Assembly (NCBI RefSeq): GCF_900104535.1
Contig: NZ_LT629710.1
Span: 1,302,001 to 1,366,000 of the forward strand
Source: Nakamurella panacisegetis
GTDB lineage: Bacteria > Actinomycetota > Actinomycetes > Mycobacteriales > Nakamurellaceae
Reading direction: 5' to 3'
Length of the DNA stretch: 64,000 nucleotides
Of the stretch, positions 1 through 64,000 are shown one piece after another. A program made the translations under genes and the position numbers. The first letter of the stretch is position 1. Each line of letters opens with the position of its first letter. The notes under the pieces are model-generated. The model was not told where the DNA came from. It did not search any database and saw nothing but the letters and a program-made list of their open reading frames with translations.

Positions 1-353
1 AAGTAGTCGTTGTTGTCGTTGACGTCCTCGGTGTAGGTGACCTTGATGCCGGTCGCCTTCTGGAACTCGTCGAGGGTCGGGTGCTTGTTCGGGTCGTTGT
101 CGTCGACGTCGATGTACGCCTGCCAGTTCGACCAGTTGAGCTTCCGGTCGCTGTCGGTGCGGTCGGCGACGGTGGTCGGCCCGCCGGATCGCGCGGAGAT
201 GCCGCAGGAGGCCAGGAACGCGGTCGCCGAGGCCATGCCGGCGCCCCGGAGGAAGGCCCGGCGCGGCAGCGGACGGGTGCGTCCGACTCCTTGGCCGGTC
301 AGCGGATTGACCAGGTGCGGGGCGCCCCGACCGGGCGGTGTACGGCCTGGCAC
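1..353 (-). CDS. Polyamine ABC transporter substrate-binding lipoprotein (PotD-like), partial
   Basis: Only the first 117 codons are in the window; the gene runs off the left edge. The GTG start at 353 follows AGGAGG by six bases. The N-terminus has a twin-arginine stretch (PRRAFLRG), a short hydrophobic run and a lipobox ending in Cys (FLASCG), so a Tat-exported lipoprotein is likely. The mature part reads NWQAYIDVDD, then DPNKHPTLDEF, then ATGIKVTYTEDVNDNNDY, which is the characteristic start of actinobacterial spermidine/putrescine-binding proteins. Inference: it captures polyamines outside the membrane for an ABC importer encoded off the window. The transaminase and PuuB-like oxidase downstream support a putrescine-use locus. 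Confidence 0.85.
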   Translation of the reverse strand, partial: MPGRTPPGRGAPHLVNPLTGQGVGRTRPLPRRAFLRGAGMASATAFLASCGISARSGGPTTVADRTDSDRKLNWSNWQAYIDVDDNDPNKHPTLDEFQKATGIKVTYTEDVNDNNDY

Positions 354-730
354 CAGCAACCTCCTGCGAACTGCTTGGACGGGAAGGACACAAGCGGCCG
401 CGCCGCAGACCCAGCGATCCTGACATCGAGGATCGGTAAGGGCAAGGAAAACGCCGGTTGTTTCCGTCCCGGCAACAAGACCGGTATGCCCGGGGATCGG
501 GCCCCACCGGTGGCCCGGGTCGGTCCGCACCCCCGACGACCGCGATCACGTGCGTCGGAATGGAAGCCGGCCACGTGCACCGGCGCTGTGGTCGTCATGC
601 GCACTCCCAGCTGTTCGAAGGGACGTTACGGTTATCGCAGTTCTTGGCCCCCTGCGCAAGGGTTTCCGTGTTGCCATCTGATTTCCTCGACGGATTCGCT
701 TGCGTTCTGGCGTCCGACCCGGCCATCATC
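354..730. other. Non-coding gap between divergent potD-like and AsnC genes
   Basis: This 377-base divergent region has no convincing gene; open frames across it are compositional shadows. It must hold the promoters of both flanking genes. The only structure noted is an imperfect dyad near 447-466 (GGAAA...TTTCC arms, ten-base centre), which could be a site for the AsnC-type regulator. I see no clear -35/-10 pair. Confidence 0.5.
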
Positions 731-1252
731 ATGGATATGTCCAGATCCAACGGCGCCTCCGGAGTCGACGGTGACCCGTCGGTTGCCGTCCGCAATCGCG
801 CGCCGATCCCACTGGACGATGTGTCCAAGGCGATCATCGAACAGTTGCAGCAGGACGGCCGGCGCCCGTACGCCACCATCGCCGCGGCGGTCGGCCTGTC
901 GGAGGCAGCGGTAAGACAACGGGTGTCGCGGCTGATCGGGTCCGGCGTCGTCCAGATCGTCGCCGTCACCGATCCGCTGCAGGTGGGGTTCTCCCGCCAG
1001 GCCATGATCGGCATCAAGGCCGAGGGCAACCTCGAACCCGTGGTCGCCGCCCTGACCGCCATGGACGAGGTGGACTACGTCGTCATCACCGCCGGTTCGT
1101 TCGACATCCTGGCCGAGGTGGTCTGCGAGGACGACGACCACCTCCTGAGCCTTTTGAACCAACGCATCCGCACCATCGACGGCGTCCGCTCGACGGAGAG
1201 CTTCATGTACCTCAAGCTCTCGAAACAGACCTACACCTGGGGCACCCGCTGA
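731..1252 (+). CDS. Lrp/AsnC family transcriptional regulator
   Basis: A protein of 173 residues from ATG 731 (ATG 737 is also possible). A winged helix-turn-helix occupies roughly residues 30-80 (ATIAAAVGLSEAAVRQRVSRL), followed by an Lrp-type ligand-binding RAM domain (DYVVITAGSFDILAEVV, then a closing YLKLSKQTYTWG). Members sense amino acids or related amines and usually regulate adjacent catabolic genes. It is divergent from the PotD-like gene and just upstream of a transaminase, so local control of polyamine or amino-acid use is the likely role. The open frame extends upstream to 458, but that part has no family similarity and no ribosome site. Confidence 0.85.
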   Translation: MDMSRSNGASGVDGDPSVAVRNRAPIPLDDVSKAIIEQLQQDGRRPYATIAAAVGLSEAAVRQRVSRLIGSGVVQIVAVTDPLQVGFSRQAMIGIKAEGNLEPVVAALTAMDEVDYVVITAGSFDILAEVVCEDDDHLLSLLNQRIRTIDGVRSTESFMYLKLSKQTYTWGTR

Positions 1253-1310
1253 CGCCGGAACCGACTGCCCCCAGACACTTTCCGAACAGACCTATGACGT
1301 GGGGAACACG

Positions 1311-2666
1311 ATGAGCACCAGCAAGGCCACCGACCATCTCTGGATGCACTTCACCCGGATGGGGAGCTACGACAATGCACCGGTTCCGACCATCGAACGC
1401 GGTGAGGGCAGCTACATCTTCGACACCAACGGCCGCAAGTACCTGGACGCCCTGTCCGGGCTGTTCACCGTCCAGGTCGGCCACGGCCGCGAGGAACTGG
1501 CCAAGGCCGCGTACGAGCAGGCCAAGAAGCTGGCCTTCTTCCCGATCTGGTCCTACGCCCACCCGACGGCCATCGAACTGGCCGACCGCCTCGCCGCGCT
1601 GGCCCCGGGTGATCTGAACAAGGTGTTCTTCTCCTCCGGCGGCGGCGAATCGGTCGAGACGGCCTGGAAGGTCGCCAAGCAGTACTTCAAGCTGATCGGG
1701 AAACCGGCCAAGCACAAGGTGATCTCGCGGGCCATCGCCTATCACGGCACCACGCAGGGGGCGCTGTCGATCACCGGCGTCCCGCCGTTCAAGGAGGCGT
1801 TCGAGCCGCTGGTGCCCGGAACCGTCCGGGTCCCGAACACCAACTTCTACCGCGCGCCGGAATTCGTCGCCGACGACGAGAAGGCGTTCGGGCTGTGGGC
1901 GGCCAACCGCATCGAGGAAGCCATCCTGGCCGAGGGTCCGAGCAGTGTGGCCGCCGTCTTCCTCGAGCCGGTCCAGAATGCCGGCGGCTGTTTCCCGCCG
2001 CCGCCCGGCTACTTCGAGCGGGTCCGGCAGATCTGCGACGAGCACGACGTGCTGCTCATCTCCGACGAGGTCATCTGCGCCTACGGTCGCCTCGGCACCA
2101 TGTTCGGCTGCGAGAAGTTCGGCTACCAGCCCGACATCATCACCACCGCAAAGGGTCTGACGTCCGGCTACTCGCCGCTCGGCTGCGCCATCATCTCCGA
2201 CCGAATCTACGAACCGTTCAGCAAGCCGGGCGTCACCTTCGCCCACGGCTACACCTTCGGCGGCCATCCGGTGTCGTGCGCGGTGGCGCTGGCCAACCTG
2301 GACCTGTTCGAACGGGAGGACCTGCTCGGGAACGTGCTGCGCAACGAGAACGCCTTCCGGACGACACTGGAGAAGCTGTACGACCTGCCGATCGTCGGCG
2401 ACGTCCGCGGCGACGGCTACTTCTACGGGATCGAGTTGGTCAAGGACTTCAAGACCAAGGAGACCTTCAACGCGGACGAGTCGGAGCGGGTGTTGCGGGG
2501 CTATGTGTCCGGCGCGTTGTTCGAGAACGGCCTGTACTGCCGGGCCGACGACCGCGGCGACCCGGTCGTCCAGGTCGCGCCCCCGCTGATCGCCGGCCAG
2601 GATGTGTTCGACGAGATCGAGCAGAAGCTCCGTATCGTTCTCACGGAGGCGTGGAACCGGATCTGA
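1311..2666 (+). CDS. Class III PLP-dependent omega-aminotransferase (putrescine/amine:pyruvate type)
   Basis: A protein of 451 residues from ATG 1311, with GGGG six bases upstream; an in-frame GTG at 1299 would add four residues. Class III fold features in order: an N-terminal GSYIFDTNGRKYLDALSGL segment, the cofactor region FFSSGGGESVETAWK, the aspartate of LLISDEVICAYGR, and the Schiff-base lysine in TTAKGLTSGYSPLG. It resembles actinobacterial aspartate aminotransferase-family proteins related to SpuC and other amine:pyruvate transaminases. Inference: it converts putrescine or another omega-amine to an aldehyde, passing the amino group to pyruvate. Substrate is inferred from the PotD-like and PuuB-like neighbours. 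Confidence 0.85.
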   Translation: MSTSKATDHLWMHFTRMGSYDNAPVPTIERGEGSYIFDTNGRKYLDALSGLFTVQVGHGREELAKAAYEQAKKLAFFPIWSYAHPTAIELADRLAALAPGDLNKVFFSSGGGESVETAWKVAKQYFKLIGKPAKHKVISRAIAYHGTTQGALSITGVPPFKEAFEPLVPGTVRVPNTNFYRAPEFVADDEKAFGLWAANRIEEAILAEGPSSVAAVFLEPVQNAGGCFPPPPGYFERVRQICDEHDVLLISDEVICAYGRLGTMFGCEKFGYQPDIITTAKGLTSGYSPLGCAIISDRIYEPFSKPGVTFAHGYTFGGHPVSCAVALANLDLFEREDLLGNVLRNENAFRTTLEKLYDLPIVGDVRGDGYFYGIELVKDFKTKETFNADESERVLRGYVSGALFENGLYCRADDRGDPVVQVAPPLIAGQDVFDEIEQKLRIVLTEAWNRI

Positions 2667-2689
2667 CCCAGCCCCGGGCAGGCCGGGTC
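2665..2689 (+). terminator. Hairpin at the end of the transaminase gene
   Basis: GACCCAGCC (2665-2673) pairs with GGCCGGGTC (2681-2689) with one mismatch and a seven-base loop. It begins on the stop codon. No U-run follows, so it is a plausible but unproven terminator or 3'-end stabiliser. Confidence 0.45.
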
Positions 2690-2722
2690 GTGTCCTTCAC
2701 CCGACCGGACCACCTCCCGTTC

Positions 2723-2842
2723 GGCGTGGATCAACTTCATAGGCGTGGATCAACTTCGCAGGCATGGATCAACTTCGTCGGAATGGGACCAGAGTGACGG
2801 AACCGAGCAACTTCGTCCATGTCTGCGAAGTTGATCCACGCC
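2723..2842. repeat. Dispersed inverted-repeat element, copy 1
   Basis: The 16-mer GGCGTGGATCAACTTC occurs at 2723-2738 and 2742-2757, as a one-base variant at 2761-2776, and inverted at 2827-2842. The outer pair 2742-2767 and 2817-2842 matches at 25 of 26 positions around a 49-base centre. The centre holds TGGGACCAGAGTGACGGAA (2784-2802), nearly repeated in reverse orientation at 23878-23896. It is not coding: frames through it give peptides similar to those from copy 2 only because the DNA is shared. It sits between two same-strand genes. Confidence 0.85.
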
Positions 2843-2852
2843 GGAGGCGGGG

Positions 2853-4250
2853 ATGACGGCGGATCGGTCGACCTCCACCGGCTACCGCGGGCTCAGCCTC
2901 TGGCTGGACCGGGTGGCCGATCCCCTGATCCCGCGTCCGGCTCTCGATCACGATCTCACCGCGGACGTGGCGATCGTCGGAGCCGGTTTCACCGGGCTGT
3001 GGACCGCGTACTACCTGCAGCGGGCCGACCCGACGCTGCGGATCGTGTTGCTGGAGAAGGAGATCGCGGGGTTCGGGGCGTCCGGCCGGAACGGCGGCTG
3101 GTGTTCGGACCTGTTCCCGGCGTCCTGGGACAAGATCGCCCGCCGGCACGGCCGCGCATCGGCGCTGGCCATGAAGGCAGCGATGCGAGCCGGCGTCGAC
3201 GAGGTGGGTGCGGTGATCGCGGACGAACGGATCGACTGCGGCTGGGCCCGCGGCGGCACCATCGCCTTCGCCCGGTCCCGGGTCCAACTGGAGCGGGCGG
3301 TCGCCGAGGTGGAGAACGCCCACTCGTGGGGCGACACCGATGACGATCTCCGCCTGTTGAGCAGCGCCGAGGCCACCGAGATCGCCTCCGCCGACAGCAT
3401 TCTCGGCGCGACGTTCACCCCGCACTGCGCCACTATCGATCCCGGCGCACTCGTCCGGTCGCTGGCCGACCTCGTCGTCGCCCGCGGCGCCGAACTGTAC
3501 GAGGGGAGCGCCGTCACCGAGATCCGGCCGCACCGGGTCGTCACCGACCACGGCACGGTCACCGCCGACGTGGTGGTGCGGGCGACCGAGGGTTACACCT
3601 CGGCCCTACCCGGGGCCCGCCGCGAACTGGCCCCGATCTACTCGCTGATCGTGGCCACCGAGCCGCTGGACGAGGCCACGCTCGCCGCCGTCGGCCTGGC
3701 CGCACGGCCGACGTTCGCCGACCACCGGCACATGATCTGCTACGGCCAGCGCACCGCCGACGGGCGGATCGTGTTCGGTGGTCGTGGCGCCCCCTATCAC
3801 TTCGGATCGGTCACCTCGCCGGGCTTCGATCGCGAGCCGGAGGTCTTCGACTCCCTGCGGCACAACCTGATCGACATGTTCCCGGCTCTGGCCGGAGTGA
3901 AGTTCACGCACTCCTGGGGCGGCCCGCTCGGGGTGCCACGTGACTGGCACGCCGGGGTCGGGCTCGACCCGGACACCGGGTTCGCCTGGGCCGGCGGCTA
4001 CGTCGGGGACGGCGTGTCCACCTCCAACCTGGCCGGGCGGACCCTGGCCGATCTGATCACCTCGTCCGGCTCCGAGCTGACGGGACTGCCGTGGGTCGGG
4101 CACCGGTCCCGCAAGTGGGAGCCGGAACCGTTGCGCTACCTCGGGGTCAACGCCGGATTGCGCGTGATGGACGTCGCCGATCGCCGCGAGTCCCGGACCG
4201 GCAGGCACTCCAGCATGGCCAAGGCGTTCGGCCGGTTCCTGGGCGGCTGA
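2853..4250 (+). CDS. FAD-dependent amine oxidoreductase (DAO family, PuuB-like)
   Basis: A protein of 465 residues; ATG 2853 lies five bases after GGAGG (2843-2847). Residues about 30-60 form the dinucleotide-binding fold (VAIVGAGFTGLWTAYYLQ, then a charged residue after the second strand), followed by the GFGASGRNGGWCSD flavin loop typical of gamma-glutamylputrescine and related DAO-fold oxidases. Near the C-terminus, YVGDGVSTSNLAGRTLADL is the usual closing flavin-contact segment. Such enzymes oxidise an amine to an aldehyde with release of ammonia and peroxide. Next to the PotD-like protein and the transaminase, a role in polyamine breakdown is likely. No gamma-glutamylputrescine synthetase is visible, so direct oxidation of another amine is possible. 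Confidence 0.8.
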   Translation: MTADRSTSTGYRGLSLWLDRVADPLIPRPALDHDLTADVAIVGAGFTGLWTAYYLQRADPTLRIVLLEKEIAGFGASGRNGGWCSDLFPASWDKIARRHGRASALAMKAAMRAGVDEVGAVIADERIDCGWARGGTIAFARSRVQLERAVAEVENAHSWGDTDDDLRLLSSAEATEIASADSILGATFTPHCATIDPGALVRSLADLVVARGAELYEGSAVTEIRPHRVVTDHGTVTADVVVRATEGYTSALPGARRELAPIYSLIVATEPLDEATLAAVGLAARPTFADHRHMICYGQRTADGRIVFGGRGAPYHFGSVTSPGFDREPEVFDSLRHNLIDMFPALAGVKFTHSWGGPLGVPRDWHAGVGLDPDTGFAWAGGYVGDGVSTSNLAGRTLADLITSSGSELTGLPWVGHRSRKWEPEPLRYLGVNAGLRVMDVADRRESRTGRHSSMAKAFGRFLGG

Positions 4251-4361
4251 GTCGCAGGGGCGCTCAGATCGCCGTAGCAGCAGCGATCGGCCCGCGCCGG
4301 GGTGATCGGTCGTCCGCCGATCGACCGGGTCTCATCGTCCAGCCCGGGCTACCGGCCAGTA

Positions 4362-4403
4362 CGTATGGATCTGTCGTTCGAGTACGAACGACAAATCCAT
4401 ACG
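4362..4403. other. Strong 19-bp-stem hairpin upstream of the AbiEi-type gene
   Basis: The left arm 4362-4380 and right arm 4385-4403 are inverted copies with one mismatch in 19 around an AGTA loop. The arms are less GC-rich than the neighbourhood and no U-run follows either side. It lies 60 bases before the AbiEi-type start, so it could be an autoregulatory operator (AbiEi antitoxins are known to bind inverted repeats in their own promoters) or a terminator for the oxidoreductase. Confidence 0.7.
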
Positions 4404-4462
4404 CTGATGACGATTGTGGACAGCCGCGGCCCTCGCCCTGCTCAAAACGGCACGCTGAGTGC

Positions 4463-5398
4463 GTGTATCACCGCCACGAGGTGCCACCCGAACTCGAACG
4501 TCTGGCCCGCGCCCAGTCCGGCGTCCTCGTGCGCACCCAGATCCTGGGCTGCGGGGTGTCGGACAACGTTCTCGACCGTTTGGTGTCCGCCGGCCTCTTC
4601 GGCCGGATCGAGCGCGGTCTGTTCGCCTACCCCCACGGGACGCCGCCCTGGACGGGGTGGGTCTGGGCCGGAGTCCTGATGGGTGGTCCCCACGCCCGGG
4701 CCGGCGGGATGACCGCGGCCCGGCTCCAGGGCCTGGCGGACCAGCAACCGCAGACCATCGACATCCTGACGCCGGCCGGAACGCGTCCGGCGGCCCGGAA
4801 CTGGGTGACCTTTCGGGAGGAACGTCCTGGGGTCCGCTCGATCTCGACCCGGACGGAGCCGCCGTGCACCCGCATCGAGGACACGGTGCTCGACCTCTGC
4901 ACCGCGGGCCCGGCCGCGGCCATCGAATGGATCACCGCAGCGATCCAACGCCGCCTGACCTCGCCCGAGGCACTGCAACGGGCCCTGCAGCGGCGCCGCC
5001 GGATACCAAATCGCCGGTTGATCACCGGGATCATCGCCGACGCCGCCGACGGCGTGCATTCCAGCCTCGAATACCACTACCGGCACGCCGTGGAGAAGGC
5101 GCACAGCCTGCCCCGCGGCCAGCGGCAGCAATCACGGGGAGCCCGTCGGGAGTTCGTCGACGTGCTGTACGCGGACTATGCCCTGGTCGTCGAGCTGGAT
5201 GGCCGCCTGGGCCACGTCGGCCGGTTGCGGGACCGGAGGCGGGACAACGTCCACACCAAGACCGGTTCCCCGTCCCTGCGCTACGGCTGGACGGAGGTCA
5301 CCCAGGAATCGTGCGAGGTCGCGTTGGAGGTGGCCGAGGTACTGATCGGCCAGGGATGGTCCGGCTCTCCCGGGCACTGCCCTCGCTGCCTGCGCTGA
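4463..5398 (+). CDS. AbiEi-type winged-helix antitoxin domain fused to DUF559-like nuclease domain
   Basis: A protein of 311 residues from GTG 4463; GTG 4481 is an alternative, and neither has a clear ribosome site. Residues 5-60 (ELERLARAQSGVLVRTQILG...VLDRLVSAGLFGRIERGLF) match the N-terminal winged-helix of type IV AbiEi antitoxins. The C-terminal third (SSLEYHYRHAVE, FVDVLYADYALVVELDG, RRDNVHTKTG, LRYGWTEV) has the D...ExDG pattern of the DUF559/Vsr-like PD-(D/E)xK fold. This architecture is common in actinobacterial genomes, often as solitary genes. No AbiEii nucleotidyltransferase toxin is adjacent. Its function is unknown; a DNA-binding or nuclease role is inferred. Confidence 0.75.
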   Translation: MYHRHEVPPELERLARAQSGVLVRTQILGCGVSDNVLDRLVSAGLFGRIERGLFAYPHGTPPWTGWVWAGVLMGGPHARAGGMTAARLQGLADQQPQTIDILTPAGTRPAARNWVTFREERPGVRSISTRTEPPCTRIEDTVLDLCTAGPAAAIEWITAAIQRRLTSPEALQRALQRRRRIPNRRLITGIIADAADGVHSSLEYHYRHAVEKAHSLPRGQRQQSRGARREFVDVLYADYALVVELDGRLGHVGRLRDRRRDNVHTKTGSPSLRYGWTEVTQESCEVALEVAEVLIGQGWSGSPGHCPRCLR

Positions 5399-5425
5399 CC
5401 TCGACCCCGGAGCGTTCGGATGCCC

Positions 5426-6796
<1,371 letters not shown>

Positions 6797-6970
6797 TCAG
6801 GTCAGACGGAACTGCCCCGACCGGGTGGCGTAGGTGTTCCGGTCCTTCTCCTTCGAGCAGCGGGTGCACGCCCGGTATCCCTGCTTCTCCAGGCCACCGG
6901 ACTCCGGATTGGGATCGGGGAAGTCGACCAGGCGGTGCAAACCCAGCCGGCACAACCACGGCTTGTCCAT
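6797..6970 (-). CDS. Small Cys/His-rich (zinc-ribbon-like) protein
   Basis: A protein of 57 residues from ATG 6970, which has GGGAG seven bases upstream; the longer open frame from 7039 has no ribosome site. The sequence holds CRLGLH near the N-terminus and CTRC about 26 residues later, a C...H...CxxC layout like small zinc-ribbon proteins found in actinobacteria and phages. It ends about 30 bases before the dgdA-like gene on the same strand. I do not recognise a function. The Cys/His pattern and the ribosome site are the only evidence that it is a real gene. Confidence 0.6.
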   Translation of the reverse strand: MDKPWLCRLGLHRLVDFPDPNPESGGLEKQGYRACTRCSKEKDRNTYATRSGQFRLT

Positions 6971-7182
6971 CGGCATTCTCCCGCAACGCGATCCCCTGGC
7001 CCCGAGGCCATGGTCGCGTCGAGTCGTCACCCGCGTCAAGAGCCACTCGGGTCACCGTCCTCGGTCGTGACCGGGACGAGCACACCGTGGCCCGGTCATC
7101 ATCGGACGGCGGCACCGGGATGAGTCGCCGCCGGTGCTCTCCGGGCCGCCGCGCCGGCCATCGACGACGGGGTCGGACGAGG

Positions 7183-8064
7183 TCAGAACCAGCGTTCCAG
7201 CACGGCCGCCACCCCGTCGTCCCCGTGGTGCGGGGCGATCTCGCTGGCCACGGCGGTGACCTCGGGGTGGGCGTTACCCATGGCCACGCCGTGCCCGGCC
7301 CAGGTCAGCATCTCCAGGTCGTTGGGCATGTCGCCGAAGGCGATCGCTTCGGCCGATTCGATCCCCCACGACTGCGCGAGCCGGGCCAGCGCGAACCCCT
7401 TGTTGACTCCGGCCGCGGCGACCTCGATGAGGCCGTCGTCCGTGGAGTAGGTGACCGACAGCTGGTCGTCCACGCCGGCCTCGGCCGCACTGAGGCGGGC
7501 TGCGGTGGCCAGGCTGTGCGAGTCGCCCGGGCCCCTGACCAGCAGCTTTCCGGCCGGATCGGCCAGGATGGTTGACCGGCGGCCGACCCGGTGCTGGCCC
7601 TGCCCGAGCAGCCAGGGGTGACGGTAGGTGTCCTCCGCCCAGAAGTCGTGCTCCAGGCTCCCCAGTCGCTCGACGGCCACCGAGATCTCCAGACGGCGCG
7701 ACAGGGCCGCCGCGAAGGCCTGCATGGCCGACGGCAGCATGGGGGCGCTGGCCACGATCTCGCCGCTGCCGATGTCGAACGTGACGGCCCCGTTCATGCA
7801 GACCGCGGTGCCGCTGAACCCGGCATCGATGGCCGGCCCCAACCAGATCACCGGGCGGCCGGTGGCGATGACGACCCGCGCCCCGGCCTGACCCGCTCGC
7901 CGCAGAGCCGCGGCGTTGCGCTCGCTGACCCGGAGCCCGTCAGCGCCGAGCAGCGTCCCGTCCATGTCCGTGACGACCATCTTCGGCGTAGCCGACAGCC
8001 GGGAGGAGACCAGGCCGGCACCGACGGACGGCGCGGCGTTCAAGGACAGATCGGGAGCAGACAC
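7183..8064 (-). CDS. Cof-type HAD family phosphatase
   Basis: A protein of 293 residues from GTG 8064. HAD motif I is VVTDMDGTLL (nucleophile first Asp), motif II lies in VIATGRP, and motif IV is AIAFGDMPNDLEML. Between them is a C2-type cap, which places it in the Cof/YidA group that removes phosphate from sugar phosphates and similar small molecules. The open frame extends upstream to 8391 but that part overlaps the lactone oxidase gene in another frame. It is the last gene of the TetR-led operon, 55 bases after the oxidase. Substrate unknown. Confidence 0.8.
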   Translation of the reverse strand: MSAPDLSLNAAPSVGAGLVSSRLSATPKMVVTDMDGTLLGADGLRVSERNAAALRRAGQAGARVVIATGRPVIWLGPAIDAGFSGTAVCMNGAVTFDIGSGEIVASAPMLPSAMQAFAAALSRRLEISVAVERLGSLEHDFWAEDTYRHPWLLGQGQHRVGRRSTILADPAGKLLVRGPGDSHSLATAARLSAAEAGVDDQLSVTYSTDDGLIEVAAAGVNKGFALARLAQSWGIESAEAIAFGDMPNDLEMLTWAGHGVAMGNAHPEVTAVASEIAPHHGDDGVAAVLERWF

Positions 8065-8119
8065 TGCCTCATTGTTCCAGGCGCGCTGGCGCGGCCCGCA
8101 CCGTACGGCCCTGGGTTCG

Positions 8120-9415
8120 CTACGGGCCGAGCACCCGGTCCAGGTAGGGGTTGGCGAACCGGCGATCCGGGTCCACCGTGTCCCGGACGGCGAGCGCATC
8201 ACCGAACCGCGGGTAGCGCGCGCGTAACTGTTCGTGGCCAAGGGAATGCAGCTTGCCCCAGTGCGGGCGTCCGCCGAAGGCCAGCAGCACCTCCTGGACG
8301 GCCAGGAAGTACTCGGCGAACGGATCCCGGTGGTAGCGATGCACGGCGACGTAGGCGCTGGGGCGGCCGTACGCGGTGGACAGCCAGACATCGTCGGCCG
8401 CGGCCACGCGGATCTCCAACGGGAACGAGATGCGCCAGCCCTTGCGTTGGATCAAGGTCCGGATTTCTCTGATCGCCTCCGGTATCGCGTCCCGGTCGAT
8501 GGCGTATTCCATCTCCCGGAAACGGACCCGGCGCGGCGAGGTGAAGACGGAATACGAGTCGTCGGTGAATGTCCGCGTACTCACCAGGTGGGCCGCCACG
8601 CGGTTGATCGTCGGAACCACCTGCGGCACCAACCATCCGAGCCCACAGGTAGCGGCGAACAGTCCGTTGGACATCGCCTCGTCGTCCAGCGTGGACCGCC
8701 ACCGGGGCAGTGGGCGACGGCCGGATTCGAGCCCAAGGCGGGTATTGGACTTCACCAGCGCGGTGTCGGTGTGCGGAAACCAGTAGAACTCGACGTGGTC
8801 GGCGCCGGCGGTGATCTGGTCGAAATGCTCCAGCACCGGGGCCAGGGGCATCGGATGCTCATCGGCCGCCAGCAGGAACGCCGGCACGCACCGGATCGTC
8901 ACCTCGGTCAGCACCCCGAAGGCGCCGAGCCCGATCCGCGCCGCCTGGAACAGCTCGGGCCGGACGGTGCCCGAACAGTCGACGACGCCACCACCGGCCA
9001 ACACCAGCCGCAACCCGGTGACCTGTGCCGCGATGCCCGCGAAAGCCGTTCCGGTTCCATGGGTTCCGGTCGAGATGGCCCCGGCCACGGTCTGGGTGTC
9101 GATATCGCCCATGTTCTCCAGGGCCAGGCCGTACGGCCGCAACAGGGCCGGCAGGTCACGCAACCGGGTCCCCGCCCCCAACGTGACCTCGTGCCCATCG
9201 ACCCGGCGCACGCCGCTCAGCGCGTCCAGCCGCACCATCACCCCGTCGGTGGCGGCGATCGGGGTGAAGGAATGCCCCGCTCCGACCGGTCGTACGCGGC
9301 GCCGGTCGCCCGCCGCCCGACTCAGCAGGGCGACGACTTCCGTTTCGTCACGCGGGGTCTCGATCGAGGTCGGATGAGCCAGCACCGAACGGCCCCAGTT
9401 CCGCCACGCCGTCAC
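8120..9415 (-). CDS. FAD-linked aldonolactone/alditol oxidase (ALO family)
   Basis: A protein of 431 residues. The N-terminal PCMH-type FAD domain contains VGAGHSFTPIA; His48 matches the residue that covalently holds FAD in this family. MGDIDTQTVAGAISTGTHGTG follows. The C-terminus (PHWGKLHSL, RYPRFGDALAVRDTVDPDRRFANPYLDRVLG) is the standard ending of D-arabinono-1,4-lactone oxidase-family proteins. These transfer electrons from a sugar lactone or polyol to oxygen. Its start overlaps the stop of the upstream aldolase-like gene by four bases, so the two are translationally coupled. The actual substrate cannot be told from sequence. Confidence 0.85.
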   Translation of the reverse strand: MTAWRNWGRSVLAHPTSIETPRDETEVVALLSRAAGDRRRVRPVGAGHSFTPIAATDGVMVRLDALSGVRRVDGHEVTLGAGTRLRDLPALLRPYGLALENMGDIDTQTVAGAISTGTHGTGTAFAGIAAQVTGLRLVLAGGGVVDCSGTVRPELFQAARIGLGAFGVLTEVTIRCVPAFLLAADEHPMPLAPVLEHFDQITAGADHVEFYWFPHTDTALVKSNTRLGLESGRRPLPRWRSTLDDEAMSNGLFAATCGLGWLVPQVVPTINRVAAHLVSTRTFTDDSYSVFTSPRRVRFREMEYAIDRDAIPEAIREIRTLIQRKGWRISFPLEIRVAAADDVWLSTAYGRPSAYVAVHRYHRDPFAEYFLAVQEVLLAFGGRPHWGKLHSLGHEQLRARYPRFGDALAVRDTVDPDRRFANPYLDRVLGP

Positions 9416-10614
9416 AGGAAGACCTGCCCCTCGCCGCGATAGGTGGGCAGCACATCGGTGATCCGGCCGTCTTCGACGAGGTGGAATTCGTTGAGATGCT
9501 CGGCCGGCTCACCGGCCTTGGCGTGCCGGAGCCAGATCTGTTCGCCCACGGCGAGGTTCCGGGCACGGCGCCCCCGCAGTGGGGTCTGCACCTCGCCCGC
9601 GCCCTCGAGATCGACGTATTCCAGTCCCGGCGGGTCGGCGATCACCGGAAGTCGATCGGCACCCACCGGGCCGGACGCCACCCAACCACCGCCGAGCATG
9701 GTGGCCACCGAACGAGAAGGCCGCCGCACCACCGACATCACGAAGTACATGGCCGGGTGGGGGTGGAAGGCGCCGTAGTGGTCGAACAGGCCGGGGCCGA
9801 CCAGTCCGGACCCGGCCGCCAGTTCGGTGACGGCGTCCTCGGCGGTGGTCGTCTCCAGCGAGCCGGTCCCCCCGCCGTTGACGAATTCCAGGTCGGCCAC
9901 ACCGCGCACGGCGGCCACCACCAGCGCCCGCCGCTCCAGGAGCTCCGCAGCCGAACGGTGCTGCATCGCTCGCACGAGCCGCGGCCGAAGCCCGCGTCCG
10001 GCATTGCCGACCCCGGCGATCTGACCCTCGTAGGCCATCATCCCGACCAGCCGGAAGCCGGGACGAGCCGCGATCAGCCGTGCGAGGGCCTGTGCCGCAT
10101 CAGGGGTCCGGACGGGTGACCGGAGTGCCCCGGCCTTGATCGGACCCTTCCGGAACCCCGCGTCCAGTTCGATGCACACCCGGATGACATTTCGCCGCGC
10201 CGGCGGGAGAACCGCGTCGATCAGATCCAGCTGGGCCGCGTCGTCGATCATCAGCGTGACCGCCGCCGCCGCTCCCTCGTCGGCCGCGAGCTGAGCGATC
10301 CCGGCCCGATGGACGCTCGGGTATCCGACCACCAGATCACGGAAGTCCTTGCCGTACAGCCACAACGCCTCCGGCAGCGTGTAGCAGAGCAGTCCGGCGA
10401 ACCCGGGCCGCGCGAGCGTGTCGGCCAATACCTGGCGGATGCGGATCGACTTGCTGGCGATCCGGATCGGTTTGCCGGCCGCTCGGCGCCGCAGATCGTC
10501 GGCGTTCCAGTCGAGCGCGGCCCGGTCGAGCACGCCGAACGGCGGGTCAAGGTCGGCGGTGGCGGCGCGCAGGTCCGCAATGCCCGGGATCGCCGCGCCG
10601 GCTCGGATCGTCAT
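9412..10614 (-). CDS. PLP-dependent amino acid deaminase/aldolase (alanine racemase-like fold)
   Basis: A protein of 400 residues. The N-terminus has the PLP lysine in RIASKSIRIRQVL on an alanine-racemase-type barrel. Further on come CIELDAGFRKGP, MMAYEGQIAGVG and EFVNGGGTGSLETT, and the C-terminal beta domain has EHLNEFHLV. This is the family annotated as amino acid deaminase/aldolase, related to D-threonine aldolase and D-serine dehydratase. It overlaps TetR upstream and the ALO gene downstream by four bases each. Inference: cleavage or deamination of a D-hydroxy amino acid, with the oxidase acting in the same route. Confidence 0.75.
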   Translation of the reverse strand: MTIRAGAAIPGIADLRAATADLDPPFGVLDRAALDWNADDLRRRAAGKPIRIASKSIRIRQVLADTLARPGFAGLLCYTLPEALWLYGKDFRDLVVGYPSVHRAGIAQLAADEGAAAAVTLMIDDAAQLDLIDAVLPPARRNVIRVCIELDAGFRKGPIKAGALRSPVRTPDAAQALARLIAARPGFRLVGMMAYEGQIAGVGNAGRGLRPRLVRAMQHRSAAELLERRALVVAAVRGVADLEFVNGGGTGSLETTTAEDAVTELAAGSGLVGPGLFDHYGAFHPHPAMYFVMSVVRRPSRSVATMLGGGWVASGPVGADRLPVIADPPGLEYVDLEGAGEVQTPLRGRRARNLAVGEQIWLRHAKAGEPAEHLNEFHLVEDGRITDVLPTYRGEGQVFL

Positions 10615-11210
10615 GAGACGGGCCGGGCGTGCGTGGCGAAATCGGCCGCGAACGCGGCCAGGGCGGCATGGGCGGCCGCGCTGTCCCGGTCGACCAGGTA
10701 GTGCAGGGTCAGACCGTCGAGCACCGTCACCACTTGCCTCGCCAGCACTTCCTTGTCCAGGTCCCAGACGATCTGACGGATCTGTTCGAGCTGGTCGAGG
10801 GTGCCGCGCACCCCGTCCAGATAGCGGCGGTACTGGAAGCGGGCGATCTCGCTGGACCGCGGATCACGCAGCACCGCGGTGGTGATCTCGTACAACACCT
10901 GATGCAGACCCGGTTCCGCCTCCACCGCGTCCCAGTAGACCCCGAAGGCACGGGTCACTGCCTCTTCCATCGAGCCGTCCGTGCCGACCGCGTCCATGGA
11001 CGCCGAGACCTGCGCGGCCAGCAGCCCGGCGGCCACCTCGCGCAGCAGTTCGTCCCGGTTGGTGAAGCAGTAGTGGAACACGCCCTGCTTCATCCCTGCC
11101 TCGGCACAGATCGCCCTGGTCGTGGCGGCCGCGAAACCGTCACGGACGAGCACCCGCCAGGCCGCCTCCAGCAACAGTTCTCGCCGCTGCGCCACGGAAA
11201 TGCGAGGCAT
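10611..11210 (-). CDS. TetR family regulator
   Basis: A protein of 199 residues from ATG 11210, preceded by GGAAGGGA at five bases. Residues 5-55 form the TetR helix-turn-helix (RELLLEAAWRVL, FAAATTRAICAEAGMKQGVFHYCF). The remainder is a helical ligand and dimer domain. The open frame extends to 11543 without family similarity. It is the first gene of the operon with the aldolase-like, oxidase and phosphatase genes and is divergent from an MFS carrier. A palindrome in the divergent region is the likely operator, so it probably controls both sides. Confidence 0.85.
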   Translation of the reverse strand: MPRISVAQRRELLLEAAWRVLVRDGFAAATTRAICAEAGMKQGVFHYCFTNRDELLREVAAGLLAAQVSASMDAVGTDGSMEEAVTRAFGVYWDAVEAEPGLHQVLYEITTAVLRDPRSSEIARFQYRRYLDGVRGTLDQLEQIRQIVWDLDKEVLARQVVTVLDGLTLHYLVDRDSAAAHAALAAFAADFATHARPVS

Positions 11211-11333
11211 GGCGTCCCTTCCGGAACCTCGAACGGCAGGACGGCGACTGCGCGCCATGCAGGTACGCAGCCGCCGTAGTGGACCACTGTGCGGGCGCCG
11301 GGTCTCCGGCGTCAAGCGTTCACCGGAAGATTG

Positions 11334-11349
11334 TTGGTCAAGTGACCAA
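11334..11349. promoter_or_regulatory. Candidate TetR operator TTGGTCA-AG-TGACCAA
   Basis: Two perfect 7-bp arms with a two-base centre lie in the divergent region between tetR and the MFS gene, just upstream of the MFS -35 element. Position and symmetry fit a TetR-family site. Confidence 0.6.
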
Positions 11350-11367
11350 GTTGAGTCCCTCGATGTA

Positions 11368-11397
11368 TTGACGCGGTCACCGAACCACGTCGATAGT
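11368..11397 (+). promoter_or_regulatory. Promoter of the MFS gene (TTGACG, 18 bp, GATAGT)
   Basis: The -35 is 11368-11373 and the -10 is 11392-11397. The -10 ends six bases before ATG 11404, so the transcript should be leaderless. No ribosome site precedes the start, which agrees. Confidence 0.6.
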
Positions 11398-11403
11398 GAC
11401 GCA

Positions 11404-12567
11404 ATGGGGCAACTCGGACGGTCGCGGGCAGGTGTCGCCGCGGCGTTCTTCGCCCAAGGCCTGGGGTTCGCAGTGGTGCTGACCCATCTCCCGGCGGTCA
11501 AGGACCGGTACGGACTGGACGACCTGGCCATCACCGGAGTCATGTTCGCGGTGGCCGTCCTGGCCGGGCTCGGGTCGACCGCGGCCGGGGCCTTTGCCTC
11601 GCGTCGGGGCAGCGCGACGTCCCTGCGGGCGGCCCTGGTGATCGCCGCGTCCGGTCTGGCCGTCGCCGGCCTGGCCGATGACCTGGTCGTCTTCCTGATC
11701 GGGGTCGGCCTCTACGGCCTGGGCCTCGGCACGGTGGACGCGTCGGAGAACATGCAGGCCGTTGCCCTCGAGGCCCGGTACGGCCGATCGATCCTCACCT
11801 CCTTCCACGCGGCCTGGTCGGCCGGCGGCATCGTCGGGGCGCTCTACACCGCGGGCACCCATTCCTGGACACTCACCGCGGCGCTGGTGCCGACGGCCGT
11901 CGTCATCGCCGCCATCGCCCTGGGCCCGTACCTACCCGGCATCGAGGCGGCCCCGGACACCGAGGCCGCCGCCCAGCTCCCGTGGCGCCCATTGCTGCTG
12001 CTGGGGGCGGCGTTGGTGCTGTTCTACATCGCCGATTCCGCGGCGTCGTCCTGGTCGACCATCTACCTGCGTGACGGCCTGGCCGCAACCGCCGGCGTGG
12101 CCCCCCTGGCCTACGGCGCCTACCAGACGACCAGTCTGTTGTCCCGGGTGGCGGGCGACTTCCTGGTGCGCCGCAGCGGCGCGGTGACCGTGGTCCGGAT
12201 GGCCGCCGGTATCGGCGCGGTCGGCTTGCTCCTGGTCGTTCTCGCCCCCGGGCCGGCGGTGGCCATCGCCGGATTCGCCGTGCTCGGAGCCGGCCTCGCC
12301 GTGGTCGCGCCGCTCACCTTCTCGGCCGCCGGCGTGCTGGCCGGCCAGGGCACCCCGGAGGAACGCCGTCGGCGGGCCGATGTGCTGGTGGCCCGGCTGA
12401 ACCAGTTCAACTACCTGGGATTCGTGCTCGGCGGCGTACTGACCGGGCTGGTGAGTTCCGGCAGCTCGCTGCGCTGGGGCTACGTCGTGCCGCTGGTGAC
12501 GACGGCGGTTCTGGTTCTGCTGGCTCCCGCGTTCGCCGCCCGACGGGCGGTCACCACCCCGGCCTGA
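11404..12567 (+). CDS. MFS transporter
   Basis: A protein of 387 residues with about twelve hydrophobic segments and short loops. The loop after the second segment carries a small basic patch (ASRRGS), as in many major facilitator carriers. The protein resembles the FucP/YbjJ-like actinobacterial carriers with a shared core such as LIGVGLYGLGLGTVDASENMQA. ATG 11404 was chosen because it lies six bases after a good -10; the longer open frame from 11122 overlaps tetR. It is divergent from the TetR operon and may carry that operon's substrate or product. It overlaps ureD by 17 bases at the converging ends. Confidence 0.8.
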   Translation: MGQLGRSRAGVAAAFFAQGLGFAVVLTHLPAVKDRYGLDDLAITGVMFAVAVLAGLGSTAAGAFASRRGSATSLRAALVIAASGLAVAGLADDLVVFLIGVGLYGLGLGTVDASENMQAVALEARYGRSILTSFHAAWSAGGIVGALYTAGTHSWTLTAALVPTAVVIAAIALGPYLPGIEAAPDTEAAAQLPWRPLLLLGAALVLFYIADSAASSWSTIYLRDGLAATAGVAPLAYGAYQTTSLLSRVAGDFLVRRSGAVTVVRMAAGIGAVGLLLVVLAPGPAVAIAGFAVLGAGLAVVAPLTFSAAGVLAGQGTPEERRRRADVLVARLNQFNYLGFVLGGVLTGLVSSGSSLRWGYVVPLVTTAVLVLLAPAFAARRAVTTPA

Positions 12568-13282
12568 GGTGGGCGGCGCGGGCGGCGGCACTCCAGGCGA
12601 CCCACCAACCGGGCACCGGAGACCCGGCCAGTCCCGACCGCAGCACCCTGGCCACGGCACCCTCTCCGTCCAGTGCGAAGTGGTGCCCGACCGGGATGCT
12701 CGGGGCGTTCGGGACCGCCGCGCCGGCCAACGTGAGGGTGTCGATGACGCTCGCCCGTCCGGCCAGGCCCGGGAGCTCGCGGGTCGCTGGGTCGCGGAGG
12801 TCGAGATCCTCGACCAACAGCGGCCCGTCCGGGCGTTCGATCCGGTTCTGAACCCGCACCGCCCCACCGACCTGCCCACTCCGGCCCAGCACGACCGTTT
12901 CCCGGATGCACATCACGGCCCCCGCGGCCAGATCGAAACGGCTGTGCCGCAGCGTGTTCGCCCCGTCCGAGACGACGAACGGTTCGCCCGGCCAGAGCAG
13001 CATCCCGCCCGCGTCGACGGTGACCTGGACGTTCCACCAGGACGGCGCGCCGCCGGCGTCGTAGGCCACGGTCCCGGCCGTCTCCACGATCTCCAGCCAC
13101 GCCCCGGGTCCGACCCGCAGATCCAGCTCCACCCGGTCCTCGCCGAGCAGGAGCGCCGTGGTCGCCACCAGGGCCACCTTCGCCCCGGTGGCGTCCTGAC
13201 GCACCAGCCGGGGCGCCAGGTTTCCGCCCGTCATCCGCAGCCGGGATCGACCCTCGCCGGCGTCGACGCCGACGAACGTCAC
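12551..13282 (-). CDS. ureD: Urease accessory protein UreD
   Basis: A protein of 243 residues from GTG 13282, overlapping the ureG stop by four bases. Family features include [15 protein letters not shown] near the start, [29 protein letters not shown] and the segment [24 protein letters not shown]. UreD forms the UreD-UreF-UreG complex that inserts nickel and carbon dioxide into the apo-urease. It is the last gene of the urease operon, and its length is close to the compact actinobacterial form. Confidence 0.9.
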
Positions 13283-14022
13283 GCGTGGGGGTGTTCGTGA
13301 TCGTCGTGGCGGTGGCTGTGTTCGTCGTGGCGGTGGCTGTGCGGAGCCATCGGGCCCGGGTCGACCGGGACATGGTGGCCGGATCGGAACGACGTCAACA
13401 CGCTCCGCACCCAGTCCTTGAGACCCTCGATCGACTCGGCGTCGGTGCGCGACAACGCCAGTACCGGCCGTCCGTCGCGGGCCCGGCGCCCGTCGGCCAC
13501 CATCTGCGCGACGTCCACCCCGACGTACGGCGCGAGGTCGGTCTTGTTTACCACCAACAGGTCGGCCCGGCCGATACCGGGACCGCCCTTGCGGGCCACG
13601 TCGCCGCCGCCGGCCACGTCCAGGACGAAGATCTGCGCATCGACCAGGGCCGGGGAGAAGGTCGCGGTCAGGTTGTCGCCGCCGGATTCGACCAGCACCA
13701 CATCCAGTGGGGCGAAATCACTCTCCAGGTCCTCTACGGCGATCAGGTTCGCGGTCACGTCATCCCGGATGGCGGTGTGCGGGCAGGCGCCGGTCTCGAC
13801 GGCCCGGATGCGTTCCGGGTCCAGCACTCCGGCCGACCGCAGGAAGCGAGCGTCCTCGTCGGTGTAGATGTCGTTCGTGATCACCCCCAACCGCAGCTCG
13901 GCGTTCATCTCGCGGCAGATCAGCGCGATCAGCGACGACTTGCCGGTGCCGACCGGGCCGGCGACTCCGAGGCGAAGGGATCGGGTGGCGGACAGGCCGG
14001 GGACGGATTCCAGATCAGGCAC
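13279..14022 (-). CDS. ureG: Urease accessory GTPase UreG with C-terminal His-rich tail
   Basis: A protein of 247 residues from GTG 14022, with AAGG seven bases upstream; it overlaps the ureF stop by eight bases. It has the P-loop [13 protein letters not shown], the metal-binding [13 protein letters not shown], the [13 protein letters not shown] segment and [10 protein letters not shown] for guanine recognition. UreG hydrolyses GTP to drive nickel insertion into urease. The last 20 residues contain seven histidines with interspersed Asp and Glu. No ureE nickel chaperone is in the cluster, so this tail may store or hand over nickel; that is inference. Many UreG proteins that carry a His-rich segment have it at the N-terminus. 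Confidence 0.92.
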
Positions 14023-14695
14023 GGAACAACCTTTGCGTTGTGGTGGAGTGGATCTCGGCCCACTGCTCGATGAGCGGGGCGCCGAAGGCCGGGATCTGGT
14101 CGGGTTCGGTGAGGCCGGCGACACCGGCGGCCATCCGTTCGATCACCGGCTGCGCCCCGATCACCCAGGCCGTGGCCTCCAGCGGATCGAGCGGGGCGAT
14201 CTTCAGAGCCGCGGCGGCTATCGTCTGCGCCTCGTCGTACCCGATCAGCCGGGCCAGCTGGGCCGGGTTGAGTCCGGCGCACGCGGCCGCCACCCCGAGA
14301 ACCACGGCCCGCCCCGGGCGTTCCACCGCACCCAGGGCGATCACTGCGCGGTGGCGCGGCCAGAGCCGGGCGACCAGCCGCTGGTAGCCCCGACCGAGCA
14401 GGACGGACGTCTCGCGCAGGGCCGGGCTGATGGTCCGGGCCCGCCAGGCCCGGTCGACGCCCCTCAGCCCTGGGGTCGGGTCGGCGCCGAGCGCCCGATG
14501 ACGCGCCACCACCGCCGCACCGGCCTCGACCGCGGTCACCGTCGTCAACCGAGCCCGGATGTAGGCCGGTACGTCTGCCGGCGGCAGGCCGGCGTTGATC
14601 GCCGGTTCCAGCCCGGCCGACTGGGTGTGGGCGCCGGTCGGCAGCCGGGCGTCGGAGAGCAGCATCAACATCAGTTCGGCCGGTCCGTCCGGCAT
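14015..14695 (-). CDS. ureF: Urease accessory protein UreF
   Basis: A protein of 226 residues starting one base inside the ureC stop (TGATG). The all-helical UreF pattern is clear: [24 protein letters not shown] at the start, [13 protein letters not shown] in the middle, and [24 protein letters not shown] toward the C-terminus. UreF bridges UreD and UreG in the activation complex and gates the UreG GTPase. Gene order ureABCFGD without ureE is that known from mycobacteria. Confidence 0.9.
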
Positions 14696-16398
14696 CAGAA
14701 CATCGAGTAGAGCTGGGCCAGCGGCAGGACGGACGCCGGAGCGGGTTCGATGAGCTCCCCGTCGACCTTGATCGCGAACGTCTCCGGATTGATGTCGATG
14801 TCCGGGAGGGCGTCGTTGTTGATCATCTGGGCCTTGCCGACCTCACGCGTCGGGCGGACCGCGACCAGATCCCGGCGCAGTCCGAGCCGAGTGGCCAGAC
14901 CGTCTTCGACCGCGGCCGGCGCGACGAAGGACACCGACAGGTCGGCCCCGATGGCGTCGCCGAACGATGGGCGCATCAGCACCGGTTGCGGGGTCGGGAT
15001 GGACGCGTTCGGGTCACCAAGGGCGCCCCACGCGATGGCGCCGCCTTTGATGACGATCGACGGGCGGACGCCGAAGAACTTCGGCTCCCACAACACCAGG
15101 TCGGCCAGCTTGCCGACCTCGACGCTGCCGATCTCGTGGTCGACGCCGTGCGAGATCGCCGGGTTGATGGTGTATTTCGCGATGTACCGCTTGGCCCGGA
15201 AGTTGTCCGCCGGTTGGGAGCCGCCGATGTCGCCGCGCCGCAACTTCATCACGTGGGCCACCTGCCAGGTCCGGGTGACGACCTCGCCGATGCGGCCCAT
15301 GGCCTGCGCGTCGGAGGAGGTCATCGAGATCGCACCCATGTCGTGGAGGACGTCCTCGGCGGCGATGGTCGTGGCCCGGATCCGGGACTCGGCGAACGCG
15401 AGGTCCTCCGGGACCGCCGGGTTCAGGTGATGGCAGACCATCAACATGTCCAGGTGCTCGGCCACGGTGTTGACCGTGTGGGGCAGTGTCGGGTTGGTCG
15501 ACCCGGGGAGCACCATCGGCAGCCCGGCCAGCTTCAGGATGTCCGGGGCGTGGCCGCCCCCGGCCCCCTCGACGTGGAACGCCGACAGGGACCGGCCGGC
15601 GATGGCGTCGATGGTCGACTGCACGTACCCGGACTCGTTGAGCGAGTCCGAGTGCAAGGCAACCTGCAAACCCCACTCGGCCGCGCCGCGCAGCGCCGCG
15701 TCGATCGCGGCCGGGGTGGAGCCCCAGTCCTCGTGCACCTTGTAGCCGCCGGCCCCGGCCAGCGCCTGCTCGGCCAGGCCGGCCGTCGACACCGTGTTGC
15801 CCTTGCCCAGCAGCAACACGTTGACCGGCAACGCATCCAGGGCGCGATGCATCTTCTCCAGATGCCAGGCGCCGGGGGTGACGGTGGTGGCCTTGCTGCC
15901 CTCGCTGGGGCCGGTGCCGCCGCCCCCGATGGTCGTCAGCCCGGTGGCCAGGGCCTCGTGGATCTGCGACGGGGAGAGCAGGTGCACGTGCGAGTCGAAG
16001 CCGCCGGCGGTGAGGATCTTGCCCTCGCCGGAGATGACGTCGGTCGATGGCCCGATGTGCAGATCCGGGTGCACTCCGTCGGCCACATCCGGGTTGCCGG
16101 AACGGCCGAGGGCCACGATGCGGCCGTCGCGGACCCCGACATCGGCCCGGACGACGCCCCAGTGGTCGAGCACGATGGCGTTGGTGATGACGGTGTCGAC
16201 GGCGCCCTGGGCCCGGGTCGTGCTGCCCTGGGCCATCGACTCCCGGATGGACTTGCCGCCGCCGAAGACGGCCTCGTCGCCGCCCGCGGTGTAGTCCTTC
16301 TCGATCTCGATCCACAGGTCGGTGTCGCCCAGGCGCACTTGGTCGCCGACCGTCGGGCCGTACAGCGCGGCGTATTCGGCGCGGGAGATCTCGACCAT
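14695..16398 (-). CDS. ureC: Urease alpha subunit UreC
   Basis: A full-length catalytic subunit of 567 residues. The metal site is intact: HVHLLSPSQ, the carbamylated-lysine segment [28 protein letters not shown], and [13 protein letters not shown]. The mobile flap has [10 protein letters not shown] with the catalytic Cys-His pair. It hydrolyses urea to ammonia and carbamate in the cytoplasm with two nickel ions. It overlaps ureB by one base upstream and ureF by one base downstream. In this operon it consumes the urea released by allantoicase and the following step. Confidence 0.97.
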
Positions 16399-16733
16399 CA
16401 GAGCACCCCGCCGTCGGTCTTGATCTGGATTCCCGGAATGCGGCGCAATCCCCGGAAGGCCACCGCGGCAACGTCTCTGGAGGCGCCGGGCTCGAACCGG
16501 CGGGACGTTCCGGACGGAATGTCCAGCCGGAACCCGTGCGCGGCCGTTCGGTCGAACTCCAGTGCGGAGTTCGCGTCCGGCAGGTGCAGGTGCGAGCCGA
16601 TCTGGATCGGGCGGTCGCCGGTGTTGACGATGTGCAGTGAGATCCGTTCAGAGTCCGTGCGGTCGCCGTTCAGCACGACGGTGCCGTCGGCCGTGCGGAT
16701 GGCCCCTGGGCCGGTGCTGCTTCCCGATGCCAT
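16398..16733 (-). CDS. ureB: Urease beta subunit UreB
   Basis: A protein of 111 residues, the usual length for a separate beta subunit. It contains the family core [30 protein letters not shown], the segment [19 protein letters not shown], and GLRRIPGIQ near the end. It packs against UreA and UreC in the (ABC)3 holoenzyme and has no catalytic residues. It starts nine bases after the ureA stop. Confidence 0.95.
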
Positions 16734-16742
16734 GGTGGCTCC

Positions 16743-17045
<303 letters not shown>

Positions 17046-17136
17046 CTGGAACGTGCCTCCTGGTCTCGGGCGGGCCGTGCAGCGCGCCCCGCCGCTCTCG
17101 GCTCGCCGCACCTCCCCGCTTCTGCGAACGACGTCG

Positions 17137-18423
17137 TCACGATCTTCCCCCGGGCGGGGCGCCGCGCACGAGGTACCGCTCGACGACGGCGCGGTCGATC
17201 CCGGCCACGGCCAGCATCTCCTCCGGCCGGACGGCCCCACAGGCCAGCGCGGCGGCCAGATGCCGGGCGAGCGCGAACGCGGTGGCCGGCTCGTCCAGCA
17301 CGCCGCCGGCACCGGGCTCCTGGCGGTGGTAGTCACCGAGCCGGACGGCCGCCTCGGCCCAACCGTCGCGAAAGAAGGAGAACGTGGCCGCGAACCGCGA
17401 CGGCAGCTGCGCCGCGTGCAGGTCCCAGCCCTGGAAGATGCCCTGCCGCAACGCCCGGAGCACCCCGTCGGCGTGGGTCGCCCACCGCTGCCCGACCACG
17501 TCGGGCGGGCCGACCGGCACCTTGTTGTCCGAGCCGTCGGAGACCCGGACACCCGTCTCGGCGGCCGCGAGCATCATCAGTGATTTGGCGAAATCGGCCA
17601 CCGGATGACGCAGATTCTGGTGCGCCCCGAGGATTCCCAGACTGGCCGTGTAGTCATACGTACCGAAGTGCAAACCGGAGACCCGGCCGTCCGCCGCGTG
17701 GATCATCTGGGCCACCGGGACCGTGCCGTCGGCGCCGAGCACGGTCTGGGGAGTCTCCACCTGGATCTCGAAGCGCAACGTCCCCGGCTCGAGCGAGTGG
17801 GCGATCTCCAACTGGGCCAGGACGGCCACGAAGACGCCGATCTGGGCCAGGGAGGTGACCTTCGGGAGGGTGACGACGAAGCCGGCCCGCAGCGGTCCGG
17901 CCGACAGCACGGCGCCCAGGAACAGGTCCAGGGTGCGCAACCCCCGCTGTCGGGTGGCTCCGGCCAGGCTCCGGATCCGCAGGCCCCACGATCGCGGCAT
18001 CGGCTCGGCAGCAACGATTCCCGCCGCCCGGACGGCGTGGTCGTCCTCGTCCAGGTCGTCGGCCACGGTGCCCCGGTGGGCCCGGAAGCCGTCCTCGAAA
18101 TCGATCCGCAGATCCTCGATCGGCTCGGTGACGAGTTTGGCCCTGGTCAGCGCGTCGAGCTCGTCCGGTACGCCGGCCAACCCGGCCAGCAGGTCCTGCC
18201 ACTGCGCCGCATGCTCGTCGAGGGCTGCCACCGCTGCGCCGCCCCATCCGCGGACGACGCCCGGCACGAACCGCGACACCGGGATGTAGACGGTGTGCAC
18301 ACATCCCGGGGCGGGCGGCCCGGGATAGGCGGCCGCGTAGCTGATGTCGTCCGGAACAAGGGCGTCGTCCCAGCGGGCCAACAGCTCTGGGGCGAGCACC
18401 CCGACCTCAGGGAATGAGGTCAT
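17137..18423 (-). CDS. DUF6986 family HpcH/HpaI-like aldolase of unknown function
   Basis: A protein of 428 residues overlapping the aceB stop by 17 bases. It has the TIM-barrel pattern of the HpcH/HpaI/citrate-lyase-beta superfamily: [10 protein letters not shown] with acidic metal-site residues, [66 protein letters not shown], and [20 protein letters not shown]. The reaction is not known to me. It is tightly coupled to malate synthase inside a ureide-degradation operon that has no recognised ureidoglycolate lyase. A lyase step yielding or using glyoxylate is therefore a reasonable hypothesis, and only that. Confidence 0.75.
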
Positions 18424-20005
18424 AGGCCGGGAGGGTCAGGAAGTCGACGTAATTCTTCCGCGTGGTCAGGTCGACCAGCAGATTCCGCGCATCGGCGAGA
18501 AGATTGCGGCCGTGGGGGATCTCGGCCCAGGCGTCGGCCAGATCCTCGGTCGCGGCGTCGGCGATCTCGGTGATCAGGGCCACGGTCACCATCCGGCCGG
18601 TGTCCAGCATCGTGTGCGCCTGCAACCACTGCCACACCTGCGACCGGGAGATCTCGGCGGTTGCGGCGTCCTCCATCAGGTGGTGGATGGCCACCGCGCC
18701 GCGGCCGGACAACCAGGTCACCAGGTATTCCAGAGCCACCGAGATGTTGCCCCGCAGGCCGGCTTCGGTGACGGGGGTGACCCCGTCGATCTGCAGTGAC
18801 TTGAAGTTCAGCAGCTCCGGCCCCGGCACCTGGGCGTCCCGCCCCTTGTCCAGCTGGTTTACCCCGTCGCCGAGCGCGGCGTCGAAGATCTCCCGACACA
18901 CCGGGACCAACCCCGGGTGTGCCACCCAGGAACCCTCGTATCCGGCGTCCGCCTCGCGGGTCTTGTCCGCCCGCACCTTGGCGAAGGCGACCTCGTTGGC
19001 CGCCGGGTCCTTGGACGGGATGAACGCGGCCATGCCACCGATGGCGTACGCACCGCGCTTGTGGCAGGTGGCCACCAGCAGGTCCGAGTAGGCCTTCATG
19101 AACGGCGCGGCCATGGTGATGGTGTTCCGATCCGGCAGGACGAAGTCGGGTCCGGCGTCGCGGAACGTCTTGATCGCCGAGAACAGATAGTCCCAGCGGC
19201 CGGCGTTGAGGCCGGAGGCGTAGTCCCGCAGCTCGTACAGGAACTCGTCCATCTCGAACGCGGCCCAGATGGTCTCGATCAGCATCGTGGCCCGCACGCT
19301 GCCCGCCGGGATGCCGCAGTACTGTTCGGCGAACGCGAAAACCTCGGCCCACAGCCGGGCCTCGAGATGCGATTCCATCTTCGGCAGGTAGAACGCCGGC
19401 CCCCTCCCCCTGGCCAACAATTCGGAGGCGTTGTGGAAGAAGTACAGACCGAAATCGACCAACGAGCCGGACAGCGGCTCGCCGGCGCGGATCAGGTGCT
19501 TCTCGGGCAGGTGCCAACCGCGGGGCCGCATGACGATGACCGCGTGCTCACCGTCGGCGAGACGGTAGGACTTGCCACCCTGTTCGAGCGTGATCGTCTC
19601 CCGGATCGCGTCGGCCAGATTGATCTGCCCGTCGATCACGTTGGGCCAGTGCGGCGTATTGGCGTCCTCCATGTCGGCCAGCCAGACCTTGGCCCCGGAG
19701 TTCATCGCGTTGATCGTCATCTTCCGGTCGGTCGGGCCGGTGATCTCCACCCGCCGGTCGGACAGGTAGGCCGGCGTCGGCGCGACCGTCCAGTCGCCCG
19801 CCCGGATCTCGGCCGTCTCGGGAAGGAAGTCCAGCGTGGCGCCCGCGGCGACGGCGTCCCGGCGCGTGGTGCGCAAGGCCAGCAGCTCGCGCCGCCGATC
19901 ACCGAACTTCGCGTGCAGGGCGTCCAGGAACTCCAGCGCGGCCGGAGTGAGGACGCGCTCGGCACCGGGGACAACGGGTGCGCCGGCCACAACAGAGATG
20001 CTCAC
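18407..20005 (-). CDS. aceB: Malate synthase A
   Basis: A protein of 532 residues, the usual length of the A isoform. It carries RRVEITGPTDRKMTINAMNSGAKVWLADMEDANTPHW, the catalytic region IVMRPRGWHLPEKH, the signature MESHLEARLWAEVFAFAEQYCGIP, TMLIETIWAAFEMDEFLYEL, and a late SRSQVWQWLQ segment. It condenses glyoxylate with acetyl-CoA to give malate. No isocitrate lyase lies nearby. Its place between uricase and urease indicates that it uses the glyoxylate end-product of urate and allantoin breakdown. Confidence 0.95.
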   Translation of the reverse strand: MSISVVAGAPVVPGAERVLTPAALEFLDALHAKFGDRRRELLALRTTRRDAVAAGATLDFLPETAEIRAGDWTVAPTPAYLSDRRVEITGPTDRKMTINAMNSGAKVWLADMEDANTPHWPNVIDGQINLADAIRETITLEQGGKSYRLADGEHAVIVMRPRGWHLPEKHLIRAGEPLSGSLVDFGLYFFHNASELLARGRGPAFYLPKMESHLEARLWAEVFAFAEQYCGIPAGSVRATMLIETIWAAFEMDEFLYELRDYASGLNAGRWDYLFSAIKTFRDAGPDFVLPDRNTITMAAPFMKAYSDLLVATCHKRGAYAIGGMAAFIPSKDPAANEVAFAKVRADKTREADAGYEGSWVAHPGLVPVCREIFDAALGDGVNQLDKGRDAQVPGPELLNFKSLQIDGVTPVTEAGLRGNISVALEYLVTWLSGRGAVAIHHLMEDAATAEISRSQVWQWLQAHTMLDTGRMVTVALITEIADAATEDLADAWAEIPHGRNLLADARNLLVDLTTRKNYVDFLTLPAYDLIP

Positions 20006-20087
20006 GAAACTCCTTCACTCGCAGGCTGCGACCGGCTCGGCCGTCAGAACTTCATCACATCACGGAAGCCTCCCGCCGGGACGGTCC

Positions 20088-20106
20088 GGACCCGGATTTC
20101 GGGTCC
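20088..20106 (-). terminator. Hairpin between uricase and aceB
   Basis: Perfect 7-bp arms GGACCCG (20088-20094) and CGGGTCC (20100-20106) with a five-base loop lie 25 bases after the uricase stop. They may give partial termination or separate mRNA stability. The 125-base gap holds nothing else I recognise. Confidence 0.4.
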
Positions 20107-20130
20107 CGGCCGGCGCCCCGGCGCAGGTGA

Positions 20131-21174
20131 TCACACGAATCCGGCCACACCGTCCCAGGTGCCGGGCGGTACCGGCGCGTCGTCGCGCACGACGGCCGCC
20201 TCGATCAGCCCGTACGGGCGGTCGGCGGCGTAGAAGACCATGTTCGGGTTGTCCAGGTCCCACTTGCCCAGATCGACCACGAAGTGGTGCAGGTTGGGCA
20301 TGGACAGCCGGATCTCGCTGATCTGCGGGTGAGCCTCCAGGACGCTCCGGCCCATCGCGAACAGCGTCTGCTGCAGGGACAGGCTGTGCACCACGGCGAA
20401 CTGCTCCAGCAGGATCGCCTTGACCGAGGCGAACACGGAGTCGAAGTCGACCTCGAGGGTGTTGTAGACCCAGCGGGAGGTGACCGAGGTCGCCATCACC
20501 CGATCGTCGGTCTCCACCAGCGACGTGTAGGGCACGTCGGGGAACCCGTGGAACTCGCTGCCGGTGCTCTTCAGGACGATCAAGCCGGAAACCCCGGAGA
20601 TGACGGTCTCGTCCCCGTTCAAGCCCGGCGTCGCTACGCTCGCCCGGCCGACATCCCCCGTCGCTGCGCTCGCCCGGCCGACATCCCCCGTCGCCGCGCT
20701 CGCCCGGCCGACATCCCCCGTCGCCGCGCTCGCCCGGCCGACATCCCCCGTCGCCGCGCTCGCCCCGGTCCCCTTCTTCACCACGGTCGTCCGGACGGTG
20801 GCCGGACCCCTGGTGAACGAGTGGTCGTGCGGTCCGTCGGCGGTCTGGATGCGGTCCCAGGCGTACTGCTCGATCTCCATGCGGGCGCCCGTCACGTAGG
20901 CGTAGGTGCCCACGTAGTTGCGGGCCAGGCGCAGCCCGAACTCCTCGATCGCGCCGATACCGTCCCGGCGGGCCAGGGCGTAGATCGTGTTCTTCTGGGT
21001 GTCGGTGGCGATGACCTTGTCGTTGGCCCCGGTGAGGTGGGTGTCGGCGAAGTCGCCGATCAACTGGCTGGTGACGTTGAGGTCGGTGATCACGTGGACC
21101 GGTGTGGTCCGGTCCACGTGGACCAGCCGGACCTCGGCCTTCCCGTACCGGTTGGTGCCCAGGACGATCGCCAT
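20131..21174 (-). CDS. Urate oxidase (uricase) with an in-frame repeat insertion
   Basis: A protein of 347 residues, about 45-50 longer than typical bacterial uricases. Both T-fold halves are present: VLGTNRYGKAEVRLVHV with the catalytic Lys, NDKVIATDTQKNTIYALAR with the catalytic Thr, then VLKSTGSEFHGF, YTSLVETDDRVMATSVTSRW, and a C-terminal LPNLHHFVVDLGKW-like segment written here as MPNLHHFVVD. It oxidises urate to 5-hydroxyisourate with oxygen and no cofactor. The extra length is four copies of a ten-residue unit (RASAATGDVG) between TTVVKKGTGAS and the GLIVLKSTGSEF strand, most likely on a surface loop. It sits four bases after the HIU hydrolase gene. Confidence 0.93.
   Translation of the reverse strand: MAIVLGTNRYGKAEVRLVHVDRTTPVHVITDLNVTSQLIGDFADTHLTGANDKVIATDTQKNTIYALARRDGIGAIEEFGLRLARNYVGTYAYVTGARMEIEQYAWDRIQTADGPHDHSFTRGPATVRTTVVKKGTGASAATGDVGRASAATGDVGRASAATGDVGRASAATGDVGRASVATPGLNGDETVISGVSGLIVLKSTGSEFHGFPDVPYTSLVETDDRVMATSVTSRWVYNTLEVDFDSVFASVKAILLEQFAVVHSLSLQQTLFAMGRSVLEAHPQISEIRLSMPNLHHFVVDLGKWDLDNPNMVFYAADRPYGLIEAAVVRDDAPVPPGTWDGVAGFV
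20641..20760. repeat. Four 30-bp tandem repeats inside the uricase gene
   Basis: Units at 20641-20670, 20671-20700, 20701-20730 and 20731-20760 are identical except for one T/C change in the first. A partial unit precedes them (about 20629-20640) and a diverging one follows. Thirty bases is ten codons, so the uricase frame is kept. The unit contains the motif CGTCGC(C/T)GCGCTCGCCCGG. Confidence 0.95.
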
Positions 21175-21177
21175 GTG

Positions 21178-21540
21178 CTAGCTCCCGAGGTAGGTCGAGT
21201 AGGAGTAGGTGCTGGCCAGCACCGGGATGTGGAAATGCGCGCGCGTGGCCGGCAGCAGTACCGACACGGCGATGCGGGGGTAGAACATCGCGCCGTGGAC
21301 CGCGCGGAAGTAGTCCGCGGTGACGAACACGAGCCGGTACTCCCCCGGTTCGAGCGGCTCGGCGTTGAGCTGGGCGACCCGGCCGTCGGCGTCGGTGACG
21401 CCGCCGCCGACCGCAGTGGCCGTGCCGTCGGGCCGGAGCTGCTCCAGCGACACCTCGACGCCCGCGGCGGGCCGGCCGGCGCCGGTGTCCAGCAGGTGGG
21501 TCGACACCCGCTCGATGCTCGCCCTCGACGGCTCGCTCAT
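21178..21540 (-). CDS. 5-hydroxyisourate hydrolase (transthyretin-like)
   Basis: A protein of 120 residues, the normal length for HIU hydrolases. His14 in VSTHLLDTGAGRPA and the HFHIPVL segment supply the conserved active-site histidines, and EYRLVFVTADYF holds the conserved core. The C-terminus reads YSTYLGS where the family tetrapeptide is YRGS, so the normally invariant Arg is Leu (codon CTC). It converts 5-hydroxyisourate to OHCU after uricase. It starts within the last four bases of the OHCU decarboxylase gene. Confidence 0.9.
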   Translation of the reverse strand: MSEPSRASIERVSTHLLDTGAGRPAAGVEVSLEQLRPDGTATAVGGGVTDADGRVAQLNAEPLEPGEYRLVFVTADYFRAVHGAMFYPRIAVSVLLPATRAHFHIPVLASTYSYSTYLGS

Positions 21541-22037
21541 TCCGGCCCCACCGCCTTGGCCAGCCGCAGCAGGCCGATCTGGCGAAGTTCGTCCATCACC
21601 ACCGGCTTCTCCGATTCGGCATCGTTGGTCAGTCGGGACTTCAGGTTCCCCAGGATCTCAGCCCCCGAACGCCCCGCCGCGCGCAGCAGGAAGATGTACC
21701 CGAAACGGGCCTCGTACTCGGCGTTCCCGGCGGCCAGTTCGGCCGCGTCGTCGTCCCGCACCCCGGACTGTTCCGACTCCGACCAGGCCGACTCGGTGGC
21801 CGTCCCCGCGACGGCGGCCTTCTTCTCGCCGATCCGGGGGTGCCGGGCCAGCGCTCCGGCCACCTGCCGCCAGCTGATCTGCCCGGCCCGGTCGGCCGCG
21901 GCCGCCCGGAGCGATTCCAGGTCGGGGTAGGGCCGTCCGGCCGACACCGCCGACACCCACTCCGGGATGTCGAGGCAGGCACCGAGAACCTCTGTGGCCA
22001 CGGCGTCATCGGAGTTGAACTCGGTCAGCGTGGTCAC
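21537..22037 (-). CDS. uraD: OHCU decarboxylase (UraD)
   Basis: A protein of 166 residues from GTG 22037, overlapping the GntR stop by four bases. Family marks include a CLDIPEWVSAV opening, ALARHPRIGEKKA with the catalytic His, the SEQSGV segment, AELAAGNAEYEARFGYIFLLRAAGRSGAEIL, and a C-terminal ELRQIGLLRLAK. It turns OHCU into S-allantoin, the third step from urate. The long frame up to 22304 is a shadow of the GntR gene. Confidence 0.93.
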   Translation of the reverse strand: MTTLTEFNSDDAVATEVLGACLDIPEWVSAVSAGRPYPDLESLRAAAADRAGQISWRQVAGALARHPRIGEKKAAVAGTATESAWSESEQSGVRDDDAAELAAGNAEYEARFGYIFLLRAAGRSGAEILGNLKSRLTNDAESEKPVVMDELRQIGLLRLAKAVGPE

Positions 22038-22807
22038 GACGGCACCCCTCGACGGCCGTCGGGGCGCGGCCGGTGCGGCGGCGACCCGGTGTCGCCGTCG
22101 GGTTCGGTGAACAGTCCGGTGTCGACCGGCAGGGCCGCGATGGAAGTGTCCAGGTGGTCGAGGTGGCGGCTGGCCACGGCCAGCAGGGCAGCGGCCTGAC
22201 GGGCCACGAAGTGGTCGAGCATCGCCCGGTGCTCGGCGTGCAGGCGTCCACGCTGAGCCTGGTCGATGTGCGCCATCGGCTGGAACGGCTCGGTCACGTT
22301 CCACGCCGACTCGAGCATGCCGAGCAGCGGGCGCATGCGGGACGGGGTGACCAGGGCCAGGTGGAACCGGCGGCTCTGCACGTGGTAGCCGTGGAAGTCG
22401 TTGTCGGACATGGCTCGGTCCAGGGCGGCGAGGGCGTCCACGGCGACCGCGTCGTCGGCCGGGGTGGCCAACTCGACCGCGGAGGCCAGCGCCGCCTTCT
22501 CCAGCACCCCGCGCACCGTGTACAGACCTTTGAACTCCTCGACGGTCAGCTGGGCGACCAGGTACCCGGAGTGCGGGCGGTGGTCGACCAACCCTTCACC
22601 GATCAGCGTGCGGAGCGATTCCCGCACCGGGATACGGCTGACGCCGAACGTCTCGGCCACCTGATCGACCGGGATAGGCGTTCCCGGTGCCACGCCGCCC
22701 TCGAGGATCACGCGTCGGAGTTCGGCCAGGATCGCGGCTTGGGAACGGGTGGTCCGGTCACACTGCAGCCGGGCGATGAGGGTGGACGGACGTCTGGCAG
22801 CCGGCAC
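22034..22807 (-). CDS. GntR family (FCD-type) regulator
   Basis: A protein of 257 residues from GTG 22807, eight bases after GGAGG; the open frame to 23059 lacks support. The N-terminal winged helix reads AAILAELRRVILEGG, VDQVAETFGVSRIPVRESLRTLIGEGLV. The C-terminal FCD domain is helical with the metal/ligand-type histidines in FHLAL and LHAEHRAMLDHFV. It leads the uraD, HIU hydrolase, uricase genes by translational overlap. Autoregulated control of the urate operon by a ureide ligand is likely but inferred from position. Confidence 0.88.
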   Translation of the reverse strand: MPAARRPSTLIARLQCDRTTRSQAAILAELRRVILEGGVAPGTPIPVDQVAETFGVSRIPVRESLRTLIGEGLVDHRPHSGYLVAQLTVEEFKGLYTVRGVLEKAALASAVELATPADDAVAVDALAALDRAMSDNDFHGYHVQSRRFHLALVTPSRMRPLLGMLESAWNVTEPFQPMAHIDQAQRGRLHAEHRAMLDHFVARQAAALLAVASRHLDHLDTSIAALPVDTGLFTEPDGDTGSPPHRPRPDGRRGVPS

Positions 22808-23086
22808 CGAATGTCCCTCCGTCGATCGGTGGGCGCCGCCTCGGGGCGTTCGCGCCACTGTGCCGGGCCAACGTCCCGTCGGCGCCCGACAGGTCTTCTC
22901 CTTCGTTCTGCCGGACGGTATCGACCGTATGTTGCCTCCCGATGACGCCCAGGCTGCGCCGGCAAGACTCCGGCGCGGGGCGCCGGGCGTCATCGGCGGG
23001 GGCCCAGGACGGTCCGACATGGCGCCATCATGGCACCCGGCCCGCAACTGCCGCCGCATTCGGCGGCGCCGGTCGGCCGGCGGAGA

Positions 23087-23821
23087 TCAGAGGACCGCGA
23101 ACTCGCTCAGCAGGCCGACGTACTGCTTGGCCGGCGGCGGCGCGAACTCGCCCCAGGTGCTCGTCCGCAGGCCGAGCGCGACCAGCGATTCGGCCATCTT
23201 GGTGGCGGCGGCCACCCCGTCGATCACCGGGACGCCGAGCACGGAACTGATCTCGGCGGCCAAGTCGGCCATGCCGGCGCACCCGAGGACGATGACGTCC
23301 GCCTGGTCCTCGACCAGCGCCGCCCGGCACTCGGCGGTGATGAGTTCGCGGGCACCCGATCCAGGCTCGTCCAGCTCGAGCACCGGGACCTCGCAGGCCC
23401 GTACACCGCGGCAGCGGTCAGCGAATCCGTAGTGCGCGGCCAGGTCCCAGGCCCGACCCCGGGTCCGGCCGAGCGTCGTCACCACGCTGAAGCCGCGGCC
23501 GAGGAAGCTGGCCGCGTGCATGGCCGCTTCGGCGATGCCGACGACCGGCCCGGACGCCAGCTCCCGGGCCGCGTCCAGTCCGGGATCGCCGAAGCAGGCG
23601 ATCACGTAGCCGTCCGCGCCCTCACCCTCACCTCGCTCGACCTCCTCGAGCAGGCCGGGCACCGACAGTGCCTCGTCGTAGTGACTCTCGATCGACGCCG
23701 GGCCCATCGACGGACTGACGGCGCTGATCTCGGTGCCTGCCGCGGCCACCGCGCGGGCGCAGTCGCCGATCCGCCGGGTCATGGCCCACGTGGTGTTCGG
23801 ATTGATGATCTTGATCAGCAT
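23087..23821 (-). CDS. Asp/Glu/hydantoin racemase family protein (probable allantoin racemase)
   Basis: A protein of 244 residues. It begins with the family motif IKIINPNTTWAMT and has the two catalytic cysteines in IACFGDPGLDAARE and VLGCAGMADL. The protein resembles HyuE/HpxA-type hydantoin and allantoin racemases. Between the NCS1 permease and the urate operon, racemisation of allantoin between R and S forms is the likely job, letting a stereospecific allantoinase use all of it. The dispersed repeat begins 17 bases upstream of the ATG. Confidence 0.82.
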   Translation of the reverse strand: MLIKIINPNTTWAMTRRIGDCARAVAAAGTEISAVSPSMGPASIESHYDEALSVPGLLEEVERGEGEGADGYVIACFGDPGLDAARELASGPVVGIAEAAMHAASFLGRGFSVVTTLGRTRGRAWDLAAHYGFADRCRGVRACEVPVLELDEPGSGARELITAECRAALVEDQADVIVLGCAGMADLAAEISSVLGVPVIDGVAAATKMAESLVALGLRTSTWGEFAPPPAKQYVGLLSEFAVL

Positions 23822-23837
23822 GGCTTCTCCGTAGGGC

Positions 23838-23919
23838 GGCGTGGATCAACTTCGCAGGCGTGGCCAAAAATGACGCCTTCCGTCACTCCAGTCCCAAACC
23901 GGAGAAGTTGATCAACGCC
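23838..23919. repeat. Dispersed inverted-repeat element, copy 2
   Basis: GGCGTGGATCAACTTC at 23838-23853 is inverted at 23904-23919 with one mismatch. The first 22 bases equal the start of the copy at 2742. The centre, read on the opposite strand, gives TGGGACTGGAGTGACGGAA (23896-23878), matching copy 1 at 17 of 19 positions. The inner part is therefore flipped relative to copy 1. Confidence 0.85.
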
Positions 23920-23920
23920 A

Positions 23921-24020
23921 GAGGTCGGGACGTGCCGACAGAGTTCGGGACGTGCCGACAGAGTTCGGGACGTGGCGACAGAGGTCGGGACTTGCCGGCA
24001 GAGGTCAGGACCGGCGGTCG
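23921..24020. repeat. 20-bp tandem repeat array (five units)
   Basis: Units start at 23921, 23941, 23961, 23981 and 24001. The consensus is GAGGTCGGGACGTGCCGACA. The first four differ at one to three positions each and the fifth is degenerate. A further decayed stretch rich in GTCGGGACC and CGACG follows to about 24110. The array begins one base after the dispersed element and fills the gap upstream of the racemase, beyond the NCS1 stop. Confidence 0.9.
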
Positions 24021-24123
24021 ACGTCGCCGTCGGGACCTTCCGACGGGGACAAGACCGTTCCGACGACGACGTACCGGGCGAGGCCGTCCGGCCGACGACG
24101 TACCGGCTGCGGCGGGAACCGGC

Positions 24124-25680
24124 TCACACGGCCGCGAGATCGTCGACTGGGACCGAGTTCTTGACGATCGCCGTGCCGACATAGTGGCCGACGAAGCCGA
24201 GCCCGGCACAGATGAACCAGCTGTAGGCGGCCACGCCGGAGGAGGCCCAGAAGACGATGATCACGCCGACCAGCGCTCCGACCAGGGTGGACACGATGGC
24301 CACCGGGTTGTACCCGCGCGAGTAGTGGTAGCGCCCCTTCGGATCCAGCGTGTACAGGTCGTCGACCACCACCCGACGCTTCTTGATCAGGTAGTAGTCG
24401 GCGATCAGGACGCCGTACAGCGGACCGATGAAGCAGCCGAGGATGTCGAGCGTGTAATGGATCGTCTCCGGGTTGTTGTAGAGATTCCACGGGGTGATCA
24501 GCACCGAACCAACGGCCGCGATCATCCCGCCCATCCGCCAGGAGATGCGCTGCGGGTTGACGTTGGAGAAGTCGAACGCCGGCGAGATGAAGTTGGCGAC
24601 GATGTTGATTCCGACGGTGGCGATCATGAAGGTCAGCGCCCCGATCAGCACCGCGGTGGTGGAGTCGAGTTTGGAGACGGTGACCACCGGGTCGGTGATC
24701 AGCTGCCCGAACACCGGACGGGTGGCGGCCGCGGTGACCACGACCAGCACCGAGAAGACGATGAAGTTCAGCGGCAGGCCGAGCAGGTTGCCGCGTTTGA
24801 TCGCCCCGAAAGACTTGCCGTAGCGAGCGAAATCGCCGTAGTTGAGCATCGGACCGGAGAAGTAGGAGACGACCAGCGCGATGGAGCTGAGCAGTACCGG
24901 GACAACCGCCCAGCCGGTCAGCGTCAGACCGCCGTCGGCCAGGTTGAAGTTGATGTGGCTCCAGCCGGCCTTGGTCACCAGGTAGATGGCCAGGACGAAC
25001 ATGACCACATACACGGCCGGCCCACAGAAGTCGATGAACTTGCGAATGGATTCCATGCCCCGCCAGAACACGATGGCCTGGGCCACCCACATCAACATGA
25101 ATCCGGCCCACCCCAGGGCCGAGAGCCCGGCGAATCCGTGCTGCGCCTTGTCGGCCCACGGGGCGACACCGGGCCATATCTTCACAGCCAGCAAGACGAT
25201 CGAGTTGGACGCCAGATAGGTCTGGATCCCGTACCAGGCAACGGCAATGAGGCCGCGGATGATGGCCGGCACGTTCGCGCCGAGCACTCCGAACGGAATC
25301 CGCGAGGCCACCGGATATGGAGTACCGGTGGCGTGTGACGGTTTGGCCACCAGATTGCACAGGAAATAGACGATCACAATACCGACCAATAGTGCGATGA
25401 GTACCTGCCAGGCGGCCAGGCCGAGCGCGAACAGGCTGCCGGCCGTGACGTATCCGCCGACGCTGTGCACATCGGACATCCAGAACGCGAAGAACGCATA
25501 GGACTTCCACGTCTGCTGTTTCAGCGGTGCGAGATCCTCGTTGGTCAGTCGGGGGTCGTAGCCGGGCTTGATCAGGCCACCGAGTTCACTCGGCTCGGCG
25601 TGTCCACCGGTGGGGTGGTGCGGCGCCGGCACCTCGGCGACCTCAGCGGTTGTTGCTGTGCGAGTGGATGTATCGGTCAT
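24124..25680 (-). CDS. NCS1 family permease (allantoin/purine-related)
   Basis: A protein of 518 residues with about twelve membrane segments. GGAG lies five bases before the ATG. The N-terminal soluble part carries LTNEDLAPLKQQTWKSYAFFAFWMSDVHSVGGY, typical of the Mhp1/PucI/Fur group, and later segments include PFGVLGANVPAIIRG and MLNYGDFARYGKSF. NCS1 carriers import nucleobases, hydantoins or allantoin with sodium or protons. Flanked by allantoicase and the racemase, allantoin or a related ureide is the likely substrate. The N-terminus has a His/Pro-rich 30-residue leader of no clear role. Confidence 0.88.
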   Translation of the reverse strand: MTDTSTRTATTAEVAEVPAPHHPTGGHAEPSELGGLIKPGYDPRLTNEDLAPLKQQTWKSYAFFAFWMSDVHSVGGYVTAGSLFALGLAAWQVLIALLVGIVIVYFLCNLVAKPSHATGTPYPVASRIPFGVLGANVPAIIRGLIAVAWYGIQTYLASNSIVLLAVKIWPGVAPWADKAQHGFAGLSALGWAGFMLMWVAQAIVFWRGMESIRKFIDFCGPAVYVVMFVLAIYLVTKAGWSHINFNLADGGLTLTGWAVVPVLLSSIALVVSYFSGPMLNYGDFARYGKSFGAIKRGNLLGLPLNFIVFSVLVVVTAAATRPVFGQLITDPVVTVSKLDSTTAVLIGALTFMIATVGINIVANFISPAFDFSNVNPQRISWRMGGMIAAVGSVLITPWNLYNNPETIHYTLDILGCFIGPLYGVLIADYYLIKKRRVVVDDLYTLDPKGRYHYSRGYNPVAIVSTLVGALVGVIIVFWASSGVAAYSWFICAGLGFVGHYVGTAIVKNSVPVDDLAAV

Positions 25681-25951
25681 CGGGACTCCAATCGGGGCTC
25701 AGAGACGGACCTCGGCGGTGAGGTGGGCGGCAGCAACCGCGCGGCGCTGCCTCGGCCGGAGGACCGGATCCATCGCCGCGCGGGCGGGGCAGAGGCGAGC
25801 ACCGGACGCTCGTGATGCACCTCGGCGTACGAACGTCACCGATGCCGGCCAACGCAGCGAAGATTAGCGACGGCGTATTGCGCCTCGATGACACAATGGA
25901 TATATCTCTTCCGACGCCGTCCGCTCTACCGTCGGCGGCGTTTCCCGCGCC
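25681..25951. other. Gap between allantoicase and the NCS1 gene
   Basis: No gene is supported here. It should hold the NCS1 promoter, which I cannot place with confidence. A weak 6-bp stem, 25914-25919 with 25936-25941, lies just past the allantoicase stop and could be its terminator. The AT-rich spot near 25895-25907 (GGATATATC) stands out from the GC-rich background. Confidence 0.35.
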
Positions 25952-27046
25952 CTACCAGGCGAGGCTGAGGAGTTGCTCCGTCGTCAGGGTCCGGACCGCG
26001 ACCGGCTCGAACCCGGCTGTGGCCAGGACCGTGGCGTAGGCCGGGGGCGGCAGCAGCCGCAGCCAGTGCGCGATGGCCTGGGCCAGGGCGTCCCCGGCCA
26101 GCTCGCCCATCAGGTGCAGTCGGGAGAAACCGCCGTCCGGGAAGACATCGACCCGTACCGCCGAGATGGCCGGGGTCGGGTCCAGCCGGAAGCGGTTGTG
26201 CCCGTCCGGTGAGATGGCCGATTCGGCCAGGATCTCCTGCCACGGCGCCTCGTCGTCGGTCCGGCCGGACAACCGGACGCGGCCCGGGGCGTTGCCCAGG
26301 AAGTACCCCGTGTCGATGTCGACGTAGGACAGATGTGACGGCCCGGCCAGGGTGACGACGAGGTAGTCGTTGCCCGCGGTGCGGCGACGGGCCGTCTCCC
26401 ACCCCTCGGACATGGATCGGGCCACGCCCGGATAGAGCACCTGACGGGCATCGGAGTAGAACATGTCCGAGCATTCGGCGATCTCGCCGCCGTTGTGGAG
26501 GGCGGCCAGGTCGATACGGCTGCCCAGCACCCGGGGGTCGGGGACCGGCGTGCCCAGCACCCGTAGCCGCGCAACCCCGCCGTCGGGGAAGATGTTGAGC
26601 CGGACGTGGCTGAACGCATAGTGGTTGTGCACCCGATAGGTGTTGGCGGTGTCGCCTCGGGCCGCCGATTGCGGGACCACCGCGACCCATTCCGCCTGGG
26701 CCAGTTGGTCGTTCGAGGGGTTGCCGTCCAACCAGGTCGCCTCGACGGAGATCTCCGGCGGGTAGTTCCCGGTGAACCAGGCGGTGTCGACCACTATCTC
26801 GTGAAGGGTGCCCGGGACGCCGAGCGCGACGATCGCCCAGTCGTACCCCGGGGTGCGCCGACGCCTGGTCTCCCAACCGTCGTAGATCTTGCCGTGCGGA
26901 CCGAATTCCAGCTTGTCGTGCAGCGGGGCCCACGGCTGGATCAGCGCCTCGCGGGGCGCGAAGAAGTCGTCACTGGCCCATCGGACCGAGCCGCCGAGAG
27001 AACGCGAGGCGAGGTCGAGGTCGGTGCGCTTCATATCCGGGTTCAC
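25952..27046 (-). CDS. alc: Allantoicase
   Basis: A protein of 364 residues from GTG 27046; ATG 27034 (MKRTDLDLAS) is an equally good start. Two homologous beta-jelly-roll repeats are visible: the first with GWETRRRRTPGYDWAIVALG...WFTGNYPP, the second with GWETARRRTAGNDYLVVTLA...YFLGNAPG. Each ends in a FPDGG(V/F)(A/S)RL motif. Allantoicase hydrolyses allantoate to ureidoglycolate and urea. It follows allantoinase by 32 bases. Its urea product feeds the urease encoded further down the same strand. Confidence 0.95.
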   Translation of the reverse strand: MNPDMKRTDLDLASRSLGGSVRWASDDFFAPREALIQPWAPLHDKLEFGPHGKIYDGWETRRRRTPGYDWAIVALGVPGTLHEIVVDTAWFTGNYPPEISVEATWLDGNPSNDQLAQAEWVAVVPQSAARGDTANTYRVHNHYAFSHVRLNIFPDGGVARLRVLGTPVPDPRVLGSRIDLAALHNGGEIAECSDMFYSDARQVLYPGVARSMSEGWETARRRTAGNDYLVVTLAGPSHLSYVDIDTGYFLGNAPGRVRLSGRTDDEAPWQEILAESAISPDGHNRFRLDPTPAISAVRVDVFPDGGFSRLHLMGELAGDALAQAIAHWLRLLPPPAYATVLATAGFEPVAVRTLTTEQLLSLAW

Positions 27047-27078
27047 ACTCCGTGCGGTGATCGATGGTGACGGGCGAT

Positions 27079-28461
27079 CTACGACTGCTTGCGCAGCAGC
27101 TGTCCCGCGACCATATCGTCCTGGAGCTCGGTCCCGCGGAGCCAGCGTCGCCGGACGACCCCGAGCAGTTCGGCCCCCAGATACGGCGTCACCGGGTGCC
27201 GGTGCTTGATCGACTCGGTCGTGACCGTGAACCTCTCACCGTCGGCCAGGGCCACCAGATCGGCATCGGCGCCGATCGCGATACGACCCTTCGCCGGCAG
27301 TCCGGCCAGGTCAGCCGGCCCACTCGACATCCATCGCAGCACGTCGGCCAGGGTCACCCCGCGGCGAGTGGCCTGCGCCAGCACCGCGGCGAAACCGAAC
27401 TGCAAGGAGGCGATGCCACCCCAGGCCAGGCCGAGGTCACCCACTTCCAGCAACTTGAGCTCCGGCGTGGACGGCGAGTGGTCGGTCACGACGATGTCGA
27501 TGGTCCCGTCGGCCAGGGCGGCCCACAGGGCGTCCTGGTCGGCACCGCCCCGGATCGGCGGGCAGCACTTGAACTGTGGCGACCCATCAGGGATGGTCTC
27601 GGCGGCCAGAGTCAGGTAGTGCGGACAGGTCTCGGCCGTGATCGGCACGCCAGCCGCCTTGGCCCGGCGCACCAGGTCGGCACCGGCGGCCGAGGACAGG
27701 TGCACGATGTGGGCTCGACATCCGGTGGCCGCGGAAGCCTCGATGACGGTCGCAATGGCCACCGCCTCGGCCGTGTCGGGCCGGGAATCGACGAACGCGG
27801 CGTAGCTGCGGCCCTGCGGCGTCGGCGAGACATGCAGTACGCCAGGGTCTTCCGCGTGCACCAGCATGAGGCCGCCGATATCGGCCACCACCCGCATGGC
27901 GGTGAGCAACTCCGTTGCCGACAGCGGCGGAAATTCGGGCACCCCCGAGTCCTGCAGGAAGCACTTGACGCCGAACACCCCGTCCGCGAACAGATCCGGC
28001 AGGTCGGCCAGGTTGGTCGGCACCGCTCCGCCCCAGAAACCGACGTCGACGTGACAGCGGCCCCGGGCGACCTTCCTCTTGGTGGCCAGGGCAGCCGCCG
28101 TCAGGGTCGGCGGAAGGGAGTTGAGCGGCATGTCGATGATCGTGGTGACGCCGGCCGCGGCGGCCGCGGCGGTGGCCGACTCGAAGCCCTCCCACTCGGT
28201 GCGTCCGGGCTCGTTGATGTGCACGTGGGTGTCGACCAGACCGGGGATCAGGACGACGTCGGCCTCGAGCGTGACCACCCGGGGAGCCAGTGGCACGACC
28301 TCGAACGGCTCGATGGACACCACCGTGCCGCGCCGGATGCCGAGCGCGGCCGATGTCTCCACCCCGTCGATCATCACCCGGGGCGCGCGGATCGCCAGGT
28401 CGAGCAGCTGCCGGTTGGTCACCCGTCCGACGCCGGCCAGTTCGGAAGCCAGAGCCAACAC
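27079..28461 (-). CDS. allB: Allantoinase
   Basis: A cyclic amidohydrolase of 460 residues. The metal-site pattern is complete: DTHVHINEPGRTEWEGF, the bridging lysine in FGVKCFLQDSG, LVHAEDPG, HIVHLSSA, and IVVTDHSPS. The CCPPIRG loop is typical of allantoinases as opposed to dihydropyrimidinases. It opens the hydantoin ring of allantoin to allantoate. The GTG start at 28461 abuts an AAAGGGG run, closer than usual, so a GTG about 13 codons later is possible. It is the first gene of the ureide strand block, divergent from a phosphoribosyltransferase. Confidence 0.94.
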   Translation of the reverse strand: MLALASELAGVGRVTNRQLLDLAIRAPRVMIDGVETSAALGIRRGTVVSIEPFEVVPLAPRVVTLEADVVLIPGLVDTHVHINEPGRTEWEGFESATAAAAAAGVTTIIDMPLNSLPPTLTAAALATKRKVARGRCHVDVGFWGGAVPTNLADLPDLFADGVFGVKCFLQDSGVPEFPPLSATELLTAMRVVADIGGLMLVHAEDPGVLHVSPTPQGRSYAAFVDSRPDTAEAVAIATVIEASAATGCRAHIVHLSSAAGADLVRRAKAAGVPITAETCPHYLTLAAETIPDGSPQFKCCPPIRGGADQDALWAALADGTIDIVVTDHSPSTPELKLLEVGDLGLAWGGIASLQFGFAAVLAQATRRGVTLADVLRWMSSGPADLAGLPAKGRIAIGADADLVALADGERFTVTTESIKHRHPVTPYLGAELLGVVRRRWLRGTELQDDMVAGQLLRKQS

Positions 28462-28598
28462 CCCCTTTCGCCCGTCGCGCCGGCGTCACCGCCGAAATTC
28501 TGTGGTCCCCGGAGGGTATCGAAGGCAATATTGTCGGTCCGGGTCGGTCCGGTGACGCACTTGTTACGGCCTTGACCGTCGGACCTCCGGCGGGCCTG

Positions 28599-28604
28599 TA
28601 GGTT
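28599..28604 (+). promoter_or_regulatory. -10 element TAGGTT for a leaderless phosphoribosyltransferase transcript
   Basis: TAGGTT is followed by six bases and then ATG 28611. A TTGACC at 28572-28577 is 21 bases upstream, longer than ideal. No ribosome site is present. Confidence 0.45.
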
Positions 28605-28610
28605 CGGCCC

Positions 28611-29108
28611 ATGGTGACCCCGACCTCGAGGCCTGTCCGCGAAGTACTGACCTGGGAGCGGTTCGGCGTCGCGTGCCGCCAATTGGCCCAGCAGGTCGCC
28701 GACGACGGATTCACCCCCGAGATCGTCATCGCGGTGGCTCGCGGCGGACTGCTCCCGGCCGGTGCTCTGGCCTACGCCCTCGGCACCAAGGCCGCGGGCA
28801 CGCTGAACGTCGAGTTCTACTCCGACATCGAACAGACCCTGCCCGACCCGGTGGTCCTGGAGCCGATGCTCGACACGGTGGCGATCAGCGGCAAGCGGTT
28901 GCTGGTGGTCGACGACGTCGCCGACTCCGGCCGCACCCTGGCCCTGGTCATGGATCTGATGCGCCAGCACGGCGCCGAGGCGCGATCCGCCGTGCTGTAC
29001 ACCAAGCCCCGGACCATCCTGGTGCCCGACTATTCCTGGCGCGAGACCGAGTTGTGGATCACCTTCCCGTGGTCGGCCCAACCGCCGGTCGTTCCCGCGG
29101 GGCGCTGA
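28611..29108 (+). CDS. Phosphoribosyltransferase (xanthine/hypoxanthine-guanine type)
   Basis: A protein of 165 residues. It has the type I PRTase fold: VIAVARGGLLPAGALAYALG early and the PRPP loop LLVVDDVADSGRTLALV in the middle, and an ending WITFPWSAQP like that of xanthine-guanine phosphoribosyltransferases. It would convert a free purine base and PRPP to the nucleotide. It is divergent from allantoinase with 149 bases between. The contrast is notable: salvage of purines on one side and breakdown on the other. Base specificity cannot be read from sequence. Confidence 0.82.
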   Translation: MVTPTSRPVREVLTWERFGVACRQLAQQVADDGFTPEIVIAVARGGLLPAGALAYALGTKAAGTLNVEFYSDIEQTLPDPVVLEPMLDTVAISGKRLLVVDDVADSGRTLALVMDLMRQHGAEARSAVLYTKPRTILVPDYSWRETELWITFPWSAQPPVVPAGR

Positions 29109-29162
29109 CCGAGCGATCCCTGCGAGCCGCGGCGCGGTGGGACCGACCGCCGGGAGTCGAAC

Positions 29163-31283
29163 TCAGACGGCGACCAACTCCAGTAGGAGCGCCTCTTCCG
29201 GATGCAGCACGGGCAGCGGGAGGCCGACCGTCTGCAGGGTCCGGCCGGACATCGTCGCCGACCCGGCGGCCAGCCAGGGCGGTGGAACCCGGTGTCCGGC
29301 GGCGGGTTCACCGGCCGGAGTCAGAGGCGTGACCCGATAGCGGCGGTCCGGGTCGAGCCCGGCGAACCGGGCCGCCGACGGCTTCTCGGCCAGCGTCGTC
29401 GCCAACTGGGCGTAGCAGAACACCGCGCTGCTCCGATCAGCGGCGACCACCCCGCTGAAGGTGGCGCTGGGGTCCGGGTGGTCGATGTTGACCGTGCTGC
29501 CGGTGTGCAGCACACCACGCAGCCGCTTGTAGGCGGCGATGATCTCGACCAGCGCCGCCTGGTCCTGCTCGCTCGCGGACGCGATGTCCCATTCGATGCC
29601 GAAGTGACCGAAGAACGCGGTGGCGGCGCGGAATGTCAGGTTGTGACGTCGGCCGGTGGTGTGGGCCTCCGGCGGGCCGACGTGGGTGCCGAGAAGTTCC
29701 GGCGGAATCAGGAATTGCGTCCACCGCTGGATGTGCTGTCGTTCCAGGGCGTCGTTGCAGTCGCTGGTCCAGAAGCGGTCGGTGTGCTGCAGGATGCCGA
29801 GATCGACGCGCGCGCCGCCGCTGGAGCAGCTCTCGATCTCCAGGCCCGGATTGGCTTCCTTCAACCGTTCGAACAGGCGGTACGCGGCCAGGGTCTGGGC
29901 GTGCACGCCGGCTCGACCTTCGTGCATCGCGTGCACCAGATCCCGGTTGTGGTCCCACTTGATGAAATCAATACCGTATTCCTTGACCAACGAGTCGATC
30001 CGGTCGAACAGGTATTCCGCCGCCTCCGGACGTGCCACGTCCAGCACCTGCTGGTACCGGGCCTCCGGCGGCAGCCGGTCGTGCGGCCCGAGCAGCCAGT
30101 CCGGGTGTGCCCGGTACAGGTCGGAATCGACGTTGATCATCTCCGGTTCGAACCACAGTCCGAACTGCATGCCCAGACCGCGCACGTGATCGACCAAGGG
30201 GCCCAGACCGTCCGGCCAGACATCGGACGACACGGTCCAGTCGCCCAGGGACGAATGATCGTCGCGGCGGCCGCCGAACCAGCCGTCGTCCAGCACGAAG
30301 CGTTCCACCCCGACCCGTGCCGCGATGTCCGCCAGATCCCGCAACCGGGTCAGGTCGTGATCGAAATACACTGCCTCCCAGGTATTCAGGACGACCGGGC
30401 GCGGACCGTCGTTCCGATGCGACCGGACCAGATGGTGGAATCGCTCGGAGATCCCGTCGAGTCCGCGATCCGACCAGGCGCCGTAGACGTCCGGCGTGCG
30501 GTAGCTCTCCCCGCCGAGAAGTTCCACTTCACCCGGGGCCAGCAACTCGGCCGCGCCGATCACGCGCGTGCCGTCGGGGATCGCCTCGGACCAGGTCGCC
30601 TGATCGCCGCTCCAGGCCAGATGCACGCTCCACAGCGTCCCCGTCCGGTTGCCGAAACCGTCGGTACCAACGGTGGTCACGAAGGACGCATCCGAAGCCG
30701 TACGGCCACGGCGGTTCTCGCGGGTCCACGCACCCATCCCGAGCCGCTGACGCTGGGGCACCCGCTCGGCGCTCCACCGGCCGGTGAAGTCCAGCACTTC
30801 CGTGGCCACGTCCGGGATCGGCAGTATCGCAGCCAGTTCGGCCAGCTGGTAGGGGGTCTCGCCGGTGTTGCGCACCTCGTGATTGATCCGCAGCACGCCG
30901 CTGCCGGTGAGCTCGAGCTCGCTCCGCACGGACAGGCCCGCACTGTCGTCGGTGCTGGTCAGTACGACCACGTCGCCGCTGACCTCGCACGAGGTCAGAC
31001 CCAGGCGGGGCGCGAAATCGGCTCCGCTGCGATGGCCACTGAGCCCGGGCCGGCCGCGATACCCCAGAGCGCGCTCGGGCAACAGCCCGCGCCGTAACGG
31101 CTGGTCCAGAACCGCGTTCGGCACCGCCGGGACCGAGTCGGCCAACAAGTCCCCCAGCTCCGCCGGTGACAGGTCACCCAAGTCGGCCCCCCAGTGGGCC
31201 AGCGCCGGCTGGCCTTCCCCGGTGGCGTCGATCAGCACGCTCACACCGGCACGACGAAGATGGACGATCCTATTGCTGGACAA
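29163..31283 (-). CDS. Alpha-galactosidase, GH36
   Basis: A protein of 706 residues with no signal peptide, so cytoplasmic. The catalytic barrel has FVLDDGWFGGR, LGMQFGLWFEPEMIN, the nucleophile Asp in GIDFIKWDHNRDLV, CSSGGARVDLGIL, and the acid/base region FWTSDCNDALERQHIQ. An N-terminal beta domain and a C-terminal LTPAGEPA-type beta sandwich complete the GH36 form. It removes terminal alpha-galactosyl groups, for example from raffinose or melibiose. It ends the same-strand cluster with DeoR, GH42 and the ABC transporter genes. Confidence 0.93.
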   Translation of the reverse strand: MSSNRIVHLRRAGVSVLIDATGEGQPALAHWGADLGDLSPAELGDLLADSVPAVPNAVLDQPLRRGLLPERALGYRGRPGLSGHRSGADFAPRLGLTSCEVSGDVVVLTSTDDSAGLSVRSELELTGSGVLRINHEVRNTGETPYQLAELAAILPIPDVATEVLDFTGRWSAERVPQRQRLGMGAWTRENRRGRTASDASFVTTVGTDGFGNRTGTLWSVHLAWSGDQATWSEAIPDGTRVIGAAELLAPGEVELLGGESYRTPDVYGAWSDRGLDGISERFHHLVRSHRNDGPRPVVLNTWEAVYFDHDLTRLRDLADIAARVGVERFVLDDGWFGGRRDDHSSLGDWTVSSDVWPDGLGPLVDHVRGLGMQFGLWFEPEMINVDSDLYRAHPDWLLGPHDRLPPEARYQQVLDVARPEAAEYLFDRIDSLVKEYGIDFIKWDHNRDLVHAMHEGRAGVHAQTLAAYRLFERLKEANPGLEIESCSSGGARVDLGILQHTDRFWTSDCNDALERQHIQRWTQFLIPPELLGTHVGPPEAHTTGRRHNLTFRAATAFFGHFGIEWDIASASEQDQAALVEIIAAYKRLRGVLHTGSTVNIDHPDPSATFSGVVAADRSSAVFCYAQLATTLAEKPSAARFAGLDPDRRYRVTPLTPAGEPAAGHRVPPPWLAAGSATMSGRTLQTVGLPLPVLHPEEALLLELVAV

Positions 31284-31325
31284 GGCGCATTTCCCTTTCG
31301 GAACAGCTGTCGAAGAAGGTGGGGT

Positions 31326-32120
31326 TCAGCTGCGGGACAGCGACGGTTCGACCGGAACCACGATCAATTCGCCGACCTGTTCGGTCAGGATCCTGCGGGC
31401 TTCGTCGCCGATTCCGTCGTCGGTGATCAACACATCGGCGATCGACAACCGGCCGAAGTCGGCCAATCCGGCCGTACCCCATTTCGTGGAGTCGGCCAGC
31501 ACCACGACCTGACGGGCGCTGGCGATCAAGGCCATGTTGGTCTGCGCCTCGGCCAGGTTCGGTGTGGTGAAACCGGAACGGGCGTCCATGCCGTGCACAC
31601 CGAGGAACAGCCGGTCGACGTGGAGCGAGCTGATCGCGCGGTCGGCGATCGGACCGACCAGCGCCGCGCTCGGCGTCCGCGAGCCACCGGTGAGGATGAC
31701 GTTGAGATCGGACGGGCGACTTCCGGCCGCCAGCACGTCGGCCACCGTGGTCGAATTCGTGACCACGGCCAGCGGCTGCGAGCCGGCCTGGATGTGCCGG
31801 GCCAGCATCCAGGTGGTGGTGCCGGCCGACAGCGCGATGGCCGACTTGTCCAGCAACTGCGCGGCGCGGGCCGCGATGGCCCGCTTGGCCGGCTGCTGCA
31901 GCACGCTCTTCGCCTCGAAGCCGGGCTCCTCCGAACTGCTCGCGGTCAGGACCGCTCCACCGTGCACCTTGCGGAGCCAGCCGTGTGTCTCCAGGTGTTC
32001 CAGATCGCGACGAACGGTCATGTCGGACACGCCCAGCAGCTCGGTCAGCTCACTGACCCGCACGCCGCCCACGCGCTCCACTTCGGCCAGGATGAGTTCT
32101 CGGCGTTGACTGACCAACAT
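31326..32120 (-). CDS. DeoR/GlpR family regulator
   Basis: A protein of 264 residues from ATG 32120, six bases after GGGGAG; the open frame upstream overlaps GH42. The N-terminal helix-turn-helix is RRELILAEVERVGGVRVSELTELLGVSDMTVRRDLEHLE, followed by the standard KVHGGAVL hinge. The C-terminal sensor domain has ALSAGTTTWMLAR, NVILTGGSR and VVVLADSTKWG, which bind sugar phosphates. Between the two galactosidase genes, it most likely represses the galactoside cluster. The palindrome in the substrate-binding gene's promoter is a candidate site. Confidence 0.9.
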   Translation of the reverse strand: MLVSQRRELILAEVERVGGVRVSELTELLGVSDMTVRRDLEHLETHGWLRKVHGGAVLTASSSEEPGFEAKSVLQQPAKRAIAARAAQLLDKSAIALSAGTTTWMLARHIQAGSQPLAVVTNSTTVADVLAAGSRPSDLNVILTGGSRTPSAALVGPIADRAISSLHVDRLFLGVHGMDARSGFTTPNLAEAQTNMALIASARQVVVLADSTKWGTAGLADFGRLSIADVLITDDGIGDEARRILTEQVGELIVVPVEPSLSRS

Positions 32121-32185
32121 GACTGGCTCCCCTTCCGCGGATCGGTTCGTGGGCCGGCGATGGCCCGCTGTTGTCGGACCCACGG

Positions 32186-34267
32186 CTACGCCGGCGTCCG
32201 CGCGATCACGGCGACCGCTCCCGGTTCGAGCAGGCGCCCGAACGGCCATGACTCGCCGGTGAGCAGATCGGTTCCACCGTCGATGTCGATCGGGACCGCT
32301 TGCGCGGCCCGGTTCACCACGAACGAATAGGTGGCTGACGGTCCCTGCCGGACGACGACATCGAGCCCCGGCGGCCGGTCCGGCACCGCGATTCCGGCCT
32401 GTTCGCACACGGTCCGTAACAGCCGCCCCAGCGATTCGGTCTCCGGTGCGGTGCCGAGGTACCACGCGGACCCGGCTCCGGCGGCGCGACGAGTGATGGC
32501 CGGCTGCCCGGGGAACGGGCCGTCGACGAATTCGCTGATCACCTCGGCATCCGTCGCGGTGATCGACTCGGTCCAGATCGAGGCGGTCGAGGTCGCGCCG
32601 CCGGCATCGAGGAGGGTGACCGTGCCGCCGGCGAGCAAGGGCGAGAACTCCTCGATCCGCACGCCGAGCAGTTCGGCGAAGGCGCCCGGATACCCGCCGA
32701 GCCGGATGTGGTCGTTCTCGTCGACGATGCCCGAGAAGTACCCGACGACCACCGTGCCGCCGCGCTGCGTCACGGCCGCGAGATTGGCCGCGCCGGGGTC
32801 GGTGCAGAGGTACAGGGCGGGCGCCAGCACCAGGTCGTAGGGGTCGAGATCGCCGTCCGGGTGGACGAAGTCGCACACCACCCCCTGTTCCCAGAGACTT
32901 CGGTGCCACCGGCGGACCTGGGTCATCATGTCCACGTCGACACTGGGGTGGGAGTCGAGTTCGACGCCCCACCATGCGTTCCAGTCGAACGCGATGGCGA
33001 CCTTGGTGGTCACCCGGCTGCCGGCCACCGGCGCCAGCGCCTTCAGGTGGGCGCCGAGCTGGGTGACCTCACGCCAGCGGGCGGAGTCGGTACCGGCGTG
33101 CGGCAGCATGGCCGAGTGGAACTTCTCCGCCCCGGCCTTTGACGCGCGCCACTGGAAGAACAGATCGCCGTCGGCACCGCGGGCCAGGTGGGTCAGGCTG
33201 TCGCTGATCATCTGGCCCGGCACCTTGGCCGGGTTGCGCGGCTGCCAGTTGACGGCCGACGTCGAATGTTCCATGAGCAGCCACGGCGCACCGTCGGACA
33301 GGGAGCGCATCAGGTCGCCGGACATCACCAGGTCGTGGGTGGCCCCGCCCGGCCCGAGTCCGTCGACGATCCGGTAGTGGTCATTGCTGATCAGGTCCTG
33401 CTCCTTCGCCCACGCGAAGTAGTCGAGCGGCTTGAAGAAGGACATGAAGTTGGTGGTCACCGGCTGCGGCGCCCGCGCCCGGATGACGGCGGCCTCGGCC
33501 CGGAAGCAGTCCAGCAGTTCCTCGGAGGAGAACCGCGCGAAATCGAGTTGCTGGGTCGGATTGGCGAATGTGTTGTACGACGGCGTGCGCGGCGGCAGGA
33601 TCTCGGCCCAGTCGTAGTACCGCTGGCTCCAGAATGTGGTGCCCCAGGCGTCGTTCAGGGTGTCGAGTTCGCCGTAGCGGGCCTGCAGCCAGCGCCGGAA
33701 GGCGACCGCTGATTCGTCGCAGTAGCAGGCCCAGTTGTGGCAGCCGTACTCGTTGTGCACGTGCCACATCGCGACCGCGGGATGGTCGGCGTACCGGTCG
33801 GCGATGGTGGCCGTCAGGGCCGCGGCGGCCGTTCGGTATTCCGGCGACGAGGGGCAGAACGACTGGCGCCCACCATAACTGCGGCGTACCCCGTTCACGT
33901 CGACCAGCAGGGATTGCGGATACTGCCGGGAGAACCACGGGGGTGGGGTGGCCGACGCGTTGGCCAGGTCGACCGCGATGCCACCGGCATGCAGGCGGTC
34001 GATGATCCGGTCCAGCCAGCCGAATTCGTACAGGCCTTCCTTCGGTTCCAGCAGCGCCCACGAGAAGATGCCGACCGAGACCAGGTTGACGCCGGCCTCG
34101 GTCATCAGCTCGATGTCTTGCGGCCACACGCTTTCCGGCCACTGCTCGGGGTTGTAGTCGGCTCCGAAGGCGAGCCGTCCCCCCAGCCGCCGGGTCAGCC
34201 GGTCCATGGACGCGATGAAGTGGGCGCGGCCGCCCCGAGGGGCTGCCGCGGTGCTGGAATCCGTCAT
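32186..34267 (-). CDS. Beta-galactosidase, GH42
   Basis: A protein of 693 residues from ATG 34267, overlapping the permease stop by four bases; the longer open frame to 35062 is a shadow of that permease. It has LAFGADYNPEQWPESVW, the acid/base Glu in WHVHNEYGCHNW, several Cys consistent with the GH42 zinc cluster, and the nucleophile Glu in LLMEHSTSAVNWQPRN. A trimerisation domain and a small beta domain follow. It hydrolyses terminal beta-galactosyl bonds in the cytoplasm, acting on sugars brought in by the adjacent transporter. Confidence 0.93.
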   Translation of the reverse strand: MTDSSTAAAPRGGRAHFIASMDRLTRRLGGRLAFGADYNPEQWPESVWPQDIELMTEAGVNLVSVGIFSWALLEPKEGLYEFGWLDRIIDRLHAGGIAVDLANASATPPPWFSRQYPQSLLVDVNGVRRSYGGRQSFCPSSPEYRTAAAALTATIADRYADHPAVAMWHVHNEYGCHNWACYCDESAVAFRRWLQARYGELDTLNDAWGTTFWSQRYYDWAEILPPRTPSYNTFANPTQQLDFARFSSEELLDCFRAEAAVIRARAPQPVTTNFMSFFKPLDYFAWAKEQDLISNDHYRIVDGLGPGGATHDLVMSGDLMRSLSDGAPWLLMEHSTSAVNWQPRNPAKVPGQMISDSLTHLARGADGDLFFQWRASKAGAEKFHSAMLPHAGTDSARWREVTQLGAHLKALAPVAGSRVTTKVAIAFDWNAWWGVELDSHPSVDVDMMTQVRRWHRSLWEQGVVCDFVHPDGDLDPYDLVLAPALYLCTDPGAANLAAVTQRGGTVVVGYFSGIVDENDHIRLGGYPGAFAELLGVRIEEFSPLLAGGTVTLLDAGGATSTASIWTESITATDAEVISEFVDGPFPGQPAITRRAAGAGSAWYLGTAPETESLGRLLRTVCEQAGIAVPDRPPGLDVVVRQGPSATYSFVVNRAAQAVPIDIDGGTDLLTGESWPFGRLLEPGAVAVIARTPA

Positions 34268-35205
34268 CCCTTGTTCGCTCCCAGGGTGAGCCCGGCGACG
34301 AACTGCCGCTGCAGCACCAGGTAGACGATGAGCACGGGCACGGCCGACAGCAGTGCTCCGGCCGCGAGTTCGGTGTAGTTGGTGGCGAACTGGCCGTTCA
34401 GGTTGTTCAACCCGGAGGTGATCGGCAACCGGTCGCCCTTCTGGATCAGCAACAGGGCCCAGAAGAAGTCGTTGTAGATGAAGATGACCTCCAGGGTGGC
34501 CAGGGCGGCCAGAGCCGGACGGCACAGCGGCAGGATGATCTTCCAGTACTGCTTCCAGATGCTGGCCCCGTCGACCTGCGCCGCTTCGGTCAGTTCGATC
34601 GGGAGGGCCTTCATGTAGTTGCTCATCACGAAGGTGCAGAAGCCGAGCTGGAACGCGACGTTCACCGCGATCACGATGTAGTAGGTGTTGATGAACGAAC
34701 CGGAGTCCGACACCGACAGCGGCAACGGCGTGTGCTTGGCGATCTGGAACAGCGGCGTCGCCAGGACCTGTTGCGGCAGCAGGTTGCCCGCGGTGAACAG
34801 GATCAGCAGCGGCACGTTGAACCGCCACGAGACCCGCGACAGTTTGAAGGCCGCGAACGAGGCCAGGATCAGGGTCAGGATCACCGCCGGAATGGTGATG
34901 ATCGCCGAGTTGAGGAAGAACTTCGGCAGCTCGGCGTCCTTCCAGGCACTCACGTAGTTGTCGAAGCTGTACCGGCCGCCGACCGAGAAGAACGAGTGGT
35001 TGTCGAAGTAGTCCAGCGGTCGCAGGGACGTGTACACCGTCCACAGCAACGGGATCATCCACAGCACGGCCGCCACCATCAGGAAGATCAGGATGCCGAT
35101 CCGGCCGCCTTTGCTCCCCCGGGTCAGCGGTGATCCGGTGGGAACGACCGGCTTCTTCGGCCGGCGGCCGGACTGCTGGTCGGTCGGCACGATGGTCGAG
35201 GTCAT
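34264..35205 (-). CDS. Sugar ABC transporter permease (MalG type, CUT1)
   Basis: A protein of 313 residues with six predicted membrane helices after a basic N-terminus. The EAA loop that docks the ATPase reads LTEAAQVDGASIWKQYWKIILPLCRP. The closing FVAGLTLGANKG is a standard MalG-type ending. It pairs with the upstream permease (four-base overlap) and the substrate-binding lipoprotein. No ATPase gene is in the cluster, so a shared MsiK-type ATPase from elsewhere probably powers it. Confidence 0.9.
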   Translation of the reverse strand: MTSTIVPTDQQSGRRPKKPVVPTGSPLTRGSKGGRIGILIFLMVAAVLWMIPLLWTVYTSLRPLDYFDNHSFFSVGGRYSFDNYVSAWKDAELPKFFLNSAIITIPAVILTLILASFAAFKLSRVSWRFNVPLLILFTAGNLLPQQVLATPLFQIAKHTPLPLSVSDSGSFINTYYIVIAVNVAFQLGFCTFVMSNYMKALPIELTEAAQVDGASIWKQYWKIILPLCRPALAALATLEVIFIYNDFFWALLLIQKGDRLPITSGLNNLNGQFATNYTELAAGALLSAVPVLIVYLVLQRQFVAGLTLGANKG

Positions 35206-36182
35206 CGCTTCTCCTCCTTGAAGGCCTGGCTCAGGTACGCGATGATCGGGACGAGGGCGATGACCAGCAGGATGACGGCCAGGGCCGAGGCGTAGCCGAC
35301 GCGGGCCGCCGCCCCGCTGTTGGTGTAGATCATCGTGGCCAGCAACTGCAGGCCGTTGGTGCCCTTGTTGATGATGAAGACGATGTCGAAGGCACGCAGG
35401 GCCTCGATCACGGTGATGACGACGATGACGATGTTGATCGGCCGCATCGCCGGGAAGACCACCCGGAAGAAGGTCTGTCGCGAGGTGGCCCCGTCGATGG
35501 CGGCCGCCTCCCGAAGGGACGGGTCAACGCCCTTCAGACCGGCCAGGTAGAGCACCATGATGTAGCCGATGTGTTTCCAGCTGGCCGCGACCAATGCCGC
35601 CCAGAGATTGATGTTCGGATTTCCGAACCAATCGATATTGGTGTGGAAGACGCCGTTGATCAGACCCTGGTCGGGCGAGAAGATCAGTTGCCAGATCACC
35701 CCGACCAGGGCCAGGGAGAACATCACCGGCAGGAAGAAGATGCTCTGCATGATCTTGCTGCCGGGCAGTTCCCGATCCAGCAGGACCGCGAAGAAGATGC
35801 CCAGCGGGGTGGCGATGAAGGCCAGGAAGGCGAGCCAGATCAGGTTGTGCCGGACGGCCGGCCAGAAGTTCGGATCGACGTTGAAGACGTCGGAATAGTT
35901 CGTCCCGCCGATCCATTTGATCTTGGAGAACGCACCGACCCCGTTCCATCGGGCGAACGACAGGATGATCGAGCCGATGGCCGGGAACCACACCAGCACG
36001 GCCTCGATCAGGGTCGGGATGCCGATCATCAGCGCGATGACGACCTTGTCCCGTCCGGTGAGCCGATGCACCCGGCGCTTCCGGTCGAGCGGTTGCTCGA
36101 TCGGCGACGGTGGCGCCGGGGTCTGCTGCGTTGCAGTCACAATCGCACTCTTTCCTGCTTTGGTCACGCCATCGGAAGCCAT
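35202..36182 (-). CDS. Sugar ABC transporter permease (MalF type, CUT1)
   Basis: A protein of 326 residues from ATG 36182. An internal GTG at 36140, after AGGAAAG, is a better-placed start and would remove 14 residues. Six membrane helices and the EAA loop LREAAAIDGATSRQTFFRVVFPAMRPI are present. It forms the transmembrane channel with the MalG-type partner. It lies 48 bases after the substrate-binding gene. Confidence 0.9.
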   Translation of the reverse strand: MASDGVTKAGKSAIVTATQQTPAPPSPIEQPLDRKRRVHRLTGRDKVVIALMIGIPTLIEAVLVWFPAIGSIILSFARWNGVGAFSKIKWIGGTNYSDVFNVDPNFWPAVRHNLIWLAFLAFIATPLGIFFAVLLDRELPGSKIMQSIFFLPVMFSLALVGVIWQLIFSPDQGLINGVFHTNIDWFGNPNINLWAALVAASWKHIGYIMVLYLAGLKGVDPSLREAAAIDGATSRQTFFRVVFPAMRPINIVIVVITVIEALRAFDIVFIINKGTNGLQLLATMIYTNSGAAARVGYASALAVILLVIALVPIIAYLSQAFKEEKR

Positions 36183-36230
36183 TTCCGTGGTGTCCGGCCG
36201 ACGTTCCGCCGGCCGGACACCACGAGCGAA

Positions 36231-37679
36231 CTACGAGGTGAAGATAGTCTTGGCCTGGGCTTCCAGACTCTTGGTGACCGCGTCGGAATCGCCGTCCTTG
36301 AGGAACTGCTGCAGCGCCGGAATGACGACTGGGCTGGCGAAGTCAGGACGGCTGTCACGATCCAGGAACTGCGAGATCGTCTTGGCCGAGCTGATCAGCT
36401 CGACCGCCTTCTTCTGCAGCGCCGTGTATTTGGCGGTGCTGGCGGTCTTGTTGGCCGCGACGTTCGACGGGTCGCCACCGAGATACAGCAGCTGGGCCTC
36501 GGGCGAGGCCAGGTAGGTCAGCAAGGCCTTGGCCTGGGGGCTCTCGCCCTTGCTGCTGAGCAGGAAACCGTCGATCGGCGCCTCGACGGCGTCCATGCCG
36601 ACGTTGGAGTCGACCTCGGGGAACGGGAAGAAGTCGATGTCGGTGTCACCGGCCGGGAACTGCTGGCCGACGAACATGCCGAGCAGGTACATGCCGGCCT
36701 GCTTCTTGACCAACGTCTGGGCTGCTTCCTGCCAGGTCCGGCCGAGCGCGCCGGTCTGCTGGTACGGGAACAGGGACTTCCAGGTGTCGAAGACCGTCTT
36801 GACCTTCGGGTCGGTCCATGACTCCTTGTGCGAGGCCACCAGGTCCATGTGGAACTGGTAGCCGTTGATGCGCTGGTTCAGGTAGTCGAACGTGCCCATC
36901 GCGGGCCAGCCGTCCTTGTCGGCGAAGGCGATCGGCGTGAGGCCGTCCTTCTGCATCTTGGCGGCCAGCGTCTTGAGCTCGTCCAGGGTCTTCGGGACGG
37001 TGTAGCCCTTGGCCTTGAACACGCTCGGCCGGTAGAAGAACGCCCAGGGGTAGTTGTAGAACGGGATGAAGTACTTCTTGCCGTCGGCCGCGGTCGAGGC
37101 GGACTTGAAACCGTCGGAGTACTGGTTCTCGATGCCCGACCAGATGTCGTCGATCGGGGTCAGCAGACCCTGGGCGGCGAAGAACTGCATACGGTTGCCG
37201 GCGAACCAGGTGAACACCTCGTCCGGGCTGCCCTGCAGGTAGTTGTTGATGTTCTCCTGGAACGAGTTGTGGTCGACCGTGTTGACCTTGACGTCAACGC
37301 CCTGCGCCTGCTTGAACGCCTTGAACACGCTGGCGTAGGCCGCCTTCGGCGTCGCGTCGGAGGCGTTGGAACCGAAGGTGACGCTGCCACCGATCTGGGC
37401 CGCGGCACTGCTCGAGGACGAGCCGGCGGCGGAACTGCTCGCACCTGAGGCCGCGGCGGACGTGGCCGCGGCGGGCGTCGATCCGGCGGCGGCGGCACTG
37501 GTGGTGCCGGCGCTGGTGGTCCCGGCACTGGTGGTCGTGCCACTCGAGGACGTACCGGTACAGGCCGAGAGGATCGGCAGAGCAGCGGCACTCGCGGCGC
37601 CGGCCCCGAGAATCCGCAGCATGTTCCTGCGGTTCACCGAGTTTCCGCGCAAGATCGAATCAAAGCCCGAATCAGTCAC
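36231..37679 (-). CDS. Sugar ABC transporter substrate-binding lipoprotein
   Basis: A protein of 482 residues. GGAGG is six bases before GTG 37679 but only three before ATG 37682, so I prefer the GTG. The signal region RRNMLRILGAGAASAAALPILSAC ends in a lipobox Cys. A long Ser/Thr/Ala-rich linker follows, then a family 1 extracellular solute-binding fold (YASVFKAFKQAQGVDVKVNTV, DEVFTWFAGNRMQFFAAQGLL, FPFPEVDSN). It is the first gene of the galactoside operon and binds the sugar outside the membrane. Confidence 0.92.
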   Translation of the reverse strand: MTDSGFDSILRGNSVNRRNMLRILGAGAASAAALPILSACTGTSSSGTTTSAGTTSAGTTSAAAAGSTPAAATSAAASGASSSAAGSSSSSAAAQIGGSVTFGSNASDATPKAAYASVFKAFKQAQGVDVKVNTVDHNSFQENINNYLQGSPDEVFTWFAGNRMQFFAAQGLLTPIDDIWSGIENQYSDGFKSASTAADGKKYFIPFYNYPWAFFYRPSVFKAKGYTVPKTLDELKTLAAKMQKDGLTPIAFADKDGWPAMGTFDYLNQRINGYQFHMDLVASHKESWTDPKVKTVFDTWKSLFPYQQTGALGRTWQEAAQTLVKKQAGMYLLGMFVGQQFPAGDTDIDFFPFPEVDSNVGMDAVEAPIDGFLLSSKGESPQAKALLTYLASPEAQLLYLGGDPSNVAANKTASTAKYTALQKKAVELISSAKTISQFLDRDSRPDFASPVVIPALQQFLKDGDSDAVTKSLEAQAKTIFTS

Positions 37680-37728
37680 CATTGACCTCCAGATCATCGT
37701 GGATCGACTGTCGACCCTGAAGTGGACA

Positions 37729-37758
37729 AAACTTCCCATCGTTTGATGGTGAAGTCAA
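37729..37758 (-). promoter_or_regulatory. Promoter of the galactoside operon with a palindromic operator
   Basis: On the minus strand TTGACT (37758-37753) and AAGTTT (37734-37729) are 18 bases apart. The spacer and edges are covered by CTTCCCATC-GTTT-GATGGTGAAG (37732-37754), an inverted repeat with one bulged base. A repressor bound there would block RNA polymerase. The DeoR-type protein is the obvious candidate. Confidence 0.6.
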
Positions 37759-37938
37759 CACACGCTCTCGTCACGGATGAGTAACGATCAGTGACCCACA
37801 CCACACGGGTGGCTCGGGTAGCCCATTCGGCGCAGGTCGGAAGGGGAAGGGCCGTCATTCAGTGGCCGATCGACGGCTGATGGTCCGAACGGGTGGCGAT
37901 GTTGAATCCAACGTGATTCACCGGGTGGCTCAACGACA

Positions 37939-37980
37939 ACGTCCTGCACCCGGACGCTAAGGCGGCCTCGTGCAGGACGT
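37939..37980 (-). terminator. Hairpin after serS
   Basis: A perfect 11-bp stem (37939-37949 with 37970-37980) with a 20-base loop starts 18 bases past the serS stop. There is no U-run, as is common in high-GC actinobacteria. It separates serS from the galactoside operon's promoter. Confidence 0.6.
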
Positions 37981-37997
37981 GAGGTGGTGGCGCTCGG

Positions 37998-39263
37998 CTA
38001 CCGGACGGGTTCGAGGACCTCGAGGCCGCCCAGCCCGGGCTGCAGGGCCTTGGGCACACGCACCGAACCGTCGGCCTGCTGGTGATTCTCCAGGATGGCG
38101 ACGATCCAGCGAGTGGTGGCCAGGGTGCCGTTCAGGGTGGCCGCGATCTGCGGCTTGCCGTCCTCGTCGCGGTACCGGACGGACAACCGCCGGGCCTGGA
38201 ACGTGGTGCAGTTCGAGGTGGAGGTGAGTTCGCGGTAGGCCTGCTGAGTGGGCACCCAGGCCTCGCAGTCGAACTTCCGCGCGGCCGACGTCCCCAGATC
38301 CCCCGCGGCCACATCGATGATGCGGTAGGGCACCTCGACCGCGTCCAGCATCTCCCGCTCGAAGCCGAGCAGCCGCTGGTGCTCGGCCGCCGCGTCCTCG
38401 GGTTTGCAGTAGGAGAACATCTCGATCTTCTCGAACTGGTGCACCCGGAGGATCCCGCGGGTGTCCTTGCCGTAGGAGCCGGCCTCCCGGCGGAAGCAGG
38501 ACGACCAGCCGGCGTAACGGGCCGGACCCGCGGACAGGTCGATGATCTCGTCGGCGTGGTACGCGGCCAACGGCACCTCCGACGTCCCGACCAGATAGAG
38601 ATCATCGTTGGCCAGCCGATAGACCTCGTCGTTGTGCTCACCCAGGAAACCGGTGCCGTCCATCGACTCGGGCTTGACCAGCACGGGCGGGATCATCGGG
38701 ACGAATCCGTTGGCGATCGCCTTCGACATGGCCAGGTTCAGCATCGCCCACTGCAGCTGCGCGCCGACCCCGCGGAGGAAGTAGAACCGGGCGCCGGAGA
38801 CCTTGGCGCCACGTTCCATGTCGATGGCCCCCAGCCGCTCCCCGATCTCCAGGTGGTCCTTCGGGGTGAAATCCAGGGTCGGCGGGGTGCCGACATGCTC
38901 CAGGACCACGTAGTCCTGCTCACCGCCGGCCGGAGCGCCGTCCTGGATGACGTTCGGAATGGCCTTGTGGGCCGCGACCAGAGCGTCGTTGGCTGCGTTG
39001 GCCTGCGCCTCGGCCGCTCTGACCTGGGCCGCAAGTTCCTTGCCGCGCTCCAGCAGGGCCGGTCGGTCCTCTTTCGCCGCCTGGCCGACGGAGCGGCCGA
39101 ACGCCTTCTGTTCGGCCCGCAACTCGTCCGCCGCCGAGACCGCCGCACGCCGCGCCTGGTCGGCCGACAACAGCACGTCCACCACCGACGGGTCGGCCCC
39201 ACGAGCGATCTGGGAGGCGCGGGCGACGTCAGGGTTCTCACGGAGGGTGCGCAGGTCGATCAC
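37998..39263 (-). CDS. serS: Seryl-tRNA synthetase
   Basis: A protein of 421 residues from GTG 39263, the normal length. The N-terminus is the coiled-coil tRNA arm ([16 protein letters not shown] through AEQKAFGRS). The class II core has motif 2 [48 protein letters not shown], and motif 3 [14 protein letters not shown]. It charges serine onto its tRNA. The open frame to 39422 is unsupported. A -10-like TAGGCT seven bases before the GTG suggests a leaderless message. Confidence 0.97.
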
Positions 39264-39270
39264 GCTGTTG

Positions 39271-39276
39271 AGCCTA
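39271..39276 (-). promoter_or_regulatory. -10 element TAGGCT for leaderless serS
   Basis: TAGGCT on the minus strand is followed by seven bases and the serS GTG. No Shine-Dalgarno sequence is present. The -35 is not clear. Confidence 0.45.
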
Positions 39277-39336
39277 ACGGTGGACGCCGGCGGAACCGAA
39301 CCCGCCGGCGGAACCGGCATCATGGAGGACATGGCG

Positions 39337-39678
39337 GTGACGATGTCGAACGAGGAGTTCGAGGAACTGGTGTCCGAGGCGCTCGACCTGATCCCGCGCC
39401 AGTTCGCCCGGGCCATGGACAACGTCGTGGTCCTGGTCGAGGCCCATCACCCGACGCGCTCGCTCTACGGTCTCTATCACGGCATCGCCCTGACCTCGCG
39501 GACCTCGAACTACTCCTGGACCCTCCCGGACACCATCACCATCTACCGCGACCCGATCCTGGCGCACGCGAGCGACGTCGAAGCGGCCCGGGAACAGGTG
39601 GCCACCACCGTGATCCACGAGGTCGCCCACCACTTCGGCATCGATGACGACCGGCTGGACGAGCTGGGCTGGGGCTGA
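39337..39678 (+). CDS. Minimal zincin-type metallopeptidase family protein
   Basis: A protein of 113 residues. GGAGG at 39324-39328 best serves GTG 39337; ATG 39322, 39331 and 39343 are alternatives. It reads [33 protein letters not shown], then [24 protein letters not shown], and the zinc motif [21 protein letters not shown]. This is the actinobacterial possibly-acid metallopeptidase (zincin 1) family, whose members consist of little more than the HExxH core. Its substrate is unknown. It is divergent from serS. Confidence 0.88.
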
Positions 39679-39795
39679 CGTCCCACCTGGGGCGGAGCGA
39701 CGTCGCGCTGCACCGCACACCGGGTCAGGCGGCCCACTAGGCTGGCCGGGCACCGCCGTCCCGGCCCCGCCCGTTCCCTCTGCCCCAGGAGTCCG

Positions 39796-40758
39796 ATGCC
39801 CACCATCGCCGTTGTCGGAGAGGTCGTTGCCGACGCCGTTCTACCGCCGGACGGAATCGTCGACGGGGCCGCACATCTCACCGTGCACCCGGGCGGTGGC
39901 CCGGCCAACTTCGCCGTCGCCGTCTCCCGCCTTGGCACCACCGCCCGGTTCGCCGGCCGGTTGTCCACCGGTGCGCTGGGCAGCCTGTGCCGGGACAAGC
40001 TGGAGGCCTCCAATGTCGACCTCAGCGCATCGGAGGCGGCCTCCGAACCAGCCACGCTGGCCATCGCCCGCCTCGACGCCTCGGGCGCGGCGAGTTACGA
40101 GTTCTACACCGACGGCACGGCCGACTGGGCGTGGACCGACAAGTCGCTGGCGCCGTTGGTCGACGGCCCGTTCCCGAGCGACGAACGGCCGCTGGCCATC
40201 CACACCGGGACCCTGGCCCTGGCTCTTCAGCCGTCCGGGCAGGTCATCGAGAATCTGCTGGCGCGGGCCCGGGCCCAGCTCACCATTTCGGTCGACCCGA
40301 ACCTGCGGACCCTGCTGGTCCCGATCGAGACGTACCGGGCCGTCATCGACCGGTGGGCCGGCCTCTCGGACATCGTCCGGTTGTCCGAGGACGACCTGGT
40401 ACAGCTGTGGCCCGGTCACACGCCCGAGCAGGCCGCCGCACACCTGCACGACCTCGGTGTCCCGCTGGTGGTGGTGAGCCTCGGGGCTGATGGGGCCTTC
40501 GGATCGCTACGCGGCGAGTCGGTCCGGGTCCCGATCGCGCCAACCGACCTGGTCGACACGGTCGGCGCCGGCGACTCGTTCCACGGCGGCATGATGCACC
40601 ACCTGGCCGTGGCCGGGCACCTCGGCGGCCGGCTGGATCGGCTCGACCTAGCCGGCCTGACCGAAGCCCTGGCGTTCGCGTCGCGCGTGTCGGCGATCAA
40701 CTGCTCCCGCGCCGGGGCGAACCCGCCGTGGGCCTGGGAACTGGCCGATCAGCGGTAG
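39796..40758 (+). CDS. PfkB family sugar kinase (fructokinase-like)
   Basis: A protein of 320 residues; AGGAG is four bases before the ATG. It begins with VVGEVVADAVL, has the sugar-binding HPGGGPANFAVAVSRLG, and ends with the PfkB signature 2 DTVGAGDSFHGGMMHHLAVAG with the catalytic Asp. It phosphorylates a sugar with ATP; fructokinase or a ribokinase relative is most likely. A TAGGCT -10-like element at 39738-39743 lies upstream. It is not part of the sugar operons further right. Confidence 0.85.
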   Translation: MPTIAVVGEVVADAVLPPDGIVDGAAHLTVHPGGGPANFAVAVSRLGTTARFAGRLSTGALGSLCRDKLEASNVDLSASEAASEPATLAIARLDASGAASYEFYTDGTADWAWTDKSLAPLVDGPFPSDERPLAIHTGTLALALQPSGQVIENLLARARAQLTISVDPNLRTLLVPIETYRAVIDRWAGLSDIVRLSEDDLVQLWPGHTPEQAAAHLHDLGVPLVVVSLGADGAFGSLRGESVRVPIAPTDLVDTVGAGDSFHGGMMHHLAVAGHLGGRLDRLDLAGLTEALAFASRVSAINCSRAGANPPWAWELADQR

Positions 40759-40796
40759 CTCGCCCCGATCAGCGGGCGGGATCGAGGGTCGTCGTC

Positions 40797-42062
40797 TCAG
40801 AAGGTCGTCGGCAGGAAGGGCACGGCGAGTTTCGCGGCCTTGCCGGGCATGCGCGCCTTGATGCCCTCACCTATCGCCTGTAGTTTCCAGATCCCGTCGC
40901 TGCGGTACAGCGCCGCCATCACCATGCCGGTTGTGTTGTGCCCCGAACCCAGGTCGTACCGGACCAGTTCGGCGTTGGTGGTGGCGTCGACCAATCGGCA
41001 GAACGCGTTGCGAATGGCCGAGAATGCCTGCCCCTGGAAAGAGGTGATGACGAACGCCACCGTCGTCACCTGGGGCGGCACCCGGGTCAGGTCGACGCCG
41101 ATCACCTCGTCGTCGCCTTCTCCCTGACCGGTGAGGTTGTCGCCGAAATGATTGATCGACCCGTCGTTGCTGTGCAGATGCGTGAACGAGACGGTGTCGA
41201 ACTCCTTGGCGCCGACGTACATCACCGCGGACGCGTCGAGGTCGATCGACCCGCGCCCCTGCATCGGGTCCCAGCCCAGCCCGAGCCGGACCTGGGTCAG
41301 CGGACCTCCGTCCTCCTTGCGGAGCGAGACCTTCTGTCCCTTCTGCAGATCGACTCGCCCACCCTTGCGGAGCGAGATCTCGCCCGGCCGACCGGGCGGC
41401 GGTGCCCCCGTCGTGGACGGGGGCACGTTGACCGGCGGGGCCGACGGCGGTGGGAAGGCGGCGGCCGGGGGAGGCAGGTCGACCGGCGGGGCGGCCGGGG
41501 GCCGGAAAGCAGCGGCCGCCGGCGGCGGATAGGCCGATGCCACGGGCGCGGCCGGCGCGGGTTCGTCGTCGACCGACACCCCGTGGTCGGTGACGAGCGC
41601 CGCGAACCCACCCGCATAACCCTGGCCGACGGCCCGGACCTTCCAGTCCGTCCCGCGGCGGTACAGCTCGAGGGCGATGACGATCGACTCCGCCTGCAGT
41701 CCGGTGATGGTGAAGTCCGCCACCACATTCCCGGCCGCGTCGCGCACTCGCGCCGTCGGAGGGGCGACGTCGCCGAACCGCCCGTTCTCCAAGGTGATCA
41801 CGGCCCGGATCTGCGCGATCTCGGGCGGTACCGACGCCGGGTCCACGACCAGGCGCCAACCCTCCCCGGCCTCCGGGGCCAGACAGCGGACGCCGGGCCC
41901 GACGGGCTGGTTGAAGAAGATGAAGTCGGCGTCCGACCGGACCTTGCCCGAGTCGGTGACCATCAGGCCGGACAGGTCGGCGGCTGTGGCGACGTCGACG
42001 GTCACGGTCACCGGACCGCCCGGAAGCGGCGCGTTCTGGCCCTTGCTCAGTGTCGAACCCAT
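40797..42062 (-). CDS. Tandem TerD-domain stress protein
   Basis: A protein of 421 residues from ATG 42062, eight bases after AGGAG. An N-terminal TerD domain spans about residues 1-165 (KVRSDADFIFFNQP, ELYRRGTDWKVRAVGQGY). A Pro/Ala-rich linker of about 75 residues follows. The second TerD domain, about 240-415, has GLGWDPM, DLDASAVMY, GEGDDEVIGVDLTRVP and WKLQAIGEG. TerD domains bind calcium, and Ter systems are linked to tellurite, metal and other chemical stress. It is the last gene of a three-gene TerD operon. The two terminal genes have the same architecture, suggesting duplication. Confidence 0.9.
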   Translation of the reverse strand: MGSTLSKGQNAPLPGGPVTVTVDVATAADLSGLMVTDSGKVRSDADFIFFNQPVGPGVRCLAPEAGEGWRLVVDPASVPPEIAQIRAVITLENGRFGDVAPPTARVRDAAGNVVADFTITGLQAESIVIALELYRRGTDWKVRAVGQGYAGGFAALVTDHGVSVDDEPAPAAPVASAYPPPAAAAFRPPAAPPVDLPPPAAAFPPPSAPPVNVPPSTTGAPPPGRPGEISLRKGGRVDLQKGQKVSLRKEDGGPLTQVRLGLGWDPMQGRGSIDLDASAVMYVGAKEFDTVSFTHLHSNDGSINHFGDNLTGQGEGDDEVIGVDLTRVPPQVTTVAFVITSFQGQAFSAIRNAFCRLVDATTNAELVRYDLGSGHNTTGMVMAALYRSDGIWKLQAIGEGIKARMPGKAAKLAVPFLPTTF

Positions 42063-42090
42063 TTTCCAAGCTCCTTTGCTGACGGCGTTC

Positions 42091-43710
42091 TCAGGGATTG
42101 AAGACGATCGACGAGAAATCGGTTGGCCCGTAGTCGGGCGTGAAGGTCCAGGGCAGCCCGACCCAGCCGTCGGTGATGGCGTCGCCGTTCCCGGGCGCCA
42201 GGCGCAGGGAAGCACCGAGAATGTCCGCCGCCGGACCGGCGCCGTCGGCCGCGCCGATCAGGATGACCTGGGTCAGCCCGTCGCGGATCAGGTACCGCAG
42301 GTGGGTCAGCTCGGACGGGTCGAAACCCGTTGGTACATCCGTGATCACCAGGAGTGCGGGGCGACCACCATCAGGTAGGGCGTCCAGCGCTCCACCCTGG
42401 CGGGCCATCTGGATCAGGTCGGCCCGCTCGACCAGTCTCCGCAGGAGATCGGCCCGCTCGGCCCGGTCGGTGGCTACCGGTCCACCCAGGACGGGCCGGC
42501 CCGGCCCGAGCAGGTGGCCCAGCGCGGCCATGAGTTCGCCTGACGGGTCGGCCAGATGGAGGCGGATCGACGGATCGGCGGCCAGGATCCGCAGGACGAG
42601 AGCGCGGGCCATGGCGATCGGGCCGCCGTCGATGGCGGTCGACGGGTCGCTCGCGCCGAATGCGTCCTGGGGCTCGACGGCCGGGATCGATCGGTCGAGC
42701 CAGATCGGCCGGCGCAGCGGCAGGGCCAGCAACAGCGGAACCCGCAGGTCGGGGGCCTCAGGCAGATGCAGGGTACCGGCTCGCACTCCGGGGGAAGGCG
42801 AGATGCACCCAGGCCTCCAGGCCGGGGCGCCCCACGGAGCCAGCGCGGCGGGCAGCGTCGGCGTCAGGCCGGCGAGTTCCCGCGCCAGTACGTCGACGTC
42901 CCGCCGGTGGTCGGCGCTGGCTCGTCCGACCAGATCGGCGTAGCGATCGTCGGCCGGCCCTCGCATCGGGTTTCCACTCGCGCGGGATCGGGGGTCGTCC
43001 AGCACGGATTCCAGTTCACGCTCGCGCCGCTGTTCGGCGAAGGCCACCGCCGAGCGATAGCCGGCCGCCGACCGCGCCGCGTCCTCGAAGATGGAGGTGA
43101 GCACCCGGAAGACCCGCTCGGGCTCGGACGTCCCGGGCGGAGGCGGAGCGACGCCGGGCGGTTCGCCCCGGCCCATGGCACCCGTCGACGGGGCGGCCAC
43201 CGGCGAGGTCGGCGTGTGTGTCGGCTCGTCCGCCACCACGACCCCGTGGGCGGTGGCCAGAGCGGCCAGACCCCCGTCGTAGCCCTGCCCGATGGCGCGG
43301 ATCTTCCACGACCCGGACCGGCGGTAGAGCTCGAAGAGGATCACCGCCCGCTCCTCGTGGTGCGCCGCGAAGGCGAACCGGAACACCGGCGGCGCCGGAA
43401 GCTGCGCGGCTGTGGCGGCCAGCGCTCCGGCGGAATCGAACGGCAGCGCGTCGGGATCCACGCTGGCACAACAGATCACTCGGTCGACCTCCGCCGGGAC
43501 GGCTCCTAGATCCAGATGCAGGACGTCACCCGAGAGCGCCACCCCCGAGATGCCGGGCTGGTTGTAGAACACGAAGTCGTCGTCGCCCCTGACCTGTCCG
43601 GTCGGCGACAGCAGCAACGCACACACATCGATGGGCCGGTCGGCCGACACGCCGATCTCGATCGAGAGCCCGGTGAGGGCAGCGTTCTCGCCCTTCGCCA
43701 GCTCCCGCAC
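42091..43710 (-). CDS. TerD domain fused to a degenerate FtsK-like ATPase domain
   Basis: A protein of 539 residues from GTG 43710, one base inside the previous stop. Residues 1-160 form a TerD domain (GQVRGDDDFVFYNQPG, ILFELYRRSGSWKIRAIGQGYDGG). A Pro-rich linker and a charged helical segment (FAEQRRERELESVLDD) follow. The C-terminal half (RVPLLLALPLRRPIWLD, AMARALVLRILAADPSIRLHLADPSG, PALLVITDVPTGFDPSEL) resembles the non-catalytic frame of FtsK/SpoIIIE ATPases, but I find no Walker A motif. Such fusions are known in Ter stress systems. A scaffold or sensor role is inferred. Confidence 0.75.
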   Translation of the reverse strand: MRELAKGENAALTGLSIEIGVSADRPIDVCALLLSPTGQVRGDDDFVFYNQPGISGVALSGDVLHLDLGAVPAEVDRVICCASVDPDALPFDSAGALAATAAQLPAPPVFRFAFAAHHEERAVILFELYRRSGSWKIRAIGQGYDGGLAALATAHGVVVADEPTHTPTSPVAAPSTGAMGRGEPPGVAPPPPGTSEPERVFRVLTSIFEDAARSAAGYRSAVAFAEQRRERELESVLDDPRSRASGNPMRGPADDRYADLVGRASADHRRDVDVLARELAGLTPTLPAALAPWGAPAWRPGCISPSPGVRAGTLHLPEAPDLRVPLLLALPLRRPIWLDRSIPAVEPQDAFGASDPSTAIDGGPIAMARALVLRILAADPSIRLHLADPSGELMAALGHLLGPGRPVLGGPVATDRAERADLLRRLVERADLIQMARQGGALDALPDGGRPALLVITDVPTGFDPSELTHLRYLIRDGLTQVILIGAADGAGPAADILGASLRLAPGNGDAITDGWVGLPWTFTPDYGPTDFSSIVFNP

Positions 43711-45092
43711 TACACGAACCGGCCCAGTTGGGGCAGCGCGTCGATCGGCGTCCTGGCCTGCATGCCCTCGCCGATCGCCTGCAGCTTCCAGTTGACGCCG
43801 TCGCGGTAGACCTTGGCCATCACCATGCCGGTGAACGCTCCGCCACCACCCAGGGTGTACCGGGCGAGTTCACCGTTGTTCGACTGGTCCACCAAGCGAC
43901 AGAAGGCGTTCTCCACCTGCTCGAAGGTCTGACCCTCGTAGGAGGTGACGATGAAGACGACCGCCGTGACGTGAGCCGGAAGCCGGGTGAGGTCGACCAT
44001 GATCGACTCGTCGTCACCGTCGCCGGCCCCGGTCCGGTTGTCTCCCAGGTGCTGGACCGAACCGTCCTTGGACGTCAGGTTGTTGAAGAAGATGACGTCG
44101 ATGGGCTGCTGATCGGCAAACATCAGCGCCGAGGCGTCCAGATCGATCTCGACCTCCCGGCTGCCGAACATGCTGCGCTTCTTGATCGGGTCCCAACCCA
44201 GGCCCATCCGGACCATGGTCAGCGCGACGCCGTCCTCCTTGCGCAACGAAACCCGTTGCCCCTTCTGCAGACTGACCGACCGTCCCTTCACCAACGACAC
44301 CTCGCCCGGCACCGCTGCCGGCGGTGGTGGTGCCGGCGGGGCGGACGGGGGCGGATATCCCTGCGGGGCGGACATATGGCCCGGGGGCGGCGAGTGGGCC
44401 GGTGCGGGCGGAGGTGGCGGATAGGACGCAGCCGCCGGTGCAGGGGACGAAGCCGGCCCCTGATGGGCCGGGGGCGAGTAGGCCGGAGGCGCGTAGGCCG
44501 GAGGCTGATAGGTCGGTGCCGCCGGTTGACTCGGCGGTGCCGGTTGACTCGGCGGTGCCGGTTGACTCGGCGGTGCCGCGCCGTCGTCGACCGATACACC
44601 ATGATCGGTGATCAACGCGGCCAGCCCGCCGGCGTAACCCTGACCGACCGCGCGCACCTTCCAGTCCGCACCGCGCCGGTACACCTCGAGGACGATGACG
44701 ATGCTCTCGCTGGACAACCCGGTCGCCTCATAGGTCATCAGCACCGATCCGGCGTCGTCGAGGACCCGGGCCACCGCCGGCGCAAAGGATCCGAAACGGC
44801 TGGCGGTGTCCTCCAGCGCGACCACGACGCGGACCTGATCGATCCCGGCCGGCACCTGAGGGAGGTCCATCTCGATGCGCCACGGCCGCCCCGGCTCCGG
44901 TTGCCGGCATCGCACACCGGGTCCGTCCGGTTGATTGAAGAAGATGAAGTCGGCGTCCGAACGGACCTTCCCGCCGGCGGTGACCAGCAGGGCGGAGAGG
45001 TCGGCCGGGGCGGCGAGATCCACCGTGACGACGATCGATGTGGCTCGCAGCGGCGCGTTCTGGCCCTTGACCAGCGTGACTGGCGCAGTCAT
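43710..45092 (-). CDS. Tandem TerD-domain stress protein
   Basis: A protein of 460 residues from ATG 45092, after AGGAA at seven bases. Two TerD domains (about 1-165 and 275-455) flank a linker of about 100 residues that is extremely Pro/Ala/Tyr-rich, including three APPSQP-type units and repeated YxPPA motifs. The second domain keeps DLDASALMF and GAGDGDDESIMVDLTRLP, consistent with calcium binding. It is the first gene of the operon and a clear paralogue of the third. The low-complexity linker probably keeps the domains flexible or binds proline-recognising partners. Confidence 0.9.
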   Translation of the reverse strand: MTAPVTLVKGQNAPLRATSIVVTVDLAAPADLSALLVTAGGKVRSDADFIFFNQPDGPGVRCRQPEPGRPWRIEMDLPQVPAGIDQVRVVVALEDTASRFGSFAPAVARVLDDAGSVLMTYEATGLSSESIVIVLEVYRRGADWKVRAVGQGYAGGLAALITDHGVSVDDGAAPPSQPAPPSQPAPPSQPAAPTYQPPAYAPPAYSPPAHQGPASSPAPAAASYPPPPPAPAHSPPPGHMSAPQGYPPPSAPPAPPPPAAVPGEVSLVKGRSVSLQKGQRVSLRKEDGVALTMVRMGLGWDPIKKRSMFGSREVEIDLDASALMFADQQPIDVIFFNNLTSKDGSVQHLGDNRTGAGDGDDESIMVDLTRLPAHVTAVVFIVTSYEGQTFEQVENAFCRLVDQSNNGELARYTLGGGGAFTGMVMAKVYRDGVNWKLQAIGEGMQARTPIDALPQLGRFV

Positions 45093-45205
45093 TCGACAAT
45101 TCCTGCTCTCTCGGCGGCCGTCCGGGCGTCGGTGACGCATCACGAACCGGGCGGCGCCGTGGTGGCGGTCCGGGGATCAACTGCGAATCTAGCCGGTCAG
45201 CCCGA

Positions 45206-45234
45206 ACGGCGGGCGGGATTGCCCGCCCCGCCGT
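45206..45234 (-). terminator. GC-rich hairpin after the DUF1707 gene
   Basis: ACGGCGGGCGGG (45206-45217) pairs with CCCGCCCCGCCGT (45222-45234) apart from one bulged C. It lies about 75 bases past the DUF1707 stop and upstream of the TerD operon, so it could end the pheA operon transcript. The rest of the 217-base gap must include the TerD promoter; a TAGATT on the minus strand at 45191-45186 is a weak -10 candidate. Confidence 0.5.
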
Positions 45235-45309
45235 GACATGACCATCGGCAACGCTCGCGAAGGATCAGATTGACGAGCGCCGATTACCAGTGCTTTACCA
45301 GCCGGAAAC

Positions 45310-45957
45310 CTACCGGCCGAACAGGCCGGCCCGCGGATGCCGGACGGAGATCGAGCCACCGGTCTTCAAGCCGGTCAGGTGCAGGTCCAGGACACCGCCG
45401 CCACCGGGCGGGATCTTGTTGTTCACGCTGCCACCTCGCATGGTGAGCCCGTCGAATCGGACGGTGCCCCCGCGGGGCAGCACCAGTTCGGTGGAACCGC
45501 CGAAGTTGGAGCGGAACTCCACGACGACGCTGCTACTGGTCAGCGTGGCCTGACTGAAATCCAGCCGGGTGCTTGCACCGAAGCCCCCGATGACGATGTG
45601 CGCCGGCACCAGCCAATGCCCCCGGAACGAGCGGGATCCCCAGCCGGTCAGTTCCATGACCGGCGCCGCCCTCGCGGCCGGCGCCCCGGAGTATCCGGGC
45701 CCGACCGCGTCGGTCCGGCGAGTGGCGGTGGTCGCGTCGCTCACGCTGCGCCCGGCCAGTTTCAGGCCCGGAAGGTCGACCAGGACGGCGTTCAGATCGG
45801 CCCGCGTCCTGGAGACGATCACCTGTTCGCTGCGGCGGCTGTACTCGGCCAGGTCGATCAGGCCCCGTCCGGTCGCCTTCTCCAAGAGGGCGAGGACGTG
45901 CGAGCGCTCGTCGTCGGAGACGCGCAACTGCTTCGGGTCGATGCCCGGGCCGGTCAT
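45310..45957 (-). CDS. DUF1707 domain protein with LiaF-like C-terminal domain
   Basis: A protein of 215 residues. The N-terminal 60 residues (QLRVSDDERSHVLALLEKATGRGLIDLAEYSRRSEQVIVSRTRADLNAVLVDLPG) are the DUF1707 domain, common in actinobacteria and often next to membrane or cell-envelope stress modules. The C-terminal half, with VIGGFGASTRLDF and VVVEFRSNFGGSTELVLPRG, looks like the beta-helical cell-wall-stress domain of LiaF-type proteins. There is no membrane segment, so it is probably cytoplasmic. It follows the histidine phosphatase gene by 35 bases. Confidence 0.8.
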   Translation of the reverse strand: MTGPGIDPKQLRVSDDERSHVLALLEKATGRGLIDLAEYSRRSEQVIVSRTRADLNAVLVDLPGLKLAGRSVSDATTATRRTDAVGPGYSGAPAARAAPVMELTGWGSRSFRGHWLVPAHIVIGGFGASTRLDFSQATLTSSSVVVEFRSNFGGSTELVLPRGGTVRFDGLTMRGGSVNNKIPPGGGGVLDLHLTGLKTGGSISVRHPRAGLFGR

Positions 45958-45992
45958 GGCTTCAGGATATCCACGCGGCGGATCGGCCGAGG

Positions 45993-46682
45993 TCAGGGGC
46001 TACCCGGCACCGGGATGGTCTCGTCGAACGGATCGTCGTCGGGGGCCGAAGCGGCGTCCGGAGCCGCCTCGCGGTCGAGTTCGGCGCCGGACCACGAGAC
46101 CACGGTCCAGCCCTCCACCAGGTCACCCTCGAGCACGACGACCCCGGTATTGCGCAGCGCATGCTCGGCGCCGAAATCATCCGGCAGGTTGACCGCCCGG
46201 ACCGACGCCCACAGGCGGTTGATGGCACCGTGGGCGACCAGCGCGGCGCCGTCGACGCCGGAAGACGCGACCTCGTGTACCACCCGGTCGAACCGTTGCA
46301 GCACATCATGTCCGCTTTCTCCGGCGGACCCGGGACTGCGTGCGTCGAACCGCCCGGCCATCCACTCGCCGATCAAGGTCAGGTAACCGCGGACCGCGTG
46401 CTCGTCGTCCAGCATCTCCCAGTCGCCGGCCGCGATCTCGCGGATGTCGCCGCGGATGTTGACACTCAGCCCAAGCCGGTCGGCCAGGGGTTCCGCGGTC
46501 TGCCGGGCCCGGGTCGCGGTGGAGGCGTAGATCGCCTGGATCGGCTCACCGGCCACGACATCCGGTACCAGAGCAGCCTGGGTGATACCGAGCTCGGTGA
46601 GCCCAGGACCGGGCGGCGCGGTGTCCAACAACCCGAGGACGTTCGACGGGGTTTGACCGTGCCGGATGAGCACCAGTCTCAT
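45993..46682 (-). CDS. Histidine phosphatase family protein
   Basis: A protein of 229 residues. The catalytic RHG motif is in LVLIRHGQTPSN, the second Arg in STATRARQTAEPLA, the proton-donor region in REIAAGDWE, and the second His in AALVAHGAINRL. It belongs to the phosphoglycerate-mutase-like superfamily; most small actinobacterial members are phosphatases of unknown substrate. Its start overlaps the pheA stop by four bases, an arrangement seen in other actinobacteria. The C-terminal 30 residues are acidic and probably disordered. Confidence 0.88.
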   Translation of the reverse strand: MRLVLIRHGQTPSNVLGLLDTAPPGPGLTELGITQAALVPDVVAGEPIQAIYASTATRARQTAEPLADRLGLSVNIRGDIREIAAGDWEMLDDEHAVRGYLTLIGEWMAGRFDARSPGSAGESGHDVLQRFDRVVHEVASSGVDGAALVAHGAINRLWASVRAVNLPDDFGAEHALRNTGVVVLEGDLVEGWTVVSWSGAELDREAAPDAASAPDDDPFDETIPVPGSP

Positions 46683-47626
46683 GACGTCACCGGGCCGGGA
46701 TCGTTGACGGCCAGAATTCGTGACACCGATTGCACGGCTGCATCATACGTCTGAGCCGTGGCGAAACTCGGTGCGGGAACGTTGGTTCCGGCCATGCGCG
46801 GATAGGATCCCAACCAGCGCATCAACGCCGACCGCCGGATCAGCGCAGCCACCATGTCGGCCATCGCCGGATCGGCGATGTGCCCGTCGGCGTCGATCAG
46901 GAACACGTACTCGCCGAGCCGGCTACGGGTCGGGCGGGACTCCAGTCGGGTCATGTTGATGCCGCGACCGGCGATCTCGGCCAGCACGCTGAGCAGGGTG
47001 CCCGGCTCGTTGTTGACCGAGACGATGAACGACGTGCGGTCGTTTCCGGTCGGCGGCGGCGGAGGCGTGCCCGGCGTCCGCAACAGCACGAACCGGGTGA
47101 CGGCGTCACGCACCATTCCGATGTCGCCGACCAGAGTGTCCAGCCGGTAACGGATCCCGGCCACCGGAGCCGCGGCGGCCGCGTCGATCTCACCGTCGGC
47201 CACGAGCGCCGCGGCGGCCGCGGTGGAAGTGGTGACGACGATGTCGACACCGGGCAACTCTGCCGCCAGAAAGTCCCGGACCTGGGCGTGCCCATGCGGG
47301 TGGGAGCCGACCGTACGGATATCGGCCAGGGTGGTTCCGGGCCGCACCAGCAGATCGAAGGTGACCGGGACGAACGCCTCGGCGTGCACCGTGAGCGGCT
47401 GTCCGTGGGTGAGTTCGTCCTGCGTGAGCGGCACCGCACCCTCGACCGAATTCTCAAGCGGGACACAACCGGCCTCCACCTCGCCCGACCGCAGGGCCTC
47501 GAGCACGGCCGACACACCGCCCATCGGAACGAGTTCCACGGCGGCGTCGACCCGGCCGAGGATGGCGCTGACCGCCGCTTCGGTGAAGGTGCCTTCCGGC
47601 CCGAGGTAGGCCCATCGCTGCGTCAC
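46679..47626 (-). CDS. pheA: Prephenate dehydratase
   Basis: A protein of 315 residues. I place the start at GTG 47626 since a -10-like TAGGGT ends seven bases before it and overlaps the alternative GTG 47635. The catalytic domain has YLGPEGTFTEAAV, CVPLENSVEGAV, HPHGHAQVRDFL and the VTRFVLL motif with the catalytic Thr. The ACT regulatory domain follows (PGTLLSVLAEIAGRGINMTRLESRPTRSRLGEYVFLID), so feedback by phenylalanine is expected. It makes phenylpyruvate from prephenate in phenylalanine synthesis. It heads the operon with the phosphatase and DUF1707 genes. Confidence 0.93.
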   Translation of the reverse strand: MTQRWAYLGPEGTFTEAAVSAILGRVDAAVELVPMGGVSAVLEALRSGEVEAGCVPLENSVEGAVPLTQDELTHGQPLTVHAEAFVPVTFDLLVRPGTTLADIRTVGSHPHGHAQVRDFLAAELPGVDIVVTTSTAAAAALVADGEIDAAAAAPVAGIRYRLDTLVGDIGMVRDAVTRFVLLRTPGTPPPPPTGNDRTSFIVSVNNEPGTLLSVLAEIAGRGINMTRLESRPTRSRLGEYVFLIDADGHIADPAMADMVAALIRRSALMRWLGSYPRMAGTNVPAPSFATAQTYDAAVQSVSRILAVNDPGPVTS

Positions 47627-47633
47627 ACCCGTC

Positions 47634-47639
47634 ACCCTA
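47634..47639 (-). promoter_or_regulatory. -10 element TAGGGT for leaderless pheA
   Basis: TAGGGT on the minus strand is followed by seven bases and GTG 47626. It coincides with the alternative start at 47635, which would then lie outside the message. Confidence 0.45.
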
Positions 47640-47644
47640 TGCGG

Positions 47645-48202
47645 TCATCCCCGGGCCACCAGGCCGGCCACCCGGACCGCCTCGGCCTCGGGATCGGCCG
47701 ATCCAGAGGCGGCGAGGTGGTCGACCACCGGAGGCGGGACGGCCGGTGGGACCACTCCGGGCTGGGCCGTCCGGTCCCGGGCCAGATTGCGGGCCACCCG
47801 ACGGGCCAGCGCGATCTCCGGTGACACGGTCACCCAGACCAGTTGCACCTGCGCGCCCCCGACCTGTGCGGACAGCCGGTCCCAGGCGACGGGATCGGAA
47901 CACTCGCGGGTGAACGGAGCGATCATCACGACGTCCCGCCCGATGCCGGTGTTGTCGGCCGCCAGATCGAGCAGGCACTCGTAGCGCGCGTCGCGGACCG
48001 GTCCGCGAAGCCCGGGATGGTCGAGGTCGTCGCCCGCGCCGACCAACCGGGCCAGCTGGGCCATCAGCGGGTTGGTCGCCACATCCTGGTCCAGCACCAC
48101 GGCTCCGGTGTGCTGGGCCAGCGCCCGTCCCAGCGTGCTCTTGCCGCTCCCGGGTGGCCCGGCGACGACGTAGACGATCGGGCGCGGGCGGGATGGGTCC
48201 AT
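47645..48202 (-). CDS. P-loop kinase-like ATPase (AAA_33 type)
   Basis: A protein of 185 residues from ATG 48202. The Walker A motif is VVAGPPGSGKSTLGRAL, followed by VVLDQDVATNP. A later LVWVTVSPEIALARRVARN contains the lid arginines, and the overall pattern is that of small-molecule kinase-like AAA_33 proteins. The substrate is not known. A CACAAT hexamer six bases before the ATG suggests another leaderless promoter. It is divergent from the first LacI gene and ends eight bases from the pheA promoter element. Confidence 0.8.
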   Translation of the reverse strand: MDPSRPRPIVYVVAGPPGSGKSTLGRALAQHTGAVVLDQDVATNPLMAQLARLVGAGDDLDHPGLRGPVRDARYECLLDLAADNTGIGRDVVMIAPFTRECSDPVAWDRLSAQVGGAQVQLVWVTVSPEIALARRVARNLARDRTAQPGVVPPAVPPPVVDHLAASGSADPEAEAVRVAGLVARG

Positions 48203-48289
48203 GGGCGCATTGTGCCGGATGCGCACGGCCCGGCCATGAGCAGCGTTGCCGAACTCCGACCTCGGCTTCGACGCCCCGGCAAACGGGCC

Positions 48290-48353
48290 TTGACAAGGCA
48301 TGCGAACTCGCGGCAAAGTACCCGAGACAACGTTGTCTCACCGCTCGGTGAGA
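48290..48353 (+). promoter_or_regulatory. Promoter and LacI operator of the first sugar operon
   Basis: TTGACA (48290-48295) and CAAAGT (48314-48319) are 18 bases apart. The perfect palindrome GAGACAACGTTGTCTC (48324-48339) lies at the expected transcription start, a classic repressor position with the central CG common in LacI-family sites. A second dyad, TCTCACCG-CT-CGGTGAGA (48336-48353), overlaps it. The core GACAACG(C/T)TGTC recurs twice upstream of the second sugar operon. Confidence 0.75.
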
Positions 48354-48392
48354 AGCGTGATGGTCGCTCGGCCGGACGAGAGGGCGTGAGGA

Positions 48393-49454
48393 ATGCAGTC
48401 GTCGCCTCGCGCCCGTCGCGCCACCATGACCGACGTCGCCCGGGCCGCGCAGGTCAGCCTCAAAACGGTCAGCCGCTACGTGAACGGCGAGACCAACATC
48501 GACCCGGTGATCGGCGCCCGGATTGCCGAAGCCATTGCCGCCCTTCGTTTCCGACGCAACATGGCGGCGGCCAGTATCCGCCCCGGACAGCGTTCCCAGC
48601 TCGTCGGGTTGATCATCGAGGACGTCGCCAACCCGTTCTACTCGGCACTGACCCGGAGCGTCGAGTTGGCGCTCCGCGCGGCCGGTCTGCTGCTGCTCGC
48701 CGCCAGTTCCGAGGAGGACCCGGTCCGTTTCACGCGGTTGATCGAACAACTCATCGAGCGGCGGGTCGACGGCCTCATCGTGGTCGCGCCCAGTCATCCG
48801 GAACCGGGTTGGCCCGAACTCGCTCGCGAGATCCCGGCCCTGGTCATCCTGGACCGCTTCGACGACACGATCGATGCCGACAGCATCGTCGGCGACGACG
48901 TCGGCGGCGGAACAGCGGCGACCGAACTGCTGGTCGGCTCGGGCGCCCGGCGGATCGCGTTCGTCGGCGAGGCCCTCGGCCTGTCCACCATCAACGGCCG
49001 CTACCAGGGTTACCTCGCCGCCCTGGCCGCGGCCGGGCTGACGGCCGACCCGGCCCTGGTCATCGACGGGGTTCGCACCAGCGACGACGTGTGCACAGCG
49101 GTCACCGAGCTCCTCCGGCCCGGTGTCCAGGTCGATGCCTTCTTTGCCGCGAACAACCTGGCCAGCCTGGGCGTTCTCAAGGCGTTCCGGCGCTTGGGCA
49201 TCTCCCGTCCCATCGTCGGCTACGACGATTTCGAATCGGCGGCCCTGGTGCAGCCGGCGGTGACCGTGGTCAGCCACAGCGTGGCCGACATGGGGCGCCG
49301 GTCGGCCGAACTGCTGCTGGCCAGGATCGACGGTGACCGAACGCCGGCGCACCACCTCGTCCTCCCCGCGACCACCACCCTGCGCGCGTCCCATCGCGCG
49401 CCGATCCCCCATCGTCCTGATCCACCACTCACAGAGATGACGACAACCCCGTGA
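48393..49454 (+). CDS. LacI family regulator (first)
   Basis: A protein of 353 residues. The helix-turn-helix is TMTDVARAAQVSLKTVSRYVNGE with the hinge region FRRNMAAASIRPG. The effector domain follows the periplasmic-binding fold (LVGLIIEDVANPFYSALTRSVELALR, RVDGLIVVAPSH, FFAANNLASLGVLKAF, GYDDFESAALVQPAVTVV). It is the first gene of an operon with an aldolase and a dehydrogenase, overlapping the aldolase start by four bases. An autoregulated repressor acting on the palindrome upstream is likely. Confidence 0.92.
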   Translation: MQSSPRARRATMTDVARAAQVSLKTVSRYVNGETNIDPVIGARIAEAIAALRFRRNMAAASIRPGQRSQLVGLIIEDVANPFYSALTRSVELALRAAGLLLLAASSEEDPVRFTRLIEQLIERRVDGLIVVAPSHPEPGWPELAREIPALVILDRFDDTIDADSIVGDDVGGGTAATELLVGSGARRIAFVGEALGLSTINGRYQGYLAALAAAGLTADPALVIDGVRTSDDVCTAVTELLRPGVQVDAFFAANNLASLGVLKAFRRLGISRPIVGYDDFESAALVQPAVTVVSHSVADMGRRSAELLLARIDGDRTPAHHLVLPATTTLRASHRAPIPHRPDPPLTEMTTTP

Positions 49455-50290
49455 TCCAGTACAAGCTCCGTCGCCTGTTCAACCCGACCTCCGGACGGCT
49501 GCTCGACGTCGCCGTCGACCACGGATTCTTCGGCGAACCCGCGTTCCTCACCGGTATCGCCGACCTACCGGCCGCGATCGCCACCCTGGTCGAGGCCGGT
49601 CCCGACGCCATCCAGCTGACCATCGGCCAGGCCCGGCTGCTGCAGAACCGACCGGGGAGGTTCAAACCGAGCCTGGTCCTCCGCGCCGACGTGGCCAACG
49701 TCTACGGCGCGGACCTGCCGGAGCGGGTGTTCAGCCTGCCGATCGAGAACGCCGCCGTCAGCGCGGCTCAGCTCGACGCCACCTGTCTGGTGGTCAACAT
49801 CTTCGATCTGCCCGGCCAGCCCGAACTCAAGGAGCAGTGCATCCGGAATGTCCTCGCGCTCCGGGCCGAGTGCACCAAGCTGTACATCCCGCTGATGGTC
49901 GAGCCGTTGGTCATGCGCGCCAACAATTCCGGCGGCGCCTACCTGGTCGATGGTGACATCGACCGGATCACGTCGTTGGTCCGCCAGGCGGTCGAACTCG
50001 GCGCCGATCTGATCAAGGCCGACCCGTCGGACGACATCTCGGAGTACCACCGGGTGGTCGAGGTCGCATCCGGCATCCCGGTGCTGGTCCGCGGCGGCGG
50101 CCGGGTCGCCGACGACGTGCTGCTCCAGCGCACGAAGGATGTCCTGGAACAGGGCGCGACCGGGATCGTCTACGGCCGCAACATCATTCAGCACCGCGAT
50201 CCGGCCGGGATCACCCACGCGCTGATGTCCGTGCTGCACGAGAACGCGTCCGTCGAGCACGCACTGACCCTGATCGGCGGCCAGGCGTGA
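49451..50290 (+). CDS. Class I aldolase (DhnA/FbaB/LsrF type)
   Basis: A protein of 279 residues from GTG 49451. The barrel has RLLDVAVDHGFFGEP near the start, YIPLMVEPLVM, the Schiff-base Lys in GADLIKADPSDD, PVLVRGGGRVAD, and the phosphate-binding GATGIVYGRNIIQ. Relatives are class I fructose-1,6-bisphosphate aldolases and LsrF-type thiolases. It likely cleaves or forms a phosphorylated sugar bond. It is one of two different class I aldolases in this sugar locus. It overlaps LacI and the dehydrogenase by four bases on each side. Confidence 0.85.
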   Translation: MIQYKLRRLFNPTSGRLLDVAVDHGFFGEPAFLTGIADLPAAIATLVEAGPDAIQLTIGQARLLQNRPGRFKPSLVLRADVANVYGADLPERVFSLPIENAAVSAAQLDATCLVVNIFDLPGQPELKEQCIRNVLALRAECTKLYIPLMVEPLVMRANNSGGAYLVDGDIDRITSLVRQAVELGADLIKADPSDDISEYHRVVEVASGIPVLVRGGGRVADDVLLQRTKDVLEQGATGIVYGRNIIQHRDPAGITHALMSVLHENASVEHALTLIGGQA

Positions 50291-51477
50291 GCGCCCGGCA
50301 GCCGGTCCGCGTCGGCGTCATCGGTGCCGGGCTGATGGGCAAGGAACTGGCCGGTGCCCTCGGCCGGTGGTCCGCCCTGTCCGACTCGGCCGTCGATCCC
50401 CAGCTGACCGCCGTGTGCGACGTCAACGCCCCGGCCCTCGACTGGTTCCGCCGGGTCTCGTCGGTGCGGACGCTGACCGACGACTACCGCAATCTGCTCG
50501 ACGGATCGGTCGACGTGCTCTACGTCGCCGTTCCTCACCACCTGCACGAGAGCCTCTACCTGGACATCGCCGCCGCTGGCGTCGATTTCCTCGGGGAGAA
50601 GCCGTTCGGCATCGATCCGGGCGCCTCCGCGGCCATCGGCGACGGGATCGCCGCCTCGTCCGCCTTCGTCCGCTGCTCCAGCGAGATGCCTTTCTATCCC
50701 GGTGCGCAGCAGGCGATCTCGTTCCTACAGCAGGGCCGGGCGGGACGGATCATCGAGGCGAACTTCGCGTTCCTGCACTCGAGTGATCTCAACGTGGACA
50801 AGCCGATCAACTGGAAACGGCAGACCCAGTTCTGCGGCCAGATCGGCGTCATGGGCGACCTGGGCATGCACGTCACGCACGTCCCGCTCCGGCTCGGTTG
50901 GCAGCCATCGTCGGTATTCGCTCAGCTACAGGATCTGGTGCCGACCCGGCCCGACGGCAAGGGCGGCGTCGCCGACTGCGACACCATCGAGAACGCCACC
51001 CTCTGCACCCGCGTCACCGATCCGTTGGGTGATTTCCCGCTGACCCTGGAGACCAAGCGCATCGCTCCCGGCGAGATGAACACCTGGCGCATGCGCGTCG
51101 TCGGGATGGACGGCGGCGTGGAGTTCAGCACGCGCTACCCCGCATCCCTCAAGGTGATGACGGTCCGCGACGGCCAGCAGGTGTGGGAGGAACGAATGGC
51201 CGGAAGCCAGTCGGCCCAGCCGACGATCACCGGCGGCATCTTCGAATTCGGCTTCACCGACGCGTTGCTGCAGATGTGGGCGGCGTACTTCGCCGAACGG
51301 GCCGGTGAGCTCGGTGACGCCTTCGGCTGCGCCACCCCAGCTGAGGCGTTGGCCAGTCACGACCTGTTCGACGCCGCCCTTCGGTCGAGTGCCACCGGCT
51401 CGGCGGTCCCGTTCACCTCCGGCACCAGACGCCGGCACGTGGCATCCGACGTCGCCGGAGTGATCGGGAGGGCCTGA
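50287..51477 (+). CDS. Gfo/Idh/MocA family oxidoreductase
   Basis: A protein of 396 residues. The N-terminal NAD-binding fold is VRVGVIGAGLMGKELAGALG, with the catalytic EKPFG segment in DFLGEKPFGIDPG and VAVPHHLHESL before it. The C-terminal beta-sheet domain carries GVMGDLGMHVTHVPLRLG with the conserved Asp and His. Members oxidise or reduce sugars, inositols or their derivatives. In this operon it probably converts the incoming sugar or a derivative before or after phosphorylation. The last 30 residues are unlike the family core. Confidence 0.88.
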   Translation: MSARQPVRVGVIGAGLMGKELAGALGRWSALSDSAVDPQLTAVCDVNAPALDWFRRVSSVRTLTDDYRNLLDGSVDVLYVAVPHHLHESLYLDIAAAGVDFLGEKPFGIDPGASAAIGDGIAASSAFVRCSSEMPFYPGAQQAISFLQQGRAGRIIEANFAFLHSSDLNVDKPINWKRQTQFCGQIGVMGDLGMHVTHVPLRLGWQPSSVFAQLQDLVPTRPDGKGGVADCDTIENATLCTRVTDPLGDFPLTLETKRIAPGEMNTWRMRVVGMDGGVEFSTRYPASLKVMTVRDGQQVWEERMAGSQSAQPTITGGIFEFGFTDALLQMWAAYFAERAGELGDAFGCATPAEALASHDLFDAALRSSATGSAVPFTSGTRRRHVASDVAGVIGRA

Positions 51478-51542
51478 GGTGGTGCGCCGCCGGCCGGCCA
51501 GGCGTAGGTCCGGCACGGTTCAGGCGCCCCACTCGTCCCAGT

Positions 51543-51670
51543 CACACCCGTTCGCCCCGTCCACACCCGTTCGCTCCGTCCGCACCCGTTCGCTCCGTCC
51601 GCACCCGTTGACGGCCCGGGAACGGGTGTCCCGGTGGCGAACGGGTGTCGCGGTGGCGAACGGGTGTGGC
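51543..51670. repeat. 19-bp repeat array that reverses orientation
   Basis: Four forward units with core CACCCGTT start at 51543, 51562, 51581 and 51600 (period 19). They are followed by three inverted cores GAACGGGTGT at 51620, 51639 and 51658, again with period 19. The left half can fold on the right half as one long imperfect hairpin. It begins 66 bases after the dehydrogenase stop. The remaining gap to 51954 holds no supported gene. Confidence 0.88.
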
Positions 51671-51954
51671 AGCCCGCTGCGAGCGGTCCGGATCCCGATA
51701 TATCTGCGTCGATCCCAGGCGCCGGCTGCCTGCGATGAAGGGCGATGAATGGCGGCGACCGAGCGGAGCCAGCCTGCAGCACCGCCCGGATCATTCAACG
51801 CGCCAAGCACTTTCGGTGTCACAGCGAACACGCGCTCCTACCGAGCGTGATCTTGATCGATTCATCGGACACCGTCAGTGCACCCGGCGTCACGGTCGAA
51901 CGACACCCCCCTCGACAGTTACCGAACCGTGACGTCCCGGCAAAGTCCCGGCCA

Positions 51955-52058
51955 TTGACAACGCTGTCATGCCGGGGCACAGTGGCGGATACGTCCCGAT
52001 CCACCCGGTGACCACGGTCACAGATTGACTTGATGCGTCGAAAATGACAACGCTGTCA
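51955..52058 (+). promoter_or_regulatory. Promoter and paired LacI operators of the second sugar operon
   Basis: TGACAACGCTGTCA occurs at 51956-51969 and again, identical, at 52045-52058, 89 bases apart. The first copy overlaps a TTGACA -35 (51955-51960) with a weak CACAGT -10 (51978-51983) 17 bases on. The second lies downstream of the expected start. Two spaced copies suggest repression by looping. The core matches the palindrome ahead of the first LacI gene. Confidence 0.75.
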
Positions 52059-52134
52059 ATCGTCACCTCGGGCGAACGCACCACCGCTGTCGACACCGAC
52101 GCCGATACCGGAAATCGCAGGAGGAGAGGCACTG

Positions 52135-53100
52135 ATGCTGATCGCCGCACCCAACCTGTGCCTCGACATCACCATCCGCCTCGCTGCCCTCGTCCCTGGC
52201 ACGGTCGCGCGGGCCGGAAGCACGGACACCTCCGCCGGCAGCAAGGGCGTGAATGTGGCGCGGGCCGCGAAGTCGATCGGCGCCCGGCCCGTCATCGCGG
52301 GCTTCCTCCCGCATGGCAACGGTGATCGCCTCCTCCAGCTCCTGGACGAAGAACAGCTTGAGCTGCAGCACGTTCCGGTTGACGGAGAGCTGCGCCTGGC
52401 CACCATCCTGCTCGAGGACAGCGGCCGGGTGACCATGGTCAACGGCCGCGGCGCATTCGTCAGCACGCAGCGTTGGCAGCAGTACGCCGAACTCGTCGCC
52501 CAGGCCGCGCCCGGCCGGCACGTCCTGGTCTGCAGCGGTTCACTGCCCCCCGGCCTGCCGACCGACGCCTACCGCCGCCTCGTGCAGATCGGCCACCTGG
52601 CCGGACTCCCGGTGATCGTCGACGCGGCCCCGGACGTCCTCCGCGATGCACTTCCGGCCGAGCCGGACCTGGTGTCCCCCAACCTGTCCGAGGCCGAAGG
52701 ACTGCTCCTGGGCCGGGTCGGCGAGGAGGTCGACGAACAGGGCGACGACATCCCCGGACGGGCGGTCGAGGCCGCCGTCGCCCTGCACGCCCGCGGTGCG
52801 GTCCGCGCGGTGGTCACGGCCGGAGCCCACGGCGCCGCGTTGGCCACTTCCGCCGGTTCCTGGTGGTTGCCCGCCCTGCCGGTGGACGTGGTCAACCCGA
52901 TCGGCGCCGGCGACTGTTTCGCGGCCGGCGCGGCCAACGCCCTGATGGCCGGCGCCGACGACCTCGACATCGTCCGACACGGCATGTCGGTCGCCGCCGC
53001 GGCCTGCGAGACCCCGACCGCGGGACGTCTCAACCCGGCTCGGGCGGCGGCACTGTTCGAAATGTCGACCGCAGAGCCGATCCCGGCGGCGGCCCGATGA
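52135..53100 (+). CDS. PfkB family hexose-phosphate kinase (LacC/FruK type)
   Basis: A protein of 321 residues, preceded by a strong AGGAGG. It starts NLCLDITIRL and has AGSKGVNVARAAKSIGA, the LacC/FruK glycine-rich signature, then VCSGSLPPGLP, and the C-terminal NPIGAGDCFAAGAANALM with the catalytic Asp. This subgroup phosphorylates C1 of fructose-1-phosphate- or tagatose-6-phosphate-type ketose phosphates. With the LacD-like aldolase downstream it suggests a ketose bisphosphate intermediate. It is the first gene of the eight-gene operon. Confidence 0.87.
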   Translation: MLIAAPNLCLDITIRLAALVPGTVARAGSTDTSAGSKGVNVARAAKSIGARPVIAGFLPHGNGDRLLQLLDEEQLELQHVPVDGELRLATILLEDSGRVTMVNGRGAFVSTQRWQQYAELVAQAAPGRHVLVCSGSLPPGLPTDAYRRLVQIGHLAGLPVIVDAAPDVLRDALPAEPDLVSPNLSEAEGLLLGRVGEEVDEQGDDIPGRAVEAAVALHARGAVRAVVTAGAHGAALATSAGSWWLPALPVDVVNPIGAGDCFAAGAANALMAGADDLDIVRHGMSVAAAACETPTAGRLNPARAAALFEMSTAEPIPAAAR

Positions 53101-54104
53101 CCGGCCGCGCCACCGTCTACGACGTGGCCCGCGTGGCCGGCGTCTCCATCAAGACCGTGTCCCGGGTCGTCAACGGGTCCGAGCAGGTTTCCGAGCAGAC
53201 CCGGCAACGGGTGCTGACCGCCGTGGCCGAACTGGCCTACGTCCGCAACTCGGTTGCCCACTCCCTCCGGACCGGCAGCGGCGACACCATCGGCGTCGTC
53301 ATCGATTCGATCGCCGACACGTTCTTCGCCAAGCTCGTCTCGGTCGTCGAGGAACGCATGCTGGCCGAGGGCATCGGGGTGCTGATCGCGTCCACCGGGC
53401 GGTCGGCCGGCCGCGAACACGACCAGGTCGTCCGGTTGGCCGGCCAGAATGTGCGCGCCCTGCTGATCGCGCCGATCGGTGACGACCACAGTTACTTCAC
53501 CGACGCCACCGCCGGTCTGCCCGTCGTCCTGGTCGACCGTGGTTGGGAGATCCCCGGCTACGACACGGTTCTCGTCCACGACCGGTTGGGTGCCCAGACG
53601 GCGACCGCCCACCTGATCGCCGGTGGACATCGGCGCATCGCCTTCATCGGCGACGACGGTGACCTGCCGACCATCGCCGAGCGGCGGCTGGGCTACCTGG
53701 ACGCGCTGACGGCGGGCGGCCTGCCGATCGACGACGCTCTGCTGCGCACCGGCTGCGGCGAGCCCGAGCCGGCCGCCATCGCCACCGCCGAGCTGCTGGC
53801 CATGCCCGACGCGCCCACCGCGGTGTTCTCCTCGAACCCGCGGGCCAGCCTGGGTGTCGTCCGGGCCCTGCACCAGGGCGGCCGCACCGACATCGCCCTG
53901 GTCAGCTTCGGCGACTTCGCCCTGGCCGACTCGCTGGAGCCGGCGGTCACCATCGTCGACCAGGATCCGACGCTGATCGCCGAAGCCGCCGTCGACCTTC
54001 TGCTCGCCCGGATGCGCGGCGAGCAGTCCGAGGCCAACAACATCGTGCTACCCGTCAACGTGGTACCGCGAGGATCCGGAGAACTGCTGCCGTGCAACCG
54101 ATAG
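53097..54104 (+). CDS. LacI family regulator (second)
   Basis: A protein of 335 residues from ATG 53097, overlapping the kinase stop by four bases; the open frame from 52473 is a shadow. The helix-turn-helix is ATVYDVARVAGVSIKTVSRVVNG, near-identical in its recognition helix (VSIKTVSRVVN against VSLKTVSRYVN) to the other LacI of the locus. The sensor domain follows (IGVVIDSIADTFFAKLVSVVEERM, NVRALLIAPIGDD). That similarity explains how both could read the same operator core. Being inside the operon, it would regulate itself. Confidence 0.92.
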   Translation: MTGRATVYDVARVAGVSIKTVSRVVNGSEQVSEQTRQRVLTAVAELAYVRNSVAHSLRTGSGDTIGVVIDSIADTFFAKLVSVVEERMLAEGIGVLIASTGRSAGREHDQVVRLAGQNVRALLIAPIGDDHSYFTDATAGLPVVLVDRGWEIPGYDTVLVHDRLGAQTATAHLIAGGHRRIAFIGDDGDLPTIAERRLGYLDALTAGGLPIDDALLRTGCGEPEPAAIATAELLAMPDAPTAVFSSNPRASLGVVRALHQGGRTDIALVSFGDFALADSLEPAVTIVDQDPTLIAEAAVDLLLARMRGEQSEANNIVLPVNVVPRGSGELLPCNR

Positions 54105-55147
54105 TCATGCCCCCCAACATCATCGACCACTTCTACCTCGGCGGTTCGAAGATCGCCGAGCTGCGCGGAGTCGACCTGCCGTCCCCCCGCCGTCCCGAGG
54201 AGTGGTTGGCCGCAACCACCTCCCGCGCCGGTGAGCCGGAGATCGGGCCCAGCCGAACCGCCACCGGCGCGTTGCTCCGTGACCTGATCGCCGCCGACCC
54301 GGTCGCCTGGGTGGGCTCGCCGGACGGACCCCCCGGCGACAACGGCATCCTGGTCAAGTTGCTCGATCCGGACCAGCGGCTGCCGGTGCACGTGCACCCG
54401 GACCGTTCGTTCGCGCTGTCCCACCTGAACTGCCCGTACGGCAAGACCGAAGCCTGGTACGTCCTGGACACCACCGGAGCGGATCCGTCGGTCTGGCTCG
54501 GGTGGGCGCAGGACGTCGACCCGGACGAACTGGCCCGCCGCGTCGACGCACAGGACTCGGACTGGATGCTCTCCCGGATGAACCGCATCTCGGTTCGTCC
54601 CGGCGACGGGATCCTCGTCCCGTCCGGCACCGCCCACGCCACCGGCGAAGGCGTCTTCGTGACCGAGGTGCAGGAACCGACCGACTTCTCCATCATCCTG
54701 GAATGGGTCGTCACCACCTCCACCCGCGACGAGTCACACCTCGGCCTCGGTCTGCCGCTCGCACTGACCGCGACCAATCACCGGGCCTTCACCGCCGCCG
54801 ATCTGGACCGCCTGGTCGTACACACCGACCCGACCTCGACATCTGCCGCACCACAACGATTGCTGCCCACCGACGCGGATCCCTTCTTCCGTCTGGATCG
54901 GTTGGCACCGGGCGGCCGCGGCGCTCCTGGGCTGCCCGCCGGATTCGCGGTCGGCATCGTCCGCAGCGGCTCCGGCACGCTCTCCGGCGCCAACGGCGAA
55001 CCGATGGACGTGACCCGCGGCGAGGTGGTCGCCATTCCCGCGGCCTTCGGCGACTGGCGGATCGACGGTGACGTCGAACTCATCGCCTGCCGCCCCGGTG
55101 CGGGCTGGCCCGGCACCCTGGTCACCACCGGCGCCGGTGCACCGTGA
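54092..55147 (+). CDS. Class I mannose-6-phosphate isomerase-like protein
   Basis: A protein of 351 residues from GTG 54092, with ATG 54107 as an alternative. The zinc ligands of type I isomerases are present: His100 and His102 in LPVHVHPDRSF, Glu in GKTEAWYVLD, and His in VPSGTAHATGEG. A C-terminal cupin-like half (GSGTLSGANGEPMDVTRGEVVAIPAAFG) completes the fold. It would interconvert an aldose and ketose phosphate. The sequence is diverged from housekeeping ManA, and its place in a dedicated sugar operon suggests a different substrate. Confidence 0.85.
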   Translation: MQPIVMPPNIIDHFYLGGSKIAELRGVDLPSPRRPEEWLAATTSRAGEPEIGPSRTATGALLRDLIAADPVAWVGSPDGPPGDNGILVKLLDPDQRLPVHVHPDRSFALSHLNCPYGKTEAWYVLDTTGADPSVWLGWAQDVDPDELARRVDAQDSDWMLSRMNRISVRPGDGILVPSGTAHATGEGVFVTEVQEPTDFSIILEWVVTTSTRDESHLGLGLPLALTATNHRAFTAADLDRLVVHTDPTSTSAAPQRLLPTDADPFFRLDRLAPGGRGAPGLPAGFAVGIVRSGSGTLSGANGEPMDVTRGEVVAIPAAFGDWRIDGDVELIACRPGAGWPGTLVTTGAGAP

Positions 55148-56610
55148 CCACGTCCATCCTGCTGGGCGTCGACGTGGGCACCTCCGACTCGAAAGTGCTG
55201 GCCACCACGACCACCGGCGAGGAGATCACCTCCGTCTCCAGTGCGACCCAGTGGCGCAACCACGGCGGACAGTTCACCGACACCGATCCGGAGAAGTTGG
55301 CGAGCGGCGTGCTCGCCCTCCTCGACCGGGCCGTCGCGGCCTCCCGCGATCTCGTCGGCCCGGTGTCGGTCAGCGCCATCGCCATCACCGGGATGGCCGA
55401 AGCCGGTGTCCTGCTGGATGAGTCGGGCGTCGCCGTGCACCCGATCATGGCCTGGTTCGACCCCCGGGGCGGTGACGAGATCCAAGCCCTGCCCGTGCCG
55501 CTGCTGCGAGAATTCTGCGGTCGGACCGGCCTCCCGGCGAACGCGCTGGCCACCATCGCGAAGCTGGCCTGGATGCGCGGCCAGGGAACGGTGCTGCGGG
55601 GCAAGCAGTGGCTGAACGTTCCCGAGTTCCTGGTGCACCGGCTCGGCGGGGTGCGCGCCTCGGAGATGTCATTGGCCGCACGGACCGGCCTGATGGACCA
55701 GGACACCGGGGAACTGTGGCCCGAGGCCCTCGCCGCCATCGAAGCCGATGGCTCACTGATCCCGCCCCGCGTCGTCGCCGGGACGCCCCTCGGGCGGGCC
55801 GGCGGACCGGAGGTGCCGGTCGGAATCCATGGCGCGGTGCTCACGATCGCGGGCCACGACCATCCCGTGGCCGCGGTCGGGTGCGGTGCCACCGGAGCCG
55901 ACGAGATCTTTGATTCCTTCGGCACCGCCGAGGCTCTGGTCCGCAGTGTCGACGGCAACCTGGACGCCGCGGCCCGTGACCGACTGGCCTCGGCCGGGGT
56001 GAATTCGGTGCACCACGTGCTCGCCGGACGGCGGTTGTTGCTCGGCGGCACCAAGGCCGGGCTGCTGCTGCGCCGCACCCTGGACATGCTCGGGGCCGGG
56101 GCCAGCGAGCGCCGGGCCGAACTGGACCGGTCCGCCTGCGAACTGTCCGACACGGCCGGCGAAGCGGCCACCGAAGGTATCCGGATCTGGGGCGCCGCCA
56201 ACAACGACGGCACCCTGCGCATCAACGTCACCACCGACGCGGTCAGCCCGGCCGCCATCTGGCTGGCGACGCTGGATCACGCCGTCGACGAGGCAGCCCG
56301 CTGCCTCGACCTGATGGCAGCCGAGATCGGCCCCGCCAGCGCGGTGGTCGTGGCCGGCGGATGGACCCGGATGCAGTCGGTCCGGCAATCCAAGGAATCC
56401 TCGCTGCCCAATGTTCGTTTCTCCGACCGATCCCAGGCCGGCGCATTCGGGGCCACCATGTTTGCGGCGCACGCCGCATTGGTAGCCGAAAGACTCACCA
56501 CCACAGGCGATTCCAGCGGCAATTCGCTGGCCCTGCCGGACGGGCCCAGCGAAGCCTTCGCGGCCCGTTACACCCACCGCACGCAGACTCTCGAGGAGAT
56601 CACCACATGA
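55144..56610 (+). CDS. FGGY family carbohydrate kinase
   Basis: A protein of 488 residues from GTG 55144, overlapping the isomerase stop by four bases. It has the phosphate-1 motif LLGVDVGTSDSKVLA, AIAITGMAEAGVLLDESG, the substrate-site PIMAWFDPRG, an ATP-site GGTKAGLLLRR-type segment, and the adenosine motif AVVVAGGWTRMQSVRQSK. Related enzymes phosphorylate xylulose, gluconate, tagatose or tetritols. It would be the first kinase acting on the imported sugar. The specificity is not readable from the sequence. Confidence 0.88.
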   Translation: MTTSILLGVDVGTSDSKVLATTTTGEEITSVSSATQWRNHGGQFTDTDPEKLASGVLALLDRAVAASRDLVGPVSVSAIAITGMAEAGVLLDESGVAVHPIMAWFDPRGGDEIQALPVPLLREFCGRTGLPANALATIAKLAWMRGQGTVLRGKQWLNVPEFLVHRLGGVRASEMSLAARTGLMDQDTGELWPEALAAIEADGSLIPPRVVAGTPLGRAGGPEVPVGIHGAVLTIAGHDHPVAAVGCGATGADEIFDSFGTAEALVRSVDGNLDAAARDRLASAGVNSVHHVLAGRRLLLGGTKAGLLLRRTLDMLGAGASERRAELDRSACELSDTAGEAATEGIRIWGAANNDGTLRINVTTDAVSPAAIWLATLDHAVDEAARCLDLMAAEIGPASAVVVAGGWTRMQSVRQSKESSLPNVRFSDRSQAGAFGATMFAAHAALVAERLTTTGDSSGNSLALPDGPSEAFAARYTHRTQTLEEITT

Positions 56611-57524
56611 CGGCCACCACCCGGACCGGGCTCGCATCCATCGCCACCGATCAGGACACCTTCGCGATCGTGGCCATGGATCAGCGGAACACGCTCAAGC
56701 GGATGTACCACGCGGTCGGCATCCCGGACCCGTCAGACGACGAACTGATCCAGATCAAGGCCGACACCGTGGAAGCGCTGCGCGGCAGCGCTTCCGGCTA
56801 TCTCCTGGACCCGACCTTCGGTGTCCCCGGCCTGGCCCGCATTCCGAAGGAGGGTGCCCCGTACGGCGTCCTCGTCGCCGCTGAGCCGTCCGAGCGCGGC
56901 ACCATCAACGGAGAGCCCCGCGGACACCGTGATCCGGCTCTGAACGCGCAGTGGGTCAAGGACCAGGGCGGCGATGCGCTGAAGTTCTACGTCCAGCTCC
57001 GCGCCGACCGCAAGCCGGGTCCGGACGGTGTCGACACCACGGCCGAGGTGCTCGAGGTCATCAAGCAGGTCGTCGCCGACTGCCGCGAGGTGGGCATCCC
57101 CAGCGTCATGGAGAACCTGATCTTCCCGCTGGCCGGCGAGGAGCCGCCGACCCCGGCCCAGCGCGCCGACCGCATCATCGAGGCCGCGATTCTGATGGAC
57201 GAGCTCAAGCCCGACCTGATCAAGGTCGAGTACCCGGGTGACGAGGCGTCCTGCAAGCGGCTGGCCGACTCCCTGACCGTGCCCTGGGCCGTCCTCTCGG
57301 CCGGTGTCGCGTTCGAGGAATTCGCTGCGGCCCTGCGCATCTCGTGCGACGCCGGTGGTGCGAGCGGCTTCATCGCCGGGCGTTCCATCTGGAAGGACGC
57401 GGTCGGCATGGATCAGGTGACTCGGAAGGCCTACCTGGCCGACGAGGGCAGGCGTCGTCTGGACAACCTCGTCCAGGTGATCGACGGGCGTGCGCGCCCC
57501 TACACGGAGGTGACAGCGCGGTGA
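56607..57524 (+). CDS. LacD-like class I aldolase
   Basis: A protein of 305 residues from ATG 56607, eight bases after GAGGAG and overlapping the kinase stop by four. It has FAIVAMDQRNTLKRMY, the barrel strand SGYLLDPTFGVPGL, ALKFYVQLRAD, the Schiff-base Lys in PDLIKVEYPGDEASC, VPWAVLSAGVAFEEF and GFIAGRSIWKDAVGM. These match tagatose-1,6-bisphosphate aldolase LacD and its relative YihT. It should cleave a ketose (bis)phosphate into dihydroxyacetone phosphate and an aldehyde. Confidence 0.87.
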   Translation: MTATTRTGLASIATDQDTFAIVAMDQRNTLKRMYHAVGIPDPSDDELIQIKADTVEALRGSASGYLLDPTFGVPGLARIPKEGAPYGVLVAAEPSERGTINGEPRGHRDPALNAQWVKDQGGDALKFYVQLRADRKPGPDGVDTTAEVLEVIKQVVADCREVGIPSVMENLIFPLAGEEPPTPAQRADRIIEAAILMDELKPDLIKVEYPGDEASCKRLADSLTVPWAVLSAGVAFEEFAAALRISCDAGGASGFIAGRSIWKDAVGMDQVTRKAYLADEGRRRLDNLVQVIDGRARPYTEVTAR

Positions 57525-58288
57525 CCCCCATTCTTGAAGCACGCGGGCTGTCCAGGAGCTTCGGACACGTCCGGGCCCTGGACGAGGCGGACTTCGACGT
57601 CAACGAAGGCGAGGTGGTCGCCCTCATCGGCGACAACGGCGCCGGCAAGTCAACCATGGTGAAGGCGCTCTCGGGCAATCTAGCGCTCGACGAAGGTCAG
57701 GTCTTCTTCGAGGGCGAGCAGATCGAGATGACGACCCCGCAACAGGTGTCGGCTCTGGGTATCGAGGTCGTCTATCAGGACCTAGCCCTGGCCCCACATC
57801 TGGACCCGGCTCAGAACGTGTTCCTCGGCCGGGAACTTCCGGCCAAGGGGATCCTCGGAAGGTTCGGGTTCATGGACAACAAGGAGATGCGACGTCAAGC
57901 CCGGGCGTCCTTCGACGAACTGGGCGCCACGGTGCGGTCGTTGACCGCGCCGGTCGGGTCGATGTCGGGCGGGCAGCGGCAGGGCATCGCCATCGCCCGG
58001 GCCATCGCCTGGGCCTCGAAGGTCGTCTTCCTGGACGAGCCGACCGCCGCCCTCGGCGTGGTGCAGACCAAGAACGTGTTGGAGACGATCAAGCGGGTAC
58101 GCGACCGAGGCATCGCCGTCGTTCTGATCTCGCATTCGATGCCGCACGTGTTGGAGGTGTCCGACCGGGTACAGGTGATGCGCCTCGGCCGGCGCGTGGC
58201 GACCTTGGCGACCAAGGGCAGTTCGGTCGAAGAACTGGTCGGCGCTATGACCGGTGCCCTGGACTTCTCGAACGGATCGGCGGCATGA
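57521..58288 (+). CDS. Sugar ABC transporter ATPase (single-domain, FrcA-like)
   Basis: A protein of 255 residues from GTG 57521 with GGAGG ten bases upstream. It has Walker A GDNGAGKST, the signature MSGGQRQGIAIARAI, Walker B VVFLDEPTAAL and the switch His in VVLISHSM. Unlike RbsA it has only one ATPase domain, as in FrcA of fructose transporters. It couples to the adjacent permease, overlapping it by four bases. Confidence 0.92.
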   Translation: MTPILEARGLSRSFGHVRALDEADFDVNEGEVVALIGDNGAGKSTMVKALSGNLALDEGQVFFEGEQIEMTTPQQVSALGIEVVYQDLALAPHLDPAQNVFLGRELPAKGILGRFGFMDNKEMRRQARASFDELGATVRSLTAPVGSMSGGQRQGIAIARAIAWASKVVFLDEPTAALGVVQTKNVLETIKRVRDRGIAVVLISHSMPHVLEVSDRVQVMRLGRRVATLATKGSSVEELVGAMTGALDFSNGSAA

Positions 58289-59352
58289 GCATCATTTCCC
58301 CCAACAAGCCCGAAGTGGCGCTCGATGACGAGCGACACGAATCGCTGCTCAAGCGGCTGGCCAATCTCCAGTCGGTCTGGATCCTGGGCGTACTGCTCGT
58401 CATCGTCGCCTACTTCGCGATCGCCGGCGGCGGGAACTTCTTTTCCGGCAACAACTTCTCATTGATCAGTCAGAACATCTCGGTCCTGGCCATCATCGGT
58501 GTCGGGATGACCTTCATCATCATCACCTCCGGCATCGACCTCTCGGTCGGCTCCGTCCTGGTGTTCGCCTCGGTGATCTCGGCCAAGGTGATCGAGGCGA
58601 TGGGCGGCACCAGCGGCGGGGCCGTTCTCCTGGGCATTCTGGCCGGGCTGGTGGCCGGCGGCGCCTGGGGGTGGTTGAACGGATTCCTCGTGGCCAAGGC
58701 CAAGATCCCGCCATTCATCGTGACCCTGGGAACCCTGTCCGCCGCATTGGGTCTGGCCCAGGTCATCACCTCTGGCCTGAACATCACCCTGGACGAATCG
58801 GCCCTGACCGATTTCGGCATCTACACCAAAGTGCTCGGCATCCCGGCGTTGCCGTTTGTTGCCCTGATCGTTGTCATTCTCGGCGGAATTCTCTTGCACC
58901 GGACGAAGTTCGGTCGCTATACTTACGCGATCGGCTCGAACGCCGAGGCAGCCAAGCGGGTTGGCGTCAAGGTCGATCGACATCTGATCCAGGTCTATTG
59001 CCTGGCCGGAGTTCTCGCCGGCTTGGGAGCAGTTCTCTACCTGGCGCAGTTCGGCACCACGACGATTGCCGGCCAATCCCTCACCAACCTGAATGTCATT
59101 GCGGCGGTCGTCATCGGCGGCACGTCGGTGTTCGGTGGCGAGGGCTCCATGTTCGGCACTATCGTCGGTTTGTTCATTCCGGCCGTTCTGCAATCCGGCT
59201 TCGTCATCATCGGTGTCCAGCCATTCTGGCAGGGCGTCGCGGTCGGCATGGTGTTGATTGCCGCCGTGTACATCGACCAGACCCGACGGGCCGCGGCTCT
59301 TCGCGGCGCAAGATCCTCCCGTTCCGGTAAAAAGCCGGCCGGCAAAAAGTGA
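58285..59352 (+). CDS. Sugar ABC transporter permease (RbsC/FrcC-like)
   Basis: A protein of 355 residues with eight to ten membrane helices. Family motifs include GVGMTFIIITSGIDLSVGSVLVFASV, PPFIVTLGTLSAALGLAQVI, YTYAIGSNAEAAKRVGVKV and AVVIGGTSVFGGEGSMFGTIVG. It forms the channel for a monosaccharide in the CUT2 group. The C-terminus is basic. It precedes the substrate-binding gene by 11 bases. Confidence 0.93.
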   Translation: MSIISPNKPEVALDDERHESLLKRLANLQSVWILGVLLVIVAYFAIAGGGNFFSGNNFSLISQNISVLAIIGVGMTFIIITSGIDLSVGSVLVFASVISAKVIEAMGGTSGGAVLLGILAGLVAGGAWGWLNGFLVAKAKIPPFIVTLGTLSAALGLAQVITSGLNITLDESALTDFGIYTKVLGIPALPFVALIVVILGGILLHRTKFGRYTYAIGSNAEAAKRVGVKVDRHLIQVYCLAGVLAGLGAVLYLAQFGTTTIAGQSLTNLNVIAAVVIGGTSVFGGEGSMFGTIVGLFIPAVLQSGFVIIGVQPFWQGVAVGMVLIAAVYIDQTRRAAALRGARSSRSGKKPAGKK

Positions 59353-59363
59353 AAGGAAACGCA

Positions 59364-60494
59364 ATGAAGCGGTCCCTCGTCCTCGGCGTCGCCGCCAGCG
59401 CCGCCATGGCGCTGGTACTGGCGGGATGTTCGTCGTCCAAGCCATCCGACGCCAGCAGCACTTCATCGGCCGCCGCCGCGACCTCGGCCGCGGCCTCCGC
59501 CCCGGCTGTCGTGTCGTCCTCCGCCGCCCCAGCCTCATCGGCGGCCGGTTCGTCCGCCGCAGGTTCCTCGGCCGCCGGTTCCTCCTCTGCGGGCTCCTCG
59601 GCCGCGGCGCCGACCAAGGCCAGCAAGAACTACAAGATCTCCTTCATCCAGGGCGTGGCCGGTGACAACTTCTACATCACCATGCAGTGCGGCATCCAGA
59701 CCGAGGCGGCCAAGCTCGGCGTCACGGTGAACACCCAGGGCGCCACCAAGTTCGACCCGACCCTGCAGACCCCGATCCTCGACTCGGTCGTCTCGTCGAA
59801 GCCGGACGCCATCCTGATCGCCCCGACCGACGTCAAGGCCATGCAGGCGCCGTTGGCCAAGGCAGCAGCCGCCGGCATCAAGATCGTTCTCGTCGACACC
59901 ACCGTCAACGACCCGTCGTTCGCTGTCTCGCAGGTCTCCTCCGACAACGTCGGCGGCGGAAAGGCGGCCTTCACCGCGATCAAGGGTCTGCAGCCCAAGG
60001 GCGGCAAGGTTCTCGTCATCTCGGTTGATCCCGGCATCTCCACCACCGATGCGCGGGTCGCTGGCTTCGAGACGGCCACGAAGGCCGACTCGTCGTTCAA
60101 CTACCTCGGCGTCCAGTACTCGCACAACGACCCGGCCACGGCCGCGTCGCTGGTGACGGCCGCCCTGCAGAAGGACCCCGACATCGTCGGCATCTTCGCC
60201 ACCAACCTGTTCGCCGCCGAGGGCGCGGCCACCGGCATCAAGCAGGCCGGCAAGTCGGGCAAGGTCTCGATCGTCGGCTTCGACGCCGGCCCGGACCAGA
60301 TCAAGGCGCTCAAGGCCGGAACGGTTCAGGCCCTGGTGGCCCAGCAACCGGACACCATCGGCGTCGACGGATTGGACCAGGCCGTCGCGGGTCTCGACGG
60401 CGGCAAGGTCACCCCGAAGATCCAGACCGGCTTCTCCATCATCACCTCGGCCAACGTCGACAGCACCACGGCCGCGTACAAGGCAGCCTGCTGA
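59364..60494 (+). CDS. Sugar ABC transporter substrate-binding lipoprotein (CUT2)
   Basis: A protein of 376 residues from ATG 59364, four bases after AAAGGAAA; an upstream GTG at 59349 is less likely. The signal KRSLVLGVAASAAMALVLAGC ends in a lipobox. A Ser/Ala-rich linker of about 60 residues with SSAAG repeats leads to the type I periplasmic-binding fold (YKISFIQGVAGDNFYITMQCGI, ILDSVVSSKPDAILIAPTD, VSIVGFDAGPDQIKALKAGTVQALVAQQP). It binds the sugar outside the membrane. It is the last gene of the operon, before a strong terminator. Confidence 0.93.
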   Translation: MKRSLVLGVAASAAMALVLAGCSSSKPSDASSTSSAAAATSAAASAPAVVSSSAAPASSAAGSSAAGSSAAGSSSAGSSAAAPTKASKNYKISFIQGVAGDNFYITMQCGIQTEAAKLGVTVNTQGATKFDPTLQTPILDSVVSSKPDAILIAPTDVKAMQAPLAKAAAAGIKIVLVDTTVNDPSFAVSQVSSDNVGGGKAAFTAIKGLQPKGGKVLVISVDPGISTTDARVAGFETATKADSSFNYLGVQYSHNDPATAASLVTAALQKDPDIVGIFATNLFAAEGAATGIKQAGKSGKVSIVGFDAGPDQIKALKAGTVQALVAQQPDTIGVDGLDQAVAGLDGGKVTPKIQTGFSIITSANVDSTTAAYKAAC

Positions 60495-60539
60495 CCTGCG
60501 CGGATCGGTAGCCCACGCCGGCGATCCGCGGAGTGAGAA

Positions 60540-60576
60540 ACAGCGCCCCCTGAGCCAACGGCTCAGGGGGCGCTGT
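60540..60576. terminator. Strong bidirectional terminator
   Basis: A perfect 17-bp stem (60540-60556 with 60560-60576) with an AAC loop lies between the converging transporter and PPOX genes. The A-rich GAGAAA before it on the minus-strand side and the stem length make it the clearest terminator of the window. Confidence 0.85.
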
Positions 60577-60595
60577 GCTGCCGGAGCGACGCCGG

Positions 60596-60997
60596 CTACA
60601 GCTGGCCGGATGCGCTCTGCGGGGTGATGCGGATGACGACCCGGCGGTCGGCGATCATCGCGCGCCGGTAGTCGGCCCAGTCCGGGTGCTCACCGACGAT
60701 GGCCCGGTAGACCTCGTCCAGCAGGTCCAGCGCCTCCGGTTGCTCGACGATCTCGGCCGTGCCGTCGACCTGGACCCATGGTCCGAAGAAGCCGGTCGTG
60801 AAGACCAGCACCGAGACCGCCGCATTCCGTCGAAGGTTCGCCACCTTGGCCAGATGACTCCGGCTGGAGATGACAATCTTGCCGTCGATGACGCCGGCGC
60901 TGACCGGCGACATCTGCAACCGGTCGTCCCTCTTGCGCGTCGCCAGCACGGCGCGGTCGTTCTCGGTGATGAAGGCAACGGCGTCAGCGATATCCAT
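60596..60997 (-). CDS. PPOX-class F420/FMN-dependent oxidoreductase family protein
   Basis: A protein of 133 residues from ATG 60997. It has the split-barrel flavin fold: FITENDRAVLATRKRDDRLQMSPVSAGVIDGKIVISSRSHLAKVANLRRNAAVSVLVF, then WVQVDGTAEIVEQPEA and DYRRAMIADRRVVIRITP. This is the actinobacterial TIGR03618-type family, whose members bind F420 or FMN and reduce varied substrates. No partner gene is adjacent. A CAGAAT hexamer seven bases before the ATG may be a leaderless -10. Confidence 0.85.
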   Translation of the reverse strand: MDIADAVAFITENDRAVLATRKRDDRLQMSPVSAGVIDGKIVISSRSHLAKVANLRRNAAVSVLVFTTGFFGPWVQVDGTAEIVEQPEALDLLDEVYRAIVGEHPDWADYRRAMIADRRVVIRITPQSASGQL

Positions 60998-61130
60998 GAC
61001 GCCGATTCTGCCAGCCGTACCCAGCGCCCGACCGGACTTGGCCCGGTCGACGACCGTGGACGCCGCCGCCGACCATGGTCGTCCGAGCATCGTCAAAGCG
61101 GACGACCGGACCGTCGGCGGGGCCGCAGGA

Positions 61131-62426
61131 TCAGCCGGCGGCCAACTCGGGGTTCTGCGCCTGGAGCTGGGCCAGCCGGGCCGGGTCCTGCATCTCCATC
61201 CACGCGATCAGGTCGCGGAAGGGAACGCAGTAGGTGTCCGGCTTGCCGCAGTTGTTCAGCACGAAGTTGCCGATGGCGTCGGAGTAGGCGTTGTTGTTCC
61301 AGGCGTTGAAGTGGTTGCCCAGGATCAGCGGTGCCCGGTTGCCGTTGTACGTCGCGTTGTACATGTCCTGGTAGGTCGCCGTGACCTGGGCCGAGTCCTT
61401 CTTGCTCTGGTCCACGGAGACGCCGTTCGAGCTGGCGTTCTCCTGGGTGTAGTAGAAGTTGTAGTCCATCGTGATCTGGAAGTGGTTGGTCCCGTGGATC
61501 GGGAACTCGGCCATGCCGATCTGCCAGATCTTGTACTGCTTGGACTGCGTGGGCCAGGAGATGCCGCGACGGGTGAACGAGCTGTCGTACGTCATGCCGT
61601 GGGCCTTCAGCGCCGGGAACAGATCCTCGGCATGCCCTTCCAGACACGGGGTCCGCTCACCCTTGATCTCACTGGCCGGCAGGTTCAGCTGCACGCTCGC
61701 GGGCAGGTTGTTGTTGGCGTTGACGTTCTTGACCAGGGAGAAGAACTGATCGAGTTCGCTGTTCCAGTCGGCGGTGTTCCAGTCGTTGCCGCCGGGCGCG
61801 TTGTCGCTGCAGAAGTGCCCGTTGAAGTGGGTGCCGATCTCGTTGCCCTCGGCCAGCGACTTGTTGATGTCGGCGATCTCGACCGGGATGTCTGACGGTT
61901 CGGCCCAGCTGATCGACGCCTTGCCGGGTCCGTGTCCCGGTCCCTGGTACTTGGTCTTGGTCGCGGTGCTGAGCATGTAGGTGCCGGAGAGGAAGCCGGT
62001 GAAGTGGAACGGCACCTTCTGCATGATGTCGAACCAGTACTGCCACTTCTCGTGCCAGCCGACGCCGTCGAAGCTGACCACGATGAACTGCGGTGCCTTC
62101 TCCCCGGCCTTCAACTTGGTCGGGACGAATCCGTCGGGCATGGCCCCGGGGGCGCCACTGGTCGCAGCCGTCGTCGTGCCGGCCGTCTTCGTGGGCTTGG
62201 ACGTCGGTGACGTCCGGGTCGTCGTCCCCTTGCCGGTGGCAGCCGACTTCGAGGTCGAGCCGGCGGCCGAGTTACCGGACGAGGTACCGGCCACGGTCTG
62301 ATTGCTGGTCACCGTCACCGCCTGGTCGGAACTGGAACTGGTGCACGCCGACACCACCAGGGAGACCGACACCGCCGCCGCCATCCCGGCGAACCGCGCT
62401 CGCGTTCTCCATGACCGTCGTGACAT
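61131..62426 (-). CDS. NodB-like polysaccharide deacetylase-type lipoprotein
   Basis: A protein of 431 residues from ATG 62426, eight bases after GGAGG. The signal peptide ends in the lipobox VVSAC (Cys28), and a Thr/Ser-rich linker runs to about residue 95. The core begins PQFIVVSFDGVGWHEKWQYWFDIM, where SFDG replaces the usual TFDDG, and EIGTHFNGHF keeps the H-x3-H metal pair. Later parts with YDSSFTR, ITMDYNFY and LGNHFNAWNNNAY fit the other NodB motifs loosely. A cell-envelope sugar deacetylase is the best guess. It has a tandem paralogue immediately upstream. Confidence 0.7.
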   Translation of the reverse strand: MSRRSWRTRARFAGMAAAVSVSLVVSACTSSSSDQAVTVTSNQTVAGTSSGNSAAGSTSKSAATGKGTTTRTSPTSKPTKTAGTTTAATSGAPGAMPDGFVPTKLKAGEKAPQFIVVSFDGVGWHEKWQYWFDIMQKVPFHFTGFLSGTYMLSTATKTKYQGPGHGPGKASISWAEPSDIPVEIADINKSLAEGNEIGTHFNGHFCSDNAPGGNDWNTADWNSELDQFFSLVKNVNANNNLPASVQLNLPASEIKGERTPCLEGHAEDLFPALKAHGMTYDSSFTRRGISWPTQSKQYKIWQIGMAEFPIHGTNHFQITMDYNFYYTQENASSNGVSVDQSKKDSAQVTATYQDMYNATYNGNRAPLILGNHFNAWNNNAYSDAIGNFVLNNCGKPDTYCVPFRDLIAWMEMQDPARLAQLQAQNPELAAG

Positions 62427-62516
62427 CAAGAAGTCCTCCAGTGATCCGTCAGGTGAAAATTCGGGGGGCCTGTTTGGGCCCGAAGCTGTGAGTACGGCAT
62501 GAGTACCCAGTATCAC

Positions 62517-63875
62517 TCAGTACCGGATGAGGCCGTCGCATTTCGGCCACTTCAGGTACGGGCAGCCGCCGAGGTTGGACTGGTGGTTCTGCAGCGCCTT
62601 GAGCACGGCCGGATCCTGAGCGTTCATCCAATCGACCAGATCGCGGAACGGGACGCAGTGCACGCCGGTCTTGCCGCACTCGGCCAACGCGAAGTTACCG
62701 ACCGCGTTCGAGTATGCATTGTTGTTCCAGTCGTTGAAGTGGTTTCCGATGATCAGCGGCTCGTTGACGCCGTCGGTCTGAGCCGCCTTCAGCATGTCCT
62801 CGTAGGTGGCGAGCACCTGCGCGGAGTCGGCTGCGCTCTTGGCCGGGGACGGAGCGGCCCCGCCGGCCACGGTGTCCGGCTCCTGCTGGGCGTAGAAGTT
62901 GTAGTCCATGGTGATCTGCGGGTGTCCCGTGCCATGCATGGGGAACTCGCTCATCCCCATTTCCCAGATCTTGCCGTCCGCGCTCTTCACCGGCCAGGAC
63001 AGTCCGGTGCGGGTGAACGAGCTGTCGTAGTCCATCCCGTGCGCCTCGAGCGCCGGGTACAGGTCCGCCTTGTGGCCGGTCAGACACGGGGTCCGCTCGC
63101 CCTTGATCTCCGCCGCCGCGATATTCAACTTGGCGGTGATTCCGTTGTTCACGTCGACGTTCCTGACCAGCGAGAAGAACTGATCGAGTTCATTGTTCCA
63201 GTCCGAGGAATCCCATTGATTCCCACCCGGCACGTTGTCGTCACAGAAATGTCCGTTGAAATGTGTGCCGACCTCATTGCCGAGGGAGATCGATTTGTTC
63301 AGATTGTTGATCTCGACCGGGATGTCCGAGGGGGCATCCCACGGAATGGAGGACTTACCGGTGGCGTGCCCGGGCCCGGTGTACTTGTCCTTGGTCGCGT
63401 CGCTGAGCATGTAGGTCCCGGAGAGGAATCCGGTGAAGTGCAGCGGGACCTTCTGCATGATGCCGAACCAGTACTGCCACTTGGCGTCCCAGCCGGTGCC
63501 GTCGAAGCTGAAGACGATGAACTGCGGCGCCTTCTCCCCCCGCTTCAACTTCGTGATCTTGAACCCATCAGGCTCCGTGCCACCGGCCGGAACACCGCCG
63601 TTGTCGTTCGCCGGCACCCCTGACGCGGGAACACCGGGGTTGGCGGACGAGCCGGTCGAGCCGCGGCCGGACGTCTGACCGGCCGTCGGGGCGGCGGCGG
63701 ACCCAGCCCCCGGGGACCCGGAACTCGAGGCGTGACCGGGAGCCGTCACCTGTCGGGTGACCGTTGCGACGGCGCCGCCACTGCCGCCGGTGCACGCGGT
63801 CAGCAGCAACGTGCCCACGGCGACCAGGGACAGCACGACGACCCGACGCCGGGTGACGCGCGAACGATTCCGCAA
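62517..63875 (-). CDS. NodB-like polysaccharide deacetylase-type lipoprotein, paralogue
   Basis: A protein of 452 residues. The start is the rare TTG 63875, six bases after AAGGAG and with no better codon nearby. The signal peptide ends in LLTAC (Cys28), then a Gly/Ser/Ala-rich linker to about residue 110. The core is collinear with the downstream gene: PQFIVFSFDGTGWDAKWQYWFGIMQKV, EVGTHFNGHFCDDN, EIKGERTPCL, DYDSSFTR.GLSWP, NHFNDWNNNAYSNAVGNF. A C-terminal tail with two extra Cys (GGCPYLKWPKC) is absent from its paralogue. The pair clearly arose by tandem duplication. Confidence 0.72.
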   Translation of the reverse strand: MRNRSRVTRRRVVVLSLVAVGTLLLTACTGGSGGAVATVTRQVTAPGHASSSGSPGAGSAAAPTAGQTSGRGSTGSSANPGVPASGVPANDNGGVPAGGTEPDGFKITKLKRGEKAPQFIVFSFDGTGWDAKWQYWFGIMQKVPLHFTGFLSGTYMLSDATKDKYTGPGHATGKSSIPWDAPSDIPVEINNLNKSISLGNEVGTHFNGHFCDDNVPGGNQWDSSDWNNELDQFFSLVRNVDVNNGITAKLNIAAAEIKGERTPCLTGHKADLYPALEAHGMDYDSSFTRTGLSWPVKSADGKIWEMGMSEFPMHGTGHPQITMDYNFYAQQEPDTVAGGAAPSPAKSAADSAQVLATYEDMLKAAQTDGVNEPLIIGNHFNDWNNNAYSNAVGNFALAECGKTGVHCVPFRDLVDWMNAQDPAVLKALQNHQSNLGGCPYLKWPKCDGLIRY

Positions 63876-64000
63876 ACCAAGCTCCTTCGACGATCCACGA
63901 TCACTTCACGAACCCACCCGACAGCTCAGGTCTGCCCCGTCGTCCGATCACGCCGGACGAAGGAAGACGTGTGCCGGGCCTGTCGGTTCCCTGTGTCCGA
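63876..64000. other. Upstream region of the lipoprotein pair
   Basis: No gene is supported in these last 125 bases. TCGTCCG (63940-63946) and CGGACGA (63954-63960) form a 7-bp dyad with a seven-base centre, a possible operator or hairpin. The promoter of the lipoprotein genes should lie here or just off the window. Confidence 0.4.

Follow-up and report, generated by a model that had tools for sequence, protein, structure and literature searches.

A 30-bp tandem repeat translated in frame within a uricase gene of Nakamurella panacisegetis: a probable member of a dispersed, MIRU-like repeat family

How does the gene of a conserved enzyme come to carry a nearly perfect tandem repeat that is translated along with it, and what becomes of the enzyme? 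This question is raised by the uricase gene in a stretch of 64,000 nucleotides from Nakamurella panacisegetis (contig NZ_LT629710.1, positions 1,302,001 to 1,366,000; hereafter the window). The first-pass annotation had reported near-identical 30-bp units in frame inside the gene at 20641-20760. By tandem repeat detection and by reading of the ORF the repeat is real, and these are four true units, but the array is somewhat longer: TRF delimits it to 20629-20765 (period 30, 4.6 copies, 98% matches, score 253), and a pattern search finds five cores over 20629-20767 (Table 1). The coding-strand 30-bp unit, CGGGCGAGCG(C)(A/G)GCGACGGGGGATGTCGGC, encodes GRASAATGDV, and within the uricase ORF (20131-21174, minus strand) the array is translated in frame as (GRASAATGDV)n. 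On the plus strand the first unit carries GCTACG, the second GCTGCG and the last three GCCGCG; since a derived base is common to the last three copies, the array has grown by stepwise duplication.

Table 1. Features of the uricase gene, its insertion and the adjoining pathway genes, in window coordinates
Feature	Position	Strand	Evidence
Uricase gene, 347 aa, with in-frame insertion	20131..21174	-	ORF; two-part Pfam match (PF01014); PDB uricase alignments broken at residues 137/190
150-bp (50-aa) block that the uricases of G005, G003 and G001 lack	20619..20768	-	empty-site alignment; ends +/- few bases
Tandem array, period 30, five cores GGCGAGCG(C/T)(A/G)GCGACG	20629..20767	-	TRF and pattern search
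Core copy 1 in gene order, 5' end of insert	20749..20767	-	pattern search
Core copy 2	20719..20737	-	pattern search
Core copy 3	20689..20707	-	pattern search
Core copy 4, GCGCAGCG form, also in other arrays of the family	20659..20677	-	pattern search
Core copy 5, GCGTAGCG form, 3' end of insert	20629..20647	-	pattern search
5-hydroxyisourate (HIU) hydrolase (transthyretin family), next pathway step, intact	21178..21540	-	Pfam PF00576
OHCU decarboxylase, third step, intact; start codon probably further in	21537..22304	-	Pfam PF09349, residues 99-249

To place the insertion, we compared the uricases of relatives. A uricase match was obtained in 28 of 61 related genomes of the order; the insert was seen in none of these others, and in many of the 28 the two flanking halves are contiguous or a few bases apart. 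In DNA alignments with three of the relatives (G005, G003 and G001) the gap measures exactly 150 bp, i.e. 5 x 30 bp or 50 residues, and their uricases are ~298 aa long with an uninterrupted site, compared with 347 aa here. The Pfam uricase family (PF01014) matches both sides of the insert in two stretches (E = 8.9e-58), and the solved uricases 7F2V and 2YZB likewise align as two pieces, 1-137 and 190-346. As merely 3-5 residues of 2YZB and 7F2V lie between these pieces, the insert falls at the junction of the two uricase repeats; judged from the alignments, this is the junction of the subunit's two halves, away from the conserved motifs. Indeed, the motifs YGKAE, ATDTQKN, STGSEF, LQQT and PNxHHF and the residues bordering the insert are intact in the alignment of uricases, in agreement with what had been noted for the flanking motifs. 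The dN/dS ratio of the gene against G005 is 0.19 (0.29-0.40 for other pairs), and the gene has therefore been under purifying selection. Taking this ratio together with the intact genes for HIU hydrolase and OHCU decarboxylase, we infer that the uricase is probably still in use. The earlier proposal that the enzyme tolerates the repeat as a loop gains support from the same conservation and dN/dS value: the protein probably accommodates the 50 residues as a loop that is probably disordered. AlphaFold, run without an alignment, returned a mean pLDDT of 35 and was uninformative on the insert-bearing structure. The three pathway genes adjoin further members of a uric acid cluster (window 17137-25680) with malate synthase, a DUF6986 aldolase-like protein, a GntR-type regulator and a purine-type permease.

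Sought outside the uricase gene, the 30-mer was found again: the same core (CCGGGGCGAGCGNAGCGACGGGGGAT, period 30) recurs in about seven further arrays of the host genome. A blastn search of the complete 5.01-Mb genome (G000) with the uricase array places them at 389462, 962094, 1065089, 2091635, 2463978, 2748087 and 2778940, with shorter or doubtful copies at 2357863, 2542003 and 4072278. The core has eight matches in this genome and the two-core pattern 17, compared with zero for the reversed controls, and chance is therefore excluded. These arrays sit inside genes, at gene ends or beside genes. According to our reading of the sequences, from which the gene names are taken save where Pfam is cited, they are found in a MenE-like ligase gene (YWLPHDGASGATGDGTGASGATGDG...) and a GcvT-type oxidase gene, at the N-termini of a NuoC-like protein and an alpha/beta hydrolase, at the C-terminus of an ABC ATPase (in the opposite frame, SPVAPLAG) and in the spacer beside a gp25-like gene. 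Close relatives have empty sites at the uricase, the MenE-type ligase, the GcvT-type oxidase, the NuoC N-terminus, the gp25-like spacer and an allantoate hydrolase/deiminase junction; the C-terminus of the ABC ATPase is also shorter in relatives. The array at this last junction, between an allantoate-amidohydrolase-like gene and the deiminase (L032:1501-1625; G000 389462-389586), is the second of the family in a purine-degradation-like locus; it consists of 30- and 27-bp units and contains several GTG codons as possible starts. Weak second protein matches, considered as uricase paralogues in G000, turned out to be other arrays of the repeat family. Two loci of G000 are uncertain family members: RlmA, with an imperfect resemblance at a 21-bp period, and a cupin gene, with a single core.

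Beyond the host genome, the 30-bp family is patchy within Mycobacteriales. If one mismatch is tolerated, the single core is matched 21 times in G000 and at most once in each of the 16 other genomes of the genus, and two-core tandem copies occur in 11 of 399 genomes of Mycobacteriales (1-17 per genome; reversed control 0). A scan of 84,980 species yielded at least 119 stretches with the 30-bp repeat; among the 80 stretches listed, nearly all belong to Mycolicibacterium/Mycobacterium, Gordonia, Rhodococcus, Skermania and Actinomycetospora. The array was also seen on three contigs (L120, L146 and L147) of a metagenome bin labelled Acidobacteriaceae (BOG_194), which may reflect contamination by actinobacterial contigs. 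A search for phages, plasmids or viral contigs carrying 30-bp arrays found none. Likewise, no Y1 transposase (PF01797) scored over the cut-off in G000 or the other array-bearing genomes tested; one of 20 genomes had such a match, and this genome is without two-core arrays. A search of the open-licence PMC literature turned up neither the 30-bp core nor its peptide.

The anatomy of the family was examined over 122 arrays. The conserved core comprises ~26 bp, CCGGGGCGAGCG(N)AGCGACGGG(G/A)(A/G)AT, with ~4 freely variable bases, and the period ranges from 27 to 33 with a mode of 30. The spacers of ~4-10 bp are mostly uniform within an array and different between arrays. On both sides they resemble the local flank more than shuffled pairs do, a pattern as from tandem duplication of core plus flank; isolated single cores exist as well (10 in 0.92 Mb, control 0). 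Target-site duplication was considered and rejected, as the spacer-flank sum of 1.03-1.12 does not even reach the 1.26 that plain tandem duplication would give. According to a simple home-made gene caller, whose calls are crude, 39 of the arrays are internal to genes, 18 lie at C-termini, 9 at N-termini, 11 at gene edges and 45 between genes; the arrays of L145 and L072, for instance, were called intergenic and look like the start of a glpD-like gene. The first-pass annotation had suspected an intergenic repeat that has invaded a gene. A dispersed repeat has indeed invaded the uricase gene, but the family is not mainly intergenic, 66 of the 122 arrays being called inside genes.

Arrays inside genes differ from those outside. 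All periods are multiples of three in 64 of the 66 coding arrays compared with 37 of the 56 others (p = 5e-6), the core lies on the strand of the gene in 53 of the 66 (p = 7e-7), and one frame, GCG AGC GNA GCG ACG GG, is common to 41 of them (p = 2e-16), all three p-values being approximate because arrays from related genomes are not fully independent. In addition, 27 of the 66 lie no more than 60 bp from a gene end (~10% expected). The three-base periods, the bias in strand and frame and the placement at gene ends are signs that disruption has been selected against. Outside genes, too, ~30 is the commonest period (59 of 110 intervals among intergenic and edge arrays). This suggests that the step size is intrinsic and counts against plain slippage, which predicts no such mode. 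Some intergenic arrays fill gene junctions so tightly that 0-6 bp are left, as at the NuoC start GTGACC, and TGA stands just upstream of the first core in 13 of the 122 arrays (random 7%). All six frames of the core are open, and thus the repeat can be translated.

At orthologous sites, the number of copies was found to be 1 versus 3, 2 versus 5 and ~2.5 versus 5. Two assemblies of M. iranicum, 92-96% identical around one site, both have an array there, but the arrays differ in a core base and in the spacer. A second site of this species has five copies in one assembly and ~2.5 in the other, with differing cores. The third has three copies against one core, and the spacer of the three-copy array matches the flank of the single copy. 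At another orthologous site one species has five copies and a second species two, and for three more Mycolicibacterium arrays we found empty sites in relatives at 82-86% identity. The family shows local copy-number change and replacement, and insertion or loss; the M. iranicum arrays look as if whole arrays were rapidly replaced or homogenised. The pairs L272/L273 and L274/L275, each from one shared site of the close M. iranicum assemblies, have changed core bases (GAA versus GGA) and different spacers. The lability of copy number that had been claimed for the uricase repeat is thereby borne out for its sister arrays, evidence that comes from loci other than the uricase gene.

Taken together, we consider it very probable that the uricase array belongs to a family of short dispersed repeats, which insert, multiply on the spot and persist within genes only if they are in frame and harmless. 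A purely local tandem duplication within the uricase gene, independent of any dispersed element, would account for near-identical units with a shared derived base, but it leaves unexplained why the core recurs elsewhere in the genome and in other genera with a control of 0, and why the whole insert is absent in relatives. The dispersed copies refute it, and we regard it as exceedingly improbable. Short tandem arrays are also error-prone in assembly; however, the genome is complete in a single contig, the same family and period appear in many independent assemblies, and what separates array from empty site is a whole number of 30-bp units with the frame kept, so that an assembly or sequencing artefact is very improbable.

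The remaining alternatives concern the enzyme. To add 50 aa between the subunit's two halves is a drastic change, and mildly harmful insertions are known, e.g. the Rickettsia palindromic element (RPE) that altered the substrate affinity of guanylate kinase in Rickettsia (PMC2229807). That the insertion has already inactivated or weakened the uricase nevertheless appears unlikely, as the gene has neither frameshift nor stop, its conserved motifs are intact, its dN/dS against G005 is not raised and the neighbouring pathway genes are intact. It seems quite unlikely, too, that the repeat was selected in uricase as a functional loop that could, for example, stabilise the tetramer, localise the enzyme or regulate its activity through copy number. 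The gene is under purifying selection, its array is intact and in frame, and repeat copy number could tune a protein; yet the same repeat occurs in unrelated proteins and non-coding junctions, on either strand and in more than one frame, and was seen in no uricase of the other species examined.

Among known systems, the best reading of the member of a dispersed family described here is a MIRU-like dispersed minisatellite. Mycobacterial interspersed repetitive units (MIRU) insert at overlapping stop/start codons of operons, and MIRU-type repeats underlie the strain typing of tubercle bacilli; we know of no established account of how such repeats spread. The length of MIRU units is given as 46-101 bp (PMC3914561), and units of 53 and 77 bp have been described (PMC4213456). 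Starting from a published primer for an M. intracellulare repeat, CGACGATGCAGAGCGAAGCGATG (PMC10117815), we arrived at a family of 50-54-bp repeats, mostly 53 bp, in 33 of 61 mycobacterial genomes. They consist of a core and a short array-specific spacer, with TGA/ATGA at the unit ends in many copies. We take these 53-bp repeats, in part by their length, to be putative MIRU. This family (L292-L326, core GATGCAGAGCGNAGCGATG) reaches 58 matches per genome and is similarly patchy. The cores of the 30-bp and 53-bp repeats share an 11-bp word, GAGCGAAGCGA (29 of 20,000 shuffles reach 11), and within the shared stretch GAGCGNAGCGA the same variable base, between GAGCG and AGCGA, differs between arrays in both. 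A gapped alignment of the two cores is weakly significant (162 of 5000 shuffles). A common origin of the two families is thus plausible from these sequence similarities, which are suggestive of kinship.

With MIRU and the 53-bp repeats, the 30-bp family has in common a core without obvious dyad symmetry, an array-specific spacer, dispersed tandem copies whose number differs at orthologous sites, a frequent position at tight gene junctions and an orientation that mostly follows the genes. It differs in its unit of ~30 bp (core 26), which is outside the range of 46-101 bp, in the rest of the core as compared with the 53-bp mycobacterial repeats taken as MIRU, and in that about half of its arrays lie inside genes; it is found in Mycolicibacterium, Gordonia, Rhodococcus and the genus Nakamurella. 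RPE are likewise dispersed, selfish-type repeats tolerated in frame in genes of conserved proteins (PMC2229807), but they are non-tandem palindromes of 105-146 bp, whereas the repeats described here consist of a 26-bp core plus spacer in tandem, without a dyad visible by eye. Palindromic amphipathic repeat coding elements (PARCEL), which were proposed to spread horizontally and within genomes, are in-frame tandem coding repeats of punctate distribution as well (PMC2996958); their units, however, have 25 residues, are palindromic and amphipathic and lie in ORFs of unknown function, while those of the 30-bp family have 10 residues, are linker-like and lie in known enzymes. REP/BIME, mobilised by RAYT (Y1) transposases, are also short, dispersed and present in many copies; the 30-bp core differs from them in having no evident palindrome and, in the array-bearing genomes tested, no Y1 transposase over the cut-off. 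A CRISPR array was rejected, as the spacers of ~4-10 bp are mostly identical within an array and not distinct sequences of protospacer length. In its behaviour the 30-bp family resembles MIRU (tandem, dispersed, labile) as well as RPE (in frame, tolerated). Since it has neither the unit length of MIRU nor the palindrome of RPE, we file it as a variant and not as a member; it represents a shorter, possibly sister family to MIRU-type repeats.

For this dispersed family we propose the following course of events. The ~26-bp core, alone or as a short array, would be copied into a new site by a putative activity. Tandem duplication of the core with a few bases of flank would follow, ~30 bp at a step and probably through replication slippage or unequal recombination, and would give each array its own spacer and copy number. 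Insertions that change the reading frame or upset the fold would be purged by selection. Those that remain would be 3n bases long, code for small, polar, linker-like peptides (GASEATGD type) and lie in loops, in gene junctions or at termini; no benefit to the host would be needed for an array to persist. A more far-reaching version, which we put forward as tentative and rather doubtful, is a self-propagating DNA element of Mycobacteriales with a 26-bp non-palindromic core related to that of MIRU, copied by a host or element-borne activity and duplicated with a ~30-bp ruler (three helical turns), which adds peptides to conserved proteins species by species. Single- and multi-copy alleles and empty sites in close relatives make insertion and amplification testable in non-pathogenic actinobacteria, and the insertions in conserved enzymes are natural experiments on the amount of unstructured peptide that a folded enzyme tolerates.

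The window contains further tandem repeats. A 20-bp repeat, CAGAGGTCGGGACGTGCCGA (23919-24011, 4.7 copies, 90%), lies between a hydantoin-racemase-like gene and a purine/cytosine permease gene and is unlike the 30-bp family in sequence. Two low-complexity arrays were also found, one of 18 bp (44521-44578, 3.2 copies, 100% identical) and one of 30 bp (59520-59605, 78%). At 51543-51667, two 19-bp arrays, CACACCCGTTCGCTCCGTC (x3.5) and GAACGGGTGTCCCGGTGGC (x2.5), are directly adjacent and partly inverted copies of each other.

Follow-up and report, generated by a model that had tools for sequence, protein, structure and literature searches.

Gene content and layout

The window, by which we mean the whole 64,000-nucleotide stretch of Nakamurella panacisegetis DNA analysed here, carries eleven plus-strand genes at 48393-60494. 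An ORF check finds them in the order listed below, in two operons with overlapping starts and stops, and 657 bases (51478-52134) separate gfo from pfkB. A previous sequence-only reading had described these eleven genes and this spacing, and its ORFs and gene families are confirmed; however, it missed a twelfth gene, for a P-loop kinase on the opposite strand, and its starting point at 48290 falls in upstream DNA only (lacI1 begins at 48393; the end at 60494 stands). Pfam/NCBIfam placed ten of the eleven ORFs in families; the permease was identified through its similarity to annotated ones. The features are:

47645-48202, minus strand: 185-aa small-molecule kinase of the P-loop (AAA_33) type, transcribed away from lacI1 (PF13671, 57.5 bits)
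48325-48338: predicted LacI operator 1 (AGACAACGTTGTCT, a perfect palindrome), lying between lacI1 and the gene for the P-loop kinase
48393-49454, plus strand: LacI-family regulator 1 (PF00356 and Peripla_BP_3; recognition helix SLKTVSR)
49451-50290, plus strand: DhnA/archaeal-FBP-type class I aldolase of the DeoC/LacD superfamily (PF01791, 100 bits)
50287-51477, plus strand: Gfo/Idh/MocA dehydrogenase (PF01408, 47 bits; EKP motif and D-x3-H site in the sequence)
51543-51669: 19-bp repeats that form a long, imperfect hairpin between the two operons (fold z-score -7.3)
51956-51969: predicted LacI operator 2, TGACAACGCTGTCA, ahead of the second operon
52045-52058: predicted LacI operator 3, TGACAACGCTGTCA, 89 bp from operator 2
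52135-53100, plus strand: PfkB kinase, FruK/1-phosphofructokinase-like (PF00294; TIGR03168, TIGR03828)
53097-54104, plus strand: LacI-family regulator 2 (PF00356, 63 bits; recognition helix SIKTVSR)
54092-55147, plus strand: ManA-like cupin isomerase (TIGR00218, 61.3 bits, under cut-off; ManA fold)
55144-56610, plus strand: diverged FGGY-family kinase (PF00370, 69 bits; no C-terminal-domain match)
56607-57524, plus strand: LacD-like class I aldolase (PF01791; PRK12858, 150 bits, cut-off 184)
57521-58288, plus strand: ATPase of the sugar ABC importer, one domain of 255 aa (PF00005; best NCBIfam matches of YtfR/AraG/RbsA type, N-terminal half)
58285-59352, plus strand: sugar ABC importer permease, CUT2 type (homology to annotated permeases)
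59349-60494, plus strand: importer sugar-binding lipoprotein (PF13407, 171 bits; best PDB match 5dkv)

The hairpin, which has partial copies at other places in the genome, is possibly a terminator or a repeat element.

Several of these proteins fall short of the named members of their families. The PfkB kinase had been called LacC/FruK-type; it lies nearer the FruK side of that description (TIGR03168, its best family, at 213.5 bits is just under the cut-off of 216.4, and TIGR03828 gives 206.8 with a cut-off of 292), but the LacC equivalog TIGR01231 scores 103.2 bits where 409.6 are required. The FGGY kinase has a clear N-terminal domain (PF00370, 69 bits against 28.8), no FGGY_C match, and low scores with the XylB (the best, 85 of 380 bits), L-fuculokinase (58 of 471) and LsrK (31.7 of 528) equivalogs. 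The LacD-like aldolase scores 52.6 bits with the LacD equivalog TIGR01232, which requires 432, and is about 30% identical to the YihT/LacD structures; its best PDB matches are sulfofructosephosphate aldolases (E about 1e-24), and sulfosugar breakdown, which the YihT match brings to mind, was set aside because the isomerase and downstream enzymes of that pathway are missing. The Gfo protein does not reach the levoglucosan dehydrogenase (65 of 650 bits) or IolG (31 of 355) equivalogs, and the equivalog scores speak against inositol, levoglucosan and AI-2 pathways. Profiles and structure matches make the importer a CUT2 sugar importer, with a Peripla_BP_4 binding protein, an RbsC-type permease (35% identical to an annotated ABC permease of a Thioclava cluster, L038, and 43-72% to the permeases of related clusters) and a sugar ATPase that is a single 255-aa domain instead of the usual double domain of about 500 aa.

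Conservation and the predicted LacI operator

Comparison of gene neighbourhoods indicates that the two operons form one real, widely conserved module. It recurs in Microbacteriaceae, in several uncultured actinobacterial lineages and in a spirochaete MAG, in most cases together with the LacI operator described below; in two loci (L026 and L027) homologues of the importer, manA, fggy, lacD, pfkB, lacI, gfo and dhnA are all found together. The dhnA-gfo pair is divergent from manA/fggy in Microbacteriaceae, in Nanopelagicales-type MAGs, in L034 and in the spirochaete MAG (L104), and of the 7 genomes with a dhnA orthologue 6 also have manA, compared with 14 of 397 (p about 4e-9). The dhnA orthologues are 57-63% identical and always adjoin gfo where the flank is available; the gfo orthologues (50-69% identical) likewise adjoin dhnA. 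A ManA-like gene alone is not diagnostic of the module, as many loci have one in unrelated contexts. Homologues of the P-loop kinase (37-46% identical) lie in clusters L027, L043, L045, L053, L067 and L089, and the rhizobial importer/LacD-like clusters encode a ROK kinase with a similar domain fused to it. The P-loop kinase gene and lacI1 diverge across the operator 1 region, and this kinase may well be a member of the same regulon.

One LacI operator core had been proposed to tie the two operons together, and this is borne out: GACAACGNTGTC precedes each of them and recurs in other actinobacteria. It has seven sites in the 5.0-Mb genome, three of them at this locus, while a reversed-pattern control gives one. 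Among 93 loci (1.54 Mb) there are 47 exact cores, against 0.6 in shuffles, nearly all directly upstream of lacI, manA, dhnA or abcA; the core stands ahead of dhnA in Microbacteriaceae and in L034 and L128 as well, and the lacI-manA genes of Microbacteriaceae have paired sites about 65-80 bp apart upstream. The two-LacI arrangement is also found again in other actinobacteria. The operons are thus predicted to be one regulon with a common LacI operator, in which LacI1 and LacI2, with their near-identical recognition helices, would repress both through the one core and would be released by the imported sugar or a derivative of it.

Shared control could also join two separate pathways that have only the operator in common, with dhnA and gfo acting on some other co-released compound such as a modified or beta-linked mannoside. 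The absence of dhnA/gfo near manA in the mycobacterial, Plantibacter and Pseudonocardiales clusters, and their presence without manA in L128, speak for such a division; against it, dhnA-gfo adjoins manA-fggy in many lineages, and the Microbacteriaceae dhnA-gfo clusters lack pfkB and lacD homologues, as if the pair completed the route there. We consider two independent pathways very doubtful.

Substrate and order of the reactions

The sequence-only reading left the substrate as unknown. Conserved neighbours now point to D-mannose, which we regard as the most likely substrate on genomic grounds. In six loci an alpha-mannosidase gene of family GH92 is transcribed divergently from a cluster of lacI, manA and importer genes (about 0.04 expected, p about 8e-12); in L062 the divergent alpha-mannosidase gene is of family GH47, and in L065 and L062 the mannosidase genes have an operator match at their 5' end. 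In Embleya (L172) the same importer family accompanies a PfkB protein resembling fructokinase and an AGE protein like D-mannose isomerase, which scores 449 bits with a cut-off of 600. Elsewhere dhnA-gfo is found with a mannosidase-like GH2 gene and the same operator (G275/L128), or adjoins a D-lyxose/D-mannose isomerase gene (Rhizobium and Thioclava). Hamamelose, brought to mind by a gene for a tannase/feruloyl esterase close to the Thioclava cluster, has nothing else in its favour. The mannosidase-linked relatives are distant (about 42-48% identity in the ManA-like and binding proteins) and have no fggy, pfkB or lacD; the branch to which the window belongs may therefore have changed substrate. 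This genome has no GH92 gene, and neither the locus nor the rest of the window has a mannosidase gene; the genome's own GH38 genes lie away from the locus.

The binding protein itself suggests another sugar. Its best PDB match, which is also first by fold, is 5dkv (E 4.6e-60), a structure that we take to be D-tagatose-bound, and the two proteins agree in the loops that should line the binding pocket. D-tagatose, or D-talose converted by the ManA-like isomerase, might be imported and turned into tagatose-1,6-bisphosphate by the FGGY and PfkB kinases, for the LacD-like aldolase to cleave; D-lyxose/mannose-type isomerases accept D-talose, the rhizobial importer homologues adjoin a tagatose-bisphosphate-type aldolase and the ROK/P-loop kinase fusion, and a dedicated bisphosphate aldolase fits tagatose better than fructose. 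However, alpha-mannosidases and a D-mannose isomerase are the neighbours of relatives that share the operator and have a conserved pocket; these relatives work without a dedicated kinase or aldolase, which tagatose would require, and D-talose is scarce in nature. Tagatose, which 5dkv and LacD had first suggested as the sole answer, was demoted by these mannosidase and mannose-isomerase neighbours, and we now think it unlikely.

The ManA-like protein bears on the order of the steps. It scores 61.3 bits with the class I mannose-6-phosphate isomerase equivalog TIGR00218 (cut-off 116.2), and its AlphaFold model (mean pLDDT 88) has the two-cupin ManA fold and matches B. subtilis ManA (1qwr is the first fold match, E 5.5e-23, TM 0.74/0.82). 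Like class I ManA, it keeps the metal-site His/Glu/His residues, as does its family (11 members); it differs in having H-x-H for Q-x-H and in the loss of the Y-R-V-Y arginine, in whose place each of the 11 family members, compared with three canonical ManA proteins, has Ile/Leu or a gap. We take this arginine, from PMI structures, to be the phosphate-binding one. The enzyme thus probably acts on a free (unphosphorylated) aldose. The order proposed previously was import, phosphorylation, isomerisation, phosphorylation and cleavage; we retain these steps as predictions but place isomerisation probably before phosphorylation, because the PMI arginine is lost and free-sugar isomerases of two other folds replace the ManA-like protein in analogous clusters.

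These same two observations weigh against a phosphorylate-first duplicate of ordinary mannose use, in which the FGGY or P-loop kinase would make mannose-6-phosphate, the ManA-like enzyme fructose-6-phosphate and PfkB fructose-1,6-bisphosphate for the LacD-like aldolase. The retained ManA fold and metal site are in keeping with that scheme, as are five-gene operons without a kinase gene, where mannose-6-phosphate might come from a housekeeping kinase. However, the PfkB protein resembles 1-phosphofructokinase, and the known FGGY kinases use ketoses, polyols or gluconate as substrates rather than aldoses. We hold this scheme to be rather improbable.

Our preferred reading, to which we give a probability of about 0.5, is a LacI-controlled regulon for D-mannose uptake and breakdown. 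The CUT2-type importer would bring in D-mannose, the ManA-like enzyme would convert it to D-fructose, the FGGY kinase would phosphorylate the ketose, probably at C1, the FruK-like PfkB kinase would add the second phosphate, and the LacD-like aldolase would split the ketose-1,6-bisphosphate into two triose phosphates. The DhnA aldolase and the Gfo/Idh dehydrogenase would constitute a second conserved arm, DhnA probably serving as the ketose-phosphate aldolase where the LacD-like enzyme is absent. The LacD-like and DhnA aldolases look partly alternative, since clusters combine LacD-like, class II and DhnA enzymes differently; a class II ketose-bisphosphate aldolase replaces the LacD-like one beside fggy/pfkB in mycobacteria, Plantibacter and G075. 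Among the associated aldolases the tagatose-bisphosphate models score nearly the same as the fructose-bisphosphate ones. We infer the substrate, reaction order, regulation and every enzymatic activity of the locus; what we observe is the gene set with its operator, their conservation and co-occurrence, and the link to mannosidases among relatives.

Besides these near-equal aldolase scores, two points count against the D-mannose model: Gfo has no role in it, and were fructose the intermediate, housekeeping enzymes would seem to make a dedicated aldolase and a pair of ketose kinases superfluous.

Comparison with known systems

The gene set had been said to match no textbook tagatose, fructose or inositol pathway, and it does differ from the lactose/tagatose, fructose and inositol gene sets; no characterised equivalent was found in the open-licence literature. 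Tentatively, and at rather less than even odds, this may be an undescribed actinobacterial route in which free mannose is isomerised by an enzyme of the ManA fold and a ketohexose, D-fructose for example, is the substrate of the FGGY kinase, with Gfo and DhnA forming a new second arm on the same sugar. If the D-mannose model is right, several poorly named families of soil, plant-associated and freshwater actinobacteria would gain a testable function (the ManA-like isomerases without the phosphate arginine, the diverged FGGY kinase, the FruK-like kinase, the LacD-like aldolase and the P-loop kinase), one operator would be defined for a mannose regulon, and one biochemical question, the role of the conserved Gfo-DhnA pair, would be singled out.

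The tagatose-6-phosphate pathway (LacABCD) likewise has an aldolase of the LacD superfamily acting after a PfkB kinase, but the locus has neither LacAB nor a PTS, and its proteins fall below the LacD and LacC equivalogs. Sulfo-EMP (YihSTV) also pairs PfkB with a LacD-like aldolase; the locus lacks the AGE-type isomerase and the sulfolactaldehyde enzyme and has FGGY, DhnA and Gfo in addition. The AI-2 (Lsr) system resembles it in the FGGY kinase, the DhnA-type aldolase (LsrF is a profile match) and the CUT2 importer, but there is no LsrG or LsrR here and the FGGY kinase is not LsrK-like. The free-mannose route (a D-mannose isomerase, of AGE or D-lyxose/D-mannose type, and a fructokinase) is alike in import, free-aldose isomerisation and ketose phosphorylation, and Embleya carries its gene set with the importer family of our locus. 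In comparison with that route, the locus has a diverged ManA, FGGY and FruK-like PfkB kinases together with the P-loop kinase, bisphosphate aldolases, DhnA and Gfo.

Gene content and regulation

The eleven-gene, two-operon layout described in the sequence-only reading is confirmed, with every gene in place on the forward strand, gene ends that overlap tightly within each operon, and 657 bases between gfo and pfkB; that gene list, however, overlooked a P-loop kinase gene.

Genes of the locus (window positions; names are family-based)
47645-48202, minus strand: P-loop kinase (AAA_33), 185 aa, divergent from lacI1 across operator 1
48393-49454, plus strand: lacI1, LacI-family regulator, first operon
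49451-50290, plus strand: dhnA, DhnA-type aldolase, first operon
50287-51477, plus strand: gfo, Gfo dehydrogenase, first operon
52135-53100, plus strand: pfkB, PfkB kinase, second operon
53097-54104, plus strand: lacI2, LacI-family regulator, second operon
54092-55147, plus strand: manA-like, ManA-like isomerase, second operon
55144-56610, plus strand: fggy, FGGY kinase, second operon
56607-57524, plus strand: lacD-like, LacD-like aldolase, second operon
57521-58288, plus strand: importer ATPase, second operon
58285-59352, plus strand: importer permease, second operon
59349-60494, plus strand: importer binding protein, second operon

Pfam and NCBIfam profile matches confirm the families of these genes; every locus enzyme scanned scored below the NCBIfam equivalog cut-offs. 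We count the P-loop kinase as part of the regulon. Its homologues (37-46% identity) are present in six related clusters (L027, L043, L045, L053, L067 and L089), and in rhizobial clusters with the same importer type and a LacD-like aldolase a ROK sugar kinase is fused to a similar P-loop domain. Such ROK-AAA_33 fusions, possibly one-protein double sugar kinases, adjoin a LacD-like aldolase and a 5dkv-type importer (see below) on plasmids of Aureimonas, Agrobacterium and Rhizobium (L169, L170, L171).

As first proposed, one LacI operator core, GACAACGNTGTC, is common to both operons, lying once upstream of lacI1 and twice upstream of pfkB. It occurs at seven places in the genome, three of them here, versus one for the reversed control pattern. 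Its exact form turns up 47 times in 93 related loci (1.54 Mb), where shuffles give 0.6, and nearly all copies lie upstream of lacI, manA, dhnA or abcA at a distance of no more than about 250 bp. LacI proteins adjoining these sites have the recognition helix S-[I/L/V/M]-K-TVSR; the site is absent at the clusters of mycobacterial relatives and genome G075, whose LacI helix is SAKTVSR. Between the operons is a long, imperfect hairpin (51543-51669; RNA fold z-score -7.3) with 19-bp tandem repeats CACACCCGTTCGCTCCGTC opposite inverted copies GAACGGGTGTCCCGGTGGC, and partial copies of this element are found elsewhere in the genome, around 0.36 and 2.83 Mb.

The two operons are a single module. The co-occurrence search that the sequence-only reading had suggested finds the same families together in several lineages: of 397 genomes from the phylum, 14 have manA-like orthologues, 7 have dhnA orthologues and 6 have both (p ~4e-9, or 1e-7 without the window's own genome, genome kinship being ignored). 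In two MAGs of another class of the phylum (L026, L027) the importer, lacD, pfkB, lacI, manA and fggy homologues form one block followed by convergent gfo-dhnA. The Microbacterium and Agromyces clusters have dhnA-gfo divergent from lacI-manA-fggy-importer, and there, as in the window, each of the two sides carries a LacI of its own. Similar pairings occur in Nanopelagicales-type MAGs, one Egibacteraceae MAG and one Spirochaetaceae MAG.

In three Microbacterium/Agromyces loci (L046, L055, L059) a rhamnulose-1-phosphate-aldolase/SDR-like fusion adjoins the conserved cluster, and L046 and L059 have an FGGY kinase there too; co-inherited deoxyhexose and mannose use is possible there.

Proposed route from aldose to trioses

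The order first proposed, in which the sugar is phosphorylated and then isomerised, is less likely than the reverse. The best match to the ManA-like structure model is B. subtilis ManA; the family differs from canonical ManA in having H-x-H in place of Q-x-H at the metal site and in lacking the arginine of the Y-R-V-Y motif, a residue that we take, by comparison with PMI structures, to contact phosphate. Embleya and rhizobia have, at analogous positions, free-sugar isomerases whose folds are unrelated; together with the lost arginine they argue that the ManA-like enzyme would act on the free aldose, with isomerisation preceding phosphorylation.

Ketoses or polyols are the usual substrates of FGGY kinases, and profile comparison puts the PfkB protein nearest to 1-phosphofructokinase. 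Mycobacteria, Plantibacter and G075 have, instead of lacD-like, a gene for a class II ketose-bisphosphate aldolase next to fggy and pfkB. The simplest reading of this kinase/aldolase set is that a ketose would pass through its 1-phosphate and 1,6-bisphosphate to two trioses; sequence cannot separate fructose from tagatose as that ketose. A Subdoligranulum variabile plasmid locus (L173), in which a Gfo relative (44%) lies beside a class II aldolase, FGGY kinase, AraA-like isomerase, aminotransferase-III gene and second Gfo, is a similar functional recipe built from mostly unrelated families.

Substrate

The substrate, originally left as unknown, is not given by a characterised equivalent (none was found in a literature search of incomplete coverage), but the mannosidase and mannose-isomerase neighbours in relatives narrow it to probably D-mannose, and this gene context is the strongest substrate evidence. 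Six loci in Allokutzneria, Crossiella, Sciscionella, Saccharothrix and Amycolatopsis have one or two GH92 genes divergent from a lacI-manA block, and five of these blocks include the importer; Saccharopolyspora has a GH47 gene divergent from its block. GH92 and GH47 are both alpha-mannosidase families (Pfam supports three GH92 proteins and the GH47, and the remaining GH92 were assigned by tblastn). With GH92 limited to 25 of 297 actinobacterial genomes, six such loci, against 0.04 expected, are very unlikely to have arisen by chance. Near the operon, these mannosidase-linked clusters lack a dedicated kinase or aldolase, as would fit a product, fructose for example, that is usable by housekeeping enzymes.

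The same importer family recurs in Embleya, where it is divergent from a LacI, an AGE protein resembling D-mannose isomerase (449 bits, under the 600 cut-off) and a fructokinase-like PfkB. In genome G275 the operator is common to dhnA-gfo, a PfkB kinase and a mannosidase-like GH2. The genes that come after dhnA-gfo in Rhizobium and Thioclava encode a D-lyxose/D-mannose isomerase and a PfkB kinase. We favour D-mannose, or a sugar with the same C2 configuration. The closest structure to the binding protein is 5dkv, presumably a D-tagatose complex, and the presumed pocket-forming loops hardly vary within the family, a mannosidase-linked member included.

A separate mannoside-type locus elsewhere in the same genome (G000:C1 0.785-0.799 Mb; L177, L178) combines a CUT1-type importer and a LacI with two GH38 genes and a protein of 634 aa that contains a ManA-like domain. 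Since the GH38 genes and the other ManA-domain protein lie there, the regulon in the window may be for free mannose from the environment, or for a related sugar.

Gfo and overall assessment

Conservation of Gfo and DhnA is as strong as that of any cluster member, and a mannose-to-fructose route does not need Gfo. Mutarotase-like DUF4432 genes recur next to dhnA-gfo, which suggests a role in handling sugar anomers; a weak Pfam match adds L027, and the assignment in Microbacterium is by eye only.

DUF4432 genes in related loci
L129:10458-11459, Pfam
L130:897-1925, Pfam
L048:4639-5631, assigned by eye only
L059:7757-8803, assigned by eye only

This is a real and conserved locus under coherent regulation, and we give the whole D-mannose model roughly even odds (about 0.5). 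We regard the locus as a variation on known mannose or ketose-bisphosphate catabolism, not as a category of its own.
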